Part shown: positions 1-64,000 of the stretch, piece by piece
Layout of the letters: each line of letters opens with the position of its first letter
How positions within the stretch are numbered: position 1 is the stretch's first letter
Assembly: GCF_002866025.1 (NCBI RefSeq)
Contig: NZ_LNDE01000001.1
Span: forward strand, 682,001-746,000
Length of the DNA: 64,000 bases
Source of the DNA: Thermotoga sp. KOL6
Lineage (GTDB): Bacteria > Thermotogota > Thermotogae > Thermotogales > Thermotogaceae
Reading direction: 5' to 3'
Notes under the pieces: model-generated
Database searches by the model: none
Told to the model about the DNA's origin: nothing
The model's input: the letters and a program-made list of their open reading frames with translations, nothing else
Position numbers and translations under genes: made by a program

Positions 1-35
1 TCATAGAGGCAGAGCTGGTCTATTTTGCACAGAAG

Positions 36-1019
36 TCAACTTAATCCGTATTTTTTCATTTTATATGAAAGCGTTTTGTAGTTCATTTTCAAAATTTCAC
101 ACGCCTTTTTACGGTTGCCCTCACTCTCTTCGAGGGCTTTTTCTATCATCTTTTTTTCTACGAACTCAACTACAGACTCAACGAACCGTTTCAAATCGAT
201 TCCCTTCGTTCCACTCATATCCTTCACAATAGCTTTCATCTGCTCTGCGGGTTCTTTCAGTGTAAAAATTTCGTACACTTTTTCTATAAACTCCTGTGTG
301 TTACCTGGCCAATGGTAATCAGTCAAAGCTTTTATCAGATCATCATCAACCTTTATGGTTCTCCCTTGAAGTTGTAACGATCGAAGAATACCATCCAACA
401 TATACGGTATATCCACTTTTCTTTCTCTCAATGGTGGTATTACGACGAAAGGAACTTCTCTTTCTGGAAAAGAATCCATCCCCAGTATCACTTTCTCACC
501 GGAGAACCTCGGTGGAACAAAATCCGATGGGGCATCGTCGATGAAGAGTGTCCGAGAGTTTATGTTCACTGGAAGATCCTCATGGTATGTCAGAGAAACG
601 TAATTTCCTCCTGTTACAAAATCCACATAAGCATGTCTGTGGATTCCCCGTTCAGATACAAGCGCAAACACAGAATAGGAATTGTAGAACTTCTGAATCT
701 TGAAAAGTGTTGATTTGATCTTCGCGCCTTGAAGCTCTGGAGTGTAGAGAAGTAAATTGAACTTTGCTCGCAAGGATTCATTCTCTTTCTTAACTGCGAC
801 GTAGTTCAAAGCCAAATATAACTCGTTCAGACTCTTTACAAACAGTGTATCTTCAATTTCGAGAATCCTGTCGCCGAAAATCACATCCCACTTTTCAGCG
901 AGAACTTTGTCTCTGTAATCTTCTCCTTCGTACAGATCCCAATCCACATCGTGAGATATTCTTGTTATCATATCTTTGAAGACATTAACGATGTCTTTCC
1001 TCACAAGCACTCTAAGCAC
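36..1019 (-). CDS. Degenerate NtrC-family regulator with Fis-type DNA-binding tail
   Basis: This 327-residue protein follows the NtrC plan but has lost its machinery. Residues 1-90 resemble a worn receiver domain. Residues 95-250 match an AAA+ sigma-54 activator: TLFIDD (157-162) stands at Walker B, PPLRER (195-200) and WPGN (237-240) are family landmarks. The P-loop is replaced by SERGIHRH (122-129) and no GAFTGA loop is present. The C terminus (about 293-326) is a convincing Fis-type helix-turn-helix. It probably binds DNA without ATP hydrolysis or sigma-54 contact. The start is GTG behind a GGGATGAT-like ribosome site. It is divergent from the phosphatase gene at 1083. The target genes are unknown. 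Confidence 0.75.
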   Translation of the reverse strand: MLRVLVRKDIVNVFKDMITRISHDVDWDLYEGEDYRDKVLAEKWDVIFGDRILEIEDTLFVKSLNELYLALNYVAVKKENESLRAKFNLLLYTPELQGAKIKSTLFKIQKFYNSYSVFALVSERGIHRHAYVDFVTGGNYVSLTYHEDLPVNINSRTLFIDDAPSDFVPPRFSGEKVILGMDSFPEREVPFVVIPPLRERKVDIPYMLDGILRSLQLQGRTIKVDDDLIKALTDYHWPGNTQEFIEKVYEIFTLKEPAEQMKAIVKDMSGTKGIDLKRFVESVVEFVEKKMIEKALEESEGNRKKACEILKMNYKTLSYKMKKYGLS

Positions 1020-1082
1020 TTTATCATCCCCACATGATCATTTGATTCTGTACTAAATCTTACAGAAAGGAGGACCATCTAA

Positions 1083-2231
1083 ATGAAACTAGAAAGGCTG
1101 GAAGACGATCTACTCTATCCTGATTATACCGGAAATTCTATCGTCAATTTCTCAAACACGATCTTGAAAATATACGATGAAAAGCCCCTACACGAACCTT
1201 ATAAACTGCCGAAAAAAGTGATTGAAAACCTCCGAAAGGTAATCGTTTTGATTGTTGATGCGCTCAGTTATGAAGCTTTCTCTTCCACCATTTCCGACGA
1301 CGACGTTCAAGTGTTTCCAGCCTCATCAGTTTTTCCTACAACAACGGCCGTTGCGTTGCCGAGCATTTATTCTGGATTGACTCCTTTGGAACACGGATTT
1401 CTAGGATATATTCTCTATCTTCGAGAGGTGGGAAGTCTCGTGAACATGATAGAGATGACACCTCCAGGCTTTCCAAGAGACAGCGTTCTCAAAAGTCATG
1501 AGATCCATTTCATCACAATTTTTCAACGATTACAAAAAAACGTTCAAAGTTTCTTTCTCATTCCAAGATATTTGTTGGGAAGCGGATTTTCCAGGATAAT
1601 GTCACAAGGTGCTGAACAGATCGGTTTTTCAAGTTTCGGTGATATGATTGAAAAGATCCTAGAACTGGTGAATCTTAAGGGAAAGATCCTGATTTTTGCC
1701 TATTGGTCATCTCTGGATTCAATAGCTCACAAAAGTGGTGTTGAAAGTGCTTATTTCAGAGAACTCAAATGGATTTATAGGATCTTGAAATCCGAACTAG
1801 TTCGAAAACTGAAAAAAGATACTGTCTTCTTCATGCTAAGCGATCATGGTCAGATCACAACATCAAAGGAAAAGGAAATTTGGTGGGATAAAAACTCGGA
1901 GATCTCAAAATTTTTTGAAAAGCCCCCGGCTGGTGAGCAAAGAATGATGTATCTTTACACAAGGAGAAAAAAGTCTTTGGTAGAATATCTTATGGAAAAG
2001 TATTCGGATTTCGCGTTTTTCTTAGATCCAAGAGAGTCAACAGCCCTTTTTGGTGTAGGAAAGAGGCATCCAGAATTTTTCTACAGAGTAGGGGACGTGA
2101 TTTTGATAGCGAAGAAGGACTTCTCTTTCAATTACAGATACACGGGTAAAGAAGAGAGCCTTTTGGGTAGGCATGGAAGTCTTTCTTACCAGGAATTGGT
2201 AGTGCCCTTAATAGTGTATCGGAGGTGGTAA
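1083..2231 (+). CDS. Alkaline phosphatase superfamily protein (type I phosphodiesterase/nucleotide pyrophosphatase-like)
   Basis: A 382-residue cytoplasmic protein of the metal-dependent alkaline phosphatase superfamily. Metal-site landmarks are visible in order: IVDALSY near residue 57, FPTTTAVALPS near 85 (TTT holds the usual nucleophile threonine), SSLDSIAH near 210, LSDHGQ near 255, and GRHGSLS near 360. This pattern fits nucleotide pyrophosphatase/phosphodiesterase relatives, and the substrate cannot be told. No signal peptide is seen, unlike most secreted alkaline phosphatases. An AAAGGAGG ribosome site at 1066-1073 fixes the ATG. The gene leads a plus-strand cluster that continues through the YkuK-like, PurH-like and ComF genes. 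Confidence 0.8.
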   Translation: MKLERLEDDLLYPDYTGNSIVNFSNTILKIYDEKPLHEPYKLPKKVIENLRKVIVLIVDALSYEAFSSTISDDDVQVFPASSVFPTTTAVALPSIYSGLTPLEHGFLGYILYLREVGSLVNMIEMTPPGFPRDSVLKSHEIHFITIFQRLQKNVQSFFLIPRYLLGSGFSRIMSQGAEQIGFSSFGDMIEKILELVNLKGKILIFAYWSSLDSIAHKSGVESAYFRELKWIYRILKSELVRKLKKDTVFFMLSDHGQITTSKEKEIWWDKNSEISKFFEKPPAGEQRMMYLYTRRKKSLVEYLMEKYSDFAFFLDPRESTALFGVGKRHPEFFYRVGDVILIAKKDFSFNYRYTGKEESLLGRHGSLSYQELVVPLIVYRRW

Positions 2232-2280
2232 GTTCCGTTATCTGAAAAGTCCCACCTGGGGAAAAGTTGATCATCAAAAG

Positions 2281-2685
2281 GTGATTGAACTGATTAAGAA
2301 ATTCACTAGCGGGTATGAATACGCAATTTTCGTAGGTACGGACAGTGATGTAAAAGACGGAGAGGTAATTTATGCCACAGTACTTGTGGTGTACAGGTTG
2401 GGGAATGGGGCCACATACTTTTACACCGTGTATAAAGATGGAAACAGAAAAGATCTTTACACAAGAATATTCAAAGAAGCTGAAATGAGTTTAGAAATGG
2501 CGAAGTTTGTGGAAGAAATCCTGAAGTTGGGAAAACCGGTGGTACATCTTGACATTGGATACGAGGGCCTGACGAAAGAATTAGTGTCCAGTGTTATTGG
2601 TTACGTGAAAGGGATGGGATATCCTTACCAGGTGAAACCCAATTCGTTTGCCGCCACAAAAATTGCTCATAAACACACCAAATGA
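2281..2685 (+). CDS. YkuK-family RNase H-like protein (DUF458); true start uncertain
   Basis: The product matches the YkuK/DUF458 RNase H-like family: FVGTDSDV near the N terminus, HLDIGYEG in the middle, and KPNSFAATKIAHKHTK at the end. The biological role of the family is poorly known. The first in-frame canonical start is the GTG at 2281, which has only a weak, distant ribosome site. The same frame reads on upstream through codons for LKSPTWGKVDHQKV (about 2242-2283), which resembles the conserved start of the family as I remember it. A good GGAGG sits at 2221-2225. There is no ATG, GTG or TTG between the in-frame stop at 2212 and 2281, so initiation may use CTG at 2242. Confidence 0.75.
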   Translation: MIELIKKFTSGYEYAIFVGTDSDVKDGEVIYATVLVVYRLGNGATYFYTVYKDGNRKDLYTRIFKEAEMSLEMAKFVEEILKLGKPVVHLDIGYEGLTKELVSSVIGYVKGMGYPYQVKPNSFAATKIAHKHTK

Positions 2686-2698
2686 GGAGGTTTCGGGT

Positions 2699-3787
2699 GT
2701 GAGAATTCTTTTGAAACTATCAAAGATCGAAAATGAACTAGTGAATGTTTTGGAAAGCCTCGAGGAAGGATATGAAATTGTGGTGGATAAAAGTATCTTT
2801 GAGGATTTGAAAAGAAGAGTGCCCAATGTTTCCTTGTACAAAAATTTACAAGATTTCGATTTACTCTACATGGATTGGGAGAAAATACCCTCGAGTAAAA
2901 GGGAGACAGATATCCTTTCTATTGTGGACATAAACAAAATCAACCTCTTTTTTGAAACCATTAAGAATTATCGTGAAAAATTAGTGGTAACGACCCTTGA
3001 TAATCTGAAAACGGCTCTCTCGGAGATAGAACAGACAGGCGATATATCTTTACAAACGAGGCGTCGCTTGGTATTGAAAGAATTAGCTCGTTTTTTGAGC
3101 ATCCTGTCCAGATTGCTAGAAGATTTGTCCGATCTCTTTTTCATAAAAGAATGGAAGGCATTGGTTTTGAAAAAAGTCTCAGAGCAAGGAGCAGAGTCGA
3201 TTGTCAATCTGTTCCCCGTGGAGGCCCCTGAAAAATTTGTGTTGGACATAAGCCTCGCTGTCCATTTTATTCGATACCTTCCTAAAAACGCCTGTGTTTT
3301 GATAAGAGATCAAAAGGTTATCTATGCCTCTTCAGAAGGTAATCTTCCAGATCTCAAAGGGGGAGTCTTAGGATACAAAGGCACTTTCCACGAAAAGAAG
3401 AAATTCGATTTTATTGTGGCAGAAGACTTTGTAAACGGTGTGGAAGGGATCAGGTTGGACGACGTCGAATCACAAGAAGATGGCCTCGTACTCTTTGGAA
3501 TCTCTGGTCTCTCCAGAGAACCCATTCCAACAGATGATTTCACGGAAGCTTTGGCACTTCATCCCGTTTTTAACTGCTGTGCAATAACGAAAGAGGGTCG
3601 CTTGATTGCCCATCTGGTTGAACTTCAAAGTGAAAAAATCTTTATGAAACTGGAACAAATCGATCTTTCAGGAACGAGAGTTGCCTTCAATTTCTCAATC
3701 GAGGAATCTTTAGCAACCGAGATAAAAAAGAAAGGTGCAGAGAGAGTGTCATGGATAGATTCGAGAAAGACTTGGAGAAGATACTGA
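2699..3787 (+). CDS. PurH-like protein of unknown function (degenerate paralogue)
   Basis: I recognise no active enzyme here, but the layout recalls PurH (AICAR transformylase/IMP cyclohydrolase). Residues about 77-130 contain an aligned stretch ending in GDISLQTRRRLVLKELARF, like the GEVSLETRRKLAAKAF block of the cyclohydrolase domain. Residues about 182-203 (DISLAVHFIRYLPKNACVL) recall the transformylase block with VKSNAIVL. The GGPxMVRAAAKN motif, the KHxNPCG-type catalytic segment and the C-terminal DAFFPF region are missing, and the protein is shorter (362 residues). GTG at 2699 is chosen because GAGGAGG lies at 2684-2690. It overlaps comF by 37 bases, which suggests translational coupling. 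Confidence 0.6.
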   Translation: MRILLKLSKIENELVNVLESLEEGYEIVVDKSIFEDLKRRVPNVSLYKNLQDFDLLYMDWEKIPSSKRETDILSIVDINKINLFFETIKNYREKLVVTTLDNLKTALSEIEQTGDISLQTRRRLVLKELARFLSILSRLLEDLSDLFFIKEWKALVLKKVSEQGAESIVNLFPVEAPEKFVLDISLAVHFIRYLPKNACVLIRDQKVIYASSEGNLPDLKGGVLGYKGTFHEKKKFDFIVAEDFVNGVEGIRLDDVESQEDGLVLFGISGLSREPIPTDDFTEALALHPVFNCCAITKEGRLIAHLVELQSEKIFMKLEQIDLSGTRVAFNFSIEESLATEIKKKGAERVSWIDSRKTWRRY

Positions 3788-4386
3788 AATATCTGTTCTT
3801 GAACACGTGCGTCCTTTGTGGAAGAGAAACTTCTCCACTGTCTGTTCTCTGTGAAGAATGCGAAACGAAAATTTTGAAAAAAGGTCCTTCGTTTTACAGC
3901 GAATCTCACAGAAATTACGAAATGTTTGTGTATTCCGACTACAGAGACGAGCTAGAACAGTTGATAAAACTCTACAAATATCGCAAAGAGCGACAACTTT
4001 CAAAATTTCTAGTGAGGGTTTTTGTTAAATTGTACAGTTACTTCCCAAGACAGGCAGATATGGTAACCTGGATTCCCTCTTCTTTGGACTCGCTGGAGGA
4101 AAGAGGATTTGATCATATGGAACTCATCGCGAAAAAGATCACCAAATTTCTTAAGATCCCCGCCGCAAAGCTCTTAGAAAATATTTCAAAAGGAAGACAA
4201 GTTGAAAGGCGGAGAGAAGAAAGAAAAAAGATGGGACGTTTCGTCTGCCGGAAAATTCCTCCCCGAAATATCATCCTTCTGGACGATGTAATGACAACAG
4301 GAACAAGCATAAAAGATTCCGTAAAGGTCCTACTCGAAAATGGAGCAAATAGGGTTTTCGTTTATATTCTGGCAAGAACTACGTGA
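3751..4386 (+). CDS. ComF-family phosphoribosyltransferase-like protein
   Basis: This 211-residue protein has the ComF layout. An N-terminal zinc finger has paired cysteines (CVLCGRE and LCEECE, about residues 15-33). The C-terminal type I phosphoribosyltransferase fold carries the PRPP-binding motif ILLDDVMTTGTS near residue 175. ComF relatives take part in DNA uptake in competent bacteria, and Thermotoga also carries the family; the role here is inferred. It is the last gene of the cluster starting at 1083. Its end overlaps the convergent glycerate kinase gene by 8 bases. Confidence 0.85.
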   Translation: MDRFEKDLEKILKYLFLNTCVLCGRETSPLSVLCEECETKILKKGPSFYSESHRNYEMFVYSDYRDELEQLIKLYKYRKERQLSKFLVRVFVKLYSYFPRQADMVTWIPSSLDSLEERGFDHMELIAKKITKFLKIPAAKLLENISKGRQVERRREERKKMGRFVCRKIPPRNIILLDDVMTTGTSIKDSVKVLLENGANRVFVYILARTT

Positions 4387-5632
4387 CCAAACCAACTATC
4401 AGATCGTTGACGTTAGTCCCCGTAGGGCCCGTTATTAAAAGTGAACCTGCTTTCTTCAAAGCGTTATAAGAGTCATTGTTTTCCAGATATAAGTTAGGAT
4501 CCTCTCCCATTCGCTTCAAAATGAGTGTGGTTTCACCATCGACAACACCACCAGCTGCATCCGTAGGTCCATCGGTTCCATCCGTTCCAACAGCACACAA
4601 AGCCACACCATCTAATCCTTCAAGGGTAATCGCCGCTGAAAGTGCGAGCTCTTGATTTCTACCACCCAACCCCGTTCCTCTAACATGAACAACGGTTTCA
4701 CCACCAAAGATCACAGCTGCTGGCCTCCTCAACGGTCTGTTCGCGAATTTGATTTCCCTCATCACACTGGCAATAAACTTTCCTGCTTCCCGTGCTTCAC
4801 AATCTAGTGTTGTCGTAACTATTTCTGCATTGAATCCTTCTTCCGAAGCTGCTTTTTTTGCCTCCTCACACACCTTTTTTACGTTGCCGATGAGATGAAT
4901 CTCCACATTGGAAAGATGCTTGGGAGTTTCTTCCATAAGAGCTTTTTTCACTCCTTCATTCACTTCAACACCGTACTTTTCCAAAACTCTCAAGGCATCT
5001 TTCGAAGTTGATCGGTCCGGCCACGTGGGTCCTGAGGCTATCACATCGAGTTTGTCACCTAAAACGTCTGAAAGAACGAAAGTGATCACTCTCGCTGGAT
5101 AAACTCTCTCTGCAAACCTTCCGCCTTTCACTTGTGAAAGGTGCTTTCTCACCGCATTTGTCTCTTCAATATTCGCTCCACTCTTGAGGAGAACATCGGT
5201 TATTTTTCTCAGCTCTTCAAGAGAAACTCCCTCCATAGGCAACTCGAACAGAGAAGATCCTCCACCAGACAACAAAAAAAGGATCTCGCAGTTTTCTTTT
5301 AGTTCATTTGCCAACTCTAGTACCCTTCTGGTTGCTTTTATAGTGTTTTCATCCGGAACAGGATGCCCAGCTTCGTATATTTCGAATTCATCGATGGGAC
5401 CCTCACTATGACCGTATTTCGTTATTACGATACCTTTCTCTATCTTCTCTCCTAGAATTTCATAGGCAGCGTTCGCCATTCTCCATGCCGCTTTTCCTAC
5501 CGCTACGAGAAAAACTCTATCAACATCGACATTTTTCAAGGTTTCTTTTACTGCTCTATCGGGCAGTACAGAATCTATTGCCTTTCTCACTATCCTGAGT
5601 AATACATCCTTCAAGGATTCAGAATCAAACAA
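4379..5632 (-). CDS. Glycerate 2-kinase (MOFRL/GckA family)
   Basis: A 417-residue enzyme of the DUF4147/MOFRL glycerate kinase family, predicted to phosphorylate D-glycerate to 2-phosphoglycerate in the cytoplasm. Supporting stretches are VAVGKAAWRMA near residue 45, LLSGGGSSLFELP near 120, a GGRNQELALSAA block near 330 and the family tail with GTDGTDGPTDAAGG near 355. The start is TTG at 5632, supported by AAAGGAGG seven bases upstream. It overlaps the nitroreductase gene by 22 bases and is probably co-transcribed with it. The same pairing occurs in T. maritima as I recall (TM1585-TM1586). Confidence 0.9.
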   Translation of the reverse strand: MFDSESLKDVLLRIVRKAIDSVLPDRAVKETLKNVDVDRVFLVAVGKAAWRMANAAYEILGEKIEKGIVITKYGHSEGPIDEFEIYEAGHPVPDENTIKATRRVLELANELKENCEILFLLSGGGSSLFELPMEGVSLEELRKITDVLLKSGANIEETNAVRKHLSQVKGGRFAERVYPARVITFVLSDVLGDKLDVIASGPTWPDRSTSKDALRVLEKYGVEVNEGVKKALMEETPKHLSNVEIHLIGNVKKVCEEAKKAASEEGFNAEIVTTTLDCEAREAGKFIASVMREIKFANRPLRRPAAVIFGGETVVHVRGTGLGGRNQELALSAAITLEGLDGVALCAVGTDGTDGPTDAAGGVVDGETTLILKRMGEDPNLYLENNDSYNALKKAGSLLITGPTGTNVNDLIVGLVT

Positions 5633-6234
5633 TACGTATCCTCCTTTCTCTTCAGAATTTCAGGTTCTCTTTTGTAAATTTCTCTGGCAACGAGAAACGC
5701 GTGAGAAAGAGCTATTCCGAGATCCACTGGCTTCCTTGAGGAGATGCAAAGTTCCCTGCCAGTGAATCTAAACCTCCAAGGTTGTCCATTGAGAGCCGAT
5801 GGAGCCAAGATGGTCAGTTCGATTATCCTGATGATCTCGGGTTGTAGCTCTTCTATATCGTTTTCGAGAAACGAACTGATGGGTTTCCTCTTCCTGCTGA
5901 AATCCCTGTTTTTTGGATATCCAAAAGCGATTATGTAAGGAACATTCGGATGAGGGGAACGAGCCATCCAACAAGTCCCAAGCCCTTTCATTGTTAAAAA
6001 GAGTACAATTTGCTCTCCCTGAAAACCATAATCGACAAGTTCATCAAAACTTTTTTTAGTTGTTGCATAAATGTAATGTGGAAAATCCTGAAAATTTGCT
6101 TTCCAATCATACTTTTTTGTGATAAACTTTATGCTTGAAAAGATTTTCAATTCTTCTTTTAAACTATCTGGTAGATTCCTCCTCAGAAAGTTCCGCACCG
6201 AGTGTCTGCTCTCTATGGCCTCAAAGATATCCAT
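5611..6234 (-). CDS. Nitroreductase-family protein
   Basis: A 207-residue flavin-dependent nitroreductase-like protein. The N terminus IEAIESRHSVRNF-type block (here FEAIESRHSVRNF) is the FMN-binding signature. An APSALNGQPWRF block near residue 145 resembles the second part of the family, so the chain looks like a fused or rearranged half-dimer. The substrate is unknown. ATG at 6234 follows AGAGGTGAG. The neighbouring plus-strand start at 6261 is only 26 bases away, so any promoter for this gene must sit inside the divergent gene. The gene precedes and overlaps glycerate kinase. Confidence 0.8.
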   Translation of the reverse strand: MDIFEAIESRHSVRNFLRRNLPDSLKEELKIFSSIKFITKKYDWKANFQDFPHYIYATTKKSFDELVDYGFQGEQIVLFLTMKGLGTCWMARSPHPNVPYIIAFGYPKNRDFSRKRKPISSFLENDIEELQPEIIRIIELTILAPSALNGQPWRFRFTGRELCISSRKPVDLGIALSHAFLVAREIYKREPEILKRKEDTYCLILNP

Positions 6235-6260
6235 CCACTCACCTCTGGGGGGTGTTAAAT

Positions 6261-6650
6261 GTGGAAAAATTTTTGTTTGTGGTTTTGATTTTCCTCTCTT
6301 TTTCTCTTTCGTTTGGTTCTTTTTTGTTTTTTACGGAATTGAATGTGGAATTTCCTGAAGAAATGTATGAAACCCTCGGAACAAAATCATTCCTCGTAAA
6401 ATATTTTACTCTTTTCGAAAACGAAAGGCAAAAAGGGATTATTTTCTCAGGGTGGATTTTCTTGCCCACCTCTCAATCGGAAAAATTCGTGGAGCTCCGT
6501 GTGGAAGGAAAGGAAGAAACGCACACTTTCAAAGTAAAAACCAGGCGAGATGGATTCTATTTGGTGATACCTCCTCATCTTCTAATAGTTCCAAAAGAAG
6601 CGAAGATTTTCCTTGAGGAATATGAAATAGGGAGTGATCCTGTTGATTAA
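6261..6650 (+). CDS. Small membrane-anchored or secreted protein of unknown function
   Basis: I do not recognise this 129-residue protein. It starts with a hydrophobic segment (residues 3-24, FLFVVLIFLSFSLSFGSFLF) that could be a signal peptide or anchor, followed by a beta-rich polar domain. GTG at 6261 is preferred because GGGGGTG lies just upstream, and longer versions of the frame run back into the nitroreductase gene. Its end overlaps the GGDEF gene that follows by 17 bases, so the two are likely translated together. It may be an envelope partner for that cyclase. A possible promoter (TTGAAA 6135-6140, TTTAAA 6158-6163) lies within the nitroreductase gene. Confidence 0.6.
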   Translation: MEKFLFVVLIFLSFSLSFGSFLFFTELNVEFPEEMYETLGTKSFLVKYFTLFENERQKGIIFSGWIFLPTSQSEKFVELRVEGKEETHTFKVKTRRDGFYLVIPPHLLIVPKEAKIFLEEYEIGSDPVD

Positions 6651-7377
6651 AGAAATGGTTTATGTTCTTGCGGCTTTTCTCCTTCTGTTTTTTATCTTTC
6701 TTGTGAGAAAGTATGTGAAGAATTTTGAAGGTGAAGTCTTGTTAGAAACGGGTGTAGCGATAATAACAGTTGGACTTTTTATCAATTTGTTTTACGAGTT
6801 CATAGGATACAACATTATGATTTTGGGGATTCTCGTTTCATTTTTCGGAGTGACCAAGATATTCAAATCTCTTAAAGAAATAGCCATCAAAGATCATCTT
6901 ACCGGTCTTCACACTCGATATTATTTCTTCGAAGAGTGGCTTCCCCAAGAGATGGAGAGGCAAAAGCGAAAAAAGGGAAGTGGAATCGCCTTTCTAATAA
7001 TAGATCTAGATGATTTCAAAGAGATCAATGATCGGTATTCTCATAAAATTGGTGATAAACTTTTGAAACACGTTTCCCACGAAATATTGAAAAACATCAG
7101 AAAAACGGATTGTGCAGTAAGATTTGGTGGTGATGAAATACTAATTGCTTTCCCAGACATAGATGAAAAAAGTGTGCTCAACATAGTTAAAAGATTAGAA
7201 AAAAGATTGAAATTCAATCCAATCGGCCTGCCTATAAACTTCTCTTACGGTATAGAAACTTGGAAACCTGGAGAAAACATAGAAAATATCATACAAAAGG
7301 CAGATATTCAAATGTACACCTTGAAAAATATGCGAAAGCAATATCGAGCACTGACAAAAGAGCCAGATGTTGACTAA
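6634..7377 (+). CDS. Membrane GGDEF-domain protein (probable diguanylate cyclase, GGDEI variant)
   Basis: Two hydrophobic segments (about residues 6-24 and 34-72, the second perhaps a hairpin pair) precede a GGDEF domain. DHLTGLHTRYYF starts the domain near residue 88, IIDLDDFKEIND carries the metal-binding aspartate, and RKTDCAVRFGGDEI holds an RxxD inhibitory-site pattern plus the active-site loop. The last residue of the signature is Ile rather than Phe, so activity (2 GTP to c-di-GMP) is plausible but not certain. The GTG at 6634 could be replaced by TTG at 6643, better spaced from GGGAG at 6630. The -35 box of the following tRNA promoter overlaps the stop codon. Confidence 0.82.
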   Translation: MILLIKEMVYVLAAFLLLFFIFLVRKYVKNFEGEVLLETGVAIITVGLFINLFYEFIGYNIMILGILVSFFGVTKIFKSLKEIAIKDHLTGLHTRYYFFEEWLPQEMERQKRKKGSGIAFLIIDLDDFKEINDRYSHKIGDKLLKHVSHEILKNIRKTDCAVRFGGDEILIAFPDIDEKSVLNIVKRLEKRLKFNPIGLPINFSYGIETWKPGENIENIIQKADIQMYTLKNMRKQYRALTKEPDVD

Positions 7378-7398
7378 AACTGGATTTTGATGTAATAT
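7370..7398 (+). promoter_or_regulatory. Promoter of the tRNA-Val/tRNA-Phe transcript
   Basis: TTGACT (7370-7375), a 17-base spacer and TAATAT (7393-7398) lie 12 bases before the first tRNA base. The -35 box overlaps the last codons of the GGDEF gene. Confidence 0.75.
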
Positions 7399-7410
7399 AT
7401 TTACTGCGGT

Positions 7411-7485
7411 GGGAGCGTAGCTCAGGGGGAGAGCGCCTGCCTTACAAGCAGGAGGTCGTAGGTTCAAGTCCTGCCGCTCCCACCA
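7411..7485 (+). tRNA. tRNA-Val (anticodon TAC)
   Basis: A complete 75-base cloverleaf. The acceptor GGGAGCG (7411-7417) pairs with CGCTCCC (7475-7481), followed by discriminator A and an encoded CCA. The anticodon stem CCTGC/GCAGG encloses loop CTTACAA with TAC at 7443-7445. The T arm contains GGTTCAAGTCC. It is co-transcribed with tRNA-Phe 12 bases downstream. Confidence 0.97.
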
Positions 7486-7497
7486 GAAGCACAAGGT

Positions 7498-7573
7498 GGC
7501 CAGGTAGCTCAGTTGGTAGAGCACTGGACTGAAAATCCAGGTGTCGGCGGTTCGATTCCGCCCCTGGCCACCA
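7498..7573 (+). tRNA. tRNA-Phe (anticodon GAA)
   Basis: A complete 76-base cloverleaf. GGCCAGG (7498-7504) pairs with CCTGGCC (7563-7569), followed by discriminator A and encoded CCA. The anticodon stem CTGGA/TCCAG holds loop CTGAAAA with GAA at 7531-7533. The T arm has GGTTCGATTCC. Confidence 0.97.
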
Positions 7574-7615
7574 GTTTTGCTGAAGGTTCGTAAAAAGATA
7601 TCTATGTCATCCAAG

Positions 7616-7648
7616 CCGGGAGACAACAGCTCCCGGATTTTTGTTTTT
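7616..7648 (+). terminator. Rho-independent terminator of the tRNA operon
   Basis: CCGGGAG (7616-7622) and CTCCCGG (7630-7636) form a 7-bp stem followed by TTTTTGTTTTT-like sequence, about 40 bases after tRNA-Phe. Confidence 0.85.
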
Positions 7649-7772
7649 ACTTTCACAGAGAAACAAAACTTTGCTGTTTATGATACAATGTTGGTGATAT
7701 ATTACATAGACCTAGAAGATCACACGTCAGTATTCAGAGAAGAAAATTTCACGGTATGGGGGAGATTTTACT

Positions 7773-8621
7773 ATGGGATACTACAGAAACACTCGATACA
7801 AATTAATCCGAAGAATTTCAAAGTTTCTCTCAGATATAGTGGGAGTGGTTGTTTTAATTGGTAAAGATGGAAACTTCGTTGTCGACTTCTCCGATGGAAA
7901 CATACCACCCTTTTTCAAAGAAGGAGTTTCTTACACATCAAATGAAATAAAGGATATTTTGAAATTACAAAGAAAAAGGGTAGCTGAAATATTCGCTGTT
8001 AAAGATGCAGCACATGATGAGCTTTTCATTCTCTATTTGAAAAAGGATCTAGAAAAGGAAACTCTTCACTTGATACAATCTCTGATGTTTTCAGAAAGTG
8101 AAGACTCTTCCCTTGAATACATAGCCTACCATGATCCTCTTACGGGGCTACCCAACAGAAGATATTTCCACGAGTTGGGAAATAGGTATCTTGCCATAGC
8201 GAAACGGGAAAACAAAAGTTTGTACGTTCTGTTCATGGATCTGTCTGGATTCAAAAAAATAAACGATACTTACGGTCATATGTTTGGTGATGAAGTATTG
8301 AAGACAGTGGCAAAAAGAGTTCTGGACAGAATAAGAAGAAGTGATATCGTATCACGAATCGGAGGAGACGAATTTGCTATCTTACTCTACGATATGAAGG
8401 AAAGTTATTTGGAATCTTTTTTGAAAAGGCTTTTCTCGGCTTTTGATGAATCCATCGAAATTGAAAACACGAAAGCTTTCGTATCAGCAAACGTAGGAAT
8501 ATCAAGATTTCCGGAAGATGGAGGAACTTTAGAAGAACTTTTGAAAATCGCAGATGAAAGAATGTACGCAGCAAAAACACAAGGGAAACCCTTCATACTT
8601 CCTTTCTCACGAGTATCATAG
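7773..8621 (+). CDS. GGDEF-domain protein, probable diguanylate cyclase
   Basis: A soluble 282-residue protein. Residues 1-115 form an N-terminal domain of unknown type, perhaps a small sensor. The GGDEF domain spans about 120-280: YHDPLTGLPNRRYF, FMDLSGFKKIND (metal aspartate kept), RRSDIVSRIGGDEF (complete active-site loop with an RxxD inhibitory pattern), and a closing ADERMYAAK block. It should make c-di-GMP. ATG at 7773 follows GGGGGAGA. An extended -10 box (TGATACAAT, 7681-7689) downstream of the tRNA terminator could drive it. It stands alone, facing tRNA-Glu. Confidence 0.88.
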   Translation: MGYYRNTRYKLIRRISKFLSDIVGVVVLIGKDGNFVVDFSDGNIPPFFKEGVSYTSNEIKDILKLQRKRVAEIFAVKDAAHDELFILYLKKDLEKETLHLIQSLMFSESEDSSLEYIAYHDPLTGLPNRRYFHELGNRYLAIAKRENKSLYVLFMDLSGFKKINDTYGHMFGDEVLKTVAKRVLDRIRRSDIVSRIGGDEFAILLYDMKESYLESFLKRLFSAFDESIEIENTKAFVSANVGISRFPEDGGTLEELLKIADERMYAAKTQGKPFILPFSRVS

Positions 8622-8640
8622 TTCCCTCATCAGGTATTGC

Positions 8641-8668
8641 ACAAAACAAAACCGGCCAGAAGGCCGGT
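8641..8668 (-). terminator. Terminator of the tRNA-Glu transcript
   Basis: On the minus strand ACCGGCC, loop TTCT and GGCCGGT are followed by TTTGTTTTGT. The stem lies at 8651-8668 and the T-rich tail at 8641-8650. Confidence 0.8.
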
Positions 8669-8696
8669 CTCCAGAAGATCGAAGGTGTATTTTTGA

Positions 8697-8772
8697 TGGC
8701 GCCCCCAAGGGGATTCGAACCCCTGCCTCTGGCTTGAAAGGCCAGTGTCCTAGGCCGCTAGACGATGGGGGC
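8697..8772 (-). tRNA. tRNA-Glu (anticodon TTC)
   Basis: Minus-strand 76-base cloverleaf. Acceptor GCCCCCA pairs with TGGGGGC, with discriminator G and encoded CCA (complement of 8697-8699). The anticodon stem CTGGC/GCCAG encloses CTTTCAA, giving TTC. The T arm has GGTTCGAATCC. It lies alone between its own promoter and terminator. Confidence 0.97.
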
Positions 8773-8793
8773 AAATAACGTACACCAGAAAGA

Positions 8794-8822
8794 AATATAC
8801 TATAAAATGAGAAACTGTTCAA
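8794..8822 (-). promoter_or_regulatory. Promoter of tRNA-Glu
   Basis: On the minus strand TTGAAC (complement of 8817-8822), a 17-base spacer and TATATT (complement of 8794-8799) stand about 21 bases before the tRNA. Confidence 0.7.
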
Positions 8823-8858
8823 GAGGCTCAGAGAGTAAACATACTGTTACAAGAAGAG

Positions 8859-9692
8859 GTGAAGAGTTTGAAACCTGCTTTTTACCTTTTGGGAAGTGTT
8901 GTTATTGCATCCTTTTCTGGTATACTCATAAAATCCTCTTCTCTTCCACCAGGAACTATTGCTTTCTACAGATTGCTCATCGCTTCTTTACTCTTTTTGA
9001 CCGTTAAAAGAAAGAGGTGCGCCTTTTCCTTTCATGATGAGATGTTGTCGATACTCTCCGGTTTTCTACTTGCAATGCACTTTTACTTTTGGGTGTCTGC
9101 TTTCAAACACACAACCGTAACGGGAGCAGTCATACCTCTTACACTTCAGCCTGTCGTCACAAGTTTTTTTTCGTATCTTTTTTACAAGGAGAAACTCACC
9201 TTGTTCCAATTGCTCACTGGTTCTACGGTTGTACTGGGTGTTTTGATCGCTGTCTTCGATAAAGGAAGCATTTCAAACGTTTCCAAAGGCGATCTTATGG
9301 CTATCGTTGGCGTTTTGTTCTTCTGTGGATATCTAATCGTTGGAAGATCGCTGAACAAAAAGATGGGGAGTTTCAATTTCAGCATGAGAACTCATATTGT
9401 GGCCACTATGATACTTCTGGTTCTTGGAACTCCCAGTTTTAAGATCGTGGATGTGAAGGAATGGTTCATCTTGATAGTCCTTGGAGCAGGTTGTTCTTTC
9501 CTTGGATATTTGCTAATAAACATCTCTCTAAAATATTTCCCTTCAAGTGTGGTCAGCATAGCTCTCGTGGGAGAACCCGCTTTAGCTATATTGTGGTCCT
9601 CACTGATGTTAAGAGAGAGTGCTACACTTTTTCAAATCCTAGGCTTTGCCATTTCTGTAATTGGCCTCTTACTGTTTCTGATAAAAACTTGA
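8859..9692 (+). CDS. EamA/DMT-superfamily transporter
   Basis: A 277-residue, highly hydrophobic protein with about ten predicted membrane segments in two repeated halves, as in the EamA (drug/metabolite transporter) family. PGTIAFYRLLIASLLF near residue 30 and the loop VVSIALVGEPALAILWS near 225 are typical family blocks. The substrate cannot be predicted. The frame opens with GTG at 8859; TTG at 8868 is better spaced from AGAGGTG (8856-8861) and may be the real start. The stop codon lies inside an 18-bp tandem repeat. Confidence 0.85.
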   Translation: MKSLKPAFYLLGSVVIASFSGILIKSSSLPPGTIAFYRLLIASLLFLTVKRKRCAFSFHDEMLSILSGFLLAMHFYFWVSAFKHTTVTGAVIPLTLQPVVTSFFSYLFYKEKLTLFQLLTGSTVVLGVLIAVFDKGSISNVSKGDLMAIVGVLFFCGYLIVGRSLNKKMGSFNFSMRTHIVATMILLVLGTPSFKIVDVKEWFILIVLGAGCSFLGYLLINISLKYFPSSVVSIALVGEPALAILWSSLMLRESATLFQILGFAISVIGLLLFLIKT

Positions 9693-9713
9693 AATCTGAT
9701 AAAAACTTGAAAC
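9678..9713 (+). repeat. 18-bp tandem duplication across a stop codon and promoter
   Basis: CTGATAAAAACTTGAAAT (9678-9695) is followed directly by CTGATAAAAACTTGAAAC (9696-9713). The first copy contains the TGA of the transporter. The second supplies the TTGAAA -35 box of the next gene. Confidence 0.9.
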
Positions 9714-9735
9714 AAGATAAATAAGGCATTATAAT
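9707..9735 (+). promoter_or_regulatory. Consensus promoter of the zinc-ribbon gene
   Basis: TTGAAA (9707-9712), exactly 17 bases, then TATAAT (9730-9735). This gives a leader of about 60 bases before the ATG at 9802. Confidence 0.8.
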
Positions 9736-9801
9736 ATGTTTAGAAAGAGCGAAGCGAAGAACCACCGAGAAACTCTCAACTACTCAGAAGGGGGAATCAA
9801 C

Positions 9802-9987
9802 ATGCCGTACGTATACAAATGCAAAAAATGTGGTGCTATATATTATTCTGCGACCTCTATTGAGTTTCAGTTGAACAAAACTTGCGAAAAGTGCGGGGGA
9901 GAATTAGAACAGCTCGGTGAAGAAGGAGAACTGATGAAAAAAGAACGAGAAGAAAATGAAGAGGATAAAAAGGAAAAAAGAAAATAA
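9802..9987 (+). CDS. Small FmdB-like zinc-ribbon protein with charged tail
   Basis: A 61-residue protein. MPYVYKCKKCGAIYY and KTCEKCGGE give two CxxC pairs about 22 residues apart, a zinc ribbon like that of the FmdB/putative regulatory family. The last 25 residues are almost only Glu and Lys and probably disordered or coiled. GGGGGAA before the ATG at 9802 decides the start over a frame that opens at 9736. It has its own consensus promoter and shares a terminator with argD. Function unknown; nucleic-acid or protein binding is a guess. Confidence 0.75.
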   Translation: MPYVYKCKKCGAIYYSATSIEFQLNKTCEKCGGELEQLGEEGELMKKEREENEEDKKEKRK

Positions 9988-13204
<3,217 letters not shown>

Positions 13205-13220
13205 TTCTTTCCAACCCCTT

Positions 13221-14240
13221 TCATGGATATACGGGTGTGAATTCCAAACCTTTCGATTCATCCAAACCGAACATAATGTTCATGTTCTGAACAGCCTGTC
13301 CTGATGCCCCTTTCACAAGATTATCAATTGCACTCATCAGAATCAACATGTTCGTCCTTCTTTCTATCTGCATTCCTATGAAGACATGATTCGATCCATA
13401 GCACCATTTTGTTGAAGGATATACTCCAGGAGGAAGAACGTGTACGAAAGGCTCTTTCTTGTAGAAAGAGAGGTAAGCTCTATGTATTTCTTCGAGAGAA
13501 ACATTCGTTTTCACGTAAATCGTCGAAAGAATACCGCGTGTCATGGGAACAAGATGTGGTGTGAAAATTACTCTCACATCTCTATCAGAGATTTTTTTTA
13601 ACTCCTGTTCCATTTCTGGAACGTGGCGGTGTTTTGCTACATTGTAAGGTCTCAAGTTCTCGTTTATCTCACTGAAAAGGTAATCCATCTTTTCTTTTCT
13701 TCCCGCCCCCGACACACCGGATTTGGCATCCACTACGATAGTATCCGAATCCACAAGGCCGTATTTGAGAGCAGGAGTCAGAGCCAGAATCACACTCGTG
13801 GGATAACATCCAGGATTTCCTACAATACCAGCCTTTTTGATCGACTCTCTGTAAAGTTCAGGAAGTCCGTACACCCTGTTTATCTCATCGTACTTCTCGA
13901 GTTCGCTTCCATACCACTCTTTGTAAGTGTTCGGATCGTCAAAACGAAAATCTGCACCAAGATCTATGATTTTTACATTTTCCATCTTTTGAACAAGCCC
14001 GTAAGTGACTCCAGCGGGTAGAGCTGTAAAAACCACATCGCAGAGTTTGGATATCTTTTCAGGATTGAATTCCTCAAGTACTGTATCCTCAAGTGTCGAC
14101 GGATACACTTCGCTCATCTTCTTCCCAGCGTAAGTTTTAGAAGACAGGTAAGTAATTCTTACGTCTGGATGATTCTTCAGAATCCTCAACAGCTCTAATC
14201 CGGTGTAACCTGTCGCTCCAATTATTCCCACTTTGATCAA
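13221..14240 (-). CDS. argC: N-acetyl-gamma-glutamyl-phosphate reductase
   Basis: A 339-residue NADPH-dependent dehydrogenase: [16 protein letters not shown] at the N terminus is the Rossmann glycine motif, and [15 protein letters not shown] near residue 145 holds the catalytic cysteine. [11 protein letters not shown] near 215 contributes the catalytic histidine region. It reduces N-acetylglutamyl phosphate to the semialdehyde. The start overlaps the argH stop by four bases; the stop lies 16 bases before the chosen argJ start. Confidence 0.96.
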
Positions 14241-15433
14241 TCTCTTTCCCTCCCATACTTTTCAGCCACCATCCTGTAAGCGTCCCGAAACGGTATCCCC
14301 TGTTTCACGAGCTCGTACACTCGGTGAGTCGCCAGAACTTCCTCAGTAATACTATCTTCAGATTTTTCTTTGTCTACTTCAATGCGATCAAAAATTATTT
14401 TCATTATTCTTAAGATATTCTTAACGATATCAAACGCTTCTATCATCGGTTTCTTCAAAAGCTGATAATCTCTATGATAGCCAAAAATCAAATTAGACGG
14501 AAGGGTCACTGCCATCACCATTCTCGAGACAATCGAGTGGTGGTAGGCCCTCACAAGTTCAAGTGGATCTGGATTTATCTTTTGTGGCATTATGGAACTC
14601 CCCGTGCAAATATCCTTTGGGAGTTTCAGGAACCCAATATCAGGAAGAGAAAAGAAGATGATATCTGAAGCGAATCTGTTCAAGTCGTACGATATCTGAG
14701 AAAGTGTGTGTAAAATTAGATATTCAAATTTTCCTCTACTGTTCTGCGTGTAGATAGGATTCCATTGCACTCTAGAAAAGCCGAGTTCCCTAGCCGTGTA
14801 CTCCCTGTCTACATCTATTGGAACACCGTATCCCGCTCCCGTTCCTAAAGGAGATTGATCTACGATCTTGTAAGTAGTTTCAAGAAGCTTCAAATCGTCT
14901 TCCAAGGCATCTTTTAAAGCTCCAGCCCACGTTGCAAAATCTGTTGGCATTGCCTTTCTTGTGTGAGTGAATCCTGCAAATCTCACTTCACCAAACTTCC
15001 TTGTAAACTCGTCTACGCTTTTTTGAAGATCCTTAATTAGTTGTTCTATTTTCTTCATCTCTTCTTTGTACATGAGTCTGAGTGCTGTGAGAACTTGATC
15101 GTTTCTTGAGCGAGCAGTGTGAATCTTCTTGCCAGTTTCACCCAGTTTTTCCACAAGAAAGTTCTCTATAGCGGTATGACAATCCTCTTCCTCTGGTTTT
15201 ATCTGAAACTTTCCCTCTTTCACGAGTCCCAAGAGTTCCTCAAGCGCTTTTTCTATCCTTACTTGTTCCTCCTCCGTTAAAAGGCCAACTTTTTGAAGCA
15301 TACGAGAGTGTACAATGGAAGCCTTTATATCGTACTCTATTATTTTCATATCAACAAGGTAATCATCTCCGACGGTGAACTTTTCGATCTCTTCATTGAT
15401 CTTGTATCCTTTTTCCCAGAGTTTTTCACTCAT
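14237..15433 (-). CDS. argH: Argininosuccinate lyase
   Basis: A 398-residue member of the fumarase/aspartase superfamily that splits argininosuccinate into arginine and fumarate. Signature blocks are [16 protein letters not shown] near residue 105, the TxxAxxG region [15 protein letters not shown] near 155 and the mobile loop [15 protein letters not shown] near 275. The protein is shorter than the approximately 460 residues of E. coli ArgH because the C-terminal domain is reduced. It overlaps argG and argC by four bases on either side. Confidence 0.95.
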
Positions 15434-16659
15434 TTCTGACTCTCCTTTTTCGCAAGTTGGTAGACTTTCAATCTCAAAGCGTGTATATTGATGAAGCCTT
15501 TCGAATCTGTGGCATCGAAACCTCCTTCAACGTCCATGCTGGAAAGTTTTGGATTGTAAAGAGAACAAGGCGAATACCTGGCAACAGGCATGATGTTTCC
15601 TTTGTAAACATAAACAACCACTTTTCCTGTGACATTTTCCTGTGCCTTTTTGAAGGCAGCGAGAAGAAATTCCATCTCAGGCGAGAACCAGAAACCGTTG
15701 TATATGAGTTCAGCAAACCTCGGTGCAAGCATATCCCTGAGGTGCATTACCTCTTTATCCATGGTGATGCCTTCAAGATCTCTGTGAGCAACCCAAAGAA
15801 TCGTCGCACCTGGTGTCTCGTAGACCCCCCTGGATTTTATACCTATAAATCTGTTTTCGACCATGTCCAATCTTCCTACTCCGTTCCTCGCGCCTACTTC
15901 GTTGAGATACTCAAAGAGTTCGAGCGGATCCGTCTTCTCGGTCTTGTCTTCCAAGTTCACAACTTTCACAGGGATTCCCCTCTCGAAATGAATTTCAAGA
16001 TACGTTTCTTCGTCAGGGGCTTCTTTCGGAGAAACTGTCCACGTGAACACATCTTCATCCGGTATGTACATGGGATCCTCCAACTTGCCTGCCTCGTGTG
16101 AAATATGCATCAGATTTTCATCCTCACTGTATGGTCTCCTCCTGGAAACCTTCACGGGTATTCCCTTCTCCATTGCGTAGTTTATCAGATCCGTTCTTCC
16201 TTTGAATCGAGAAAGGAACTCTGGATCTTTCCAGGGAGATATCACTTTAAGGTTTGGATTCAAAGCCGCATAAGTGAGTTCGAATCTGACTTGATCGTTC
16301 CCTTTTCCAGTTGCACCGTGTGCAACATACTTTGCTCTTTCTTTCTCTGCTATTTCCACCTGCCTTTTCGCTATGAGGGGCCTTGCTATCGATGTTCCAA
16401 GTAGATACCTTCCTTCGTACGTGGCGTTTCCAAGAAGAGCCGTGAATATGTAATCCGTTACGAATTCTCTTCTGAGATCCTCAACGTAGACTTTCGACGC
16501 ACCCGTTTTCAACGCCTTTTCTCTTATCGCTTCAAAATTTTCCTTCTGTCCCACGTTCGCCACATAGGCTATCACTTCAAACCCCCTTTCACAGAGCCAC
16601 TTGAGAATAACAGAGGTATCGAGCCCTCCACTGTATGCAAGAACCACTTTTTCTTTCAT
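15430..16659 (-). CDS. argG: Argininosuccinate synthase
   Basis: First gene of the arginine operon; 409 residues. [18 protein letters not shown] at the N terminus is the PP-loop that binds ATP, and [14 protein letters not shown] near residue 115 binds citrulline/aspartate. It joins citrulline to aspartate. The start is ATG at 16659 with AAGGAGGG just upstream, not the 68-residue longer frame whose extra sequence is AT-rich leader. A TATAAT on the minus strand (complement of 16693-16698) is a reasonable -10 for the operon. I could not identify a clear ArgR operator. Confidence 0.96.
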
Positions 16660-16918
16660 ATATAAACCCTCCTTTGATTTCTTGATAGCATAATTATAAA
16701 ATTCTTGATCATACTTTTCATGAAACGTTTTTTCACTGTTATTTGCTTTTTTGTAAAAATGTATATCAGCATATTTTTTTGGAGATGTAGAATATTCGTG
16801 ATGTAATATGTTAAAAAGCATGTTAAAGATTGTAAAAGATTGTTGTTGAGAATGTATCAAAGAATAAATTTAATTGAAGTTGTTTAGATAAAATGATATA
16901 ATTTTAAATCAAGGGGGT
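16660..16918. other. AT-rich divergent intergenic region between argG and a lipoprotein gene
   Basis: About 260 bases without a supported gene. On the minus side it holds the argG ribosome site and a TATAAT-like -10 (complement of 16693-16698). On the plus side it holds the lipoprotein promoter. The palindrome GAATATTC (16790-16797) might belong to an operator, but it lacks the spacing of an ARG box. Confidence 0.6.
16874..16902 (+). promoter_or_regulatory. Promoter of the lipoprotein gene
   Basis: TTGAAG (16874-16879), 17 bases, TATAAT (16897-16902), about 22 bases before the ATG at 16925, so the leader is very short. Confidence 0.75.
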
Positions 16919-16924
16919 GTGATC

Positions 16925-18373
16925 ATGAGGAAAGCTCATTTTTTTATTATCGTGGCGATTGCTACAACACTTACGATTTTTCTCGTTGGGTGTATGAGTC
17001 CTATCGCTGGAAATATCGGTGGAAATGTTCCTGGAGGTGGAACCACTCCAACTACTGATGATGTGCTTTCCAACTTGAATCAGGGAAACATCGATGAGGC
17101 TAAAGAACAACTCGAACAGGTTTTACAAGACAACCCGGATGATCCAGTAGCGAGAGCACTGAAAGGTATCTTGGAAACACGCGATGCTCTCGTTCAATTA
17201 TCAGAACTAACATCTAATTCAAAAATGTTCTCACCGTACTCCATCGATTCTCTTAAAAAACTTCCTGTCTCCCTGATGAAAACACCTTCTTTGATGGGAT
17301 TTTCTCTCTTTATGAAAAATATAGTACCTATGACTCGTCAACCCTCAACAGTTGACGTACAAGGGTTCTACGACTACTACAACCAGGAGTTGATTCCTGC
17401 TCTCGAAGAACTTCATGAACTTCTCGAAAGTGCAGAGGAAGATCTTTCTGTGGCAGTAGATGCAAACATAGAATTTCATTTACAGGTAAACACACTAGAT
17501 TGGGACAACGACGGTACAGCTGAACCAAATCAACCTTTGATCATCACCGATGGCATAATATCCGTAGAAGCATACAAGATCATCTTCGGTTTAGAGGAAC
17601 CGGTGTTCTCTTCCACACCAACTATCGATCCAAACGGTGGAGACGCATGGTTCGATATAGAAACTCTCGATGCATTGGTTCAAGGAGGCCAAATCCCTGA
17701 TCCACCAGAGTTCAACGACAATGATTACATACAGATCGACAACGGTGAACTCGGCCTCTTACTCACGATCGTCACCTCACTCAAGGCCTTGATCGATCCT
17801 ATTCTCACCTGGAACTTGAACATACCACAAGATTTATACGATGAAGTGGAACTCTACCTAACAAATCCATCCACCATGACACTGTATCAGATATTCGACT
17901 TCATTGACACCAGTGATGATGCTACCATCACAGGAAGCGAATGGGAGGACAGACTCGATCCTTTCTTGGAATTTCTACCTGGTGGAGCAGACTATCTTGT
18001 AGATTTTGTTGACAGTCTGGTGAGTGCCGCAAATGGCTTGTTGAGGAGCATAGAAGACATAGAAAACGACTTGGACGCTTCGGATGTACACGATCTAACA
18101 AGTGGGTATTATTTCGTCGACCCATCAATGGATTTCGATGAAGTGAAGACACAACTTCAAAACTTCATAGATACCGAGGACGTTCCAGATCTCTTGATTA
18201 CAACAGACGCAACCGTCACCCTTCATTTCGGTGCTCTCAGAAACACCGACAATTATCAAGATCTGAAAGACTACTTCCCAGATGCCCACTGGGACGAAAT
18301 AGAAGGAATCATGTTCGATGAAGAGCTACCAGACCCAACCTTCGGAGGTTTTATAGAATATCCTCCAATGTAA
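16925..18373 (+). CDS. Large lipoprotein with TPR-like N-terminal segment, function unknown
   Basis: A 482-residue protein with a lipoprotein signal peptide (hydrophobic residues 6-19, lipobox LVGC, then MSPIAGN). A Gly/Thr/Pro linker follows. Residues about 45-75 (NLNQGNIDEAKEQLEQVLQDNPDDPVARALKG) look like one tetratricopeptide repeat. The rest is acidic with several Asp/Asn-rich loops (WDNDGTAEPNQP, DTSDDATITGSEW) that could bind calcium. ATG at 16925 is chosen over the in-frame GTG at 16919 because of the GGGGG ribosome site. It is a single-gene unit with its own promoter and terminator, probably an abundant outer-envelope protein. Confidence 0.7.
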   Translation: MRKAHFFIIVAIATTLTIFLVGCMSPIAGNIGGNVPGGGTTPTTDDVLSNLNQGNIDEAKEQLEQVLQDNPDDPVARALKGILETRDALVQLSELTSNSKMFSPYSIDSLKKLPVSLMKTPSLMGFSLFMKNIVPMTRQPSTVDVQGFYDYYNQELIPALEELHELLESAEEDLSVAVDANIEFHLQVNTLDWDNDGTAEPNQPLIITDGIISVEAYKIIFGLEEPVFSSTPTIDPNGGDAWFDIETLDALVQGGQIPDPPEFNDNDYIQIDNGELGLLLTIVTSLKALIDPILTWNLNIPQDLYDEVELYLTNPSTMTLYQIFDFIDTSDDATITGSEWEDRLDPFLEFLPGGADYLVDFVDSLVSAANGLLRSIEDIENDLDASDVHDLTSGYYFVDPSMDFDEVKTQLQNFIDTEDVPDLLITTDATVTLHFGALRNTDNYQDLKDYFPDAHWDEIEGIMFDEELPDPTFGGFIEYPPM

Positions 18374-18390
18374 AAGTGCACTAAGAAAAC

Positions 18391-18418
18391 AAAGCCCCAG
18401 CTCTTCGCTGGGGCTTTT
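18391..18418. terminator. Bidirectional terminator
   Basis: AAAGCCCCAG (18391-18400) and CTGGGGCTTT (18408-18417) form a 10-bp stem with T-rich flanks on both strands. It serves the lipoprotein gene and the convergent 5'-nucleotidase gene. Confidence 0.88.
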
Positions 18419-18421
18419 CCT

Positions 18422-19948
18422 TTACTCTCTTGTATACCTCTGAGAACTATCGTATTCTTCTACCACACCGTTTAGAACTTTTTGGATGTATTCAATCACC
18501 GCATCTGACATGAGGAAACCTGTATCGTAACCTCCCCATTCCTTCAACATGGTGTATCCATCTCCACCTCCAGCCATGTAGTTGTTCGTCACGACTTTGT
18601 AGACCTTTTTCGGATCGAGTGGTTCACCGTTCACCAACACTTCTACAACCTTGCCATCTTTGCTCCTCCAAGTGAGACCAGAAACCTGCAAGAAGGCACC
18701 CTTCCCCTCAGGAACGGTAGCAGCATACTCGAGAACTTTCATGATCTGTTCTCCTGTCAAGTTCAGAACGTAGAGGGTGTTTCCAAACGGCAGAACTGTC
18801 AGTATGTCTCTCACCGTTATTTTTCCGGGTCTTATCGATGCCCTGATTCCACCACCGTTAGTGAGGGCAATGTCCGCTCCGACTCTCCATCTCATTGCAT
18901 CCGTTATTAGATTTGTGAGATTGGTACTCCTGGATCTCACATGCTCTCTCTCGCCGTCGAGCAAGATTTTTGTTTCACCGATTACGGTGTCGAGTTTTTC
19001 ATTTCCGATCTTCTTGAAGTACTCAAGAGCCTTCGCAACGTATCTATTCTCGAGATAGGGCTTCCCCACGTACCTGTATTTTCCATTCTCGTACACCTTC
19101 AGATTCACAGGGATCGCTTCCCAATGCCATGCAACGATCTTTCCGTTTTCTATATCGAGATCAAGCCTTCCAACGTACTTTCCGTAATCACCCGCCGAGG
19201 CAACAATCTTTCCATCCACCACTTCCGATCCTAGGTAATGACTGTGTCCTGCTATCACAACGTCTATTCCTTCAACCCTTGCAAGCTGATGGGTTGTGGT
19301 CACTCCTTCTTTCGCTTCTTCACCCCAGTCGAGGTGAGCGAGGGCTACAACAACATTCGCTTGTTCCTTCAATTCTGGCGCGAGTTTCTGGGCTATTTTC
19401 AAAGCGTTTTCAAATTTCAATCCTTCAAGGTAAAGCGGTTCTAAGATGGTAGTCTCTTCCGTTGTGAAACCGATTACGGCTACTTTCAATCCTCCAAGAT
19501 CTTCAACCACGTAGGGTGTGAAGAACGGCTCTCCATCTTCTTTGACGATGTTTGCGGAGAGGAACGGAAAATCGGCAAATTTCATTTGTTTGAGAAGAAC
19601 CTCTCTAGGATTATCGAACTCATGGTTTCCAACTGCCATAGCTGCGAGTCCTATCATGTTGAATCCCACTATGTCTGGGATAGCATCTTGAAGATCGGAT
19701 TCAGGTACACCCGTGTTGATATCGCCTGCGTGCAAAAAGATCACATAACCCCCTTGTGACTCAACTTCTCTCTTCACTTCCTCTACAATTGTTGCGATTG
19801 CGGCGAGACCTCCTATCCCAGGATTTCGGTACTCGTCGAATGCCCAGGCGTGTCCATGAGTATCGTTGACATGAAGGATTGTGAGTCTTACTCCAACTAA
19901 AAGAACACTCAGGAGAATCACTAGGAAGACAATCAACAATTTCCTCAT
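18422..19948 (-). CDS. Secreted 5'-nucleotidase/2',3'-cyclic phosphodiesterase family protein (UshA-like)
   Basis: A 508-residue secreted enzyme. A signal peptide (residues 1-20) is followed by a metallophosphatase domain: ILHVNDTHGH near residue 24, FLHAGDINTG near 68, AVGNHEFDN near 107, and VIAGHSHY near 235, which together bind two metals. A C-terminal 5'-nucleotidase substrate domain follows, with DIALTNGGGIRASI near 360 and NNYMAGGGDGYTML near 465 for base stacking. It should release phosphate from extracytoplasmic nucleotides. Start ATG with GGGAGGTGG. The intergenic space to the radical SAM gene is only 73 bases. Confidence 0.9.
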   Translation of the reverse strand: MRKLLIVFLVILLSVLLVGVRLTILHVNDTHGHAWAFDEYRNPGIGGLAAIATIVEEVKREVESQGGYVIFLHAGDINTGVPESDLQDAIPDIVGFNMIGLAAMAVGNHEFDNPREVLLKQMKFADFPFLSANIVKEDGEPFFTPYVVEDLGGLKVAVIGFTTEETTILEPLYLEGLKFENALKIAQKLAPELKEQANVVVALAHLDWGEEAKEGVTTTHQLARVEGIDVVIAGHSHYLGSEVVDGKIVASAGDYGKYVGRLDLDIENGKIVAWHWEAIPVNLKVYENGKYRYVGKPYLENRYVAKALEYFKKIGNEKLDTVIGETKILLDGEREHVRSRSTNLTNLITDAMRWRVGADIALTNGGGIRASIRPGKITVRDILTVLPFGNTLYVLNLTGEQIMKVLEYAATVPEGKGAFLQVSGLTWRSKDGKVVEVLVNGEPLDPKKVYKVVTNNYMAGGGDGYTMLKEWGGYDTGFLMSDAVIEYIQKVLNGVVEEYDSSQRYTRE

Positions 19949-20021
19949 CCTACCACCTCCCTTGAGATTTTAACTCTAAATTTTAATTCCAAGTATAATT
20001 TCTTTTGGTTACATCAAGGGG

Positions 20022-20816
20022 GTGTTGTACTTGACGATAGATCCATCTCACACGATACCGGTGAGTGTTACGAAATCCTTCTGTTCGTTGAATTGCCCTC
20101 ACTGTGGTGGGCATTATCTGAAACACATGGCAACCGTCGAAGAGATCCCTTCCTACGTGGAGAAGGGATACAGAAGTTTTCTGATAAGTGGAGGAATGTT
20201 GCCGGATGGTTCGATCCCTTTCGAAAGATACAAAGAAATTCTTGAATGGTACAAAAAGAAGTATAACCTTCTGTACAACTTTCACGTGGGATTTAAAAAG
20301 TCGAGAACAGCGAAAGAACTTGCGGATGTTGTCTCGATGGATTTCTTCGGTGATTCAAAGATCATGAAAAAAATATACGGTATTTCCCTGAGTCCCTATG
20401 AGATCTTGGAGATCGCTCGCTTCTATGAGAGGGTTGTTTTCCATATAACTGTTGGAATAATGGGTGGGGAAATATCTCACGAGGAGAAAGCACTCGAGAT
20501 CTTATCAAACGAGACCGATTCGATAGTTTTGAACGTGTTCATTCCAACGGTTGGAACCGTGTTCGAAGAAAAAGAACCTCCGATTTTGAAGGATGTTCTC
20601 AAGGTGTTTGAAAAGGCCAGAAAGCTTTTCAAAAGAGTGATTCTCGGTTGTATGCAACCGAAAGGAGCGTACAGAAAAAGTCTTCAAGAATCACTGAAGG
20701 GAATCGTCGATGATATAACGAAACCCGTTGAAAGTAAAGGAAAGTTCAAAGGATGTTGCGCGTTCATACTTTACAGGAAGAACTCGGGCTTTCCGGGCCC
20801 CATGTCGAACGTTTGA
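20022..20816 (+). CDS. Short radical SAM-like protein
   Basis: A 264-residue protein with a CxxxCxxC iron-sulfur motif near the N terminus (SFCSLNCPHCGGHYL, cysteines at about 21, 25 and 28), followed by a partial TIM-barrel pattern: FLISGGMLPDG near 50 resembles the GGEP strand, and ITVGIMGGEISHEE near 150 and VILGCMQPKG near 207 fit later strands. Only the core barrel is present, with no extra cluster domain except a late CC pair (FKGCCAF). The substrate is unknown. The frame opens at GTG 20022; TTG 20031 is better spaced from AAGGGGG. Its end overlaps the convergent phosphoesterase gene by 46 bases. TATAAT at 19994-19999 may be its -10. Confidence 0.75.
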   Translation: MLYLTIDPSHTIPVSVTKSFCSLNCPHCGGHYLKHMATVEEIPSYVEKGYRSFLISGGMLPDGSIPFERYKEILEWYKKKYNLLYNFHVGFKKSRTAKELADVVSMDFFGDSKIMKKIYGISLSPYEILEIARFYERVVFHITVGIMGGEISHEEKALEILSNETDSIVLNVFIPTVGTVFEEKEPPILKDVLKVFEKARKLFKRVILGCMQPKGAYRKSLQESLKGIVDDITKPVESKGKFKGCCAFILYRKNSGFPGPMSNV

Positions 20817-21529
20817 CCCAAAGCCAAAACCGTGGCTAGCTCAACGGGAAGGCCGTTTTTCACTATCTTCTCCACCGTTTTCTTCACATCGTACGAAACT
20901 CTTACAAATTCGAACCAAACGACTCCTTTATTCACTTCAACAATGATATAAGATGCCCGAGAATCTCCATCTTTGGGCCTTCCTACACTTCCTGGGTTCA
21001 AAATCAGTTTTCCCCCAACCCATTTTGTCATTGGAAGATGCGTGTGACCGTTCACAACGATATTCTCTTCAACAGATTCGATGATTTCTTTCAACCTTTT
21101 GGCAGAAGTAGTCGGCTTCACATATTCGAGAAGCTCGTTAAGAGGGCTACCATGAACCAGAAGAAATCTCACCCCTTCCACCTCAAAGGAAAGTCTTTTT
21201 GGAAGAGTCCTCAGAAAATCCTTAGTATCTTCCGATGTGTGCTCTATGGTCCACTTCAGAGAAATATCACCAACTTCCGATTCTCTTCCAGGTGCGTAAG
21301 AGCAACCACAATTCTCTCTTGAAAACCCAACCGCATCATCGTAATTTCCCATAATCGTCTTTATTCCTTTTGCTTTAATCGTTTGAACAACAGCTTCAGG
21401 ATCCGGCCCATAACCAACCAGATCTCCAAGACAAAAGATCTCATCTATCCCTCTTCCTTCGATATCTCTCAAAACCGCTTCCAAAGCCTCCAAGTTTCCA
21501 TGAACATCCCCCAAAAAAGCCAATTTCAT
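20771..21529 (-). CDS. YfcE/MJ0936-type metallophosphoesterase
   Basis: A 252-residue cytoplasmic calcineurin-like phosphoesterase. Metal-ligand motifs appear in the usual order: FLGDVHGN (residue 5), CLGDLVGYGPDP (33), IMGNYDD (59), LVHGSP (125), and VNGHTHLP (159). The family hydrolyses phosphodiesters or phosphomonoesters, and the physiological substrate is not predictable. ATG follows GGGGTGAAAAA. It lies immediately downstream of gltX on the same strand (23-base gap) and may be co-transcribed. Confidence 0.88.
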   Translation of the reverse strand: MKLAFLGDVHGNLEALEAVLRDIEGRGIDEIFCLGDLVGYGPDPEAVVQTIKAKGIKTIMGNYDDAVGFSRENCGCSYAPGRESEVGDISLKWTIEHTSEDTKDFLRTLPKRLSFEVEGVRFLLVHGSPLNELLEYVKPTTSAKRLKEIIESVEENIVVNGHTHLPMTKWVGGKLILNPGSVGRPKDGDSRASYIIVEVNKGVVWFEFVRVSYDVKKTVEKIVKNGLPVELATVLALGQTFDMGPGKPEFFL

Positions 21530-21552
21530 TTTTTCACCCCTGGAACGATCCT

Positions 21553-22965
<1,413 letters not shown>

Positions 22966-22992
22966 TTACGAGATCTCCTAGAAGAATATACC

Positions 22993-23022
22993 AAAAAAGG
23001 CCCCGGCTTCACCACCGGGGCC
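22993..23022 (-). terminator. Terminator of the cold-shock gene
   Basis: On the minus strand GGCCCCGG, loop TGGTGAAG and CCGGGGCC are followed by TTTTTT (complement of 22993-22998). Confidence 0.88.
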
Positions 23023-23043
23023 TGGATTTGTTTTTGGTTTCTA

Positions 23044-23244
23044 TCACCTAACAGGCTTCACATTGACTGCTTGGGGCCCTTTACTACCCTGCTGAACTTC
23101 GAACTCAACCTGTTCGTTTTCCCTGAGGGTCTTAAAACCATCCATCTGGATCGCCGACCAGTGAACGAAGATGTCCTCTCCGTTTTCCATGGTGATGAAA
23201 CCGTAACCTTTCTTAGAATCAAACCACTTAACCGTACCTCTCAT
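23044..23244 (-). CDS. csp: Cold-shock domain protein
   Basis: A 66-residue single OB-fold protein with both RNA-binding motifs, KGYGFITME (RNP1) and DIFVHWSAI (RNP2), and the family start [16 protein letters not shown]. It binds single-stranded RNA or DNA and acts as an RNA chaperone. ATG at 23244 follows GGAGTG; the open frame further upstream is untranslated leader. A promoter in the end of the SDR gene would give a leader of about 140 bases, a common feature of csp genes. Confidence 0.93.
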
Positions 23245-23420
23245 GAAAAAATCACTCCTTCTCCAAAATCTTTCCGCTTTCAGCGGCACTTCATAAGTGT
23301 ACACCTTGGAAATCGAACTGTCAAAGTGTCCGCCGATCATCATCCCAAGCAATCTTAAGCTGCTTTGAAACGAAATAAAATTATGATCTTTACAATATGT
23401 TAACAATATAGATCTCTCAA
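23245..23420 (-). promoter_or_regulatory. csp promoter and long structured 5' leader
   Basis: On the minus strand TTGAGA (complement of 23415-23420), a 17-base spacer and TATTGT (complement of 23392-23397) predict a start near 23385. The leader of about 140 bases contains a CCGC-TGAAA-GCGG hairpin close to the GGAGTG ribosome site. The -35 box overlaps the stop of the SDR gene. Confidence 0.6.
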
Positions 23421-24445
23421 TCTCCGGTTCGTGAGCTTGTTAGCTGGGTGATCTTCATACTTCTGAGTAAGATCTGGGCTCGAAACCATTCAACTGTGTC
23501 TTTCAAAGTTTCAATAAGGGGCCTGGGACGATATCCAAGTTCGATTTCCGCTTTCTTGTGGGAGAATGCATAATTTCTCGTCAACGTATGAACGGCGTAT
23601 GGGGTGAAAATGGCCTCATGTCTCCCGAAACTTGAGAACATCAAGGAGAATCCTGAAACAACCCAAGCCAGATGAAGAGGCAAATACACTCTGGGAGCGG
23701 GAATTCCGGTTATTCCCTCGAGCATTGTCATCATTTTTCTCATGGTTACAGAACGATTTCCAAGAATGTATATTTCACCTTTCTTACCTCTTTCTGAAAG
23801 TTTCATAAGCCCATCGACCACATCTCTGACATCCACAAAATCGAAGGATCCGTCGATACAAATTCGCAATTTCCCTTTGAGAAACTTCATGAACACCTTG
23901 CCCATCTCTGAAAGTTTGTAGTCGTAAGGACCTATCACTCCCGTGGGACATGCCACAACAACATCTGCTCCTTCGCGAGAAGCTTTCAAAACTTTGAGTG
24001 TGGCGATAGCCTTCGTTTTCCCATAAAAACCAGTTGTTCTTTTTGGATCCACAGGGATGTTTTCATCTATCACAGCTCCCGGTTCCGGCTCGGCAAAAGC
24101 ATGAACGGATGAAACGTAAACCATCCTCGCTCCATGTTTCGTTGCTTCTCTCAAAACGTTTTCAGTTCCTTTCACATTCACTTCATAAAGCAACTTTCTC
24201 TTCCAAGGTGTGATAGAAATCACCGCCGCTAAGTGATAAACCAACTCAATCCCTTTCATAGCCTTTGCAACAACTTCCTTATCTCTAACGTCACCGTACA
24301 CAATTTCCACGTCTAAATTCTCCAAGGGTGTGAGATCATCTTTCGGTAGAACCATAACCCGGACTTTTCGCCCTTCACGAACTAGTCTTTTAGTAAGCAC
24401 ATTACCCACATGACCTGTGGCTCCAGTTACAAGGACCATCTTCAT
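23417..24445 (-). CDS. NAD-dependent epimerase/dehydratase family protein (extended SDR)
   Basis: A 342-residue extended short-chain dehydrogenase. [12 protein letters not shown] at the N terminus binds NAD(P), [10 protein letters not shown] near residue 70 is the conserved NNAG-equivalent strand, and the catalytic Tyr-Lys is in GFYGKTKA near 140 (YxxxK). The overall pattern is closest to dihydroflavonol-reductase-like or hopanoid-associated epimerase-like enzymes; the substrate is unknown. Its ATG overlaps the marR stop (ATGA), so the MarR regulator and this enzyme are co-expressed. Confidence 0.85.
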
Positions 24446-24882
24446 TCACCTCCTTTCAAAAACAACCGTGTCATACGTTCGAATCCATCTGATATCACTT
24501 TCAGGTCATCATCGGGAATTTTCGAAACAACATCTTTTATCACACTTTCGAAATTTTTCAGGATGATCTTGAAAAGCTCCTCGCCTTTTCTCGTTAGGGA
24601 TACCATCACCACCCGTCTATCGTTTTTTGAGCGTTCTCTTTTCAAATATCCCTTCTCCTCCAATTTGTCCACTGTTATCGTGACGTTGCTTTTACTGACG
24701 GACAATTCCTCAGCAATCTTACTCATTGAAGAGGGACCTTTCAACGCGACGAACATGAAGAGATAGAACTCGAGTGTGTTCATGTTTTCCGCATCCGGTA
24801 AAAAAGGCATGAGTCTGGAAAATGCCCTCACCAGATCAAAAACCATGTTTAGAATTTCCTTACTTTCTGGCATCTTCTTCAT
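24442..24882 (-). CDS. MarR-family transcriptional regulator
   Basis: A 146-residue winged-helix protein. The recognition region SMSKIAEELSVSKSNVTITVDKLEEKGYLKR (residues about 55-85) and the wing RSKNDRRVVMVSLTRKGEE are typical of MarR. Such proteins repress neighbouring genes until a small aromatic or lipophilic ligand binds. It is divergent from a secreted protein gene, and a perfect 8-bp inverted repeat with two -10 boxes lies between them, which makes autoregulation likely. It is coupled with the SDR gene. Confidence 0.9.
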   Translation of the reverse strand: MKKMPESKEILNMVFDLVRAFSRLMPFLPDAENMNTLEFYLFMFVALKGPSSMSKIAEELSVSKSNVTITVDKLEEKGYLKRERSKNDRRVVMVSLTRKGEELFKIILKNFESVIKDVVSKIPDDDLKVISDGFERMTRLFLKGGE

Positions 24883-24928
24883 TGTTTCACTCCTTTTAAT
24901 TCAAATACTAAAAATTTTATATCCTGAA

Positions 24929-24952
24929 CTATTATATCATATTGTATAATAG
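24929..24952. promoter_or_regulatory. Palindromic operator with back-to-back -10 boxes
   Basis: CTATTATA (24929-24936), an 8-base spacer and TATAATAG (24945-24952) are perfect inverted repeats. TATAAT at 24945-24950 faces the secreted protein gene and its mirror image (complement of 24931-24936) faces marR. This is the likely MarR binding site. Confidence 0.65.
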
Positions 24953-24974
24953 CTGTTAACAGGGAGGGGATATC

Positions 24975-26027
24975 ATGAAACGGTGGATGTTCTTTGTTTA
25001 TCTCCTTCTGTTGGGAACTCTCACTCTTGGCCAATACGAAGGCTTCTTCCCCAATCAAAATCAGATACTCGAGCAAATCATTCCACGAATTGGAGCGAAG
25101 TATCCGCTACCAGAATGGGTATCGCCAGGCCTCGTTGTGCTTTACAGTGTGCAAGCGGGGAACAGAACGGCAGGTGAAGAAGGGCAAAGCGGTTATTATG
25201 CTAATGGTTACAGTATACTTCTTGTAACAAACGTTGCCAATAACATATCGTATGGGATATGGATAACCATTTTGTCGGATTTAGAAGGTATGACGCAAGT
25301 TAACACTTCTTCGACCGCTTTGCCGATTTACATCAATCCCGAACAGATTCGTGATATTCTTGCACAGAGTGCAGAACTGGCTAAGCAAAATATTATCGTA
25401 AGCGGCGGGCAGAATCCAGATGGTAGTTTCCTCCTGAGCTACACTTTTCAAAGTGATCTTTATGGAGCATCTTCCTACAATTTCATAGTTTCACAAGAAG
25501 GAAGAATTCTGAAATTCATCTTCTTGGAAAAACAACCGACGGGAACAAGTCTTGCTGAGTACACCTTTTTGAAAACTTTCCATGTGGATTGGCCAAAGTT
25601 GGAGTTCCCTGAGGTAGCTCAAGAAAGCCACAGTTACACAATTCTTTCCTCGGCCTTAGGATATTGGACTCCTATAGGAAAAACTATTGTGAATTTCAAC
25701 GGTTTTCAAGGTCCTCTTGCTGTCTACGATGTTTCTTATCAACTTTATGATGTTCCTTATTCAAATCCAAATTCAAAACTAACAGCAATTCCTGAGGTAG
25801 GTCCTTTTTATATTCATCCTTCCCTGCTTCAAAAAGACACAATTCTTGAAATTCCGGATATTGCCTTTTCGTGGGTGAACGAGATAGGAGAAGATGGCAC
25901 CATCTATTCGACCATTTATTTCAACGGTCAGGCGCTCTATCGAGCGATATGCGATCCGCGGGGATTGGCTTTGAGCATGCAAACCGCCATCGGACCGATG
26001 ACCATTCTGCAGCAACTGGAAATGTAG
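24975..26027 (+). CDS. Secreted protein of unknown function
   Basis: I do not recognise this 350-residue protein. A signal peptide (MKRWMFFVYLLLLGTLTLG, residues 1-19) is followed by QYEGFFPNQNQ and a mostly beta-rich chain with many aromatic and Gly residues, no cysteines in the mature part until a single CDPRG near 330, and no membrane segment. It is probably periplasmic. The ATG follows GGGAGGGG. Its promoter lies in the putative MarR operator, so its expression probably follows the ligand sensed by that repressor. Confidence 0.65.
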   Translation: MKRWMFFVYLLLLGTLTLGQYEGFFPNQNQILEQIIPRIGAKYPLPEWVSPGLVVLYSVQAGNRTAGEEGQSGYYANGYSILLVTNVANNISYGIWITILSDLEGMTQVNTSSTALPIYINPEQIRDILAQSAELAKQNIIVSGGQNPDGSFLLSYTFQSDLYGASSYNFIVSQEGRILKFIFLEKQPTGTSLAEYTFLKTFHVDWPKLEFPEVAQESHSYTILSSALGYWTPIGKTIVNFNGFQGPLAVYDVSYQLYDVPYSNPNSKLTAIPEVGPFYIHPSLLQKDTILEIPDIAFSWVNEIGEDGTIYSTIYFNGQALYRAICDPRGLALSMQTAIGPMTILQQLEM

Positions 26028-26049
26028 AGTGGGGGATGTCCCCCACTTT
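26028..26049. terminator. Bidirectional terminator
   Basis: AGTGGGGGA (26028-26036), loop TG, TCCCCCACT (26039-26047), then TTTAATAAAA. It lies between convergent genes and starts one base after the stop codon at 26027. Confidence 0.85.
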
Positions 26050-26061
26050 AATAAAACAAAG

Positions 26062-28023
26062 CTATATTTTGAAGTTTTCTACATGTCTAACAAAGTCTTC
26101 AGAAAGTGCGGACAGTTCTTCCGCGGTTGCTGCTACTTGTTGACTTGCAGTTGCTTGGTCTTTCGCTGCACCAGTTGCTTCTTCTATCTCTTGAGCAATC
26201 CTTGTTACAGATTGTGTGATATTGTTTACAGCACTGGATATTTCCTCTATTGCTGCACTCTGTTCTTCAGCACTAGCTGCCAGATTGTTGATCATATCCG
26301 TTATTTCTCCGACTTCCTTTAGAATGTTCTTGAGCTCACCAGCCACATTTTCAGCTTGTTCACTTGCTTTTCGAACCGCTTCAACGGTTTCCTTGGTCGC
26401 TCGATTTGCATTTTGTGAAAACTGCTGGATTTCTCCCAACGTTGCCGCTATTTTATCCGTTGCAGATTGACTTTCCTCTGCCAACTTTCTGATCTCATCA
26501 GCCACTACGGCGAATCCCTTGCCGGCTTCCCCTGCACGAGCTGCTTCAATAGCAGCGTTCAAAGCAAGAAGGTTCGTTTGTTCTGCTATAGATCTGATAG
26601 TCTCTGTTATCTCCTCTATTTGTTCGGCTTTCTCAACTAAGGCCAACACGATTTTCTCTGTTTGGTCAGCTTTGATAGATGTATCTTCTATGATATTCGT
26701 TATTATATCTACAGCTTCTTGACCCTTGTTTGCCGCATTCGAAACCGTTGTGGCTTTTTCAGCTAGATCCTGTGCCGCATTCGATACGGTTTGAGCACCC
26801 GCTGCAACCTCTTCAACCCCCGAGTTCACTTCTTCCACAGATGCAGATACATTCTGTATCTCCTCATCAACGTTTTCTAATCGTGCTGTGAATTCTTCCA
26901 CATTCGCGCTGAGCTCCTCCGCCGTTGATGCCAATCCATTCGCGGATGCTGACAATTGAGAAGCAGAATCACGTACTTCTTTCACGCTCTTTGCCTGTGC
27001 CTCGATCGCTTTGTTAATGTTGGAAGCGATCTGTCCAAATTCATCTTTGCCTTTCAAATCAACACGTACCGTGAGATCTCCTTGACTAAATTTCTCCAGC
27101 GCTCCTACAATTTTTCGAATTTTGTTGACGGTCATTCTCGCCGCTGGAACGAGTATTGCTAAGAGAGCCACCACTACACCGATACCGGTACCCAAAGCAA
27201 CAGATTTGTTCTTGTTTATTTCACCTGCAATTTGGCTTGCACTGTATCTGCTCAAAATCGCCGCTACATATTTCCCAGAGAAATCCTTCAGTGGCGTGGC
27301 AACGAAAAAGTATTGTCCTTCGAATCTGTAGTCTTTTTCACCCCGCAGTAGTTTTTCAAGGTCGAACTCATCCACAAAGTTTTCTATATCCTCCTTCTCC
27401 TTGACAACAAGATCAACGCGATTACCTGAGTTGTCATAGAACACGTATAAGATATCTTCACCGGGAAGATTTGAAAGAAATTCCTTTCCCAAACTAGCAC
27501 CCAGTTCCACCGTTCCTATGTGTTTTCCATGATAGTTAATCGGCATTACAACGCGCAATCCCAATCCTGCAACACCAACTTCTAATCCTTTCACCAATCG
27601 TTTCGTTTTGTTGGCTTCAACAACGGTTTTTCTAAACGCTGAAAGATCGTCTCCGTATTTTTCCGGATTGTGGACGCGTAGGAAACTTCGATTATTAGGT
27701 GTATGAAATTGAAACTGAGCAATTCCGTGATCCTTTAGTTCCTTGAAAATGTCCTTTGTGAGAGTGTAGAGCTTATTTCTGTCACCTTGTGCAAACGCTT
27801 CCACAATTTCTCGGTTTGAGACAATTACATGTAAAGCACTTTCAAGAACCTTTGCTTCAGACTCAACGGCTGTTTCCACAAATCGCTCAGAAGTTTCACC
27901 GAAGTTAGACACCCAACCTTCATTCAATTTACCGGTAGAAAATGTTACCGTAAGATAGAATACCACCACTCCTGCTGCAACAATGATAGGTATCACCAAG
28001 TACATCAGAGTGGAGAGTTTCAT
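26062..28023 (-). CDS. Methyl-accepting chemotaxis protein with Cache-type sensor
   Basis: A 653-residue transmembrane chemoreceptor. One membrane segment lies at about residues 6-28 and the second near 275-300. The periplasmic part (about 30-270) has [23 protein letters not shown] and [13 protein letters not shown], the pattern of double Cache (dCache_3) sensors. A HAMP domain follows (about 300-350), then a long coiled coil with the hairpin tip [19 protein letters not shown], which contacts CheA/CheW. ATG at 28023 fits the GGAGGGAGGGAT site better than GTG at 28029. Ligand unknown. It is a single-gene unit. Confidence 0.92.
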
Positions 28024-28064
28024 CTTCACATCCCTCCCTCCGGGATTTTAGATCACAAACTGAT

Positions 28065-28092
28065 TCTATAAAATCATGTTATGTTCTGTCAA
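28065..28092 (-). promoter_or_regulatory. Promoter of the chemoreceptor gene
   Basis: On the minus strand TTGACA (complement of 28087-28092), 16 bases, TATAGA (complement of 28065-28070). Confidence 0.65.
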
Positions 28093-28257
28093 GAAAGCCA
28101 TTCAAAGCCTATTGTTATTTAAGTAACTTAGTCTATGTATAATTTCGAAACGATCCGATTTGTAAAAAAGTTTTTACCGAAAGTTGCTTTATGCCACTTC
28201 CTTTTTTTCCTATCCTTTATTCGTGCTGAATCTTTTCCACAAAGAGGGGGATTGCTG

Positions 28258-29421
28258 ATGGAATATTGGGTGAGGAGAGCTCTCGAAGTTGTGAAAACTC
28301 CCTTCCTGCTCTTTGATCTTTCTATAGTTGAGAAGAAATATCTTGAAATGAAATCGGCTTTGAGGAAAGCTGACATATACTATGCCGTAAAAGCCAACTC
28401 GCATCCGCGGATTGTTTCTCTTCTTTCGAAATTGGGCTGTAATTTCGATGTAGCGTCGAAAGGTGAAATAGAAAAGCTTCTCGCCCTTGGAATAGATGGA
28501 AAAAGGATGAGTTTTGGAAACACTATCAAGAGAGAAGAAGATATCGCCTTTGCTTACAAAAACGGAATCAAACTCTTTGCTGTTGACAGTGAGATGGAAA
28601 TAGAAAAGGTGGCTATAAACGCACCGGGAAGTTTCGTGTTCGTGAGGATATCAACGGACGGGGAGGACGCGGATTGGCCACTCTCTCGGAAATTCGGAAC
28701 GGATCCTGATCATGCTCTAAGACTCCTCTTCTACGCCGCGAAAATGAAGCTGAGGCCGGTTGGAATAAGTTTTCATGTGGGATCACAGAATTTAAACCCA
28801 GAAAGTTGGAAAAAAGCCATAGAGGTTGCTGGGAAGATTTTCAAAAAGGCTATGAGATCTGGATTGAACCTTTCTTTGCTGAACGTCGGAGGAGGGTTTC
28901 CGGTTCAACATCGAAAGCCCATACCTTCGATAGAAGAAATCGGCAGAGCGATCGAGGAGGCAATAGACGAACACCTCTGGTTCGTTCACAACCTGAAACT
29001 CATAGCGGAACCCGGGAGATACATGGTTGGGGAAGCAGGATGGTTGGTCACGAAAGTCCTTCTGAAAAGCGAGAGGGCGGGAGAGAAATGGATTTACATC
29101 GATGCAGGAGCATTTCACGGTCTTGCAGAGACTCTTCAAAACTTTGAATACGAACTGAGAGTCTTGGGAAAGGAAAAAGACGAATTAGAAGAATATCACC
29201 TCGCCGGTCCAACCTGTGACAGCATCGACGTGATCTACGACAAAGTGCTTCTCCCAAAGAGTGTGACCCTCAACGATCTTGTGTGCTTCATCAACGCAGG
29301 AGCCTACACTGTAGAATACAACACCCAATTCAATGGAATAGAACCACCAAAGATAATCTTTATAGATGATCTTACGGAACTTTCCTTGGAAGAGAAGATG
29401 AAACTGAGAATCCTAGACTAA
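28258..29421 (+). CDS. Fold-type III PLP decarboxylase (ornithine/lysine/diaminopimelate decarboxylase family)
   Basis: A 387-residue alanine-racemase-fold decarboxylase. YYAVKANSHP near residue 42 carries the PLP lysine, ISFHVGSQN near 172 and LNVGGGFPV near 203 bind phosphate, LIAEPGRYMV near 246 is conserved, and AGPTCDSIDV near 317 supplies the catalytic cysteine and aspartate. The GPTCDS form and overall length suit eukaryotic-type ornithine decarboxylases better than LysA, so a polyamine role is my preferred inference. ATG at 28258 follows GAGGGGG; the 41-residue longer frame is leader, which has a GTAAAAA-AG-TTTTTAC hairpin near 28163. It overlaps yjbQ by four bases, convergent. Confidence 0.82.
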   Translation: MEYWVRRALEVVKTPFLLFDLSIVEKKYLEMKSALRKADIYYAVKANSHPRIVSLLSKLGCNFDVASKGEIEKLLALGIDGKRMSFGNTIKREEDIAFAYKNGIKLFAVDSEMEIEKVAINAPGSFVFVRISTDGEDADWPLSRKFGTDPDHALRLLFYAAKMKLRPVGISFHVGSQNLNPESWKKAIEVAGKIFKKAMRSGLNLSLLNVGGGFPVQHRKPIPSIEEIGRAIEEAIDEHLWFVHNLKLIAEPGRYMVGEAGWLVTKVLLKSERAGEKWIYIDAGAFHGLAETLQNFEYELRVLGKEKDELEEYHLAGPTCDSIDVIYDKVLLPKSVTLNDLVCFINAGAYTVEYNTQFNGIEPPKIIFIDDLTELSLEEKMKLRILD

Positions 29422-29816
29422 TCTTCGAGTATCTTCACGTAAACACTTCTGGTACGCGGTCCGTCGAATTCACAAAAGTATACGCCTTGCCACGTTCCAA
29501 GGAGAGGTCGGCCGTTTTCGATGATAAGCGTAACCGATGAACCCACCAAAGAAGCTTTTATATGGGAGTCAGCATTTCCCTCCAGATGCGTGTAATTCGC
29601 TGAGGCCGGAACAAGGCCGGATAGAGTGGTGATTATATCGTGTCTAACACTGGGATCCGCATTCTCGTTGATCGTAATTCCAGCAGTGGTATGAGGCACA
29701 AAAACCACACAAATACCATTCTTCACCCCCGATTCTTCTATCGCTCTGATGACATCCGAAGTGATGTCAACAAACTGAACGCGCATAGAAGTCCGAATTG
29801 TCAACTTTTTCAGCAT
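29418..29816 (-). CDS. YjbQ/UPF0047 family protein
   Basis: A 132-residue protein of the YjbQ family. Diagnostic stretches are VFVPHTTAGITINENAD near residue 40, HLEGNADSHIKASLVGSS near 85, and GTWQGVYFCEFDGPR near 110. Some members have weak thiamin-phosphate synthase activity, but the physiological role is open. The start is ATG at 29816 because AGGAGGTG lies at the right distance; the longer frame begins inside that site. It is the last gene after minD-minE (12-base gap). Confidence 0.9.
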   Translation of the reverse strand: MLKKLTIRTSMRVQFVDITSDVIRAIEESGVKNGICVVFVPHTTAGITINENADPSVRHDIITTLSGLVPASANYTHLEGNADSHIKASLVGSSVTLIIENGRPLLGTWQGVYFCEFDGPRTRSVYVKILED

Positions 29817-29828
29817 CTTTCGCACCTC

Positions 29829-30104
29829 CTATTTAAAGAACACGTTCGTTATGATCACAACGTGCCCTTCTCGTTCCTCTAAGTCTATCTTTATTTTGTC
29901 TTTTTCGACATTGAACGTTTCAGAGAGCCAGCTCGCAATTCTTTCCTTTATCTTATCCGAATTTTTATCGAGAACCTCTTTCGGTATGATTTCGGCTATG
30001 TTCATTTGTTTTCTTTTAGTTGTTCCGACGATCTGTTCCAACCTTTTCCTTGCAGTTTCTCTGCTCTTTTTTTTCTTTCCAAACTCCCAAAATAGGAACT
30101 TCAT
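29829..30104 (-). CDS. minE: MinE-like cell division topological specificity factor
   Basis: A 91-residue protein directly downstream of minD. It has the MinE layout: an amphipathic N-terminal membrane-targeting stretch (MKFLFWEFGKKKK), the KRLEQIVGTTKRKQ helix that matches the MinD-contact region (family pattern KERLQIIVAHER), then IIPKEVLDKNSDKIKERIASWL and a beta-rich dimerisation domain. It should stimulate the MinD ATPase to set the division site. Sequence similarity is modest, but position and layout support the call. Confidence 0.82.
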   Translation of the reverse strand: MKFLFWEFGKKKKSRETARKRLEQIVGTTKRKQMNIAEIIPKEVLDKNSDKIKERIASWLSETFNVEKDKIKIDLEEREGHVVIITNVFFK

Positions 30105-30108
30105 CGTA

Positions 30109-30924
30109 TCATCCCCTCTTGAATTTTGAGAAGAAATCTCTTAATGAATCGAGAAAACTTTTTGAGACAGTCGCAAAATCTTCTTCCAACGGGATCTTTT
30201 CTCCTCGTATTCTCTTCGCAAGATTCTCAAAGTTTTTTGAAATTCTGGAGTTACCATTTAAGGAAACTGGTACTCCCGTGTTGGAAGCAACAATTATATC
30301 TTCAGAATCGGGTATGACGGCAATAATTTCCAGGGAAAGCGTATGTTTTATATCGTCCGTTGTGAGCATCTCTCCCTTCCGTACCATATGGGGTTTGAAC
30401 CTGTTGATAACAACGTGAATGTTCTCATCCGAGAAACCAAAATTTTCCAGAAGACCGATTACTCTGTCGGCATCCGATATGGCGGGAACTTCTGGAGTGG
30501 TAACCACAAGGATCCTTTCTGCCGGTGCTACTGCGTTTCTGAAACCTCTTTCGATGCCGGCTGGAGAATCGATAATGATATAATCAAAGTTTGGGATAAG
30601 TTCTTTGACGATCGATTTCATATCGTTGGGAGAAACCATCTCTTTCGTGGCTATCTGAGAGGCTGGAAGCAAATAAAGGTTCTTCAATACCTTGTGTCTG
30701 ACGAGAGCTTCTTGGGGAGAAACTTTCCCATTCACGACATCGATCAACGTGTAGACAATTCTGTTCTCCAGACCCAAAACTATATCGAGGTTTTTCAAAC
30801 CAATATCTGCATCGAGAAGACAAACTTTTTCCCCGAGTTTTGCTAGAGCGCAACCGAGATTGGCAGTTATTGTGGTCTTACCCACGCCTCCTTTACCTGA
30901 GGTCACAACTATGACATTTCCCAT
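30109..30924 (-). CDS. minD: Septum-site determining ATPase MinD
   Basis: A 271-residue deviant Walker-A ATPase: VVTSGKGGVGKTTITANLG near the N terminus with the signature lysine, DADIGLKNLDIVLGLENR near residue 38, and IIIDSPAGIERGF near 118 (Walker B). The C-terminal amphipathic helix (LRDFFSKFKRG) is the membrane-targeting sequence. ATG at 30924 begins MGNVIVVTSGKGG; the 74-residue longer frame crosses the promoter region. It sits first in minD-minE-yjbQ and is divergent from the Lon-like gene across two palindromes. Confidence 0.95.
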   Translation of the reverse strand: MGNVIVVTSGKGGVGKTTITANLGCALAKLGEKVCLLDADIGLKNLDIVLGLENRIVYTLIDVVNGKVSPQEALVRHKVLKNLYLLPASQIATKEMVSPNDMKSIVKELIPNFDYIIIDSPAGIERGFRNAVAPAERILVVTTPEVPAISDADRVIGLLENFGFSDENIHVVINRFKPHMVRKGEMLTTDDIKHTLSLEIIAVIPDSEDIIVASNTGVPVSLNGNSRISKNFENLAKRIRGEKIPLEEDFATVSKSFLDSLRDFFSKFKRG

Positions 30925-30970
30925 TGATCTCACCCTTTCTCGTTTCAGTTGATTCATCCTCTCTTCGATT

Positions 30971-31021
30971 ATTGTACAATAAAATGTGATCGAGTAAAAA
31001 ATCTTCCTAATCTCGATCACA
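30971..31021. promoter_or_regulatory. Two palindromes in the divergent minD/lon-like promoter region
   Basis: ATTGTACAAT (30971-30980) is a perfect 10-bp palindrome that contains a TACAAT -10 for the protease gene. TGTGATCGAG (30985-30994) and CTCGATCACA (31012-31021) are perfect 10-bp inverted repeats separated by 17 bases, at about the transcription start. They could be an operator or a leader hairpin. Confidence 0.55.
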
Positions 31022-31041
31022 CAAACGAGAGGAGTGAAAGA

Positions 31042-33428
31042 ATGATTAAGAAAATAAAGCCTGAGGAAATAAACAACCTTGATCTTGATTTTCTGAACTT
31101 CCAAACCACGGCAGAAATTCCTCCCAGTGAGGGATTCATAGGTCAAAGAAGAGCCAAAGAAGCTCTAGACTTGGGAATAAAAATAAAAGAGAAGGGATAC
31201 AACATCTTCGTCACAGGTGTAACGGGTACGGGCAGAAGGACCTTCGTTCAGACTATGCTCCAAGAGACTGCAAAGAAACTGCCCACACCGAACGATTGGG
31301 GTTATGTGTTCAATTTTGAAAACCCTTATGAGCCGAAAGTGATATCTTTCAAGGCCGGGCAGGGGAAGAAATTCAAAAAGAGTCTCGAGAACCTGATAAA
31401 CGAAGTAGTCGAAGTTTTGAATAAATCTTTTGAAAGTGAAGAATTCGCAGGAAAGATTTCCGAGATAGAAGAGAGATATTCTCTCATGAAAAAACAACTC
31501 TGGGAAGATCTAGAAGCGAAAGCGAAAGAACTTGGATTTGCCGTCCAACTTACTCCTGCCGGTGTGGTCATGCTTCCTATCATCAACGGGAAACCTCTCC
31601 CACCCGAAGCGGTGAATGCCCTTCCAGAGGAAGCGAAGAAAGAGATCGAAGAGAGACAGATTAAATTGAAACATCTCGTGGACGGTACGCTATACAGAAT
31701 CAGAAAGTTGGATGTAGAGTTCAGAAAATCTTTGGAAGAATTTCACAGAAGAACTGCGCTCTTCGCTATAGAACCCCTTTTTGCTGAGATGAAAAGCGAG
31801 TTTGAAGGAGACACCATCAAAAAGTTCCTGGAAGACGTGAAAAAAGACATCGTTGAAAATCTGGTGGAATTCCTCAAGATGGATGCTAAGGAACGAAAGG
31901 AAACGTACATGAGAAAGTACTCCCTGAATCTGATAGTAGACAACTCCGACCTCGAGGGTGCTCCCGTCGTCTTTGAAATGAATCCAACGTATTCAAACCT
32001 TTTCGGGAAGATAGAGTATTATGTGAGAAGTGGTTTCTTACAAACCGATTTCACCATGATAAGACCAGGTAGCATTCACAAAGCAAACGGAGGATTCCTG
32101 ATCTTGGAAGCAGAACGCTTGTTGAGTCAACCTTACGTATGGCACAACCTGAAAAGAACTCTCATGGAAAGTCAGATCACAATTGAAAATCTTGAAAGCT
32201 CTCTGGGAATTTCCAACACCATAACTCTGAAACCCGAGAAAATTCCCCTTGATTTGAAAGTTATAGTAATAGGAACACCTCATTTGTACGAGCTTCTCTA
32301 CGAACTGGACAGTGATTTCAGAAAGCTCTTCAAGATAAAGGCAGATTTTGATTGGGAAATTCCAAAAAATGAATTGAACATTCAAAAATACGCTTCTTTC
32401 GTTTCCAACGTGTGTCGCGAAAAGAACCTCCCTCATTTCAACAAAAAAGCTTTGGAAAAGGTTATTTGGTATTCCATGAGAAATGCAAAAGACAGCACGA
32501 AACTATCGGCAATTTTTGGAGACATTGTGAATCTTATCGTCGAATCCGGAGAAATAGCGAAGATGGAAAATTCTACAATCACCGACTCTTCTCATGTGCT
32601 CAAAGCCTTCCACGCCATGGAGAACAGAAAGAATCTACTCGAAGAAAAGTACGATGAAATGATAAAAAGATTTGATCTCATGGTTGAGGTGACCGGATCA
32701 AGAGTGGGACAGATAAACGGTCTAACTGTTCTCGATCTTGGAGATTATTCCTTCGGGGTACCTGTAAAAATAACCGCAAAAGCCTATCTCGGTAGGCCGG
32801 GTGTTGTGGACATTCAACGAGAAGCCGACCTCAGCGGAAAGATACACAGCAAGGCGGTTCTCATACTCGAGGGATTCCTCGGTAGCAGGTATGCTCAAGA
32901 GTTCCCACTCTCCGTCAGTGCCTCAATAAGTTTCGAACAAGTTTACAGTGAAGTGGAAGGAGATAGTGCTTCTCTCGCCGAAATTCTTGCACTTCTATCG
33001 GCTATCTCAAAGGTACCGATAAAACAAGGAATAGCAGTGACAGGATCTATAAACCAACACGGAGAGGTTCAACCTGTCGGCGGAATAATCGAGAAAGTAG
33101 AGGGTTTTTTCAGAGCCTGCAAGAATCGTGGTTTCGATGGTGAACAAGGTGTAATCATACCGAAAACCAACGCGAAGAATCTTGTGTTGAAAGATGAGAT
33201 CATCCAAGCCATGAGAAAAGGACTCTTCCACATATGGACTGTAGAAACGGTAGACGATGCCATAGAACTTGTGATGGGAATGAAAGCGGGAAAACTCACG
33301 AAAACAGGGAAATACGAGAGAAACAGCATCAATTATCTCGTTTGTCGCGAGTTGAAAAAGATGAAGAAACTGCTCGATGGTACTCTTAAAGAAATTTCAT
33401 CAAAGAAGAAAGCGAAAAAGGGTAGAAA

Positions 33429-33432
<4 letters not shown>
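31042..33432 (+). CDS. Lon-like ATP-dependent protease (AAA_32/LonB-type)
   Basis: A 796-residue protein with an N-terminal ATPase part and a C-terminal Lon protease domain. The P-loop reads GVTGTGRRT (59-67), with Arg instead of the usual Lys. A long helical insertion (about 110-310) interrupts the ATPase. In the protease domain the catalytic Ser lies in EGDSAS (S642) and the Lys in GGIIEK (K685), 43 residues apart as in canonical Lon. No Lon N-terminal substrate domain is present. ATG at 31042 follows GAGGAGTG. It overlaps ecfT by four bases, an odd pairing for a protease. Confidence 0.9.
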
Positions 33433-35159
<1,727 letters not shown>

Positions 35160-35172
35160 TCAGGGTGATGCC

Positions 35173-36369
35173 ATGTTGAAAAAAGTGTTCTTGTTTCTTT
35201 CAATTAGTTTAGCCTTCTTTTTAATTATATCATTCCTGTTTTTACTAAACAGATCTATATCGTTTCTTTTCTCAAGTGAAAATGTTGAGAATCCCTACGT
35301 ATTCCTCGTTCTCGGAAAAGACGAGGAGATCGAACATACAGTTAGAACTGACGTAATCGTTCTTGGAGTTCTTGATTGGAAAAAGGGTATCCTTTCGTTC
35401 ATCTCCATACCCAGAGATCTGATGGTGGAAAACATAAAGGTCAACGCCATCTTCAACTCTTATGGAATAGAGAAATTGTGCCAAGTTGTGAAATCTCTCC
35501 TTGGGATAGAGCCATCCTCGTATGTGATTTTCAATTACGAAGCGTTCAAAGTGTTGGGAGACGAACTAGGGCCGATTGAGGTGATCCCTAACGAAGTGAT
35601 GTTCTATGAGGATCTCTCCCAAAATCTGGTCATAGATTTTAAACCTGGGATTCCGTACAAACTGTCTGGCGAACAGCTCCTAGCATATATAAGGTACAGA
35701 AAAGACTCCATGGGTGATCTCGCTCGAATAGAACGCCAAAAGGAAGTCCTAAAGAAACTTCTCAACAAAGCTTTGAAAAAAAATCCCTATGAAATCGCAA
35801 GATTGTACAAAAAAGTAGAACCGTACATCGAAACAAATATAAGACTTCCAGAACTTCTCACACTGCTTTCGAAGGTAAAAAAAGGTATTGAATACCAATT
35901 TTTCACTCTTCCCTACATAATCGATGAAAACGGTAAAGTCTTCGCTGATGAAAAGGAAATTAGTTCGTTCAAAAAAGATCTCTTCGGGAAATCCGTAGAA
36001 GAAGCACCTTCTATGAATCTAGTAATCGTGAATATTTCATCCCTTGTATCTAGAGTTTTCGAAGCAAACATGAGAGGTGTATGGAAAGAAAGAGTGGGAT
36101 TCGAGCCGAACGAAGTCATTTGGGAAGATATTGGAATATCCAATAAAATCGAAGGAGATCATGTGTTCATAGCGCAGCCAGAGGAAGAGGAATACATATT
36201 GAAAGTTTTGAGAAAGGCTCATCCGTCGAGGAAGTTTACGATACACAGGTTCAATTCAAAAGACGATTATGAAATCTACTACACCATAATAGAAAACCTG
36301 GGAAAAAAACGGATATATCTCGATTTTCCCATATCAGCGTTGGTGTTGATAGATGATTTCAAGGAGTGA
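35173..36369 (+). CDS. LytR-CpsA-Psr (LCP) family protein
   Basis: A 398-residue membrane-anchored protein. An N-terminal hydrophobic segment (residues 2-30) is followed by an LCP domain: LGKDEEIEHTVRTDVIVLG near residue 50 (RTD motif), ISIPRDLMVE near 80 (SIPRD, pyrophosphate arginine), and LLAYIRYRKDSMGDLARIERQ near 175 (RxRxxxxxDxxRxxRQ). LCP enzymes attach glycopolymers to the cell wall, or act as phosphotransferases on undecaprenyl-linked sugars. ATG at 35173 follows AGGGTGATG. It heads the ten-gene operon that runs to rny. Confidence 0.9.
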   Translation: MLKKVFLFLSISLAFFLIISFLFLLNRSISFLFSSENVENPYVFLVLGKDEEIEHTVRTDVIVLGVLDWKKGILSFISIPRDLMVENIKVNAIFNSYGIEKLCQVVKSLLGIEPSSYVIFNYEAFKVLGDELGPIEVIPNEVMFYEDLSQNLVIDFKPGIPYKLSGEQLLAYIRYRKDSMGDLARIERQKEVLKKLLNKALKKNPYEIARLYKKVEPYIETNIRLPELLTLLSKVKKGIEYQFFTLPYIIDENGKVFADEKEISSFKKDLFGKSVEEAPSMNLVIVNISSLVSRVFEANMRGVWKERVGFEPNEVIWEDIGISNKIEGDHVFIAQPEEEEYILKVLRKAHPSRKFTIHRFNSKDDYEIYYTIIENLGKKRIYLDFPISALVLIDDFKE

Positions 36370-36374
36370 GAGAA

Positions 36375-37052
36375 ATGGTGTACAAAAAACTGCACGAATG
36401 GAATCTATCACCCAAGGAAGCTGTAGAGATACAAAGAGAACTCAGAAAAAAGTTGCAATTCATACCTTTCGAAGGAGAACCGAAGTACGTGGCGGGGGTA
36501 GATCTTTCTTTCCCACGATCAAAAGAAGGACTCGCAGTAGTAGTGGTACTGGAATACCCTTCGTTCAAGATCGTGGAGCTCGCAACGGAGAGAGGGGAAG
36601 TACCCTTTCCCTATATTCCTGGCCTCCTTGCTTTCAGGGAAGGGCCGTTGTTTTTGAGAGCGTGGGAAAAACTCAAAATACGTCCCGATGTAGTAGTTTT
36701 CGACGGGCAAGGAATAGCTCACCCTAGAAAACTTGGCATTGCATCCCATATGGGACTCTTCATAGAAATTCCGACGATCGGAGTGGCAAAATCCAGACTC
36801 TACGGTTCGTATGCTGAACCAGAAAATAAAGCGTGTTCTTGGAGTTACTTGTACGACAATGAAGGCATCATAGGTTGCGTAATGAGGACCAAAGAAGGAA
36901 GTGCACCCATTTTTGTCTCACCAGGGCACCTGATAGACGTTGAAAGTTCCATGAGACTCATAAAATCCTTTACACTGCCTGGAAAGAGAATCCCAGAACC
37001 TACTAGGCTGGCTCATATTTACACTCAACGACTGAAAAGAAGCCTTTTCTAA
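36375..37052 (+). CDS. nfi: Endonuclease V (deoxyinosine 3' endonuclease)
   Basis: A 225-residue repair nuclease that cuts one bond 3' of deoxyinosine. YVAGVDLSFP near residue 40 holds the first catalytic aspartate, GEVPFPYIPGLLAFREGP near 80 holds the strand-separating PYIP wedge and Glu, and VFDGQGIAHPRKLGIASH near 108 holds the second Asp and the inosine pocket. The ATG at 36375 is spaced eight bases from AAGGAG. The length equals the well-studied T. maritima enzyme; from memory the sequence differs at many positions, which argues for a different species. Confidence 0.95.
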   Translation: MVYKKLHEWNLSPKEAVEIQRELRKKLQFIPFEGEPKYVAGVDLSFPRSKEGLAVVVVLEYPSFKIVELATERGEVPFPYIPGLLAFREGPLFLRAWEKLKIRPDVVVFDGQGIAHPRKLGIASHMGLFIEIPTIGVAKSRLYGSYAEPENKACSWSYLYDNEGIIGCVMRTKEGSAPIFVSPGHLIDVESSMRLIKSFTLPGKRIPEPTRLAHIYTQRLKRSLF

Positions 37053-37095
37053 ACACTTTCCCCGCTGTGATAAAATAAATTCAGCCCTCAAACAA

Positions 37096-37111
37096 CCAGA
37101 CGGGTGTCTGG
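37096..37111 (+). promoter_or_regulatory. Hairpin overlapping the ribosome site of the RodZ-like gene
   Basis: CCAGAC (37096-37101), loop GGGT, GTCTGG (37106-37111). The second arm runs into the GGAGGCG ribosome site at 37110, so folding would hide it. Confidence 0.45.
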
Positions 37112-37122
37112 AGGCGATTGTT

Positions 37123-37704
37123 TTGAGCGAAAAATGGAAGGAACTTGGAGAAACCTTCAAAAAGAGAAGAGAAGAGAGGAGAATCACTCTTTTAGATGCT
37201 TCCCTGTTCACAAACATAAATCCTAGCAAATTAAAGCGCATTGAGGAAGGTGATCTGCAAAATCTTGATGCGGAAATTTATGTGAAGAGTTATATAAGGC
37301 GATACGCAGAGTTTCTAGAATTGCCTTCAGAAGAGATGCTGCAAATGTACGAGGAAGGGAAGAAAGAAACAACTCTCGAAGAAGGACTGAAGAAGGAAAA
37401 AAAGAAAGGAAAGGAAAAAGAAAGAGGTCCACAAAATGTGGTTCTGATATCATTCTTAGTCGTAGGAATTGTTTTGCTCATCTTTTCAATTAGCGAAAAC
37501 ATAAAACTTCGTCGTACTCCACCTGCTTACCTTGTCAGCTCGAAAGAGATTATCTTGAACGGGACTCCTGTAAAGGGTGAGGTGCCATTGTTTGAGGGGA
37601 AGTATACGGTGGAAACTGAGGGTGATATTGTTCTCAGAACCTCTTCAGAAGAGTGGACGGTGAAACTCAAAAAATTCGAGGTGATGGTGTCATGGGAGAA
37701 ATAA
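37123..37704 (+). CDS. RodZ-like membrane protein with N-terminal helix-turn-helix
   Basis: A 193-residue bitopic protein. Residues 5-75 form the HTH_25 domain of RodZ (LGETFKKRREERRITLLDAS, then NPSKLKRIEEGD, YVKSYIRRYAEFL), which binds MreB in relatives. A Lys/Glu-rich linker (about 85-105) precedes one membrane helix (VVLISFLVVGIVLLIFSI, about 107-125) and a short periplasmic beta domain. TTG at 37123 is the likely start behind GGAGGCGAT. It follows the LCP and nfi genes, a fitting place for cell-shape machinery. Confidence 0.82.
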   Translation: MSEKWKELGETFKKRREERRITLLDASLFTNINPSKLKRIEEGDLQNLDAEIYVKSYIRRYAEFLELPSEEMLQMYEEGKKETTLEEGLKKEKKKGKEKERGPQNVVLISFLVVGIVLLIFSISENIKLRRTPPAYLVSSKEIILNGTPVKGEVPLFEGKYTVETEGDIVLRTSSEEWTVKLKKFEVMVSWEK

Positions 37705-38234
37705 AAACTCCAGATTTGGTCAATTTGGTGATGTTCATCTTCGCGTCTCACATAGATTACTGGTTCAGCGAGGTGAGACCCGTCCTTGAGGAAAGATTCG
37801 GTCCGATAGATTACGTATCAAATAATCTTGATTTTGAAAAGTACACCCTCTACTATTCAGAAGAAATGGGACAAGGTTTACAAGGCAAACTGGTTAGTTT
37901 TGAAAGACTCATACATCCTTATCAACTTGCAGACATAAAGCTTGAAACTAATTCTATAGAAAAGATGTTCGCTGTGGAAGGAAAGAGGAAAGTGAATATA
38001 GATCCAGGTTACATCCACCACACTCAATTCGTCTTGGCTTCGACGAAACACTGGGGGAACCGTATTTATTTAGGAAAGGGTATATATGCAGAAGTAACAT
38101 TAGTTTACGTTCGAGGAGAATTCAGACACATGGAGTTCACTTATCCAAATTACAGAGAAGCAGAGTACAAAGAGCATTTGGAGAAAATCAGGGAGAGATA
38201 TTTGAAGAAGAGGAGGAAAATCATAAAAAAATGA
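37692..38234 (+). CDS. DUF4416 family protein
   Basis: A 180-residue protein of the DUF4416 family, known mainly from thermophiles and deltaproteobacteria and without a known function. Family blocks are the IDPGYIHHTQFVLASTKHWG stretch near residue 105 and IYLGKGIYAEVTLVY near 127, then FTYPNYREAEY. The ATG at 37692 lies inside the end of the RodZ-like gene (13-base overlap) and its stop overlaps rimO (ATGA), so translation is coupled on both sides. Confidence 0.85.
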   Translation: MGEIKTPDLVNLVMFIFASHIDYWFSEVRPVLEERFGPIDYVSNNLDFEKYTLYYSEEMGQGLQGKLVSFERLIHPYQLADIKLETNSIEKMFAVEGKRKVNIDPGYIHHTQFVLASTKHWGNRIYLGKGIYAEVTLVYVRGEFRHMEFTYPNYREAEYKEHLEKIRERYLKKRRKIIKK

Positions 38235-39526
38235 AAGTGGGAATAAAGGTTCTAGGCTGCCCAAAAAACGAGGCCGATTGTGACGTATTGGCAGGGATTC
38301 TGAAGGATAAAGGGCATAAAATCGTAAAAAGTGTAGACGAAGCAGACATTGTTGTTCTCGATACCTGCGCTTTCATTGAAGATGCAAAAAAAGAGGCAAT
38401 AGAAGAAATTTTCTCTTTCATCGAAGCAAAAAACAACGGGTACAAATTCAAACTAGTTGTAAAAGGATGTCTTGTTCAAAGGTATTACAAAGATTTAAAG
38501 AGAGAAATACCTGAAGTTGACCAGTGGATAGGTGTGGCAGCCCCAGAAAAGATAGTGGCGGCTTTAGAGAGAGGAGAAGACTTGATACCAGACCGTCCCG
38601 AAACCGTTTACAGTTATAGAAGAAGATTCAGCTTGGAAGAAAAGCCTTTCGCTTACGTGAAAATATCCGACGGATGTGACAGGGGATGTACCTTCTGTTC
38701 CATCCCGAGCTTCAAAGGAAGACTGAGGAGTAGAGAGATAGAGGATGTTGTTAGAGAAGTGGAGGACCTTTTGAAAATGGGAAAGAAAGAAATCATTTTG
38801 GTTGCTCAAGATACAACTTCTTACGGTGTGGATCTTTACGGGAAACAAGTTCTACCCGATCTTCTGAGAAATTTGAACAGTCTAAAAGGTGATTTCTGGA
38901 TCAGAGTGATGTACCTTCATCCAGATCATCTGACAAAGAACATAATAGAAGCCATGTTGAACTTGGAGAAAGTGGTAAAGTATTTCGATGTGCCAGTGCA
39001 ACATGGAAGTGATAGAATTTTGAAACTCATGGGGCGAGCCAAGGGATCGGAAGAATTGAAGAGGATGCTTTTTTATATAAGAGAAAAGTTTCCAGATGCT
39101 ATCCTCCGAACGAGTATAATAGTTGGATTTCCATCGGAAACTGAGGAAGATTTCGAAAAGTTGAAGAGATTTGTTGAAGAAGTGCAATTCGACAAACTCG
39201 GGGTCTTCACTTACTCAGACGAAGAAGGAACGGTTGCATACACACTGACGAAAAAGGTGGAACCAGAGACGGCACAGAGAAGACAAGAAGAACTGTTGAT
39301 GATTCAATCGGAAATCTCTTACAATCGTTTGGAAAGGTTTCTCAACAAGAAGATGAGATTCCTCGTCGAAGGAAAGGAGGGGGAATACCTAGTAGGAAGA
39401 AGTTGGACAGAAGCACCAGAGGTGGATGGGATTGTCCTTGTAAAAGGCGAAGGGAACATCGGTGATTTCCTTGATATAGTAATAAAAGAACATGACGAAT
39501 ATGATATGTGGGGGTTACCTGTATGA
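38231..39526 (+). CDS. rimO: Ribosomal protein S12 methylthiotransferase RimO
   Basis: A 431-residue radical SAM methylthiotransferase that adds a methylthio group to Asp of ribosomal protein S12. Three N-terminal cysteines for the auxiliary cluster are in LGCPKNEADC, DTCAFIEDA and VKGCLVQRY. The radical SAM motif is SDGCDRGCTFCSIPSFKG near residue 145 (CxxxCxxC). A C-terminal TRAM domain (about 365-428) binds substrate. The T. maritima orthologue is structurally known. The stop overlaps pgsA by four bases. Confidence 0.95.
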   Translation: MKVGIKVLGCPKNEADCDVLAGILKDKGHKIVKSVDEADIVVLDTCAFIEDAKKEAIEEIFSFIEAKNNGYKFKLVVKGCLVQRYYKDLKREIPEVDQWIGVAAPEKIVAALERGEDLIPDRPETVYSYRRRFSLEEKPFAYVKISDGCDRGCTFCSIPSFKGRLRSREIEDVVREVEDLLKMGKKEIILVAQDTTSYGVDLYGKQVLPDLLRNLNSLKGDFWIRVMYLHPDHLTKNIIEAMLNLEKVVKYFDVPVQHGSDRILKLMGRAKGSEELKRMLFYIREKFPDAILRTSIIVGFPSETEEDFEKLKRFVEEVQFDKLGVFTYSDEEGTVAYTLTKKVEPETAQRRQEELLMIQSEISYNRLERFLNKKMRFLVEGKEGEYLVGRSWTEAPEVDGIVLVKGEGNIGDFLDIVIKEHDEYDMWGLPV

Positions 39527-40044
39527 ACTTGGCCAACTTTTTTTCCATACTGAGAGCGGTCCTTACGATACCGATCGTTTGGTTTTATCTAGAAGGATGG
39601 GACATCGTTTCCTTTGCTGTTTTTCTCTTTGCAGCGTTTACAGACTATTTGGACGGTTTCTTCGCACGGAGAAAGAACCAAGTGACAGATTTTGGAAAGG
39701 TTTTTGATCAAGTTTCGGACAAAATCCTGATAATCTCTACGGCCGTTACCATGTTGGATGTTCTACCTATTTGGTACGTGCTGACTGTTTTTGCAAGAGA
39801 CACACTCATAAACGGCCTCAGAATCCTTGCAGCCAGTAAAGGAATAATCGTGCCAGCGAGATGGATAGGAAAGATAAAAACCGTTTCTCAATTTGTAGTC
39901 TTGATAGGCGTTTTCCTGCTCAAGATGGGCCTTCTTACATTTCCCATCTTGATGTTCCTTGTAATACTTTCATTCATCGTAACAGTTCTCTCTGGGATTT
40001 TCTACACGATGGATCTTGCAAGAATCACAAAAATGGAGGGATAA
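39523..40044 (+). CDS. pgsA: CDP-diacylglycerol-glycerol-3-phosphate 3-phosphatidyltransferase
   Basis: A 173-residue integral membrane enzyme of the CDP-alcohol phosphotransferase family, with about five helices. The signature D-x2-D-G-x2-A-R-x8-G-x3-D-x3-D is present at about residues 40-67 (TDYLDGFFARR then DFGKVFDQVSDK). NLANFFSILRAVLTIP at the N terminus is typical of PgsA. It makes phosphatidylglycerophosphate, the first committed step of phosphatidylglycerol. ATG at 39523 overlaps the rimO stop. Confidence 0.9.
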   Translation: MNLANFFSILRAVLTIPIVWFYLEGWDIVSFAVFLFAAFTDYLDGFFARRKNQVTDFGKVFDQVSDKILIISTAVTMLDVLPIWYVLTVFARDTLINGLRILAASKGIIVPARWIGKIKTVSQFVVLIGVFLLKMGLLTFPILMFLVILSFIVTVLSGIFYTMDLARITKMEG

Positions 40045-40047
40045 TCT

Positions 40048-40611
40048 ATGAGAACTTTTATTGCCATCGACGTGAACGACGAAGTTAAAAAACAAGCTTC
40101 TGAAGTTATAGAAAAACTCATGAGAAGAGGATTTGGAGCAACGTGGGTGTCTGAGGAAAACATGCACCTTACTCTTTTTTTCCTTGGTAACGTAGAAGAA
40201 CAAAAGATTGCAGAAATAGCGGAACATCTCTGTCGTAGAGTGAGAGGATTCCCATCTTTTTCTTTTACTGTGAAAGGCTTCGGATTTTTCAGAAGGGGAA
40301 GATCCCCGCGAGTCTTTTGGTTGGGAGTGGAAAACACAGATCGTTTAAACAAGCTCTACGAAGAATTGAGAAACGAACTCTCACACCATGGTTTTTCCTT
40401 TGAAGAAAGATTCGTTCCACACATCACCATCGGAAGAGTGAAGTATTACCCTGACAAATGGGAAAAATTACTTGGGGACATTGACTTTCCACCCATAGAG
40501 GTGGCGGTGGACAGCTTCAAAATTTTCTCGTCCACTTTAACACCAACCGGCCCTATTTACAAAGTTCTTTACGAATGTCACTTTGAAGGAGGATTGATCA
40601 AACATGGCTGA
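40048..40611 (+). CDS. thpR: RNA 2',3'-cyclic phosphodiesterase (2H family)
   Basis: A 187-residue 2H phosphoesterase with the two defining HxT motifs, HLTLFFLG near residue 43 and HITIGR near 127. [11 protein letters not shown] at the start and [18 protein letters not shown] near the end match ThpR (formerly LigT). It opens 2',3'-cyclic phosphate RNA ends. The start is three bases after the pgsA stop; its end overlaps recA by eight bases. Confidence 0.9.
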
Positions 40612-41656
40612 GGAAAAACAGAAAAAGAGTGTTTTAGAAAAAGCTTTGAAAAGAATAGAAGAGAACTTTGGAAAAGGATCGATAATGATACTGGGTGATG
40701 AAACTCAGGTCCAACCTGTAGAGGTTATCCCAACCGGCTCTCTTGCTATAGACATTGCGACGGGAGTGGGAGGGTATCCCAGAGGAAGGATTGTGGAAAT
40801 TTTTGGACCAGAGTCCAGTGGTAAAACTACTTTGGCTCTTCACGCCATCGCTGAAGCACAAAAGATGGGTGGAGTTGCAGCGTTCATAGATGCAGAGCAT
40901 GCCTTAGATCCAGTGTATGCAAAGAATCTCGGTGTGGATCTGAAAAGCCTGTTGATCTCACAACCAGATCATGGAGAACAAGCCCTTGAAATAGTTGATG
41001 AGCTTGTAAGAAGCGGAGTAGTAGACCTAATAGTTGTTGATTCCGTAGCCGCTTTGGTACCGAGGGCTGAAATAGAAGGTGCCATGGGAGACATGCAAGT
41101 CGGGTTGCAAGCTCGTCTCATGTCTCAAGCCCTGAGAAAAATAGCAGGAAGTGTGAACAAATCGAAAGCGGTGGTAATATTTACTAACCAGATACGAATG
41201 AAAATCGGCGTGATGTTTGGAAGCCCGGAAACAACCACGGGAGGACTTGCATTGAAATTTTACGCCACTATGAGGTTGGAAGTCAGAAGAGGCGAAGCAA
41301 TTAAAGAAGGAAAAGATGTAATAGGAAACACAATAAACGTAAAGATCGTTAAAAACAAAGTCGCTCCTCCTTTCAAGACCGCACAGACTTACATCATATA
41401 CGGCAAGGGTATAGACAGAGAGTACGAACTCTTCAATATAGCCGTGAGTGAAGGTATTGTAATCAGAAAAGGTAGCTGGTACTACTACACCACCTTGAAA
41501 GGTGAAGATATCTCACTCGGTCAAGGAGGAACCAACGTGGTCCAATTCCTCAAAGGAAATCCCAAGATAGCCGATGAAATCGAAAGGAGAATAAAAGAGA
41601 AATATGGCCTCTTACGGTCGGAGAAAAAGCAAAAAGAACCAGAGAAATCCTCTTAA
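40604..41656 (+). CDS. recA: Recombinase RecA
   Basis: A 350-residue strand-exchange protein. [16 protein letters not shown] near residue 65 is Walker [19 protein letters not shown] near 142 is Walker B, and the L2 loop region with [22 protein letters not shown] near 195 binds DNA. It catalyses homologous pairing and LexA-type cleavage. No LexA box is seen upstream; it is embedded in the operon, with GGAGGATTGATC before the ATG. The C-terminal coding end overlaps recX by 53 bases. Confidence 0.97.
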
Positions 41657-42071
41657 GTACGCCTTGAGACTTCTAAAGTACCGAGTGAGATTCGAAAACG
41701 AACTCCGAAGGCGTCTGAAAGAAAAGGGATTTGCTGACAAGGAAATAGAGAGTACTATAAATACATTGAAGAAACAAGGTTACGTAGATGACGAAAAAGC
41801 CGCGTTTCTTTTTGCGATAGACGAAATGAGGTTGAAACTTTTTGGGCCACGAATAGTGAAAATGAAACTGAAAGCACTCGGTGTGGACGAACACGTAATA
41901 GAAAGCGCTATAGGGAAGGCATTATCAGAAATCGATTTTTCTGAGGAATTGAAGAAACTGAAGATACGTTTCAAGGACAAACGAGCCATTAAAGATTACC
42001 TTTACAAGAGAGGATTCGATATTTTCATGATCGAGGAGATACTCGATCAAATAGATGGAGGTGAGAAATGA
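41604..42071 (+). CDS. recX: Regulatory protein RecX
   Basis: A 155-residue, mostly helical, basic protein built of repeated three-helix units: [25 protein letters not shown], then [34 protein letters not shown], the RecX pattern. RecX inhibits RecA filaments. The ATG lies inside recA (53-base overlap), a way to keep the inhibitor below the recombinase. The end overlaps rny by four bases. Confidence 0.92.
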
Positions 42072-43594
42072 TGTTGTGGTACATACTAGCAGGCATCGGC
42101 GGTCTCTTTTTTGGATATCTAATAGCAAATTATCAGATAAATCAAAGATTGAAAAAAGCAAAAGAAGATGCAAAAACTATTATCGAAAGCGCGGAGAAAG
42201 AAGCAAGCGAAATAAAGAAAAAAGCGATAATAGAAAGTAGAGAAGAAATACATAGGCTCAGAGAAGAGTTCGAAAGAGAGCGCTCTCGAAGGGAGGAAGA
42301 GCTCAGATCCCTTGAAGAAAGACTTTTGAAAAGGGAAGAGCTGCTAACCAGAAAAGAGGAAAATCTAGAGAGACGAGAACTTCAGGTAGAAGAGTTGAAA
42401 CTGAAACTTGAGGAGAAAATGAAAGAACTCGAAGAAAAAGAAACAAGAATTGACGAGGAATTGAAAAAGCTTGCCGGAATGACCGTGGAGGAGGCTAGAG
42501 AACTCGTTTTAGAAGAAGCTAGGCAAAAATATGAACACGATCTCGCAAAACTTTACAAGGAAATGAAAGAACAGGTGGAAGAAGAAGCAGAGAAAGAGGC
42601 TAAGAAAGTGATCGCGTTCGCAATACAAAGATATTCTCCAGAATACGTAGGAGAGATCACCGTTTCAACGGTTTCTCTACCTTCGGATGACATGAAAGGA
42701 CGAATCATAGGAAGAGAAGGAAGGAACATTAGAACATTTGAAAAAATCACGGGAGTCGATCTGATAATAGACGATACTCCAGAAGTAGTGGTCCTGTCAT
42801 GTTTCAATCCCTTGAGAAGAGAAATCGCTCGAATAACACTTGAAAAACTCGTTGCGGACGGTAGAATTCATCCTGCGAGGATAGAAGAAATGTACGAAAA
42901 GGCGAAGGCAGAGGTAGAAAAAGCAATCAAAGAAGCTGGACAAGAAGCAACTTTCAAGGCAGGTGTTATGGGATTGCATCCCGAACTCATCAAGTTACTT
43001 GGAAAACTCAAGTACAGAACAAGTTACGGTCAAAACGTTCTCAGTCACTCAATAGAAGTAGCCCTTCTTGCTGGTTATATGGCATCTGAACTCGGTCTCA
43101 ACGCTGATAAAGCAAGAAGAGGTGGTCTTCTCCACGACATAGGTAAAGCAGTTGATCAAGAATTGGAAGGGTCTCATACTACTATAGGAGCGGAACTCGC
43201 ACGAAGATACGGCGAGAAGGAAGACATAGTGAACATGATACTCAGCCATCACGGAGAAGAAGAACCGAAAACCCCCGAAGCAGTGCTTGTGGCTGCTGCC
43301 GATGCTTTGTCAGCTGCAAGACCGGGGGCAAGAAGGGAAAGCTTGGAAAATTACATAAAACGTCTTATGAAACTTGAAGAAATCGCGAAGAGCTTTAAAT
43401 ACGTGGAAAAAGCCTACGCCATTCAAGCGGGAAGAGAAATCAGGGTTATCGTTGAGCCAGATAAAGTTGACGATGCTCTCGCAGAAAAACTCGCTTACGA
43501 TATATCAAAGAAGATAGAAGAAGAACTAGAGTATCCAGGAGTCTTGAAGGTGGTTGTCATAAGGGAAAAAAGAAGTGTTGCCTACGCGAAATGA
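42068..43594 (+). CDS. rny: Ribonuclease Y
   Basis: A 508-residue membrane-bound endoribonuclease. One N-terminal membrane helix (residues 2-19) is followed by a long charged coiled coil (about 25-190), a KH domain ([19 protein letters not shown] near 215) and an HD phosphohydrolase domain ([28 protein letters not shown] near 335-360). It initiates mRNA decay. It is the last gene of the operon, with a strong terminator 20 bases beyond its stop. Confidence 0.95.
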
Positions 43595-43613
43595 AACATT
43601 TTACCTAGAAAAG

Positions 43614-43643
43614 AGCCCCCTATGGGGGCTTTTATTTTTTTTT
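43614..43643 (+). terminator. Strong terminator after rny
   Basis: AGCCCCC (43614-43620), loop TAT, GGGGGCT (43624-43630), then a long T tract. It ends the operon from 35173. Confidence 0.92.
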
Positions 43644-43720
43644 AAATTCGATTTTCGATAATAATTCGATATAATTTCCTCTACTCAAACATATTGGCCT
43701 ATATTTGGAAAAAATAGCGC

Positions 43721-43769
43721 TTGACTTAACATTAAGATTTTTAGTATAAAGTGTATGTAAGCGCTTACA
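43721..43769 (+). promoter_or_regulatory. Promoter and palindromic operator of the LacI-family gene
   Basis: TTGACT (43721-43726), 18 bases, TATAAA (43745-43750), followed by the perfect 14-bp palindrome TGTAAGCGCTTACA (43756-43769) over the predicted start of transcription. A weaker copy, TAGCGCTTGAC, overlaps the -35 box with its centre 44 bases upstream. This fits autorepression by a LacI-type protein. Confidence 0.8.
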
Positions 43770-43782
43770 GGAGGTGTAGGAT

Positions 43783-44769
43783 ATGCCAACAATAGAAGAT
43801 GTAGCAAAACTCGCCGGAGTTTCAATCGCCACCGTTTCAAGAGTGATAAATGGTTCTGGATACGTTTCAGAGAGAACCAGATACAAAGTTTGGAAAGCCA
43901 TAGAGGAGTTAGGATACAAACCGGAAATCTCTGCAAAAATACTGGCCTCAAAAGGAAAACTGTTCAATGTCAGCATCTTCGCAAGCAAGAGAATACTTTC
44001 TCCCCTCCAGAACAATGGTATCATAGGAGAATTCTACGGAGTGGTTATAAGGGCTATCGAAGAAAGTTGTGAAAAGCTCGGCATGAAAGTGGATGTCAAA
44101 CTTCTTGAGGATTTCTCAAATTCAGACAATTCAGATGGTTATATATTCGTTGGAGGAGATGTCTCAAAAGAAATTGTGAAAGAAACGAAGTCTAGAAAAA
44201 AACCCTTCGTTCTCGTAGATCACTACATACCTGGCGAAAGGGTAGATTGTGTGATAAGTGATGGATACGATGGAGCTCTTTATGCGACAAATTATCTCAT
44301 CTCAAAAGGATTCACAAAAATTGTTCATATTCACGGCCCTTTATGGCCTTACGGTTTCAAGATGAGATACGACGGGTACAAAGACGCTATGGAAAAAGCT
44401 GGATTGATGCCAAAATTCTATGAATGTGATGACACAGAAGACGGCGCAAAAAAAGTGGTGGATATAATGTTGAATTCTTATGGAGTTCCCGAAGGAATAT
44501 TCACATCAAACGACAGTATAGCATTCTGGGTTATCAACAGGTTGAAGGAACACGGATTGAAAATCCCGGAAGATGTGTCCGTAATAGGATTCGACGATAT
44601 CGTTGACGCGGAAAATTTTGATCCACCTTTGACCACTTTGAGGGTTTTCAAATACGAAATGGGATGCCTCGCATGTAAGCGCTTACATGAGTTGTTGACG
44701 AAAGTCAATCCACATCCTGTTCGAATACTTGTTTTCACCCAATTTGTAAAAAGAAAAAGCACGAAATAG
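43783..44769 (+). CDS. LacI-family regulator of the mannose-glycan locus
   Basis: A 328-residue repressor. The N-terminal domain (TIEDVAKLAGVSIATVSRVIN, then YKVWKAIEELGYKPE) is the LacI helix-turn-helix and hinge. A periplasmic-binding-protein-like sensor domain follows (FVLVDHY near 145, GVPEGIFTSNDSIAFWVI near 230, VIGFDDI near 265). It heads the operon of sugar transporter and GH130 genes. Two near-identical palindromes, one at its promoter and one inside its own 3' coding end, are its probable operators. The inducer is likely a mannose-containing sugar, an inference from context. Confidence 0.92.
   Translation: MPTIEDVAKLAGVSIATVSRVINGSGYVSERTRYKVWKAIEELGYKPEISAKILASKGKLFNVSIFASKRILSPLQNNGIIGEFYGVVIRAIEESCEKLGMKVDVKLLEDFSNSDNSDGYIFVGGDVSKEIVKETKSRKKPFVLVDHYIPGERVDCVISDGYDGALYATNYLISKGFTKIVHIHGPLWPYGFKMRYDGYKDAMEKAGLMPKFYECDDTEDGAKKVVDIMLNSYGVPEGIFTSNDSIAFWVINRLKEHGLKIPEDVSVIGFDDIVDAENFDPPLTTLRVFKYEMGCLACKRLHELLTKVNPHPVRILVFTQFVKRKSTK
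44673..44688. promoter_or_regulatory. LacI-type operator inside the regulator coding sequence
   Basis: ATGTAAGCGCTTACAT is a perfect 16-bp palindrome sharing its 14-bp core with the operator at 43756. It encodes part of CKRLHE in the repressor and lies 116 bases before the sugar-binding protein gene. Confidence 0.75.
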
Positions 44770-44803
44770 TTCCTGTAAATCTTCTATAAAGGGAGGGATC
44801 TGC

Positions 44804-46060
44804 ATGTGGAAGAAGGTTCTTATTCTTGCGTTGGTAGTCTTATCTGTAGTTGCACTAGCAGAAGTCAAAAAGATAGTCTTCTGGACCGCTCCAAATCCAA
44901 ACCAAGAAGCCTTCTGGAAAGCACTAGTTGAAAAGTGGAACGCAGAACATCCAGACGTTCAAATCGAGTGGTCCGTCATACCAGCCGCTGGAAGCTCAGA
45001 AGAAGCGATCTTGAACGCAATCGCAGCAGGAAACGCTCCTGACATCTGTACGAATATTTTCAGCGGTTTCGCCGCCCAACTCGCTCAGGATTTAGAAGTA
45101 CTCGTCGCTTTCGATGAAGAATTCAAGGAAGAATTTTGGAATCTCGCCGAAACAAGGAAGATGAGAAACATTCTTGAGGGTTGGAAGCTCAACGGTCATT
45201 ATTACGTGATTCCTATCTACTCTAACCCAATGCTCTTCTGATGGAGAGGAGATCTTTTGAAAGAACTGGGATATGATAAACCTCCAAGAACATACTCAGA
45301 AGTTTACGAACTTGCACAGAAATGGGTTGTTCCAAAAGAAAAGTACGTCATCAGAGCTGTTGCTGGAAGAAACTGGTGGGATAGATGGTTCGATTTCATA
45401 ACGTTCTATTACGCAGCAAGCGGTGGGAAACCGTACATAGAAAATGGAAAAGCTGTTTTCAACAACGAATACGGAAAAGCTGTTGCAAACTTTATCTACA
45501 CGCTTTTCAAGAACGGATGGACAGCTGTCGATCTTGGACAGGATCCGTTTGAAAACGGAACAATCCTTGGCCAAATCACGGGACCGTGGCACTTGCGTTA
45601 CACAAAAGAACATTACCCAGAGGTTTACCCACACATCGTGATGACGCCTCCACCCGTTCCCGACAATTATCCTGCTGATAAACCGATCTACACCTTTGCC
45701 GATACAAAAGGTCTTGTCATGTTCAAGCATTGTAAGTACAAAAAAGAAGCCTTTGAATTCATAAAATGGGTGTTCTCCAACGCCGAAAACGATGCTCGAT
45801 GGATTGAACTCACAAAAATGCCACCTGCACGAGAAGATTTGAATTCGAATCCCGTGTTTGCAGAATATATGAAAGACCCGTACTTCTCAAAGATAGCAGA
45901 ATACGTAGCTTACGCAATCCCGCCCGCTTTGATCACCAACACGATCGATGTTCAGAACACTATGACAACATATCTCATAGAACCTCTTATGTACCTGAAG
46001 GCAACTCCTGAAGAAGCAGTCGAAAAAGCTGTGAAAGAAATCAACAAATTACTTTGGTAA
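44804..46060 (+). pseudogene. ABC sugar-binding protein gene interrupted by an in-frame TGA
   Basis: The frame encodes a 418-codon extracellular solute-binding protein: a signal peptide (KKVLILALVVLSVVALAE), IVFWTAPNPNQEAFWKALVEKWN, and family blocks through the end. Codon 146 is TGA (45239-45241) in the context NPMLF-stop-WRGDLLKELGYD, where relatives have aromatic residues, probably Trp (TGG to TGA). The reading frame continues without any shift on both sides, so this is a single nonsense change, a sequencing error or readthrough. No ribosome site for a new start follows closely. It is the first structural gene of the operon, and the binding protein at 56799 may replace it. Confidence 0.85.
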
Positions 46061-46072
46061 CAAATTATTTCG

Positions 46073-46106
46073 GTGAGGGGAGCCCCCCCTCACTTTAATT
46101 ATTTTT
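46073..46106 (+). terminator. Intra-operon hairpin after the sugar-binding protein gene
   Basis: GTGAGGGG (46073-46080), loop AGCCC, CCCCTCAC (46086-46093), then TTTAATTATTTTT. It probably stops part of the transcripts or protects the binding-protein mRNA. Confidence 0.7.
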
Positions 46107-46122
46107 AAAAGGGGGAGAAAAT

Positions 46123-47463
46123 ATGCGGCAGATTTTTCTTTTTTTAATTGTTATTTCGTCAATTGCAATAATGTTTGGCGGGACATTTTCTATACCTATA
46201 GATGCAGGCTCCATGGAAGTCCCCGTAGTAATCCGAATGTCGGATCTTTTGGATTTCATTCCAGAAGATTTTGAACCTGTTTGGAGTAGTTTGAAAGTGA
46301 CTTTTGAAGGAAAAGAAGTTCCTTTCCAAATTGAAGATGTAGACGGAAACAGCAGAATTTCTTCAAAAGATTTTCTCGTCTTCCTAGCAAAAGGTGAGGG
46401 AAAAATTGTCATAGCAGATCAATCTATAGAGAGTATCTCCTACAAAAAGGCGTTTGAGATTACAAAAGTTGATTCAGGATGGCAGATAAAAACAATCGAT
46501 GGAAGGTTGGAAGCTTTTGTAAATGATCATGGTCTTGCAAAAATCACAAAGTTTGGTGATGTTGAGGCAACTTTGCTTGATGAGATAGGCATAGCACGTG
46601 TTAGTGGTTGGCCGGAGTCAACCTTTTACGTTGATGGTAAACTGGGAAAGCATTACGAAGAAACTTCTGGTGCTTTTAGAGTGGTCTCAACGAAAGTTTT
46701 GGAACCCGGACCTTTAGCAGCTGGAATCATTGCAACCCTTGAATCTGAAAAGTTTAAGGGATTGGTTCAGGAACTTGTCGTTCATATATTCAAAAATGGA
46801 GACATACTCGTTGACAACACTTTCAGATTCGAAAATTACGCTGATATGATGAAGGTTCAAACTATGGTAACGAGACCAATAGCTCCAGCTCTTGAAGATG
46901 CGGTCCACATTCTACCTGTGTTTAGAAGGCTTGTTTGGGCAGATCAATTGGGCATAACTCCTTATGAATATTGGCTCGAAAGAAATGCGATCACTCTAGT
47001 AGATAGAATACCTTATATTGTCTTTCCAGCTACTGATCCCATGAAACCACTTTGGTGGGGAGCAACTTACATATTTGCCTCCATGGAGAGATGGAGAAGT
47101 AACTTCTCACCGGGAAAGAAAATAGGTATTGCTGAGATACTGCCGGAAATCCCTGTAGTTCCTGCGGTATACAAAAAATGGATCGATGGAGACACATGGG
47201 TTTACGAAAGCTTGGAATTCAGGGATGGCGTTTTCAAATGGATACCCAGTGAATTCGATGTTTATCCAGCAACAAAGGGCGCTTATTCTCTGAAGCTTGA
47301 AAACATGCCGAATCATTACAAACACGGTGACACTGTGCGTCATCTGAGGCTTTTCACGCTGTATAGCGCAGAAAACGTGACGGATGCCATAAAACTCCTC
47401 GAGAAAAAAAGTGAATCCTTCAGGAAATTGAAAATAGGGGAAAAGCCTTTCAAGGAATTCTAG
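46123..47463 (+). CDS. Secreted protein of unknown function in the glycan locus (beta-sandwich, DUF4861-like start)
   Basis: A 446-residue protein with a signal peptide (residues 1-19). I do not recognise it firmly. The first mature segment, MEVPVVIRMSDLLDFIP and QIEDVDGNSRISSKDFLVFLAKG (about 24-85), resembles the opening domain of DUF4861-type and other carbohydrate-acting proteins. The remainder is rich in beta strands and in Trp and Tyr (LGITPYEYWLERN, PLWWGATYIFASMERWR), compatible with sugar binding or hydrolysis. It lies between the binding protein and a barrel-type protein in the same operon, so a role in cutting or binding extracellular glycans is an inference. RBS AGGGGGAG. Confidence 0.65.
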   Translation: MRQIFLFLIVISSIAIMFGGTFSIPIDAGSMEVPVVIRMSDLLDFIPEDFEPVWSSLKVTFEGKEVPFQIEDVDGNSRISSKDFLVFLAKGEGKIVIADQSIESISYKKAFEITKVDSGWQIKTIDGRLEAFVNDHGLAKITKFGDVEATLLDEIGIARVSGWPESTFYVDGKLGKHYEETSGAFRVVSTKVLEPGPLAAGIIATLESEKFKGLVQELVVHIFKNGDILVDNTFRFENYADMMKVQTMVTRPIAPALEDAVHILPVFRRLVWADQLGITPYEYWLERNAITLVDRIPYIVFPATDPMKPLWWGATYIFASMERWRSNFSPGKKIGIAEILPEIPVVPAVYKKWIDGDTWVYESLEFRDGVFKWIPSEFDVYPATKGAYSLKLENMPNHYKHGDTVRHLRLFTLYSAENVTDAIKLLEKKSESFRKLKIGEKPFKEF

Positions 47464-47483
47464 TATTTCCAGGGGGCGAAGAG

Positions 47484-49631
47484 ATGAAAATAAGGATTGC
47501 TTGGATTTCGTTGTTTTCTCTGGCAGGCATCCTTTTCACATTAACGTTGAACACTACGCACCTAGAAAGACTTTCAGTTTGGTTCATGCTGGGGAATGAG
47601 AAAGTAAAGGGATACTGGGTTTATGCAGAAAAAATAGACGGGGAATATAAAGGAATAGGTGCAAAAAACGAGGGAGACTTCTGCGTAGATGATGCCGCCA
47701 GAGTCATCCTTTTCTATTCCGAAGCATATGAGATCACAAAGAATGAGAAATATCTGACCCTCGCTATGGATGCAGCAAAGTTTGTTATAAAGATGCAGGC
47801 ATCCGATGGAAACTTTTATAACTTCGCGTATCTTGACGGTACCATTAATAAATACGGCCCAACGAGCGCCAAAAAAACCTCTTCTTGGTGGACTTTAAGA
47901 GCATTCTGGGGATTGTCCAAATTGGCTCAATTCACGAAGGATGAAAACATAATAAAAGCTGTACAAAAAGCGTACAATGCCTTGAAAAAATCTCCTCCTA
48001 AGTCTGGAGACAAACTCGCTCTCTATATTTTGGGATTATCGAGCTACAACAAGATCCAAAACGTAGAAGATGATATAAAATTCTTCAGTGATGAGCTCCT
48101 GAAATTCCAAGTCACCAATGGTTGCTTCCAGGGATTCTTTTCTACTGAGAAGGAGCACTTCAGATGGCATGGTTGGGGGAATAGATACGCCGAAGCTCTT
48201 GTTGAGGCTTATAAGATAACAATGGATCCTAAATATCTTGAGGCAGCGAAAAAATCCTTAGAGATTCAAATACCTATTTTACTTGGAACTGGACTGATAT
48301 ATTCAATAGAAAACCACTTGAAACTCTTTCCAGAGCTTTCGTACTCACTAGATTGCACTGTAACTCCTGCTGTCAAAATCTATAGACTCACTGGTGAAGA
48401 AGAATTCGCATATCTAGCTTCTTTGGGTGCTTCCTGGCTTTTTGGAGGTAACAGATTAGGTGTTCCAATGATGGGACCCAACGGCGAAGGATACGATGGC
48501 CTCGAATACATGCATGTTAACCAAAATGCTGGTGCTGAGTCAACCGTGAGTGCTTTAAGAGTGGTGCTTCATTCGCTCACTCTACCGGAAAAATTCATAA
48601 AGCTCATTGAATCACCCACAATCGTCTCCCGAAACGGTATCACCGTCATAGAAGCAGAAGGAATGGATCCTGGTATTTCTCCTGTTGAACTCGTCTTGGG
48701 GAATTACGGTGGAGGAGCTGCTTTTAAGTTTGAAGAGGGAACCAGACTTAAAAAAGAACTAAGCGTACCATCAGGTACCTATCGTTTACTTGTTTCTGGT
48801 AACTTTTCCCCCACGTCAATCATTGTGATTTCTAATGATTCAAAGCTGAGATCCTCCCTCACTGGTCAAGGATTGTTCGACATTGGTTCTCTTGATGTTG
48901 ATAAAAATATAAGGGTAGTGCTCTCTGGAAAGGGGATTTTAGACCAGATCATAATGATCCCCAACATTGTTGGGGTAAGCTTCAAAGAAGGAGACAGAAC
49001 GAAAAGTATTGTTTACGATTTCAAGAGTAGTGCTTTAAAACTGTTGAATTATCAAGTTTTCGAGAAACAAAAGCAAAGAAAAGAGGAGGTAGTCCAGATA
49101 AAAACAGTCAATATGGATAATTTTATACTCCTTGATATTAAACCCTTGTTCAACAACGACGGATTTGGTACACCCTCATCCCCTGGAAACTTCGACAATC
49201 TTGGCGGTATTGTGGGAGCATATTTACCCGCTCAGGAGATGTCTGAGGGAATAGTGAAAATAAACGACATACCCTTTATATTACACGTAAGTGGCTTAGA
49301 CAACGTGAGATGTGTTGGACAGAAAATCATTCTACCAGAGACTTTAAAAGTGAAAAACGCATATTTACTTGCAGCATCCAATCATGGAGATTATGAAATA
49401 AGAGTATCCTTTGAGGATAAAGCTATTTTAGAAAAAATAACTGATTGGTGCAAACCAGACAAAACTATCTCGTTCGATTATCGCTTCACAGCGAGCGGAG
49501 AAAAGCAGTTCATAAAATGTGGAATAGATTTATACGTGTTTCACGTAGATTCAAACGTGAAAGAAATAAAGTTACCAGAAGAAGTAAATGTCCATATTTT
49601 TGCTATAACACTCGAGGTTGATACGCGGTAA
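47484..49631 (+). CDS. Putative secreted or membrane-anchored (alpha/alpha)-barrel glycosidase-like protein
   Basis: A 715-residue protein with an N-terminal hydrophobic segment (residues 4-22). Residues about 55-350 show helical-hairpin repeats of the six-hairpin glycosidase type: GDFCVDDAARVILFYSEAYE, MQASDGNFYNFAYLDG, WWTLRAFWGLSKL, WHGWGNRYAEALVEAY. The paired Asp of CVDDAAR and Asp of QASDGNF are candidate acids. Residues about 395-480 and 500-715 look like two beta-sandwich modules, perhaps carbohydrate binding. I cannot assign a GH family; GH76- or GH125-like alpha-mannan activity would suit the locus but is a guess. It lies 20 bases after the preceding gene. Confidence 0.6.
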   Translation: MKIRIAWISLFSLAGILFTLTLNTTHLERLSVWFMLGNEKVKGYWVYAEKIDGEYKGIGAKNEGDFCVDDAARVILFYSEAYEITKNEKYLTLAMDAAKFVIKMQASDGNFYNFAYLDGTINKYGPTSAKKTSSWWTLRAFWGLSKLAQFTKDENIIKAVQKAYNALKKSPPKSGDKLALYILGLSSYNKIQNVEDDIKFFSDELLKFQVTNGCFQGFFSTEKEHFRWHGWGNRYAEALVEAYKITMDPKYLEAAKKSLEIQIPILLGTGLIYSIENHLKLFPELSYSLDCTVTPAVKIYRLTGEEEFAYLASLGASWLFGGNRLGVPMMGPNGEGYDGLEYMHVNQNAGAESTVSALRVVLHSLTLPEKFIKLIESPTIVSRNGITVIEAEGMDPGISPVELVLGNYGGGAAFKFEEGTRLKKELSVPSGTYRLLVSGNFSPTSIIVISNDSKLRSSLTGQGLFDIGSLDVDKNIRVVLSGKGILDQIIMIPNIVGVSFKEGDRTKSIVYDFKSSALKLLNYQVFEKQKQRKEEVVQIKTVNMDNFILLDIKPLFNNDGFGTPSSPGNFDNLGGIVGAYLPAQEMSEGIVKINDIPFILHVSGLDNVRCVGQKIILPETLKVKNAYLLAASNHGDYEIRVSFEDKAILEKITDWCKPDKTISFDYRFTASGEKQFIKCGIDLYVFHVDSNVKEIKLPEEVNVHIFAITLEVDTR

Positions 49632-49649
49632 AGCGTTGGGAGGGATAAC

Positions 49650-50522
49650 ATGACGCTGAGAAAACGTGAAGCCGGATTGGGATGGGGCCTGGTATCAATT
49701 TATTTCACCTACACCGCCATATTTTGGGGATATCCTTTCGTGTGGATGTTGATCTTGGCTTTTTCGAAATGGAAATTCGTTGGATCTCCCAGATTCATCG
49801 GCCTTCAGAATTTCTTTCGAATATTTGAAGACAGCATGTTTTGGAGAGTCTTCATGAACACAATGAATTTCCTCTCTTACTTCATTCCTATGGTATTTGC
49901 GGCATCTATTTTGTTTGCCATCGCTTTGAACAGAATGAAATACTTCAAAACCTTTGTCACATTGAGTTTTCTGGTAGCCTATGTGTCTTCGGGTGTTGCT
50001 TACTCCATCATGTTTCAGAGAATATTCTCCGAGATAGGGCCTATAAACAGATTCCTTTACAACGCGTTCGGGATCACCATTCCTTGGTTCAACGATCCTC
50101 AACTCGCCATGCTCACTATAGCCATCATGGTTACGTGGAAGTTCGTTGGTTACTATGGTCTAATTCTCTATTCAGGCCTTCAGGCTATTCCCAAGTCCAT
50201 TTACGAGGCAGCTGAACTAGATGGTGCCACTCCGTGGGTGAGATTTTGGAAAATCACCCTTCCCCTTCTGAACCCTGCCATAGTAACGGTTTTGATACTG
50301 GCTGTGAATCTTTCGTTCGGTATATTCACAGAACCGTACATGATTACCGGTGGTGGCCCAATGAACAGAACTCTAACTTTCATGCTTTACATGTACAACA
50401 CGGCGTTCCAAAGGATAAATCCAAGTTATGCTACGACTATAGCAGTTATGACTGCTTTGATAAACTTCTCCATCGTGATCTTCATTAGAAAAGTCATAGA
50501 GAAAGAGGTGACCTTAGTATGA
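49650..50522 (+). CDS. ABC sugar transporter permease (MalF-type)
   Basis: A 290-residue inner-membrane protein with about six helices. The cytoplasmic coupling loop EAAELDGATPWVRFWKITLP near residue 187 is the EAA motif of carbohydrate (CUT1) permeases. It pairs with the next gene, which its stop overlaps (ATGA). No ATPase gene is present in the locus, so a shared CUT1 ATPase elsewhere must energise it. It presumably works with the sugar-binding protein encoded first in the operon. Confidence 0.93.
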   Translation: MTLRKREAGLGWGLVSIYFTYTAIFWGYPFVWMLILAFSKWKFVGSPRFIGLQNFFRIFEDSMFWRVFMNTMNFLSYFIPMVFAASILFAIALNRMKYFKTFVTLSFLVAYVSSGVAYSIMFQRIFSEIGPINRFLYNAFGITIPWFNDPQLAMLTIAIMVTWKFVGYYGLILYSGLQAIPKSIYEAAELDGATPWVRFWKITLPLLNPAIVTVLILAVNLSFGIFTEPYMITGGGPMNRTLTFMLYMYNTAFQRINPSYATTIAVMTALINFSIVIFIRKVIEKEVTLV

Positions 50523-51340
50523 GAAAAAAAATAAAAGAAATTGTATTCCACGGTGTAATGGTGTTCTTCGCCTTGATATGGATCTACCCATATGTATGGC
50601 TTTTCCTTTCATCAATAAAGCCGCCTGAGGAAATATTCACCAGATTTTTTCCAACAAGAATCACCTTGGAACACTACAAGTACATCTTCACCATGGCCGA
50701 GAAAATGGAAAGACCTTTTCTTAGAGCTTTCTTTAACAGCTTGTTCGTGACCCTTACTGTAACTTTCTCTGTGGTCTTGAGTTCCGCCGTCATAGCTTAT
50801 GGTCTGTCGAAAGTGAGGTTCAAGGGAAGAAATGTGGTGTTCAACTTTATCATTTTTCAGATGCTTTTTCCCGGCTTCATGTTCATCATCCCTCTATTTG
50901 TTCTCATAAAAAAATTGGGGCTTTACAACACGTATCCTGCTATGATCGTTCCGTTTCTTATGAGTGCATGGAGTCTTTTCATGCTGACTCAATCTTATAA
51001 AACTATTCCCCAGGACTACATAGAAGCAGCGAAGATTGACGGTGCAAGTACTTTGTGGATAATATTTAGAGTGATGGTACCCCTTTCCAGAAGCACACTC
51101 TCTATTGTGGGTCTTTTCACATTTATAGGGATCTGGGACAACTTCCTCTGGCCTCTTATGGTGATAAAGGACTATAACAAAATGCCTCTTTCCGTTCTGC
51201 TTGCCACCTTCAATCACGAATACGCCGCTTATGTTGGGCCGTTGCTAGCAGGGTCTGTGATCCAAACTATTCCGATGGTTTTGATCTTTTTGATTTTCAG
51301 AAAACAATTTCTCCAAGGAATATCGATGTCCTTCAAGTAG
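50519..51340 (+). CDS. ABC sugar transporter permease (MalG-type)
   Basis: A 273-residue permease with six predicted helices and the EAA loop EAAKIDGASTLWIIFRVMVP near residue 180. The short N terminus and WDNFLWPLMVIKD near 215 are usual for MalG-like partners. It forms a heterodimer with the preceding permease. GH130 follows after 14 bases. Confidence 0.93.
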   Translation: MRKKIKEIVFHGVMVFFALIWIYPYVWLFLSSIKPPEEIFTRFFPTRITLEHYKYIFTMAEKMERPFLRAFFNSLFVTLTVTFSVVLSSAVIAYGLSKVRFKGRNVVFNFIIFQMLFPGFMFIIPLFVLIKKLGLYNTYPAMIVPFLMSAWSLFMLTQSYKTIPQDYIEAAKIDGASTLWIIFRVMVPLSRSTLSIVGLFTFIGIWDNFLWPLMVIKDYNKMPLSVLLATFNHEYAAYVGPLLAGSVIQTIPMVLIFLIFRKQFLQGISMSFK

Positions 51341-51354
51341 AGGAGGGAGAGAGT

Positions 51355-52245
51355 ATGGAGCTAAAACTGGAGAGACATCCTGCAAACCCCATTCTGGAAC
51401 CATCACCTTACTTTCTCTGGGAAAGCAGATTTGTGTTCAATCCGGCTGTGGTCTTCGACGGAGAACTCTTTCACATGCTCTACAGAGCTCAAGGAGAAGA
51501 CATGGTATCACGAATCGGTTATGCTGTAAGCACTGATGGAATACATTTCAACAAATTCGAGAAACCTGTTTTTTCCCCAAAAAACGATGACGAACTTTAC
51601 GGTGTGGAAGACCCGAGGATAACGAAAATAGGGGATGAATATTATATGGCCTATACGGCATATTCCCCACGCGGTGTGAGAATCGCTTTGGCTTCCACTA
51701 AAAATTTCATAACATGGAAAAGATACGGTGTTGTGATACCGGATGTGGATAACAAAGACGCGGCACTTTTTCCTGAAAAAGTCAACGGAAAATATGTTAT
51801 GTTCCACAGAATTCCTCCCGATATATGGCTTGCTTTCTCAGACGATTTGGTTCATTGGGACAATTTTGTGAAGATTGCATCACCGAGACCAGACATGTGG
51901 GACAATCTGAAAATCGGTGTCGGTGCTCCTCCGATAAAAACAGAATACGGTTGGCTCGTTTTGTACCACGGTGTGCAAGATACGGGAGCATCTCGTCCAA
52001 TTTATCGTCTCGGATTCATGTTACTCGATTTGGAAGATCCAACGAAAGTGATAAAAAGATCACAAGAACCCATTCTCGAACCGGAAGAAGATTGGGAAAA
52101 ATTTGGAGGAGTTCCAAATGTGGTTTTCAGTGACGCGATGGTAGAATACAACGGTTATTATTACGTGTACTACGGAGCGGCCGACAATTGCATAGCTCTT
52201 GCAACGATCCCCGTAGAAAAGGTGATGAAGTGGTGTAGGGAGTGA
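51355..52245 (+). CDS. GH130 glycoside phosphorylase (probable beta-1,4-mannosyl-GlcNAc phosphorylase)
   Basis: A 296-residue cytoplasmic protein with the five-bladed beta-propeller pattern of GH130: NPILEPSPYFLWESRFVFNPAV at the start, MLYRAQGEDMVSRIGYAVS near 42, YGVEDPRITKIGDEYYM near 83 (the Asp of VEDPR is the proton donor), FHRIPPDIWLAFSDD near 143, APPIKTEYGWLVLYHGV near 190, and YYVYYGAADNCIALAT near 275. Subfamily 2 enzymes phosphorolyse Man-beta-1,4-GlcNAc, giving mannose 1-phosphate and GlcNAc. The presence of GH85 and GH38 nearby favours that substrate over mannobiose, but subfamily assignment needs alignment. Confidence 0.88.
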   Translation: MELKLERHPANPILEPSPYFLWESRFVFNPAVVFDGELFHMLYRAQGEDMVSRIGYAVSTDGIHFNKFEKPVFSPKNDDELYGVEDPRITKIGDEYYMAYTAYSPRGVRIALASTKNFITWKRYGVVIPDVDNKDAALFPEKVNGKYVMFHRIPPDIWLAFSDDLVHWDNFVKIASPRPDMWDNLKIGVGAPPIKTEYGWLVLYHGVQDTGASRPIYRLGFMLLDLEDPTKVIKRSQEPILEPEEDWEKFGGVPNVVFSDAMVEYNGYYYVYYGAADNCIALATIPVEKVMKWCRE

Positions 52246-52252
52246 AAAAAGA

Positions 52253-52281
52253 AAAGCATGGCAGCTATGCTGCCATGCTTT
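52253..52281. terminator. Bidirectional terminator between convergent glycan operons
   Basis: A perfect 13-bp stem, AAAGCATGGCAGC (52253-52265) with GCTGCCATGCTTT (52269-52281) and loop TAT. It separates the LacI operon from the minus-strand operon. Confidence 0.92.
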
Positions 52282-52283
52282 CA

Positions 52284-53102
52284 TTATTTGAACCCAGACA
52301 ACTTTATTCCCTCTATCAGATATTTTTGTGCAAATAAAAAGAAGACAATTGTCGGTATCAAAGTCAATATTGATGCTGCAGCTGCTTGATTCCAATAAGT
52401 ACCATATCTACTCATAAAAGTTGGCATACCCAAAGCAAGTGGATATTTTTCCTCACTCATTAAATAAATCAACGGTCCCATATAGTTGTTCCAGCTTCCC
52501 ACAAAAGTAAACACCGATATTAAAGCTAACACAGGTTTTGACATTGGTAGCATTATCCTAAAAAATATCTTTAAATCACCGGCACCATCTATTCTTGCAG
52601 CCTCCAACAACTCATTGGGTATAGTATTGAAGAATTGTCTTATCAAAAACACATTCATTGCCCCGCCACCCAAAAAAGCTGGAACAACAAGCGGCAAAAA
52701 TGTGTCTATCCAGCCTAATTTCCTAAAAATTAAAAACACAGGTATCATAGTGACGGCCCCTGGCAACATAATTGTAGACATCATTATTCCAAAAAATATC
52801 TCTCGGCCTTTCCAATTTATTTTTGAGAATCCATATGCAACTAAGGGAGCAGATATTAAAACACCTATAACGTTCCCTACAGTTATAATCACGCTATTTT
52901 TCAAGTACATAAGGAATGGGAACTTCTTAAGTGCTTTTGCGTAATTAGACCAGTCGGGATTCTCTGGAAAAAACCTGGGAGGATACTCCAAAAGTTCACG
53001 ATCTGGCTTCAGAGAGGTTCCCAATGTCCAGATAAACGGAAGAAGATAGATAAAAACTATCAAAATTAAAAGTGCTCTTCTCACTATGTAGAACTTCTTC
53101 AT
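52284..53102 (-). CDS. ABC sugar transporter permease (MalG-type)
   Basis: A 272-residue permease with six helices and the EAA loop EAARIDGAGDLKIFFRIMLP near residue 180. It is the last gene of the minus-strand operon, 18 bases after its partner. Its coding sequence reads visibly richer in A and T (many ATA, TTA and AAA codons) than the permease pair at 49650-51340, which suggests separate origin. Substrate inferred as the GH85 product. Confidence 0.92.
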   Translation of the reverse strand: MKKFYIVRRALLILIVFIYLLPFIWTLGTSLKPDRELLEYPPRFFPENPDWSNYAKALKKFPFLMYLKNSVIITVGNVIGVLISAPLVAYGFSKINWKGREIFFGIMMSTIMLPGAVTMIPVFLIFRKLGWIDTFLPLVVPAFLGGGAMNVFLIRQFFNTIPNELLEAARIDGAGDLKIFFRIMLPMSKPVLALISVFTFVGSWNNYMGPLIYLMSEEKYPLALGMPTFMSRYGTYWNQAAAASILTLIPTIVFFLFAQKYLIEGIKLSGFK

Positions 53103-53120
53103 TTTCTCCCTCCCTAAAAC

Positions 53121-53999
53121 TCAGTACTGATAATGTACCCACCTTTTTGAGGTAATGAAATAGATAGCAATAAATATGGCTGTCAAACCAAATAATACCC
53201 ATGCCATGGCAGAAGCGTATCCCATGTTAACGTAAGTAAACGCATGCCTATAGATATACATGGTGAGAGATAAACTGGAGTTCGCGGGGCCTCCGTTGGT
53301 CAATAACATAGGAAGATCAAATATCTGAAGAGCACCAATAGTGGATGTGACTAAATAATACAAAATGGTTGGCGTTATTAGAGGCAGTGTTATTTTGGTA
53401 AACATCGTGAAAGGTTTAGCACCATCAATTAATGCACTTTCATAGAGTTCTTTAGGTATATCCTTTAAAGCAGCCGAAAAAATCAACATCGCCCCTCCTA
53501 CTCCCCACTGGGAAGCTATTATTATGGTAGGCTTTACCCATTTTTCACTACTCAGCCAAAGCGGAGCAGGTATTCCTATAGCTTCAAGAATTTTATTAAC
53601 AAAACCTAAGTAAGGATGAAAGAACCATGTTACTACCGCCGCAAATGCAAAAGCAGGTACTATTGAAGGCATATATATAGAAGCCCGATAAAAAGCTACT
53701 TCTTTCATTGGTTTGTTCAGTAAAATTGCTATTCCAAGAGCGACCACCAATCCAATGGGAACCAAACCAGCTGCATAAATGAGAGTGTTTTTTAAACTCT
53801 TCCAGAAAAGGGGATCATTGAACAACTTTATGTAATTTTCAAAACCAACCCACTTAGCTTTCATGGTTACGTTATACCGTGTCAGTGATAAATAAAAAGA
53901 CGAAAATAAAGGATAAGCTGTGAATATTATGAAACCTAACAACCAAGGAGAGATGAAAAGAATACCTTTAAAAAAATTTCTCAAGTCTTTCTTGGTCAT
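53121..53999 (-). CDS. ABC sugar transporter permease (MalF-type)
   Basis: A 292-residue permease with six helices. The EAA-type loop reads ESALIDGAKPFTMFTKITLP near residue 190, with Ser in place of the first Ala. It starts at ATG 53999 behind GGAGGGAATC. It sits between a hairpin after the GH85 gene and the MalG-type partner. As in the other operon, no ATPase is encoded. Confidence 0.92.
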   Translation of the reverse strand: MTKKDLRNFFKGILFISPWLLGFIIFTAYPLFSSFYLSLTRYNVTMKAKWVGFENYIKLFNDPLFWKSLKNTLIYAAGLVPIGLVVALGIAILLNKPMKEVAFYRASIYMPSIVPAFAFAAVVTWFFHPYLGFVNKILEAIGIPAPLWLSSEKWVKPTIIIASQWGVGGAMLIFSAALKDIPKELYESALIDGAKPFTMFTKITLPLITPTILYYLVTSTIGALQIFDLPMLLTNGGPANSSLSLTMYIYRHAFTYVNMGYASAMAWVLFGLTAIFIAIYFITSKRWVHYQY

Positions 54000-54024
54000 A
54001 TTGTAAGATTCCCTCCTTTTTTTA

Positions 54025-54056
54025 AAACCCTGGGGGAAGAAAGACCCCCAGGGTTT
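54025..54056 (-). terminator. Intra-operon hairpin between the GH85 and permease genes
   Basis: AAACCCTGGGGG (54025-54036) and CCCCCAGGGTTT (54045-54056), a 12-bp stem with an 8-base loop, followed on the minus strand by TTTTAAAAAAAGG. The T tract is short, so partial termination or 3' end protection is likely. Confidence 0.6.
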
Positions 54057-54068
54057 CCTTCACCATTC

Positions 54069-56732
54069 TCAAAAACTTTCTAGACCGTAAACTTCAACTT
54101 CATAAATTCTGGCGGCTGTGTCGCCCACCTGTGTTGGTGTTTCTACAAACAACCTGAGATATCTAGCTTTCACCGGTGGGAAAGCATGCTCAGTAACACT
54201 TTTAGTGTTTCCTTTGACAATCACCACATCTTTCCATGTTTCTAAATCATTACTTACTTGAATTCTGTAATCCTTAGTGTTCCAATCTGGACTCTCGTGT
54301 CCCTCTTCCGCGTGTTTTATAACAACTCTGTTCACAATAACTTCCTTTCCAAAGTCAATGACCAGCCAATGAGGAGGTTTACCTACTGCACACCACTTAC
54401 TGTTGTTTTCAACTGTACCATCAACCGCTAATTCAGGTTTTTCTGCAGGAACATGTGAGCTTGCAAAAGCTCGTTTCCCAAGAGCCAAATTCTTTACTTC
54501 TTTCGCTCTAGTTGTTACAACAATCATGGGATTCACCAACTTTGCATCTTCACCTTCAGTATTAATTGCGATCAATGCTGCTGGATAGATTCCCTCCTTG
54601 AGATATTTCACTGTTGGGTTCCATTCTCTAGAGACAGAAGGAGTAGCACCTGGAAGGATCCAAACAACTTTTTCTGTAACCTCAGAAGAGAGATTCCTGA
54701 AACTCACAGTTTCTCCCGGAGCAATTATAGTGTTGCTCACTTCAAAGTCTGCTTTTGGCGCAGGATAAGGTGGCCATTCAAAAGTCACTTCTCCTGGCTT
54801 TCCTCTGTTTCTATCTTTTGAGACAGCCACCACTTGGAGGGTTGTCACCTTTTCCTTTCCGAACCTTTTCATATGAGCAATGTAAGTATAGTTGTTGTAT
54901 GTAACCCATACAAGCTCTTTGTTACCGTTAGGATACAACCTGTATATCTCATAGTATTCAGCTCCTTTAACTGGATACCAATGTAGTCTTATTTGTGCGT
55001 ATATCCCATTCTCAAATTCAGTGGCATCGATTTTTATATTTTTCACCTGATCTGGTTCAGTAGTCATTCGAGGCACAATTTTTATCATGCCAATATTGAA
55101 AGCGTATTCCGTATCTATCAATCCCTTTATCTTCAGGGATATGTACCTTACAACCCCCTTGATATCGAGAATGTACTTTGTTATATTCCAATCTTCAGAA
55201 AGAATGAGCGGATATTCTTTCTGGAGACCATCTTTCATTGTGAGAACAAGACTTACAGAAATGTCACCTTTTCCTTTGATAGCACTTTCTAAAGTGACAG
55301 GTTGGTCTATATTCAAATCTGCTAGGTAAAGTGTTACAATCGTTGTTTCATCCTTGCTGAGCTTTCCAGAGATCCGGAGTGATGAACCTCCATAATAAGC
55401 TGTTGAGTAATCAACAGAAATTGTTGGTATAGGTCCCTCTACTTTCCATCTATAGGTTGGAAAAACATCCATCAAACTTCTGTTGTTCCACTCGCTACCA
55501 CTTAACTTTTTCCCATTCACGAAAAAGCTTTTACCATGTCCAGCACAGAAATAAGTGACAAAAGGAAGTTCGGTAATTGGGGATTTTTCCACAACAAATT
55601 TTGCTGGAGACTGCCACCTATACTGAGGATAATCTCCCCAATCCTTGTTGATAAACTCTTCTTTGTAACTGTAAACAAGAGTTGGATGATCTGCTATCCA
55701 AAGTGTTTCTTCTTTCCTCCAAAATTCTTCTATGGTTTTTGAGGAGTAATAAGACCAGCTTGGACAGTACAAAGCCAAAGGAAGTTTCAAAGAACCATCT
55801 TCATTTTGATTCTTAGGGAAATTGGCGTACGTGTTGTATCCGTTAGCCTGTAAATCTATCCCCAGAAAGACTCTATCTGGATTTATTCCATATTTTTCCA
55901 TAGTTGAGAGAGTATTCTCTATCGTTTTCTCCCTCTTCAAAGATTGCCATCTATAGTCTATAAAAATTGAATCAGCTAATGGAGATCCATCGTCATCTAC
56001 GAGAAACACCACGTTTTTCTCGTTGAGTTCCCCCTGCCATTCTATTTCGCCAGTTTTTGTCATGGCATCGTACCAAACTATTATCATCCAAGGAGCTTTT
56101 GTCTTTATATACCTTATAAACTCTCTCATAAGTTTCGCATGCTCAGGTTTGCAACCATTGGTTTCCTGGTTAATGAACCATCCATCGAAACCGTAATATT
56201 CAGCAACTTCTATTAATTTGTCCGCTATTGGAAACCTTCCGTCTTCTTTTCTTAAAAACTGATCTACCCAGTTTCTTCGTCCACCATATACGTTTGGAGG
56301 GAAGAAAATTGTTCCAAGCACTGGTACCCCATTCTTGTGGGCAACGTCGATTACATCAGCACTTGGCGGAACTATGATTCCTTCACCAGCGGATCCTGCC
56401 CATGCTACTAGGTAATCCACATATTGCCAAAAACTGAAAGGATACGTTTTGAACGAATTGTTCAACCCTTGCGATGGCATACCGCTCGTTGAAGGATTCA
56501 TTATTGATAAAACCATAATTTTCATGTCTTTTCTAGCAACATCCGTAATAGGATCACCAATAATTCTCTTCGCTAATGGAACATGAGATCGATTGTATAC
56601 AGCATTTGGATCATTGCTTGGAGACCAATCTAAAAGATCGTTTGGGAACCAATAAGATGATTCGGGAATATTAGAGAAAATCATAGAAACAAAAAGAATT
56701 GAGAATACAAGAAGAAGGAACTTAGATTTCAT
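54069..56732 (-). CDS. Secreted GH85 endo-beta-N-acetylglucosaminidase with PKD-like and F5/8C modules
   Basis: An 887-residue secreted enzyme. After a signal peptide (residues 1-20) comes a GH85 TIM barrel (about 25-350). FDGWFINQET places the catalytic Asn188 and Glu190 (NxE, substrate-assisted mechanism), and IVWYDAMTKTGEIEWQ supplies Tyr221. These enzymes cut between the two GlcNAc residues of the N-glycan chitobiose core. A beta-sandwich (about 430-560), a fibronectin-III-like module (about 570-660), a PKD-like module (about 665-740) and a C-terminal F5/8 type C/CBM32-like module (about 750-885) follow. RBS CAGGAGGTG. I do not recall GH85 from T. maritima, so it may be an acquisition. 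Confidence 0.88.
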   Translation of the reverse strand: MKSKFLLLVFSILFVSMIFSNIPESSYWFPNDLLDWSPSNDPNAVYNRSHVPLAKRIIGDPITDVARKDMKIMVLSIMNPSTSGMPSQGLNNSFKTYPFSFWQYVDYLVAWAGSAGEGIIVPPSADVIDVAHKNGVPVLGTIFFPPNVYGGRRNWVDQFLRKEDGRFPIADKLIEVAEYYGFDGWFINQETNGCKPEHAKLMREFIRYIKTKAPWMIIVWYDAMTKTGEIEWQGELNEKNVVFLVDDDGSPLADSIFIDYRWQSLKREKTIENTLSTMEKYGINPDRVFLGIDLQANGYNTYANFPKNQNEDGSLKLPLALYCPSWSYYSSKTIEEFWRKEETLWIADHPTLVYSYKEEFINKDWGDYPQYRWQSPAKFVVEKSPITELPFVTYFCAGHGKSFFVNGKKLSGSEWNNRSLMDVFPTYRWKVEGPIPTISVDYSTAYYGGSSLRISGKLSKDETTIVTLYLADLNIDQPVTLESAIKGKGDISVSLVLTMKDGLQKEYPLILSEDWNITKYILDIKGVVRYISLKIKGLIDTEYAFNIGMIKIVPRMTTEPDQVKNIKIDATEFENGIYAQIRLHWYPVKGAEYYEIYRLYPNGNKELVWVTYNNYTYIAHMKRFGKEKVTTLQVVAVSKDRNRGKPGEVTFEWPPYPAPKADFEVSNTIIAPGETVSFRNLSSEVTEKVVWILPGATPSVSREWNPTVKYLKEGIYPAALIAINTEGEDAKLVNPMIVVTTRAKEVKNLALGKRAFASSHVPAEKPELAVDGTVENNSKWCAVGKPPHWLVIDFGKEVIVNRVVIKHAEEGHESPDWNTKDYRIQVSNDLETWKDVVIVKGNTKSVTEHAFPPVKARYLRLFVETPTQVGDTAARIYEVEVYGLESF

Positions 56733-56772
56733 TAAAAAACACCTCCTGTATTAAACATGATGATCACTATAA

Positions 56773-56791
56773 GGGAGGGTAGCACCCTCCC
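56773..56791 (-). terminator. Intra-operon hairpin after the sugar-binding protein gene
   Basis: GGGAGGGT (56773-56780), loop AGC, ACCCTCCC (56784-56791). No real T tract follows on the minus strand, so mRNA stabilisation is more likely than full termination. Confidence 0.55.
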
Positions 56792-56798
56792 ATAGATT

Positions 56799-58070
56799 TT
56801 ATTCTCTCGACTCAACTTCTTTCATAATTTCATCATATGCTTCCTGGACCTCTTTTTGCGCATCCATTAATGCCTCTTCAACCGTTTTTTTACCGGTTAA
56901 AACATAATCACGAGCTTCAACAAGTTTATCCCAAAGCAACGCACCAACTGGAACAGGAGGTCTTATTTTGGCGTTTTGAAGCAGATCAACAAATACTTTC
57001 TGGTCGGGATCTTTTTTCAAAAATTCCTCGACAGCTGGTTTGTAAGTAGGAATGTGGAGAGTATCCACTGCGTATCTAACCTGTCCTTTGGTTGCGATAA
57101 AAAGTGCAAGCCTTGCAGCTTCCTTTGGATGTTTTGCTCCCCTCGGTATTGCAAGACTCCATCCTCCACACCAAGTAACGTTTTTCCCACTCTTGGTAGG
57201 GATACCTGCTATTCCATATTTGAAATCCGGGGGGGCAAACAAGCGAAGACCCGAAAGAGTCCAATTCCCATCGACAAGCATAGCGAGTTTTCCAGCAGTA
57301 AAAACGTTGAGGTCGCCTATTTGCATGGACGCAAAAGCATTCAAAGCTTCATATCCAAATCTATCAGCCCATTCCTTCTGCCATTTGTAAGATTCAATCA
57401 CACCAGGATCGGTCGCAAAAACGAATTTCCCAGTCTTTTCATCGAAGACCTTTCCTTCAAATGCAAATATCCAAGTGTACGGCCAACCCTGGGCATACCA
57501 AGGAATGAATCCAACAGTTTCGTATCTTCCCCTCTTTCCCTCAACCGTTAATTTTTCTGCAACATCTATGAGTTCATAAATGGTTTTGGGAGGCTCTTTA
57601 TAACCAGCTTTAGCGAGCAAATCAGGATTGTAGAACAAAACTCTTACATCTGTGTCAAAGGGAAGTGCCCACATTTTTCCATTGAATGTACATTCTCTAA
57701 TTGCGAAATCGTAGAAATCCTTTTTCAAATTCTCAACATCCACTCCTAACTCTTTAAGGTAATCTTCCATAGGCTCTAAAACATTTTGAGCGGCTCTTTG
57801 TGGAATAGTGAACCTATCCAAGTAAACAAGATCGGGCCCTGTCCCAGCTGCAACAGCCGTAATGAGCTTTGTAGCATCTGTTTCTCCGGCAGGCACAACT
57901 ACAACTTTCACTTTAATATCTGGATTTTCTTTCTCAAATTCCTTCACGATGGCGTCGATACTACTCTTGTCTGGATCTCTAGGAAGGGTGTGCCAGAACA
58001 CGATCTCTGTTGCCGCTATCAAATAAGCGGAAAACAGCATCATCAAAAAAACCAGCAGAAATCTCTTCAC
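56799..58070 (-). CDS. ABC sugar-binding protein (extracellular solute-binding family 1)
   Basis: A 423-residue binding protein with a signal peptide (VKRFLLVFLMMLFSAYLIAA). The mature protein begins TEIVFWHTLPRDPDKSSIDAIVKEFEKENPD, a typical family 1 start, and GTGPDLVYLDRF near 80 and GKMWALPFDTDVRVLFYN near 135 are conserved. The second GTG (58070) is better spaced from GGGAGGTGG than the first (58079). It heads the operon with GH85 and two permeases, so an oligomannose-GlcNAc ligand is likely. Unlike the homologue at 44804 it is uninterrupted. Confidence 0.93.
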   Translation of the reverse strand: MKRFLLVFLMMLFSAYLIAATEIVFWHTLPRDPDKSSIDAIVKEFEKENPDIKVKVVVVPAGETDATKLITAVAAGTGPDLVYLDRFTIPQRAAQNVLEPMEDYLKELGVDVENLKKDFYDFAIRECTFNGKMWALPFDTDVRVLFYNPDLLAKAGYKEPPKTIYELIDVAEKLTVEGKRGRYETVGFIPWYAQGWPYTWIFAFEGKVFDEKTGKFVFATDPGVIESYKWQKEWADRFGYEALNAFASMQIGDLNVFTAGKLAMLVDGNWTLSGLRLFAPPDFKYGIAGIPTKSGKNVTWCGGWSLAIPRGAKHPKEAARLALFIATKGQVRYAVDTLHIPTYKPAVEEFLKKDPDQKVFVDLLQNAKIRPPVPVGALLWDKLVEARDYVLTGKKTVEEALMDAQKEVQEAYDEIMKEVESRE

Positions 58071-58112
58071 GAAAACCACCTCCCAAATTGAAAATGATGT
58101 TTCTCCACCCTA

Positions 58113-58143
58113 ATTCTACATGATCAAACCGGTATATACAAGT
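58113..58143 (-). promoter_or_regulatory. Promoter and palindromic operator of the SBP-GH85 operon
   Basis: On the minus strand TTGTAT (complement of 58136-58141), 17 bases, TAGAAT (complement of 58113-58118). The 16-bp element ACCGGTATATACAAGT (58128-58143), pattern ACnnGTATATACnnGT, covers the -35 box and part of the spacer. It is shared with the GH38 promoter, so it is the likely site of the GntR-type regulator. Confidence 0.75.
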
Positions 58144-58203
58144 TATATCAAGTAAAAATAATAAGAACACAACGTTACTAGAAAGTTTCTCAAAAATAAA
58201 CGA

Positions 58204-59220
58204 TCACTTACACCCACAAGATTCTCTAATAACTAATTCTACATCCACTCTTTTTATTTTTTCTACTCTTTCTTTCTTGAGAATACTTATCAAAGTTTGA
58301 ACAGCTTCTTCACCGACTTTTTCCAAATATTGTCTTATTGTAGTTATTGAAGGCAAAGTGATTTTTGAGAACGGTTCGTCGTCATAACCAAATACTTTGA
58401 CATCATTTGGTACTTTTATTCCAAATTTGAGAAAATAACAGATCCCTCTTAAAGCAATCGTGTCGTTACAGAAAAAAACTGCGTCTATTTCTTTATTTTT
58501 CACGTAATCAACCAAGTTGATAAGATCCGCTCTCAAAGAAGGAAGCTTGAAGATCTCCGGCTGGTAACCAAGAGCTTCCGAAAGCCCACTGTATCTTTCC
58601 CTTACACTTATTATTGATAGATCCTCATGACTAACAAATAAAACTTTCCTGACATTATGAATTTGCACCATATGTTTTCCTATGAGAAACCCTCCTTTGT
58701 AATTGTCCGATAAAATGGTCGGGGTTGAAAAATTGCCAGGAATCGTTCGATCAACAAACACGACAGGAAATCCCTCATCAATTAGTCGACTGAGAAGCTC
58801 GTTGGCAGCAGAAGTTGCATAAGGCTCTATGATCAAACCATCTATCCCATATTTCAGAAGTTGAGATAAAGACTCTCTTTCTCTGTTTAAATCACCTGTT
58901 TGGTCGAAAACAAAATACTTCATATTTTCCATTGTAAGAGCTGATATTATTCCATACATGATTCTCCTATTGTGCACTATAACCCCAACTTTTTTATTCG
59001 AGAGAATGTTAGAATCATAAATAAAAGTCCCCACTCCAGGAACCCTTTTTATAATCTGTCTTGCCTCAAGCTCTTTGAGAGCTCTTCGTACCGTCATTCT
59101 TGTTGTGTTGAACTTTGCGGCTAATTCATTTTCTGAAGGGATTTTCTCACCAGGTTTTATTTCACCTTTCAATATTATCTCTTCTAAATAATTAATTATC
59201 TTCACGTATTTAGGAAGCAT
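58204..59220 (-). CDS. GntR/LacI-hybrid transcriptional regulator (AraR-like architecture)
   Basis: A 338-residue regulator that joins a GntR winged helix (LEEIILKGEIKPGEKIPSE, ELAAKFNTTRMTVRRALKEL, VPGVGTF, residues 10-70) to a LacI-type sugar-binding domain (about 80-335, with GLIIEPYATSAANELLSRL, VFVDRTIPG and VFGYDDEPFSKITLPSITTI). AraR of Bacillus has this layout. ATG at 59220 fits AAGGAG better than GTG at 59229. The protein ends CGCK. It lies between the SBP-GH85 operon and the divergent GH38 gene, each of which has a matching palindrome at the promoter, so it is very probably their repressor. Confidence 0.9.
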   Translation of the reverse strand: MLPKYVKIINYLEEIILKGEIKPGEKIPSENELAAKFNTTRMTVRRALKELEARQIIKRVPGVGTFIYDSNILSNKKVGVIVHNRRIMYGIISALTMENMKYFVFDQTGDLNRERESLSQLLKYGIDGLIIEPYATSAANELLSRLIDEGFPVVFVDRTIPGNFSTPTILSDNYKGGFLIGKHMVQIHNVRKVLFVSHEDLSIISVRERYSGLSEALGYQPEIFKLPSLRADLINLVDYVKNKEIDAVFFCNDTIALRGICYFLKFGIKVPNDVKVFGYDDEPFSKITLPSITTIRQYLEKVGEEAVQTLISILKKERVEKIKRVDVELVIRESCGCK

Positions 59221-59302
59221 TTCAAACACTCCTTTCTATTCGTTTTCAAAATAAATTTTATCATTATGTTATGACGATTAACCAAATGTACAACAAGATG
59301 AA

Positions 59303-59323
59303 ACATGTATATACTGGTATAAT
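59303..59323 (+). promoter_or_regulatory. Operator and extended -10 promoter of the alpha-mannosidase gene
   Basis: ACATGTATATACTGGT (59303-59318) fits ACnnGTATATACnnGT and abuts TATAAT (59318-59323), which has an extended TGG in front. CTGG-TATAAT-CCAG is also a small inverted repeat. A second TATAAT lies at 59338-59343. Confidence 0.72.
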
Positions 59324-59384
59324 CCAGAAAAAAGATGTATAATTTTAACATCCGAATTAATTTTTTCGAAGGGAGGAAACAGCT

Positions 59385-62300
59385 GTGAATTATCATCTAC
59401 TGAAAATGATATCAGAAATGTTCCCCTACATATTTGTTAAAAAAGTTCCCCTCACAAACTGGTTCTTTAGTGAAAACTCCTGCGATAAAAAACCTAGCAG
59501 ATATGAAAAAACAGTCAACCCCGGTTTTGAGTGGAACTTTCATGCTGCCCCGGTGTGGTTCAAAAAGGAGTTAGAACCTATTTCAATTGAGGACGATCAA
59601 AAAGTTTACCTTAAATTGTGGTTTGGTGGTGAAACTCTTATCTTCGTGGATGGGAAACCCTACGGTGAGATCAACGAACACCACAGAATGCTGAATATAA
59701 CTCCCTTAGCGGATGGGAAAACACATTTGATAGAAGCACAAACGGTTCCCAGAGGACTTTTCGGAAAGCCCGAGCATCCCATTTTTTCTGAAGCATACCT
59801 CCTTGTTATTGATGAGAAAATAAAAGAAGTGTTGAAGACACTCGAACTCACGATAAAGACAGCCGAAACAATCGATGACGAAGTACTTTCTAGAAAACTC
59901 ATCAGATTGACTGAAAATTTCCTTTCGAAGATATGGATTCCGCGTGACACACAAACTTATCTGAAAGCTTCTCAAGAAGATCCAGGAATAAAAATGGAAA
60001 TCCAAAATGTTTGGTCCAGCCCTGATTTTGGAGAATTCACCGGTATGAAACTCCCAAATGATTTGAAAAGAAACCTCATCGAAGAATTCGAAAAATTCAA
60101 AATCGAACTGGAAAAAGTGAAAAGGAATGGTCCTGGTTATGGAACGGTTCACCTCGTTGGGCATGCTCATATAGATTACGCATGGCTCTGGCCAGTTGAA
60201 GAGACAAAAAGAAAAATCCTTCGTACCTTCGCCAACTCGGTGTTGCTTTCAAGATTGTATCCAGAATTCGTCTACACTCAATCTTCTGCCCAGATGTATG
60301 AGGATCTCAAGAAGAACTCGCCGGAGCTCTTCGAAGAAGTCAAGAAACTGGTGAAAGACGGTCGATGGGAACCCGTCGGCGGCATGTGGGTAGAGGCAGA
60401 TTGCAATGTTCCATCGGTGGAGTCTCTGGTGAGACAGTTCTACTATGGACAAAAGTTCTTCGAGAAGGAGTTCGGTAAAAAGAGCAAAGTTTGCTGGCTC
60501 CCTGACGTATTTGGGTTCTCTTGGATCCTGCCGCAAATTCTTAAAGGAGTTGGGATAGACTATTTCGTCACTACAAAGCTCAATTGGAACGATACGAACG
60601 AGTTTCCGTATGATATATGCCGTTGGAGAGGAATAGACGGATCAGAGGTTCTTTACTACAGTTTCAAAAATCCGAACGAGGGCTACAACGGAAAAATAGA
60701 TCCGGACACTGTGTACAAAACATGGAAGAATTTCAGGCAGAAGGATCTCTTAGATAGTGTGCTTCTTTCTTTTGGTTACGGTGATGGTGGCGGAGGTCCA
60801 ACGGAAGATATGCTAGAAAACTACAGAATAATGAAAAAGATACCCGGAATTCCAAGACTCGAAATAGGAAGCGTTGAAGAGTTCTTTGAAAAAACAAATC
60901 TCACCGAAGAACTTCCTATTTGGGATGGTGAACTCTATCTCGAACTTCACAGAGGAACTTACACTTCACAATCCAGAACGAAAAGATTACACAAGGAATC
61001 AGAAGATGCCCTTTACAAAGCCGAATTGATTTCTTCCTTGACAAACAAGGATTTCTCCGAAGAAATAGATGAGCTTTGGAAGATCCTTCTGAGGAACGAA
61101 TTCCACGACATTCTACCGGGTTCTTCCATAAAAGAGGTTTACGAAACCACCGAAAAAGAACTATCCTACGTTGAAAAAAGAGCCAACACAATCGTAGAAG
61201 AGTCATTGAAAATACTTTCCGATGGTGATAAGAAAACACTTACACTTTTGAACGTCTCTTCTTTTCCAAGAAAATGCTACTTTTTCACAAACGAAAAATT
61301 GAATCTTTCCTCGGAGATCGGACCAGTTCTGAGACAGGCAACGCATGATGGAAGATACGTCTACTTTTTAGATTTTGAGTTGGAACCTTTCTCGAAAATC
61401 GAGTTGAAAGTCCAAGATGAGGAATCGCACGAAAAAATGCCAAAAAGAAACGATCTTTCTATGGAAAATGAATACTTGAAAGTTTCCGTGAATCCGGATG
61501 GAACGATCCAAATTTACGACAAGGAAGCAGACAGATACGCATTTGAAGATAGAGGAAACTATCTGAAACTTCACAAGAACATTCCGCCTCATTGGGATAA
61601 CTGGGATATAGCCGAAGGTGTAGAAAAGACTGGATATCCTCTGAAGGCAAAAAAGATAGAAAAGATTGAATTCGGTCCTGTGAGGGAGGTTATTCGTGTC
61701 GAATACGAAGCAGAAGGCAGTAAAATTTTTCAGTACTACGTTCTATACAGGAAGAGCAAAAGACTTGATATAGAGACAAAAATCGACTGGCATACAAGAA
61801 GGGCTCTCCTCAGGGTGTATTTTCCCATCAACGTTCTGTCAAGAATCGCAAAATTCGATATCTCAGGTGGATTCATCGAACGGCCAACTCACAAGAATAC
61901 GAAATTTGAACAGGCAAGGTTCGAAGTTCCGGGTCACAGATGGATGGATCTCTCACAAACAGATTTTGGTGTTTCTACTTTGAACGATGGAAAGTATGGA
62001 TACAGTGTTCAAGAAAACATGGTTGGGCTTTCCCTTATAAAGGCCGGAATTTTCCCTGATTTTCTTTCTGACGAAGGACAGCATGAATTCGTCTACTCCG
62101 TCTACCCTCATCTTGGAAACGATTTGAGAGGTACTATAAAAGAAGCCGAAGAATTGAACAAACCACTTCTTGTTCATTTTGGAAAGCTTGATATTCCGTC
62201 ACCTCTCCTAGAAATCAAACCTAGAAGCTTCAAGCTTACATCCTTTAGAAAAGCAAACGGAAAATTCATCGTAAGACTCGTTGAAATCTTTGGAACAGCC

Positions 62301-62432
62301 GGCAAACTTTCTATTAAGCTCCCTTGGAACAAGAGAATATACCTCACTGATCTTTTGGAGGAAAAAAGAGAGGATGTTCATTTTCCCATGAATTATCGTC
62401 CGTTCAAAATCTACACTTTCATTGCTGAATAA
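59385..62432 (+). CDS. GH38 alpha-mannosidase (cytosolic)
   Basis: A 1015-residue exo-acting enzyme without a signal peptide. HAHIDYAWLWP (260-270) gives His and Asp metal ligands, WLPDVFGFSW near 371-380 holds the nucleophile Asp374 next to a further ligand region, and RNEFHDILPGSS near 577-590 supplies the last histidine. A jelly-roll N-terminal domain and a large C-terminal beta-sandwich domain follow the family plan (as in T. maritima TM1851). It releases alpha-linked mannose, requiring a divalent metal such as Zn or Co. GTG start behind GGGAGG. Its cytosolic location places it after import of the GH85 product. Confidence 0.95.
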   Translation: MNYHLLKMISEMFPYIFVKKVPLTNWFFSENSCDKKPSRYEKTVNPGFEWNFHAAPVWFKKELEPISIEDDQKVYLKLWFGGETLIFVDGKPYGEINEHHRMLNITPLADGKTHLIEAQTVPRGLFGKPEHPIFSEAYLLVIDEKIKEVLKTLELTIKTAETIDDEVLSRKLIRLTENFLSKIWIPRDTQTYLKASQEDPGIKMEIQNVWSSPDFGEFTGMKLPNDLKRNLIEEFEKFKIELEKVKRNGPGYGTVHLVGHAHIDYAWLWPVEETKRKILRTFANSVLLSRLYPEFVYTQSSAQMYEDLKKNSPELFEEVKKLVKDGRWEPVGGMWVEADCNVPSVESLVRQFYYGQKFFEKEFGKKSKVCWLPDVFGFSWILPQILKGVGIDYFVTTKLNWNDTNEFPYDICRWRGIDGSEVLYYSFKNPNEGYNGKIDPDTVYKTWKNFRQKDLLDSVLLSFGYGDGGGGPTEDMLENYRIMKKIPGIPRLEIGSVEEFFEKTNLTEELPIWDGELYLELHRGTYTSQSRTKRLHKESEDALYKAELISSLTNKDFSEEIDELWKILLRNEFHDILPGSSIKEVYETTEKELSYVEKRANTIVEESLKILSDGDKKTLTLLNVSSFPRKCYFFTNEKLNLSSEIGPVLRQATHDGRYVYFLDFELEPFSKIELKVQDEESHEKMPKRNDLSMENEYLKVSVNPDGTIQIYDKEADRYAFEDRGNYLKLHKNIPPHWDNWDIAEGVEKTGYPLKAKKIEKIEFGPVREVIRVEYEAEGSKIFQYYVLYRKSKRLDIETKIDWHTRRALLRVYFPINVLSRIAKFDISGGFIERPTHKNTKFEQARFEVPGHRWMDLSQTDFGVSTLNDGKYGYSVQENMVGLSLIKAGIFPDFLSDEGQHEFVYSVYPHLGNDLRGTIKEAEELNKPLLVHFGKLDIPSPLLEIKPRSFKLTSFRKANGKFIVRLVEIFGTAGKLSIKLPWNKRIYLTDLLEEKREDVHFPMNYRPFKIYTFIAE

Positions 62433-62453
62433 CTATCCAATTTTCGCAGAACC

Positions 62454-62482
62454 AAAGAGCAGGGGTAACCCTGCTCTTTGTT
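62454..62482 (+). terminator. Terminator after the alpha-mannosidase gene
   Basis: AAAGAGCAGGG (62454-62464), loop GTAA, CCCTGCTCTTT (62469-62479), then GTTATAAC. A strong 11-bp stem with a weak T tail. Confidence 0.8.
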
Positions 62483-62525
62483 ATAACTAATTAAACTTCG
62501 TAAAATCCTATAAATAATACCTTAA

Positions 62526-62575
62526 GAGACTTTTTTGAGAAATTTTCTCAATTTGTCTCAAAACTATGCTATAAA
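62526..62575 (+). promoter_or_regulatory. Nested inverted repeats at the promoter of the small charged protein gene
   Basis: GAGAC (62526-62530) and GTCTC (62555-62559) flank TTGAGAA (62535-62541) and TTCTCAA (62545-62551). Directly downstream lies TGCTATAAA (62567-62575), an extended -10. The element would occupy the -35 region. Confidence 0.55.
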
Positions 62576-62623
62576 AAGTTATGGAAAATCAAGGCGAAAA
62601 ATCACAGAAAGGGAGGTGAAACT

Positions 62624-62806
62624 ATGATGATCTTCTTGCCACCAGAAGTTGTAAGGGAAATACACGAAGAAAAGGTGAAAAAAGCGTTAGAAAATTTCAA
62701 AGCACAGGAACTTGAAAAATTTCTCTTAGAGGAGGGAAAGAAGGAAGAGAAGATTTCCTCTAGAAAAAGGAGGAGAAGAAGAGAAAAGGAGAGAGTGGAA
62801 GTATGA
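62624..62806 (+). CDS. Small, highly charged protein of unknown function
   Basis: A 60-residue protein, more than half Lys, Arg and Glu. The first part (MMIFLPPEVVREIHEEKVKK) looks amphipathic and the end is a basic cluster (SRKRRRRREKERVEV). A strong GGGAGGTGAAACT before the ATG, and an extended -10 with inverted repeats upstream, argue that it is expressed. A nucleic-acid or ribosome partner is possible; I recognise no family. Two ATG codons stand in tandem at the start. Confidence 0.65.
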   Translation: MMIFLPPEVVREIHEEKVKKALENFKAQELEKFLLEEGKKEEKISSRKRRRRREKERVEV

Positions 62807-62816
62807 AAACTTCCAC
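62795..62816 (-). terminator. Hairpin downstream of the DUF4382 lipoprotein gene
   Basis: GTGGAAGT (62795-62802) and ACTTCCAC (62809-62816). On the minus strand it is followed by TCTCTCCTTTTCTC, a weak T-rich tail. It overlaps the stop of the small charged protein gene. Confidence 0.5.
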
Positions 62817-62830
62817 CCTCCCTTGTATTC

Positions 62831-63769
62831 TCAATCATCAAGTTCAAGAGTGATGTAGTTAGAATTCCAATAAGTTGTTATGGTCGCGTCATGAAGATAG
62901 AACACCTCGGATGCCTGTGGAGTTAAACTTTGTAGTTCAAGAGCAATTTCTTGGTTTACACCTTCTAAGTAATCTTCATCTATTTCCATTTCTTCCTCCC
63001 CAGTTTCTGAAGACTCGCTTGTTTCCTCACTGAAAATATTATCAAAATTGTCGTACACATAGATTGTGTAGGTTGCTTCCTTCAAATCTTCAAAGCCAAA
63101 CTCGTCATCCGTTATCTCAAGATCAACGAGAGTTCCAGCAGGAGTGTTACCTTCAAAGAGCGCAACAAGATACATATTCTCTCCTTCTAGTGCTACACGT
63201 CCCTCAACCTCGTATCTGTATCTGTGTTCTTCTTCTTGTTCGTATTCATGTCTTTCCCGATGGTAAGGTACAATAACGGGCCTGAGAATATACTCGCTGT
63301 TGTTTCCTGTTTGAACAATCTTCAAAGATCTTGCAACATCGAAGTCCAAAACGATTTCACTACCATTTTGAACTATTACAGGTTTCACGATCTTAATTTT
63401 TTCAGATGGTATCCTGACAGAAATTGTTCCACTGGATGTTACCGCAGTTGCAGAAGATTGCAGGTTTATCTTTATCCATTGCAACATCGCTCCTTCTGGG
63501 AGTTCCATTTCAAAAAACTGTGTTTCGGTGCCTGCAAGTGAGAGAAGATCGAATTCATCATTGAAAAGGGTAGCGGTTGCTGTGTAACCTTCATCGTTTA
63601 AGGAATAATGATACTCTACATCCGAAACCTTCACCCAAAGCGCTTGAAGATCAAAGGCTGGATTGTCCGTGAGATACACAGGAACCTTGGTGAAACTGCC
63701 TCCACTGTTGAGCAAGACGCATCCAGATACCAATCCAAGAATTAGAATACTCCACAGAACGTACCTCAT
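62831..63769 (-). CDS. DUF4382-containing lipoprotein
   Basis: A 312-residue lipoprotein: signal peptide with lipobox LVSGC (Cys17), then a DUF4382 domain (VPVYLTDNPAFDLQALWVKVSDVEYH near residue 29, LPEGAMLQWIKINL near 90, IVLDFDVARSLKIV near 143). A second region (about 175-230, YEVEGRVAL, GTLVDLEI) looks like a small beta-barrel. An acidic Ser/Glu linker (about 240-262) precedes the C-terminal strands. Function unknown; the family is usually envelope-located. RBS AAGGAGGTG. Confidence 0.8.
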   Translation of the reverse strand: MRYVLWSILILGLVSGCVLLNSGGSFTKVPVYLTDNPAFDLQALWVKVSDVEYHYSLNDEGYTATATLFNDEFDLLSLAGTETQFFEMELPEGAMLQWIKINLQSSATAVTSSGTISVRIPSEKIKIVKPVIVQNGSEIVLDFDVARSLKIVQTGNNSEYILRPVIVPYHRERHEYEQEEEHRYRYEVEGRVALEGENMYLVALFEGNTPAGTLVDLEITDDEFGFEDLKEATYTIYVYDNFDNIFSEETSESSETGEEEMEIDEDYLEGVNQEIALELQSLTPQASEVFYLHDATITTYWNSNYITLELDD

Positions 63770-63792
63770 ACTTTCACCTCCTTTCGTCGGTT

Positions 63793-63822
63793 ATTTTAAC
63801 TCTAAATAATTATATTTGTCAA
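63793..63822 (-). promoter_or_regulatory. Promoter of the DUF4382 lipoprotein gene
   Basis: On the minus strand TTGACA (complement of 63817-63822), 18 bases, TAAAAT (complement of 63793-63798). The stretch TTTAGAGTTAAAAT also occurs upstream of the 5'-nucleotidase gene (complement of about 19968-19981). The rest of 63823-64000 is AT-rich and I see no gene in it. Confidence 0.6.
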
Positions 63823-64000
63823 TAGTTATCAACACTATGATGTATAACGGTCGTTGTATTACTTTATAATAAACTTTATTTCTGTATCTATAAATTTATC
63901 AATATTAAATATATCTAAGTAACACTAGAAAGAACCATACGAAAATAGAAGAAAAAGATTTCTTTTCGATGATATTTGTCTTTATTTGTTTATGATATGA

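Follow-up and report, generated by a model that had tools for sequence, protein, structure and literature searches.

Do two short palindromes on either side of a regulatory gene in Thermotoga sp. KOL6 join an endo-beta-N-acetylglucosaminidase of family GH85 and an alpha-mannosidase of family GH38 in a single regulon? Such a regulon was proposed in the initial annotation of the window, the whole 64-kb stretch of DNA analysed here, and comparative genomics supports it through sites at orthologous promoters, co-occurrence of site and regulator, and one genome (G007) in which the two are unlinked. It is highly probable that the palindromes, O1 and O2, are the operators of the adjacent GntR/LacI hybrid protein, which would govern a two-site regulon, most likely as a dimeric repressor.

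Both 16-bp elements are present where they had been reported and share the pattern ACnnGTATATACnnGT, which each matches exactly. The candidate operator O1 (ACCGGTATATACAAGT, positions 58128..58143) lies between the regulatory gene, gntR, and the operon that begins with a solute-binding protein (SBP) gene and GH85. The candidate operator O2 (ACATGTATATACTGGT, positions 59303..59318) lies in the divergent intergenic region of gntR and GH38, so that gntR stands between the two. Read in one orientation, the two sites are identical at 14 of 16 positions (ACCGGTATATACAAGT and ACCAGTATATACATGT). No other exact match to ACnnGTATATACnnGT turned up, either in the window, where no third copy had been seen, or in the genome-wide search for the 16-mer (1,708,152 bp). 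A first-order Markov model predicts 0.014 exact copies per genome, and the reversed pattern, read backwards as a control, has 0 exact matches in the genome. The GTATATAC core is likewise present within the window at O1 and O2 only. A search of the genome for a third site with up to two mismatches gave 46 matches, against 47 for the reversed control; as looser matches are at the control level, a two-site regulon is the best reading for this genome. Both sites are imperfect palindromes, each two bases away from the consensus ACCTGTATATACAGGT, and this consensus, built only from other genera, ranks O1 and O2 at the top of the genome with two mismatches each.

The gntR gene (58204..59229, minus strand) encodes 341 amino acids, with a GntR winged helix-turn-helix domain (PF00392, 75.8 bits, cut-off 27) and a LacI-type periplasmic-binding domain (PF13377, 78.9 bits), which bears out its earlier description as a GntR/LacI hybrid. 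The N-terminal domain places the product in the GntR family. Models of the LacI family match it only from about residue 79 or later, its N-terminus being of GntR type, and models of the HutC subfamily match only up to about residue 77, with no UTRA/chorismate-lyase-like domain among the Pfam matches. The AraR subfamily of GntR proteins is chimeric, with a GntR N-terminus and a GalR/LacI C-terminal domain (PMC4494728). This is the build of the gntR product, which also matches the structure of the AraR effector domain (3tb6, E 1.1e-16). The AraR operator has been described as At(T/A)tGTaCGTAcaa(A/T)T, where R41 contacts G5, E30 influences T6 and G62 lies close to the ends (PMC4218819). O1, O2 and the orthologous sites are 16-bp palindromes with G5 T6 and A11 C12, as in that subfamily. 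In an alignment to the DNA-binding domain 4egy, residues E33, R44, R48 and G65 of the gntR product correspond to AraR E30, R41, R45 and G62, and all four are invariant across 22 relatives. The GTATATAC core and its GT-N4-AC frame are also compatible with the GntR/HutC-type operator consensus NyGTMTAKACNy (PMC4494728). The protein was considered as an AraR orthologue, that is, as the arabinose repressor, and this was rejected: the locus has no arabinose genes, and separate AraR-like proteins, about 31% identical to the gntR product, are encoded beside an araA-like gene in the same-genus genomes G003 and G005. The proposed AraR class therefore stands for architecture and for the 16-bp operator frame, and falls for orthology.

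From O1 the minus strand encodes SBP, GH85, permease 1 and permease 2, and from O2 the plus strand encodes GH38. The ABC transporter SBP (56799..58079, minus strand; PF01547, 144.6 bits; start maybe the GTG at 58070) is 71-78% identical to the SBPs of other GH85 operons. It is followed by the GH85 gene (54069..56732, minus strand; PF03644, 269.2 bits), whose product carries a C-terminal F5/8 type C domain, aligns with the Endo-A structure 3fhq (E 2.3e-117) and retains the FINQET catalytic segment. Enzymes of this family act on the GlcNAc-GlcNAc bond. A hydrophobic, signal-like N-terminus, noticed by eye, suggests that the protein is probably secreted. The permeases (both PF00528, minus strand) lie at 53121..53999 and, as last gene of the operon, 52284..53102, and are 68-78% and 69-81% identical, respectively, to their counterparts in other GH85 operons. 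The GH38 product (59385..62432, plus strand; 1015 aa; PF01074, 314.3 bits, with PF09261 and PF07748) has no evident signal peptide, and its closest solved relatives are Ams1-type alpha-mannosidases. Downstream of permease 2, a scan placed a bidirectional terminator-like hairpin (52252..52282) between the GH85 operon and a converging operon headed by a LacI-family gene and containing GH130, although the count of such hairpins in the region equals that expected by chance. The GH130 gene of the window was considered as a further regulon member and rejected, as it is part of the LacI-headed operon and has no site. Its nearest match is a beta-1,2-mannobiose phosphorylase, with a score of 367 bits against a cut-off of 450, and the GH130 of the orthologous operons described below (P0005) has no close homologue in the genome (best 34%).

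The position of the sites relative to promoters differs in clarity. The GH38 gene has a TATAAT -10 box (59318..59323, plus strand) whose first base also serves as the final base of O2; a TGG at 59315-59317 precedes it in the manner of extended -10 promoters, so the statement that O2 abuts this box is well founded. A TATAAW-like box abutting the site recurs beside most orthologous sites. The promoter scan gave another GH38 candidate, TGTACA-17-TATACT, with its second hexamer within O2, as well as a possible gntR promoter, TGTACA-18-CATAAT (59263..59292, minus strand; a consensus match only), with O2 just upstream. For the SBP-GH85 operon, O1 had been described as covering the -35 box. A possible promoter can be read by eye (58113..58141, minus strand), in which TTGTAT (58141-58136), inside O1, is separated by 17 nt from TAGAAT (58118-58113). 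The overlap is plausible but weak, since the -35-like hexamer matches the consensus at 3 of 6 positions and the pair did not reach the reporting threshold of the scan.

Homologues of the regulator were sought in 61 genomes, and their gene neighbourhoods were compared; in other Thermotogales, relatives are encoded in operons with SBP, GH85, two permeases, GH38 and, in several cases, GH130. The initial annotation had made its case depend on the motif occurring upstream of orthologous genes, and the motif does occur there in related genomes, including upstream of GH38 in G007. Four genomes (G017, G019, G021 and G027) have the order SBP-GH85-permease-permease-GH130-GntR-GH38, in which SBP is preceded by the perfect palindrome ACCTGTATATACAGGT. 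A site also precedes the SBP-GH85 operon in G036, which has two overlapping sites, the first being ACTTGTATATACAAGT, in G040 (ACCTGTATATACATGT) and in G043 (GCCTGTATATACAGGT, one outer base changed). On the metagenome-assembled contig L079 the site at the SBP promoter is ACCTGTCTATACAGGT, with one core change, and in G044 the contig begins within GH85, leaving the SBP promoter outside its assembly. In several GH85 genomes the flanks have diverged while the 16-mer persists. A sister clade that lacks GH85 (G001, G016 and G018) has the order GntR-site-SBP-permease-permease-GH38, the site being ACTTGTATATACAAGT, or GGTTGTATATACAAGA in G001. Across 14 aligned sites, positions 4-6 (TGT), 8-12 and 15, numbered from the start of the 16-mer, are invariant, position 4 only in the orientation read, its mirror position 13 being variable. 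Close to the regulator start, more distant relatives (identity about 34-38%) carry palindromes that resemble ACATGTCATTACATGT, in the same frame with a different centre. Palindromes of the form AC-N2-GT-N4-AC-N2-GT, with another central tetranucleotide, were observed at the starts of distant regulators at L057:9481, L060:9517, L061:10601 and L062:10589.

The two enzymes differ in how constantly they accompany the regulator. GH85 was found in 9 of the 61 relatives, each time in the regulator's own locus, and these related cassettes are non-independent observations. In the two close clades, the regulator has GH38 as neighbour or target in all loci read except that of G040, where the contig ends first; GH38 occurs without GH85 in the regulons of G001, G016, G018, G007 and G024, and a GH38-type gene is also present in the distant-regulator loci (by blastp, confirmed with Pfam for those tested). 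The most constant target is thus GH38 rather than GH85, which favours a mannose-containing effector over a GlcNAc-defined one. Two further loci were noted in passing. L076, a contig titled as a Thermodesulfovibrio MAG, carries a related GntR-site-GH38-SBP-permease-permease-GH92 locus, and in L080:9701-17795 (a Spirochaetales MAG) a distant regulator has as neighbours an SBP and a GH38-like protein of 1317 aa.

Site and regulator were then compared over 103 Thermotogota genomes. Of the 14 genomes that encode a regulator with at least 40% identity, 10 have an exact intergenic site; of the 89 others, none has. The 40% threshold was set after the identities had been seen. The search for the regulator itself covered 61 of the 103 genomes, and the remaining 42, all of which lie outside the order, were counted as without a close regulator. 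A Fisher test on these counts gives p = 4.2e-11, with shared ancestry making the genomes less independent than this value implies. The four regulator genomes that lack the exact site are G001 and G024, which have GTATATAC-cored variants, G043, with its changed outer base, and G044, whose promoter is unassembled. Exact matches in five genomes lacking a close regulator (G008, G009, G031, G039 and G046) were discarded, as all five fall within genes. An additional match in G018 was set aside as a coincidental occurrence at the boundary of a repeat in a CRISPR array (L164:9738-10379); an Rfam search of it returned nothing. The best single test of the pairing of regulator and operator is G007. Its regulator orthologue, the closest of all (53%), is an orphan surrounded by housekeeping genes (folD-, xseA-, sfsA- and mfd-like). 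The sole exact site in the genome is found on another contig, in front of GH38 at a distance of about 100 bp; no GH85 was found in this genome. With regulator and site on separate contigs, linkage cannot account for their pairing.

These data bear on what the palindromes are and on whose they are. That they are chance AT-rich or promoter-like words is scarcely credible: matches with two mismatches do occur at background frequency in the genome and O2 does share a base with TATAAT, but the exact sites are unique to the locus, are kept upstream of orthologous genes and follow the distribution of the regulator in the phylum, the unlinked case included. The sites could instead belong to a different regulator, and candidates exist, namely the LacI-family protein at 43783-44769, whose gene heads the adjoining mannoside operon, and three further GntR-domain proteins encoded in the genome. 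Yet a LacI gene about 86% identical is found in G001, G002, G004 and G005, all of them without the exact site, and G007 has just two other GntR proteins above the cut-off (frames of about 140 codons) while still carrying one site upstream of GH38, which makes another owner very improbable.

How the regulator acts and what it senses are separate matters. The bond targeted by GH85 enzymes would suit a protein that senses GlcNAc or chitobiose and governs a chitin-type regulon. The GntR-family proteins DasR and NagR do bind dre-site operators (PMC4333415, PMC4918961). Such an effector is nevertheless unlikely here, given that five regulons (G001, G016, G018, G007 and G024) have GH38 without GH85, and that GH38 also stands beside distant regulators with altered sites and, together with GH92, in L076. 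Activation, or repression of one promoter only, also appears decidedly improbable. The place of O2, directly upstream of the predicted hexamers of the gntR promoter, could suit an activator; however, O2 shares a base with the -10 box of GH38, O1 overlaps the SBP promoter region, and AraR and NagR are both repressors (PMC4218819 and PMC4333415). It is from this position of the sites and this analogy that we infer repression rather than activation.

The favoured reading is thus that O1 and O2 are bound by the gntR product, O1 controlling the SBP-GH85-permease-permease operon and O2 controlling GH38 and perhaps gntR too. In the absence of sugar, a dimer of the regulator would lie across the promoters. 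A mannose-containing sugar, either mannose or an oligosaccharide imported by the transporter of the locus, would bind the LacI-type domain and release the dimer. The gene content suggests a role in N-glycan utilisation, in which the secreted GH85 would free oligomannose-GlcNAc from glycoproteins, the ABC transporter would import it, and a cytoplasmic GH38 would remove alpha-mannose.

Analysis of gene order and DNA alignment in the genus indicates how GH38 may have come under this control. A segment of about 7.1 kb (52246..59384) lies between GH130 and GH38, with the order permease 2-permease 1-GH85-SBP-gntR, inverted. In G002, G004, G005 and G006 the gap between GH130 and GH38 is only about 16 bp and GH38 ends the operon, which is headed by a LacI gene in G002, G004 and G005; the same-genus genomes G002-G006 have neither a close regulator nor exact sites. 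DNA similarity to G002, G004, G005 and G006 ends at about 52245, the end of GH130, and restarts at about 59505-59607, which is about 120 to 220 bp inside GH38. Arrival of GH38 with the cassette is disfavoured, as the gene is 72-73% identical along its whole length to the resident GH38s of the genus and groups with them; the simplest view is that it is resident. The SBP, GH85 and permeases are closest to those of other GH85 operons. G001 has a different cassette, comprising a sister-clade GntR, site, SBP and permeases, in the same GH130/GH38 junction. The simplest account would be that insertion of the cassette cut GH38 off from LacI control and placed it under O2. GH38, which here has its own promoter and candidate operator, seems to have been recruited by insertion of the cassette into a LacI-headed operon. 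Elsewhere in the LacI operon, two genes at 46123-49631 (446 and 715 aa), with no confident family, show within the genus far faster divergence (56-67% between genomes) than the genes around them (86-95%).

A wider scenario can be offered only tentatively, and we think it rather doubtful as a whole: a mobile N-glycan-foraging cassette, with its AraR-type regulator and operators, would have entered a LacI-headed mannoside operon and rewired GH38, and its substrate in hot habitats would include crenarchaeal chitobiose-cored N-glycans and not only eukaryotic glycoproteins. Archaeal glycoproteins are a conceivable, if speculative, substrate, since a chitobiose core is present in the N-glycans of crenarchaea (PMC8993221).

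Taken at the level of sequence, a real and conserved regulatory system is well supported. It constitutes a new group of orthologues that combine the architecture of the AraR subfamily with a defined candidate operator. Its mechanism is ordinary and its target new. A search of the open-access literature found no description of this regulon. For the foraging of protein glycans by thermophilic Thermotogota, the locus offers a specific candidate operator and regulator that can readily be put to the test, and it extends AraR-type hybrid regulators from pentoses to apparent alpha-mannosides. It also presents a case in which the rewiring of a resident gene through cassette insertion can be read in sister genomes, and it points to thermostable GH85 and GH38 enzymes and to a sugar-responsive thermophilic switch.

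Several known systems resemble parts of this one. The sugar regulons of Thermotoga (AraR, UxaR, ManR, ChiR and others) are likewise local sets of transporter and glycosidase genes with one regulator each, in the available text of the T. maritima regulon study (PMC3750489). That text names AraR and UxaR as GntR regulators and the mannose regulator ManR as a ROK protein, and a regulator of the present kind was not found in it. NagR and DasR, of the HutC subfamily, share the GT-N4-AC spacing in their dre-sites and the position upstream of amino-sugar genes (PMC4333415, PMC4494728); they differ in having an effector domain of UTRA/chorismate-lyase type, whereas that of the regulator described here is of LacI type. 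In the N-glycan system of Streptococcus pneumoniae (PMC5215778), a secreted GH85 (EndoD), an oligomannose-GlcNAc ABC importer (NgtS-P1-P2) and SpGH38 provide the same set of functions as is predicted here from the genes. The S. pneumoniae genes are in separate loci, with GH92, GH125 and GH20, while GH85, importer and GH38 are here in one locus, belonging to a thermophile and apparently under a GntR/LacI hybrid. The nearest parallel in regulation is AraR of Bacillus subtilis, which has the same GntR N-terminus and LacI/GalR-type C-terminal domain, with the contact residues kept, and a 16-bp palindromic operator with GT at positions 5-6 and AC at 11-12 (PMC4218819). The sites described here differ from the AraR operator in the outer bases, having AC..GT ends, and in the centre (GTATATAC, compared with GTACGTAC in AraR), and the genes predicted to be controlled are of alpha-mannoside/N-glycan type.
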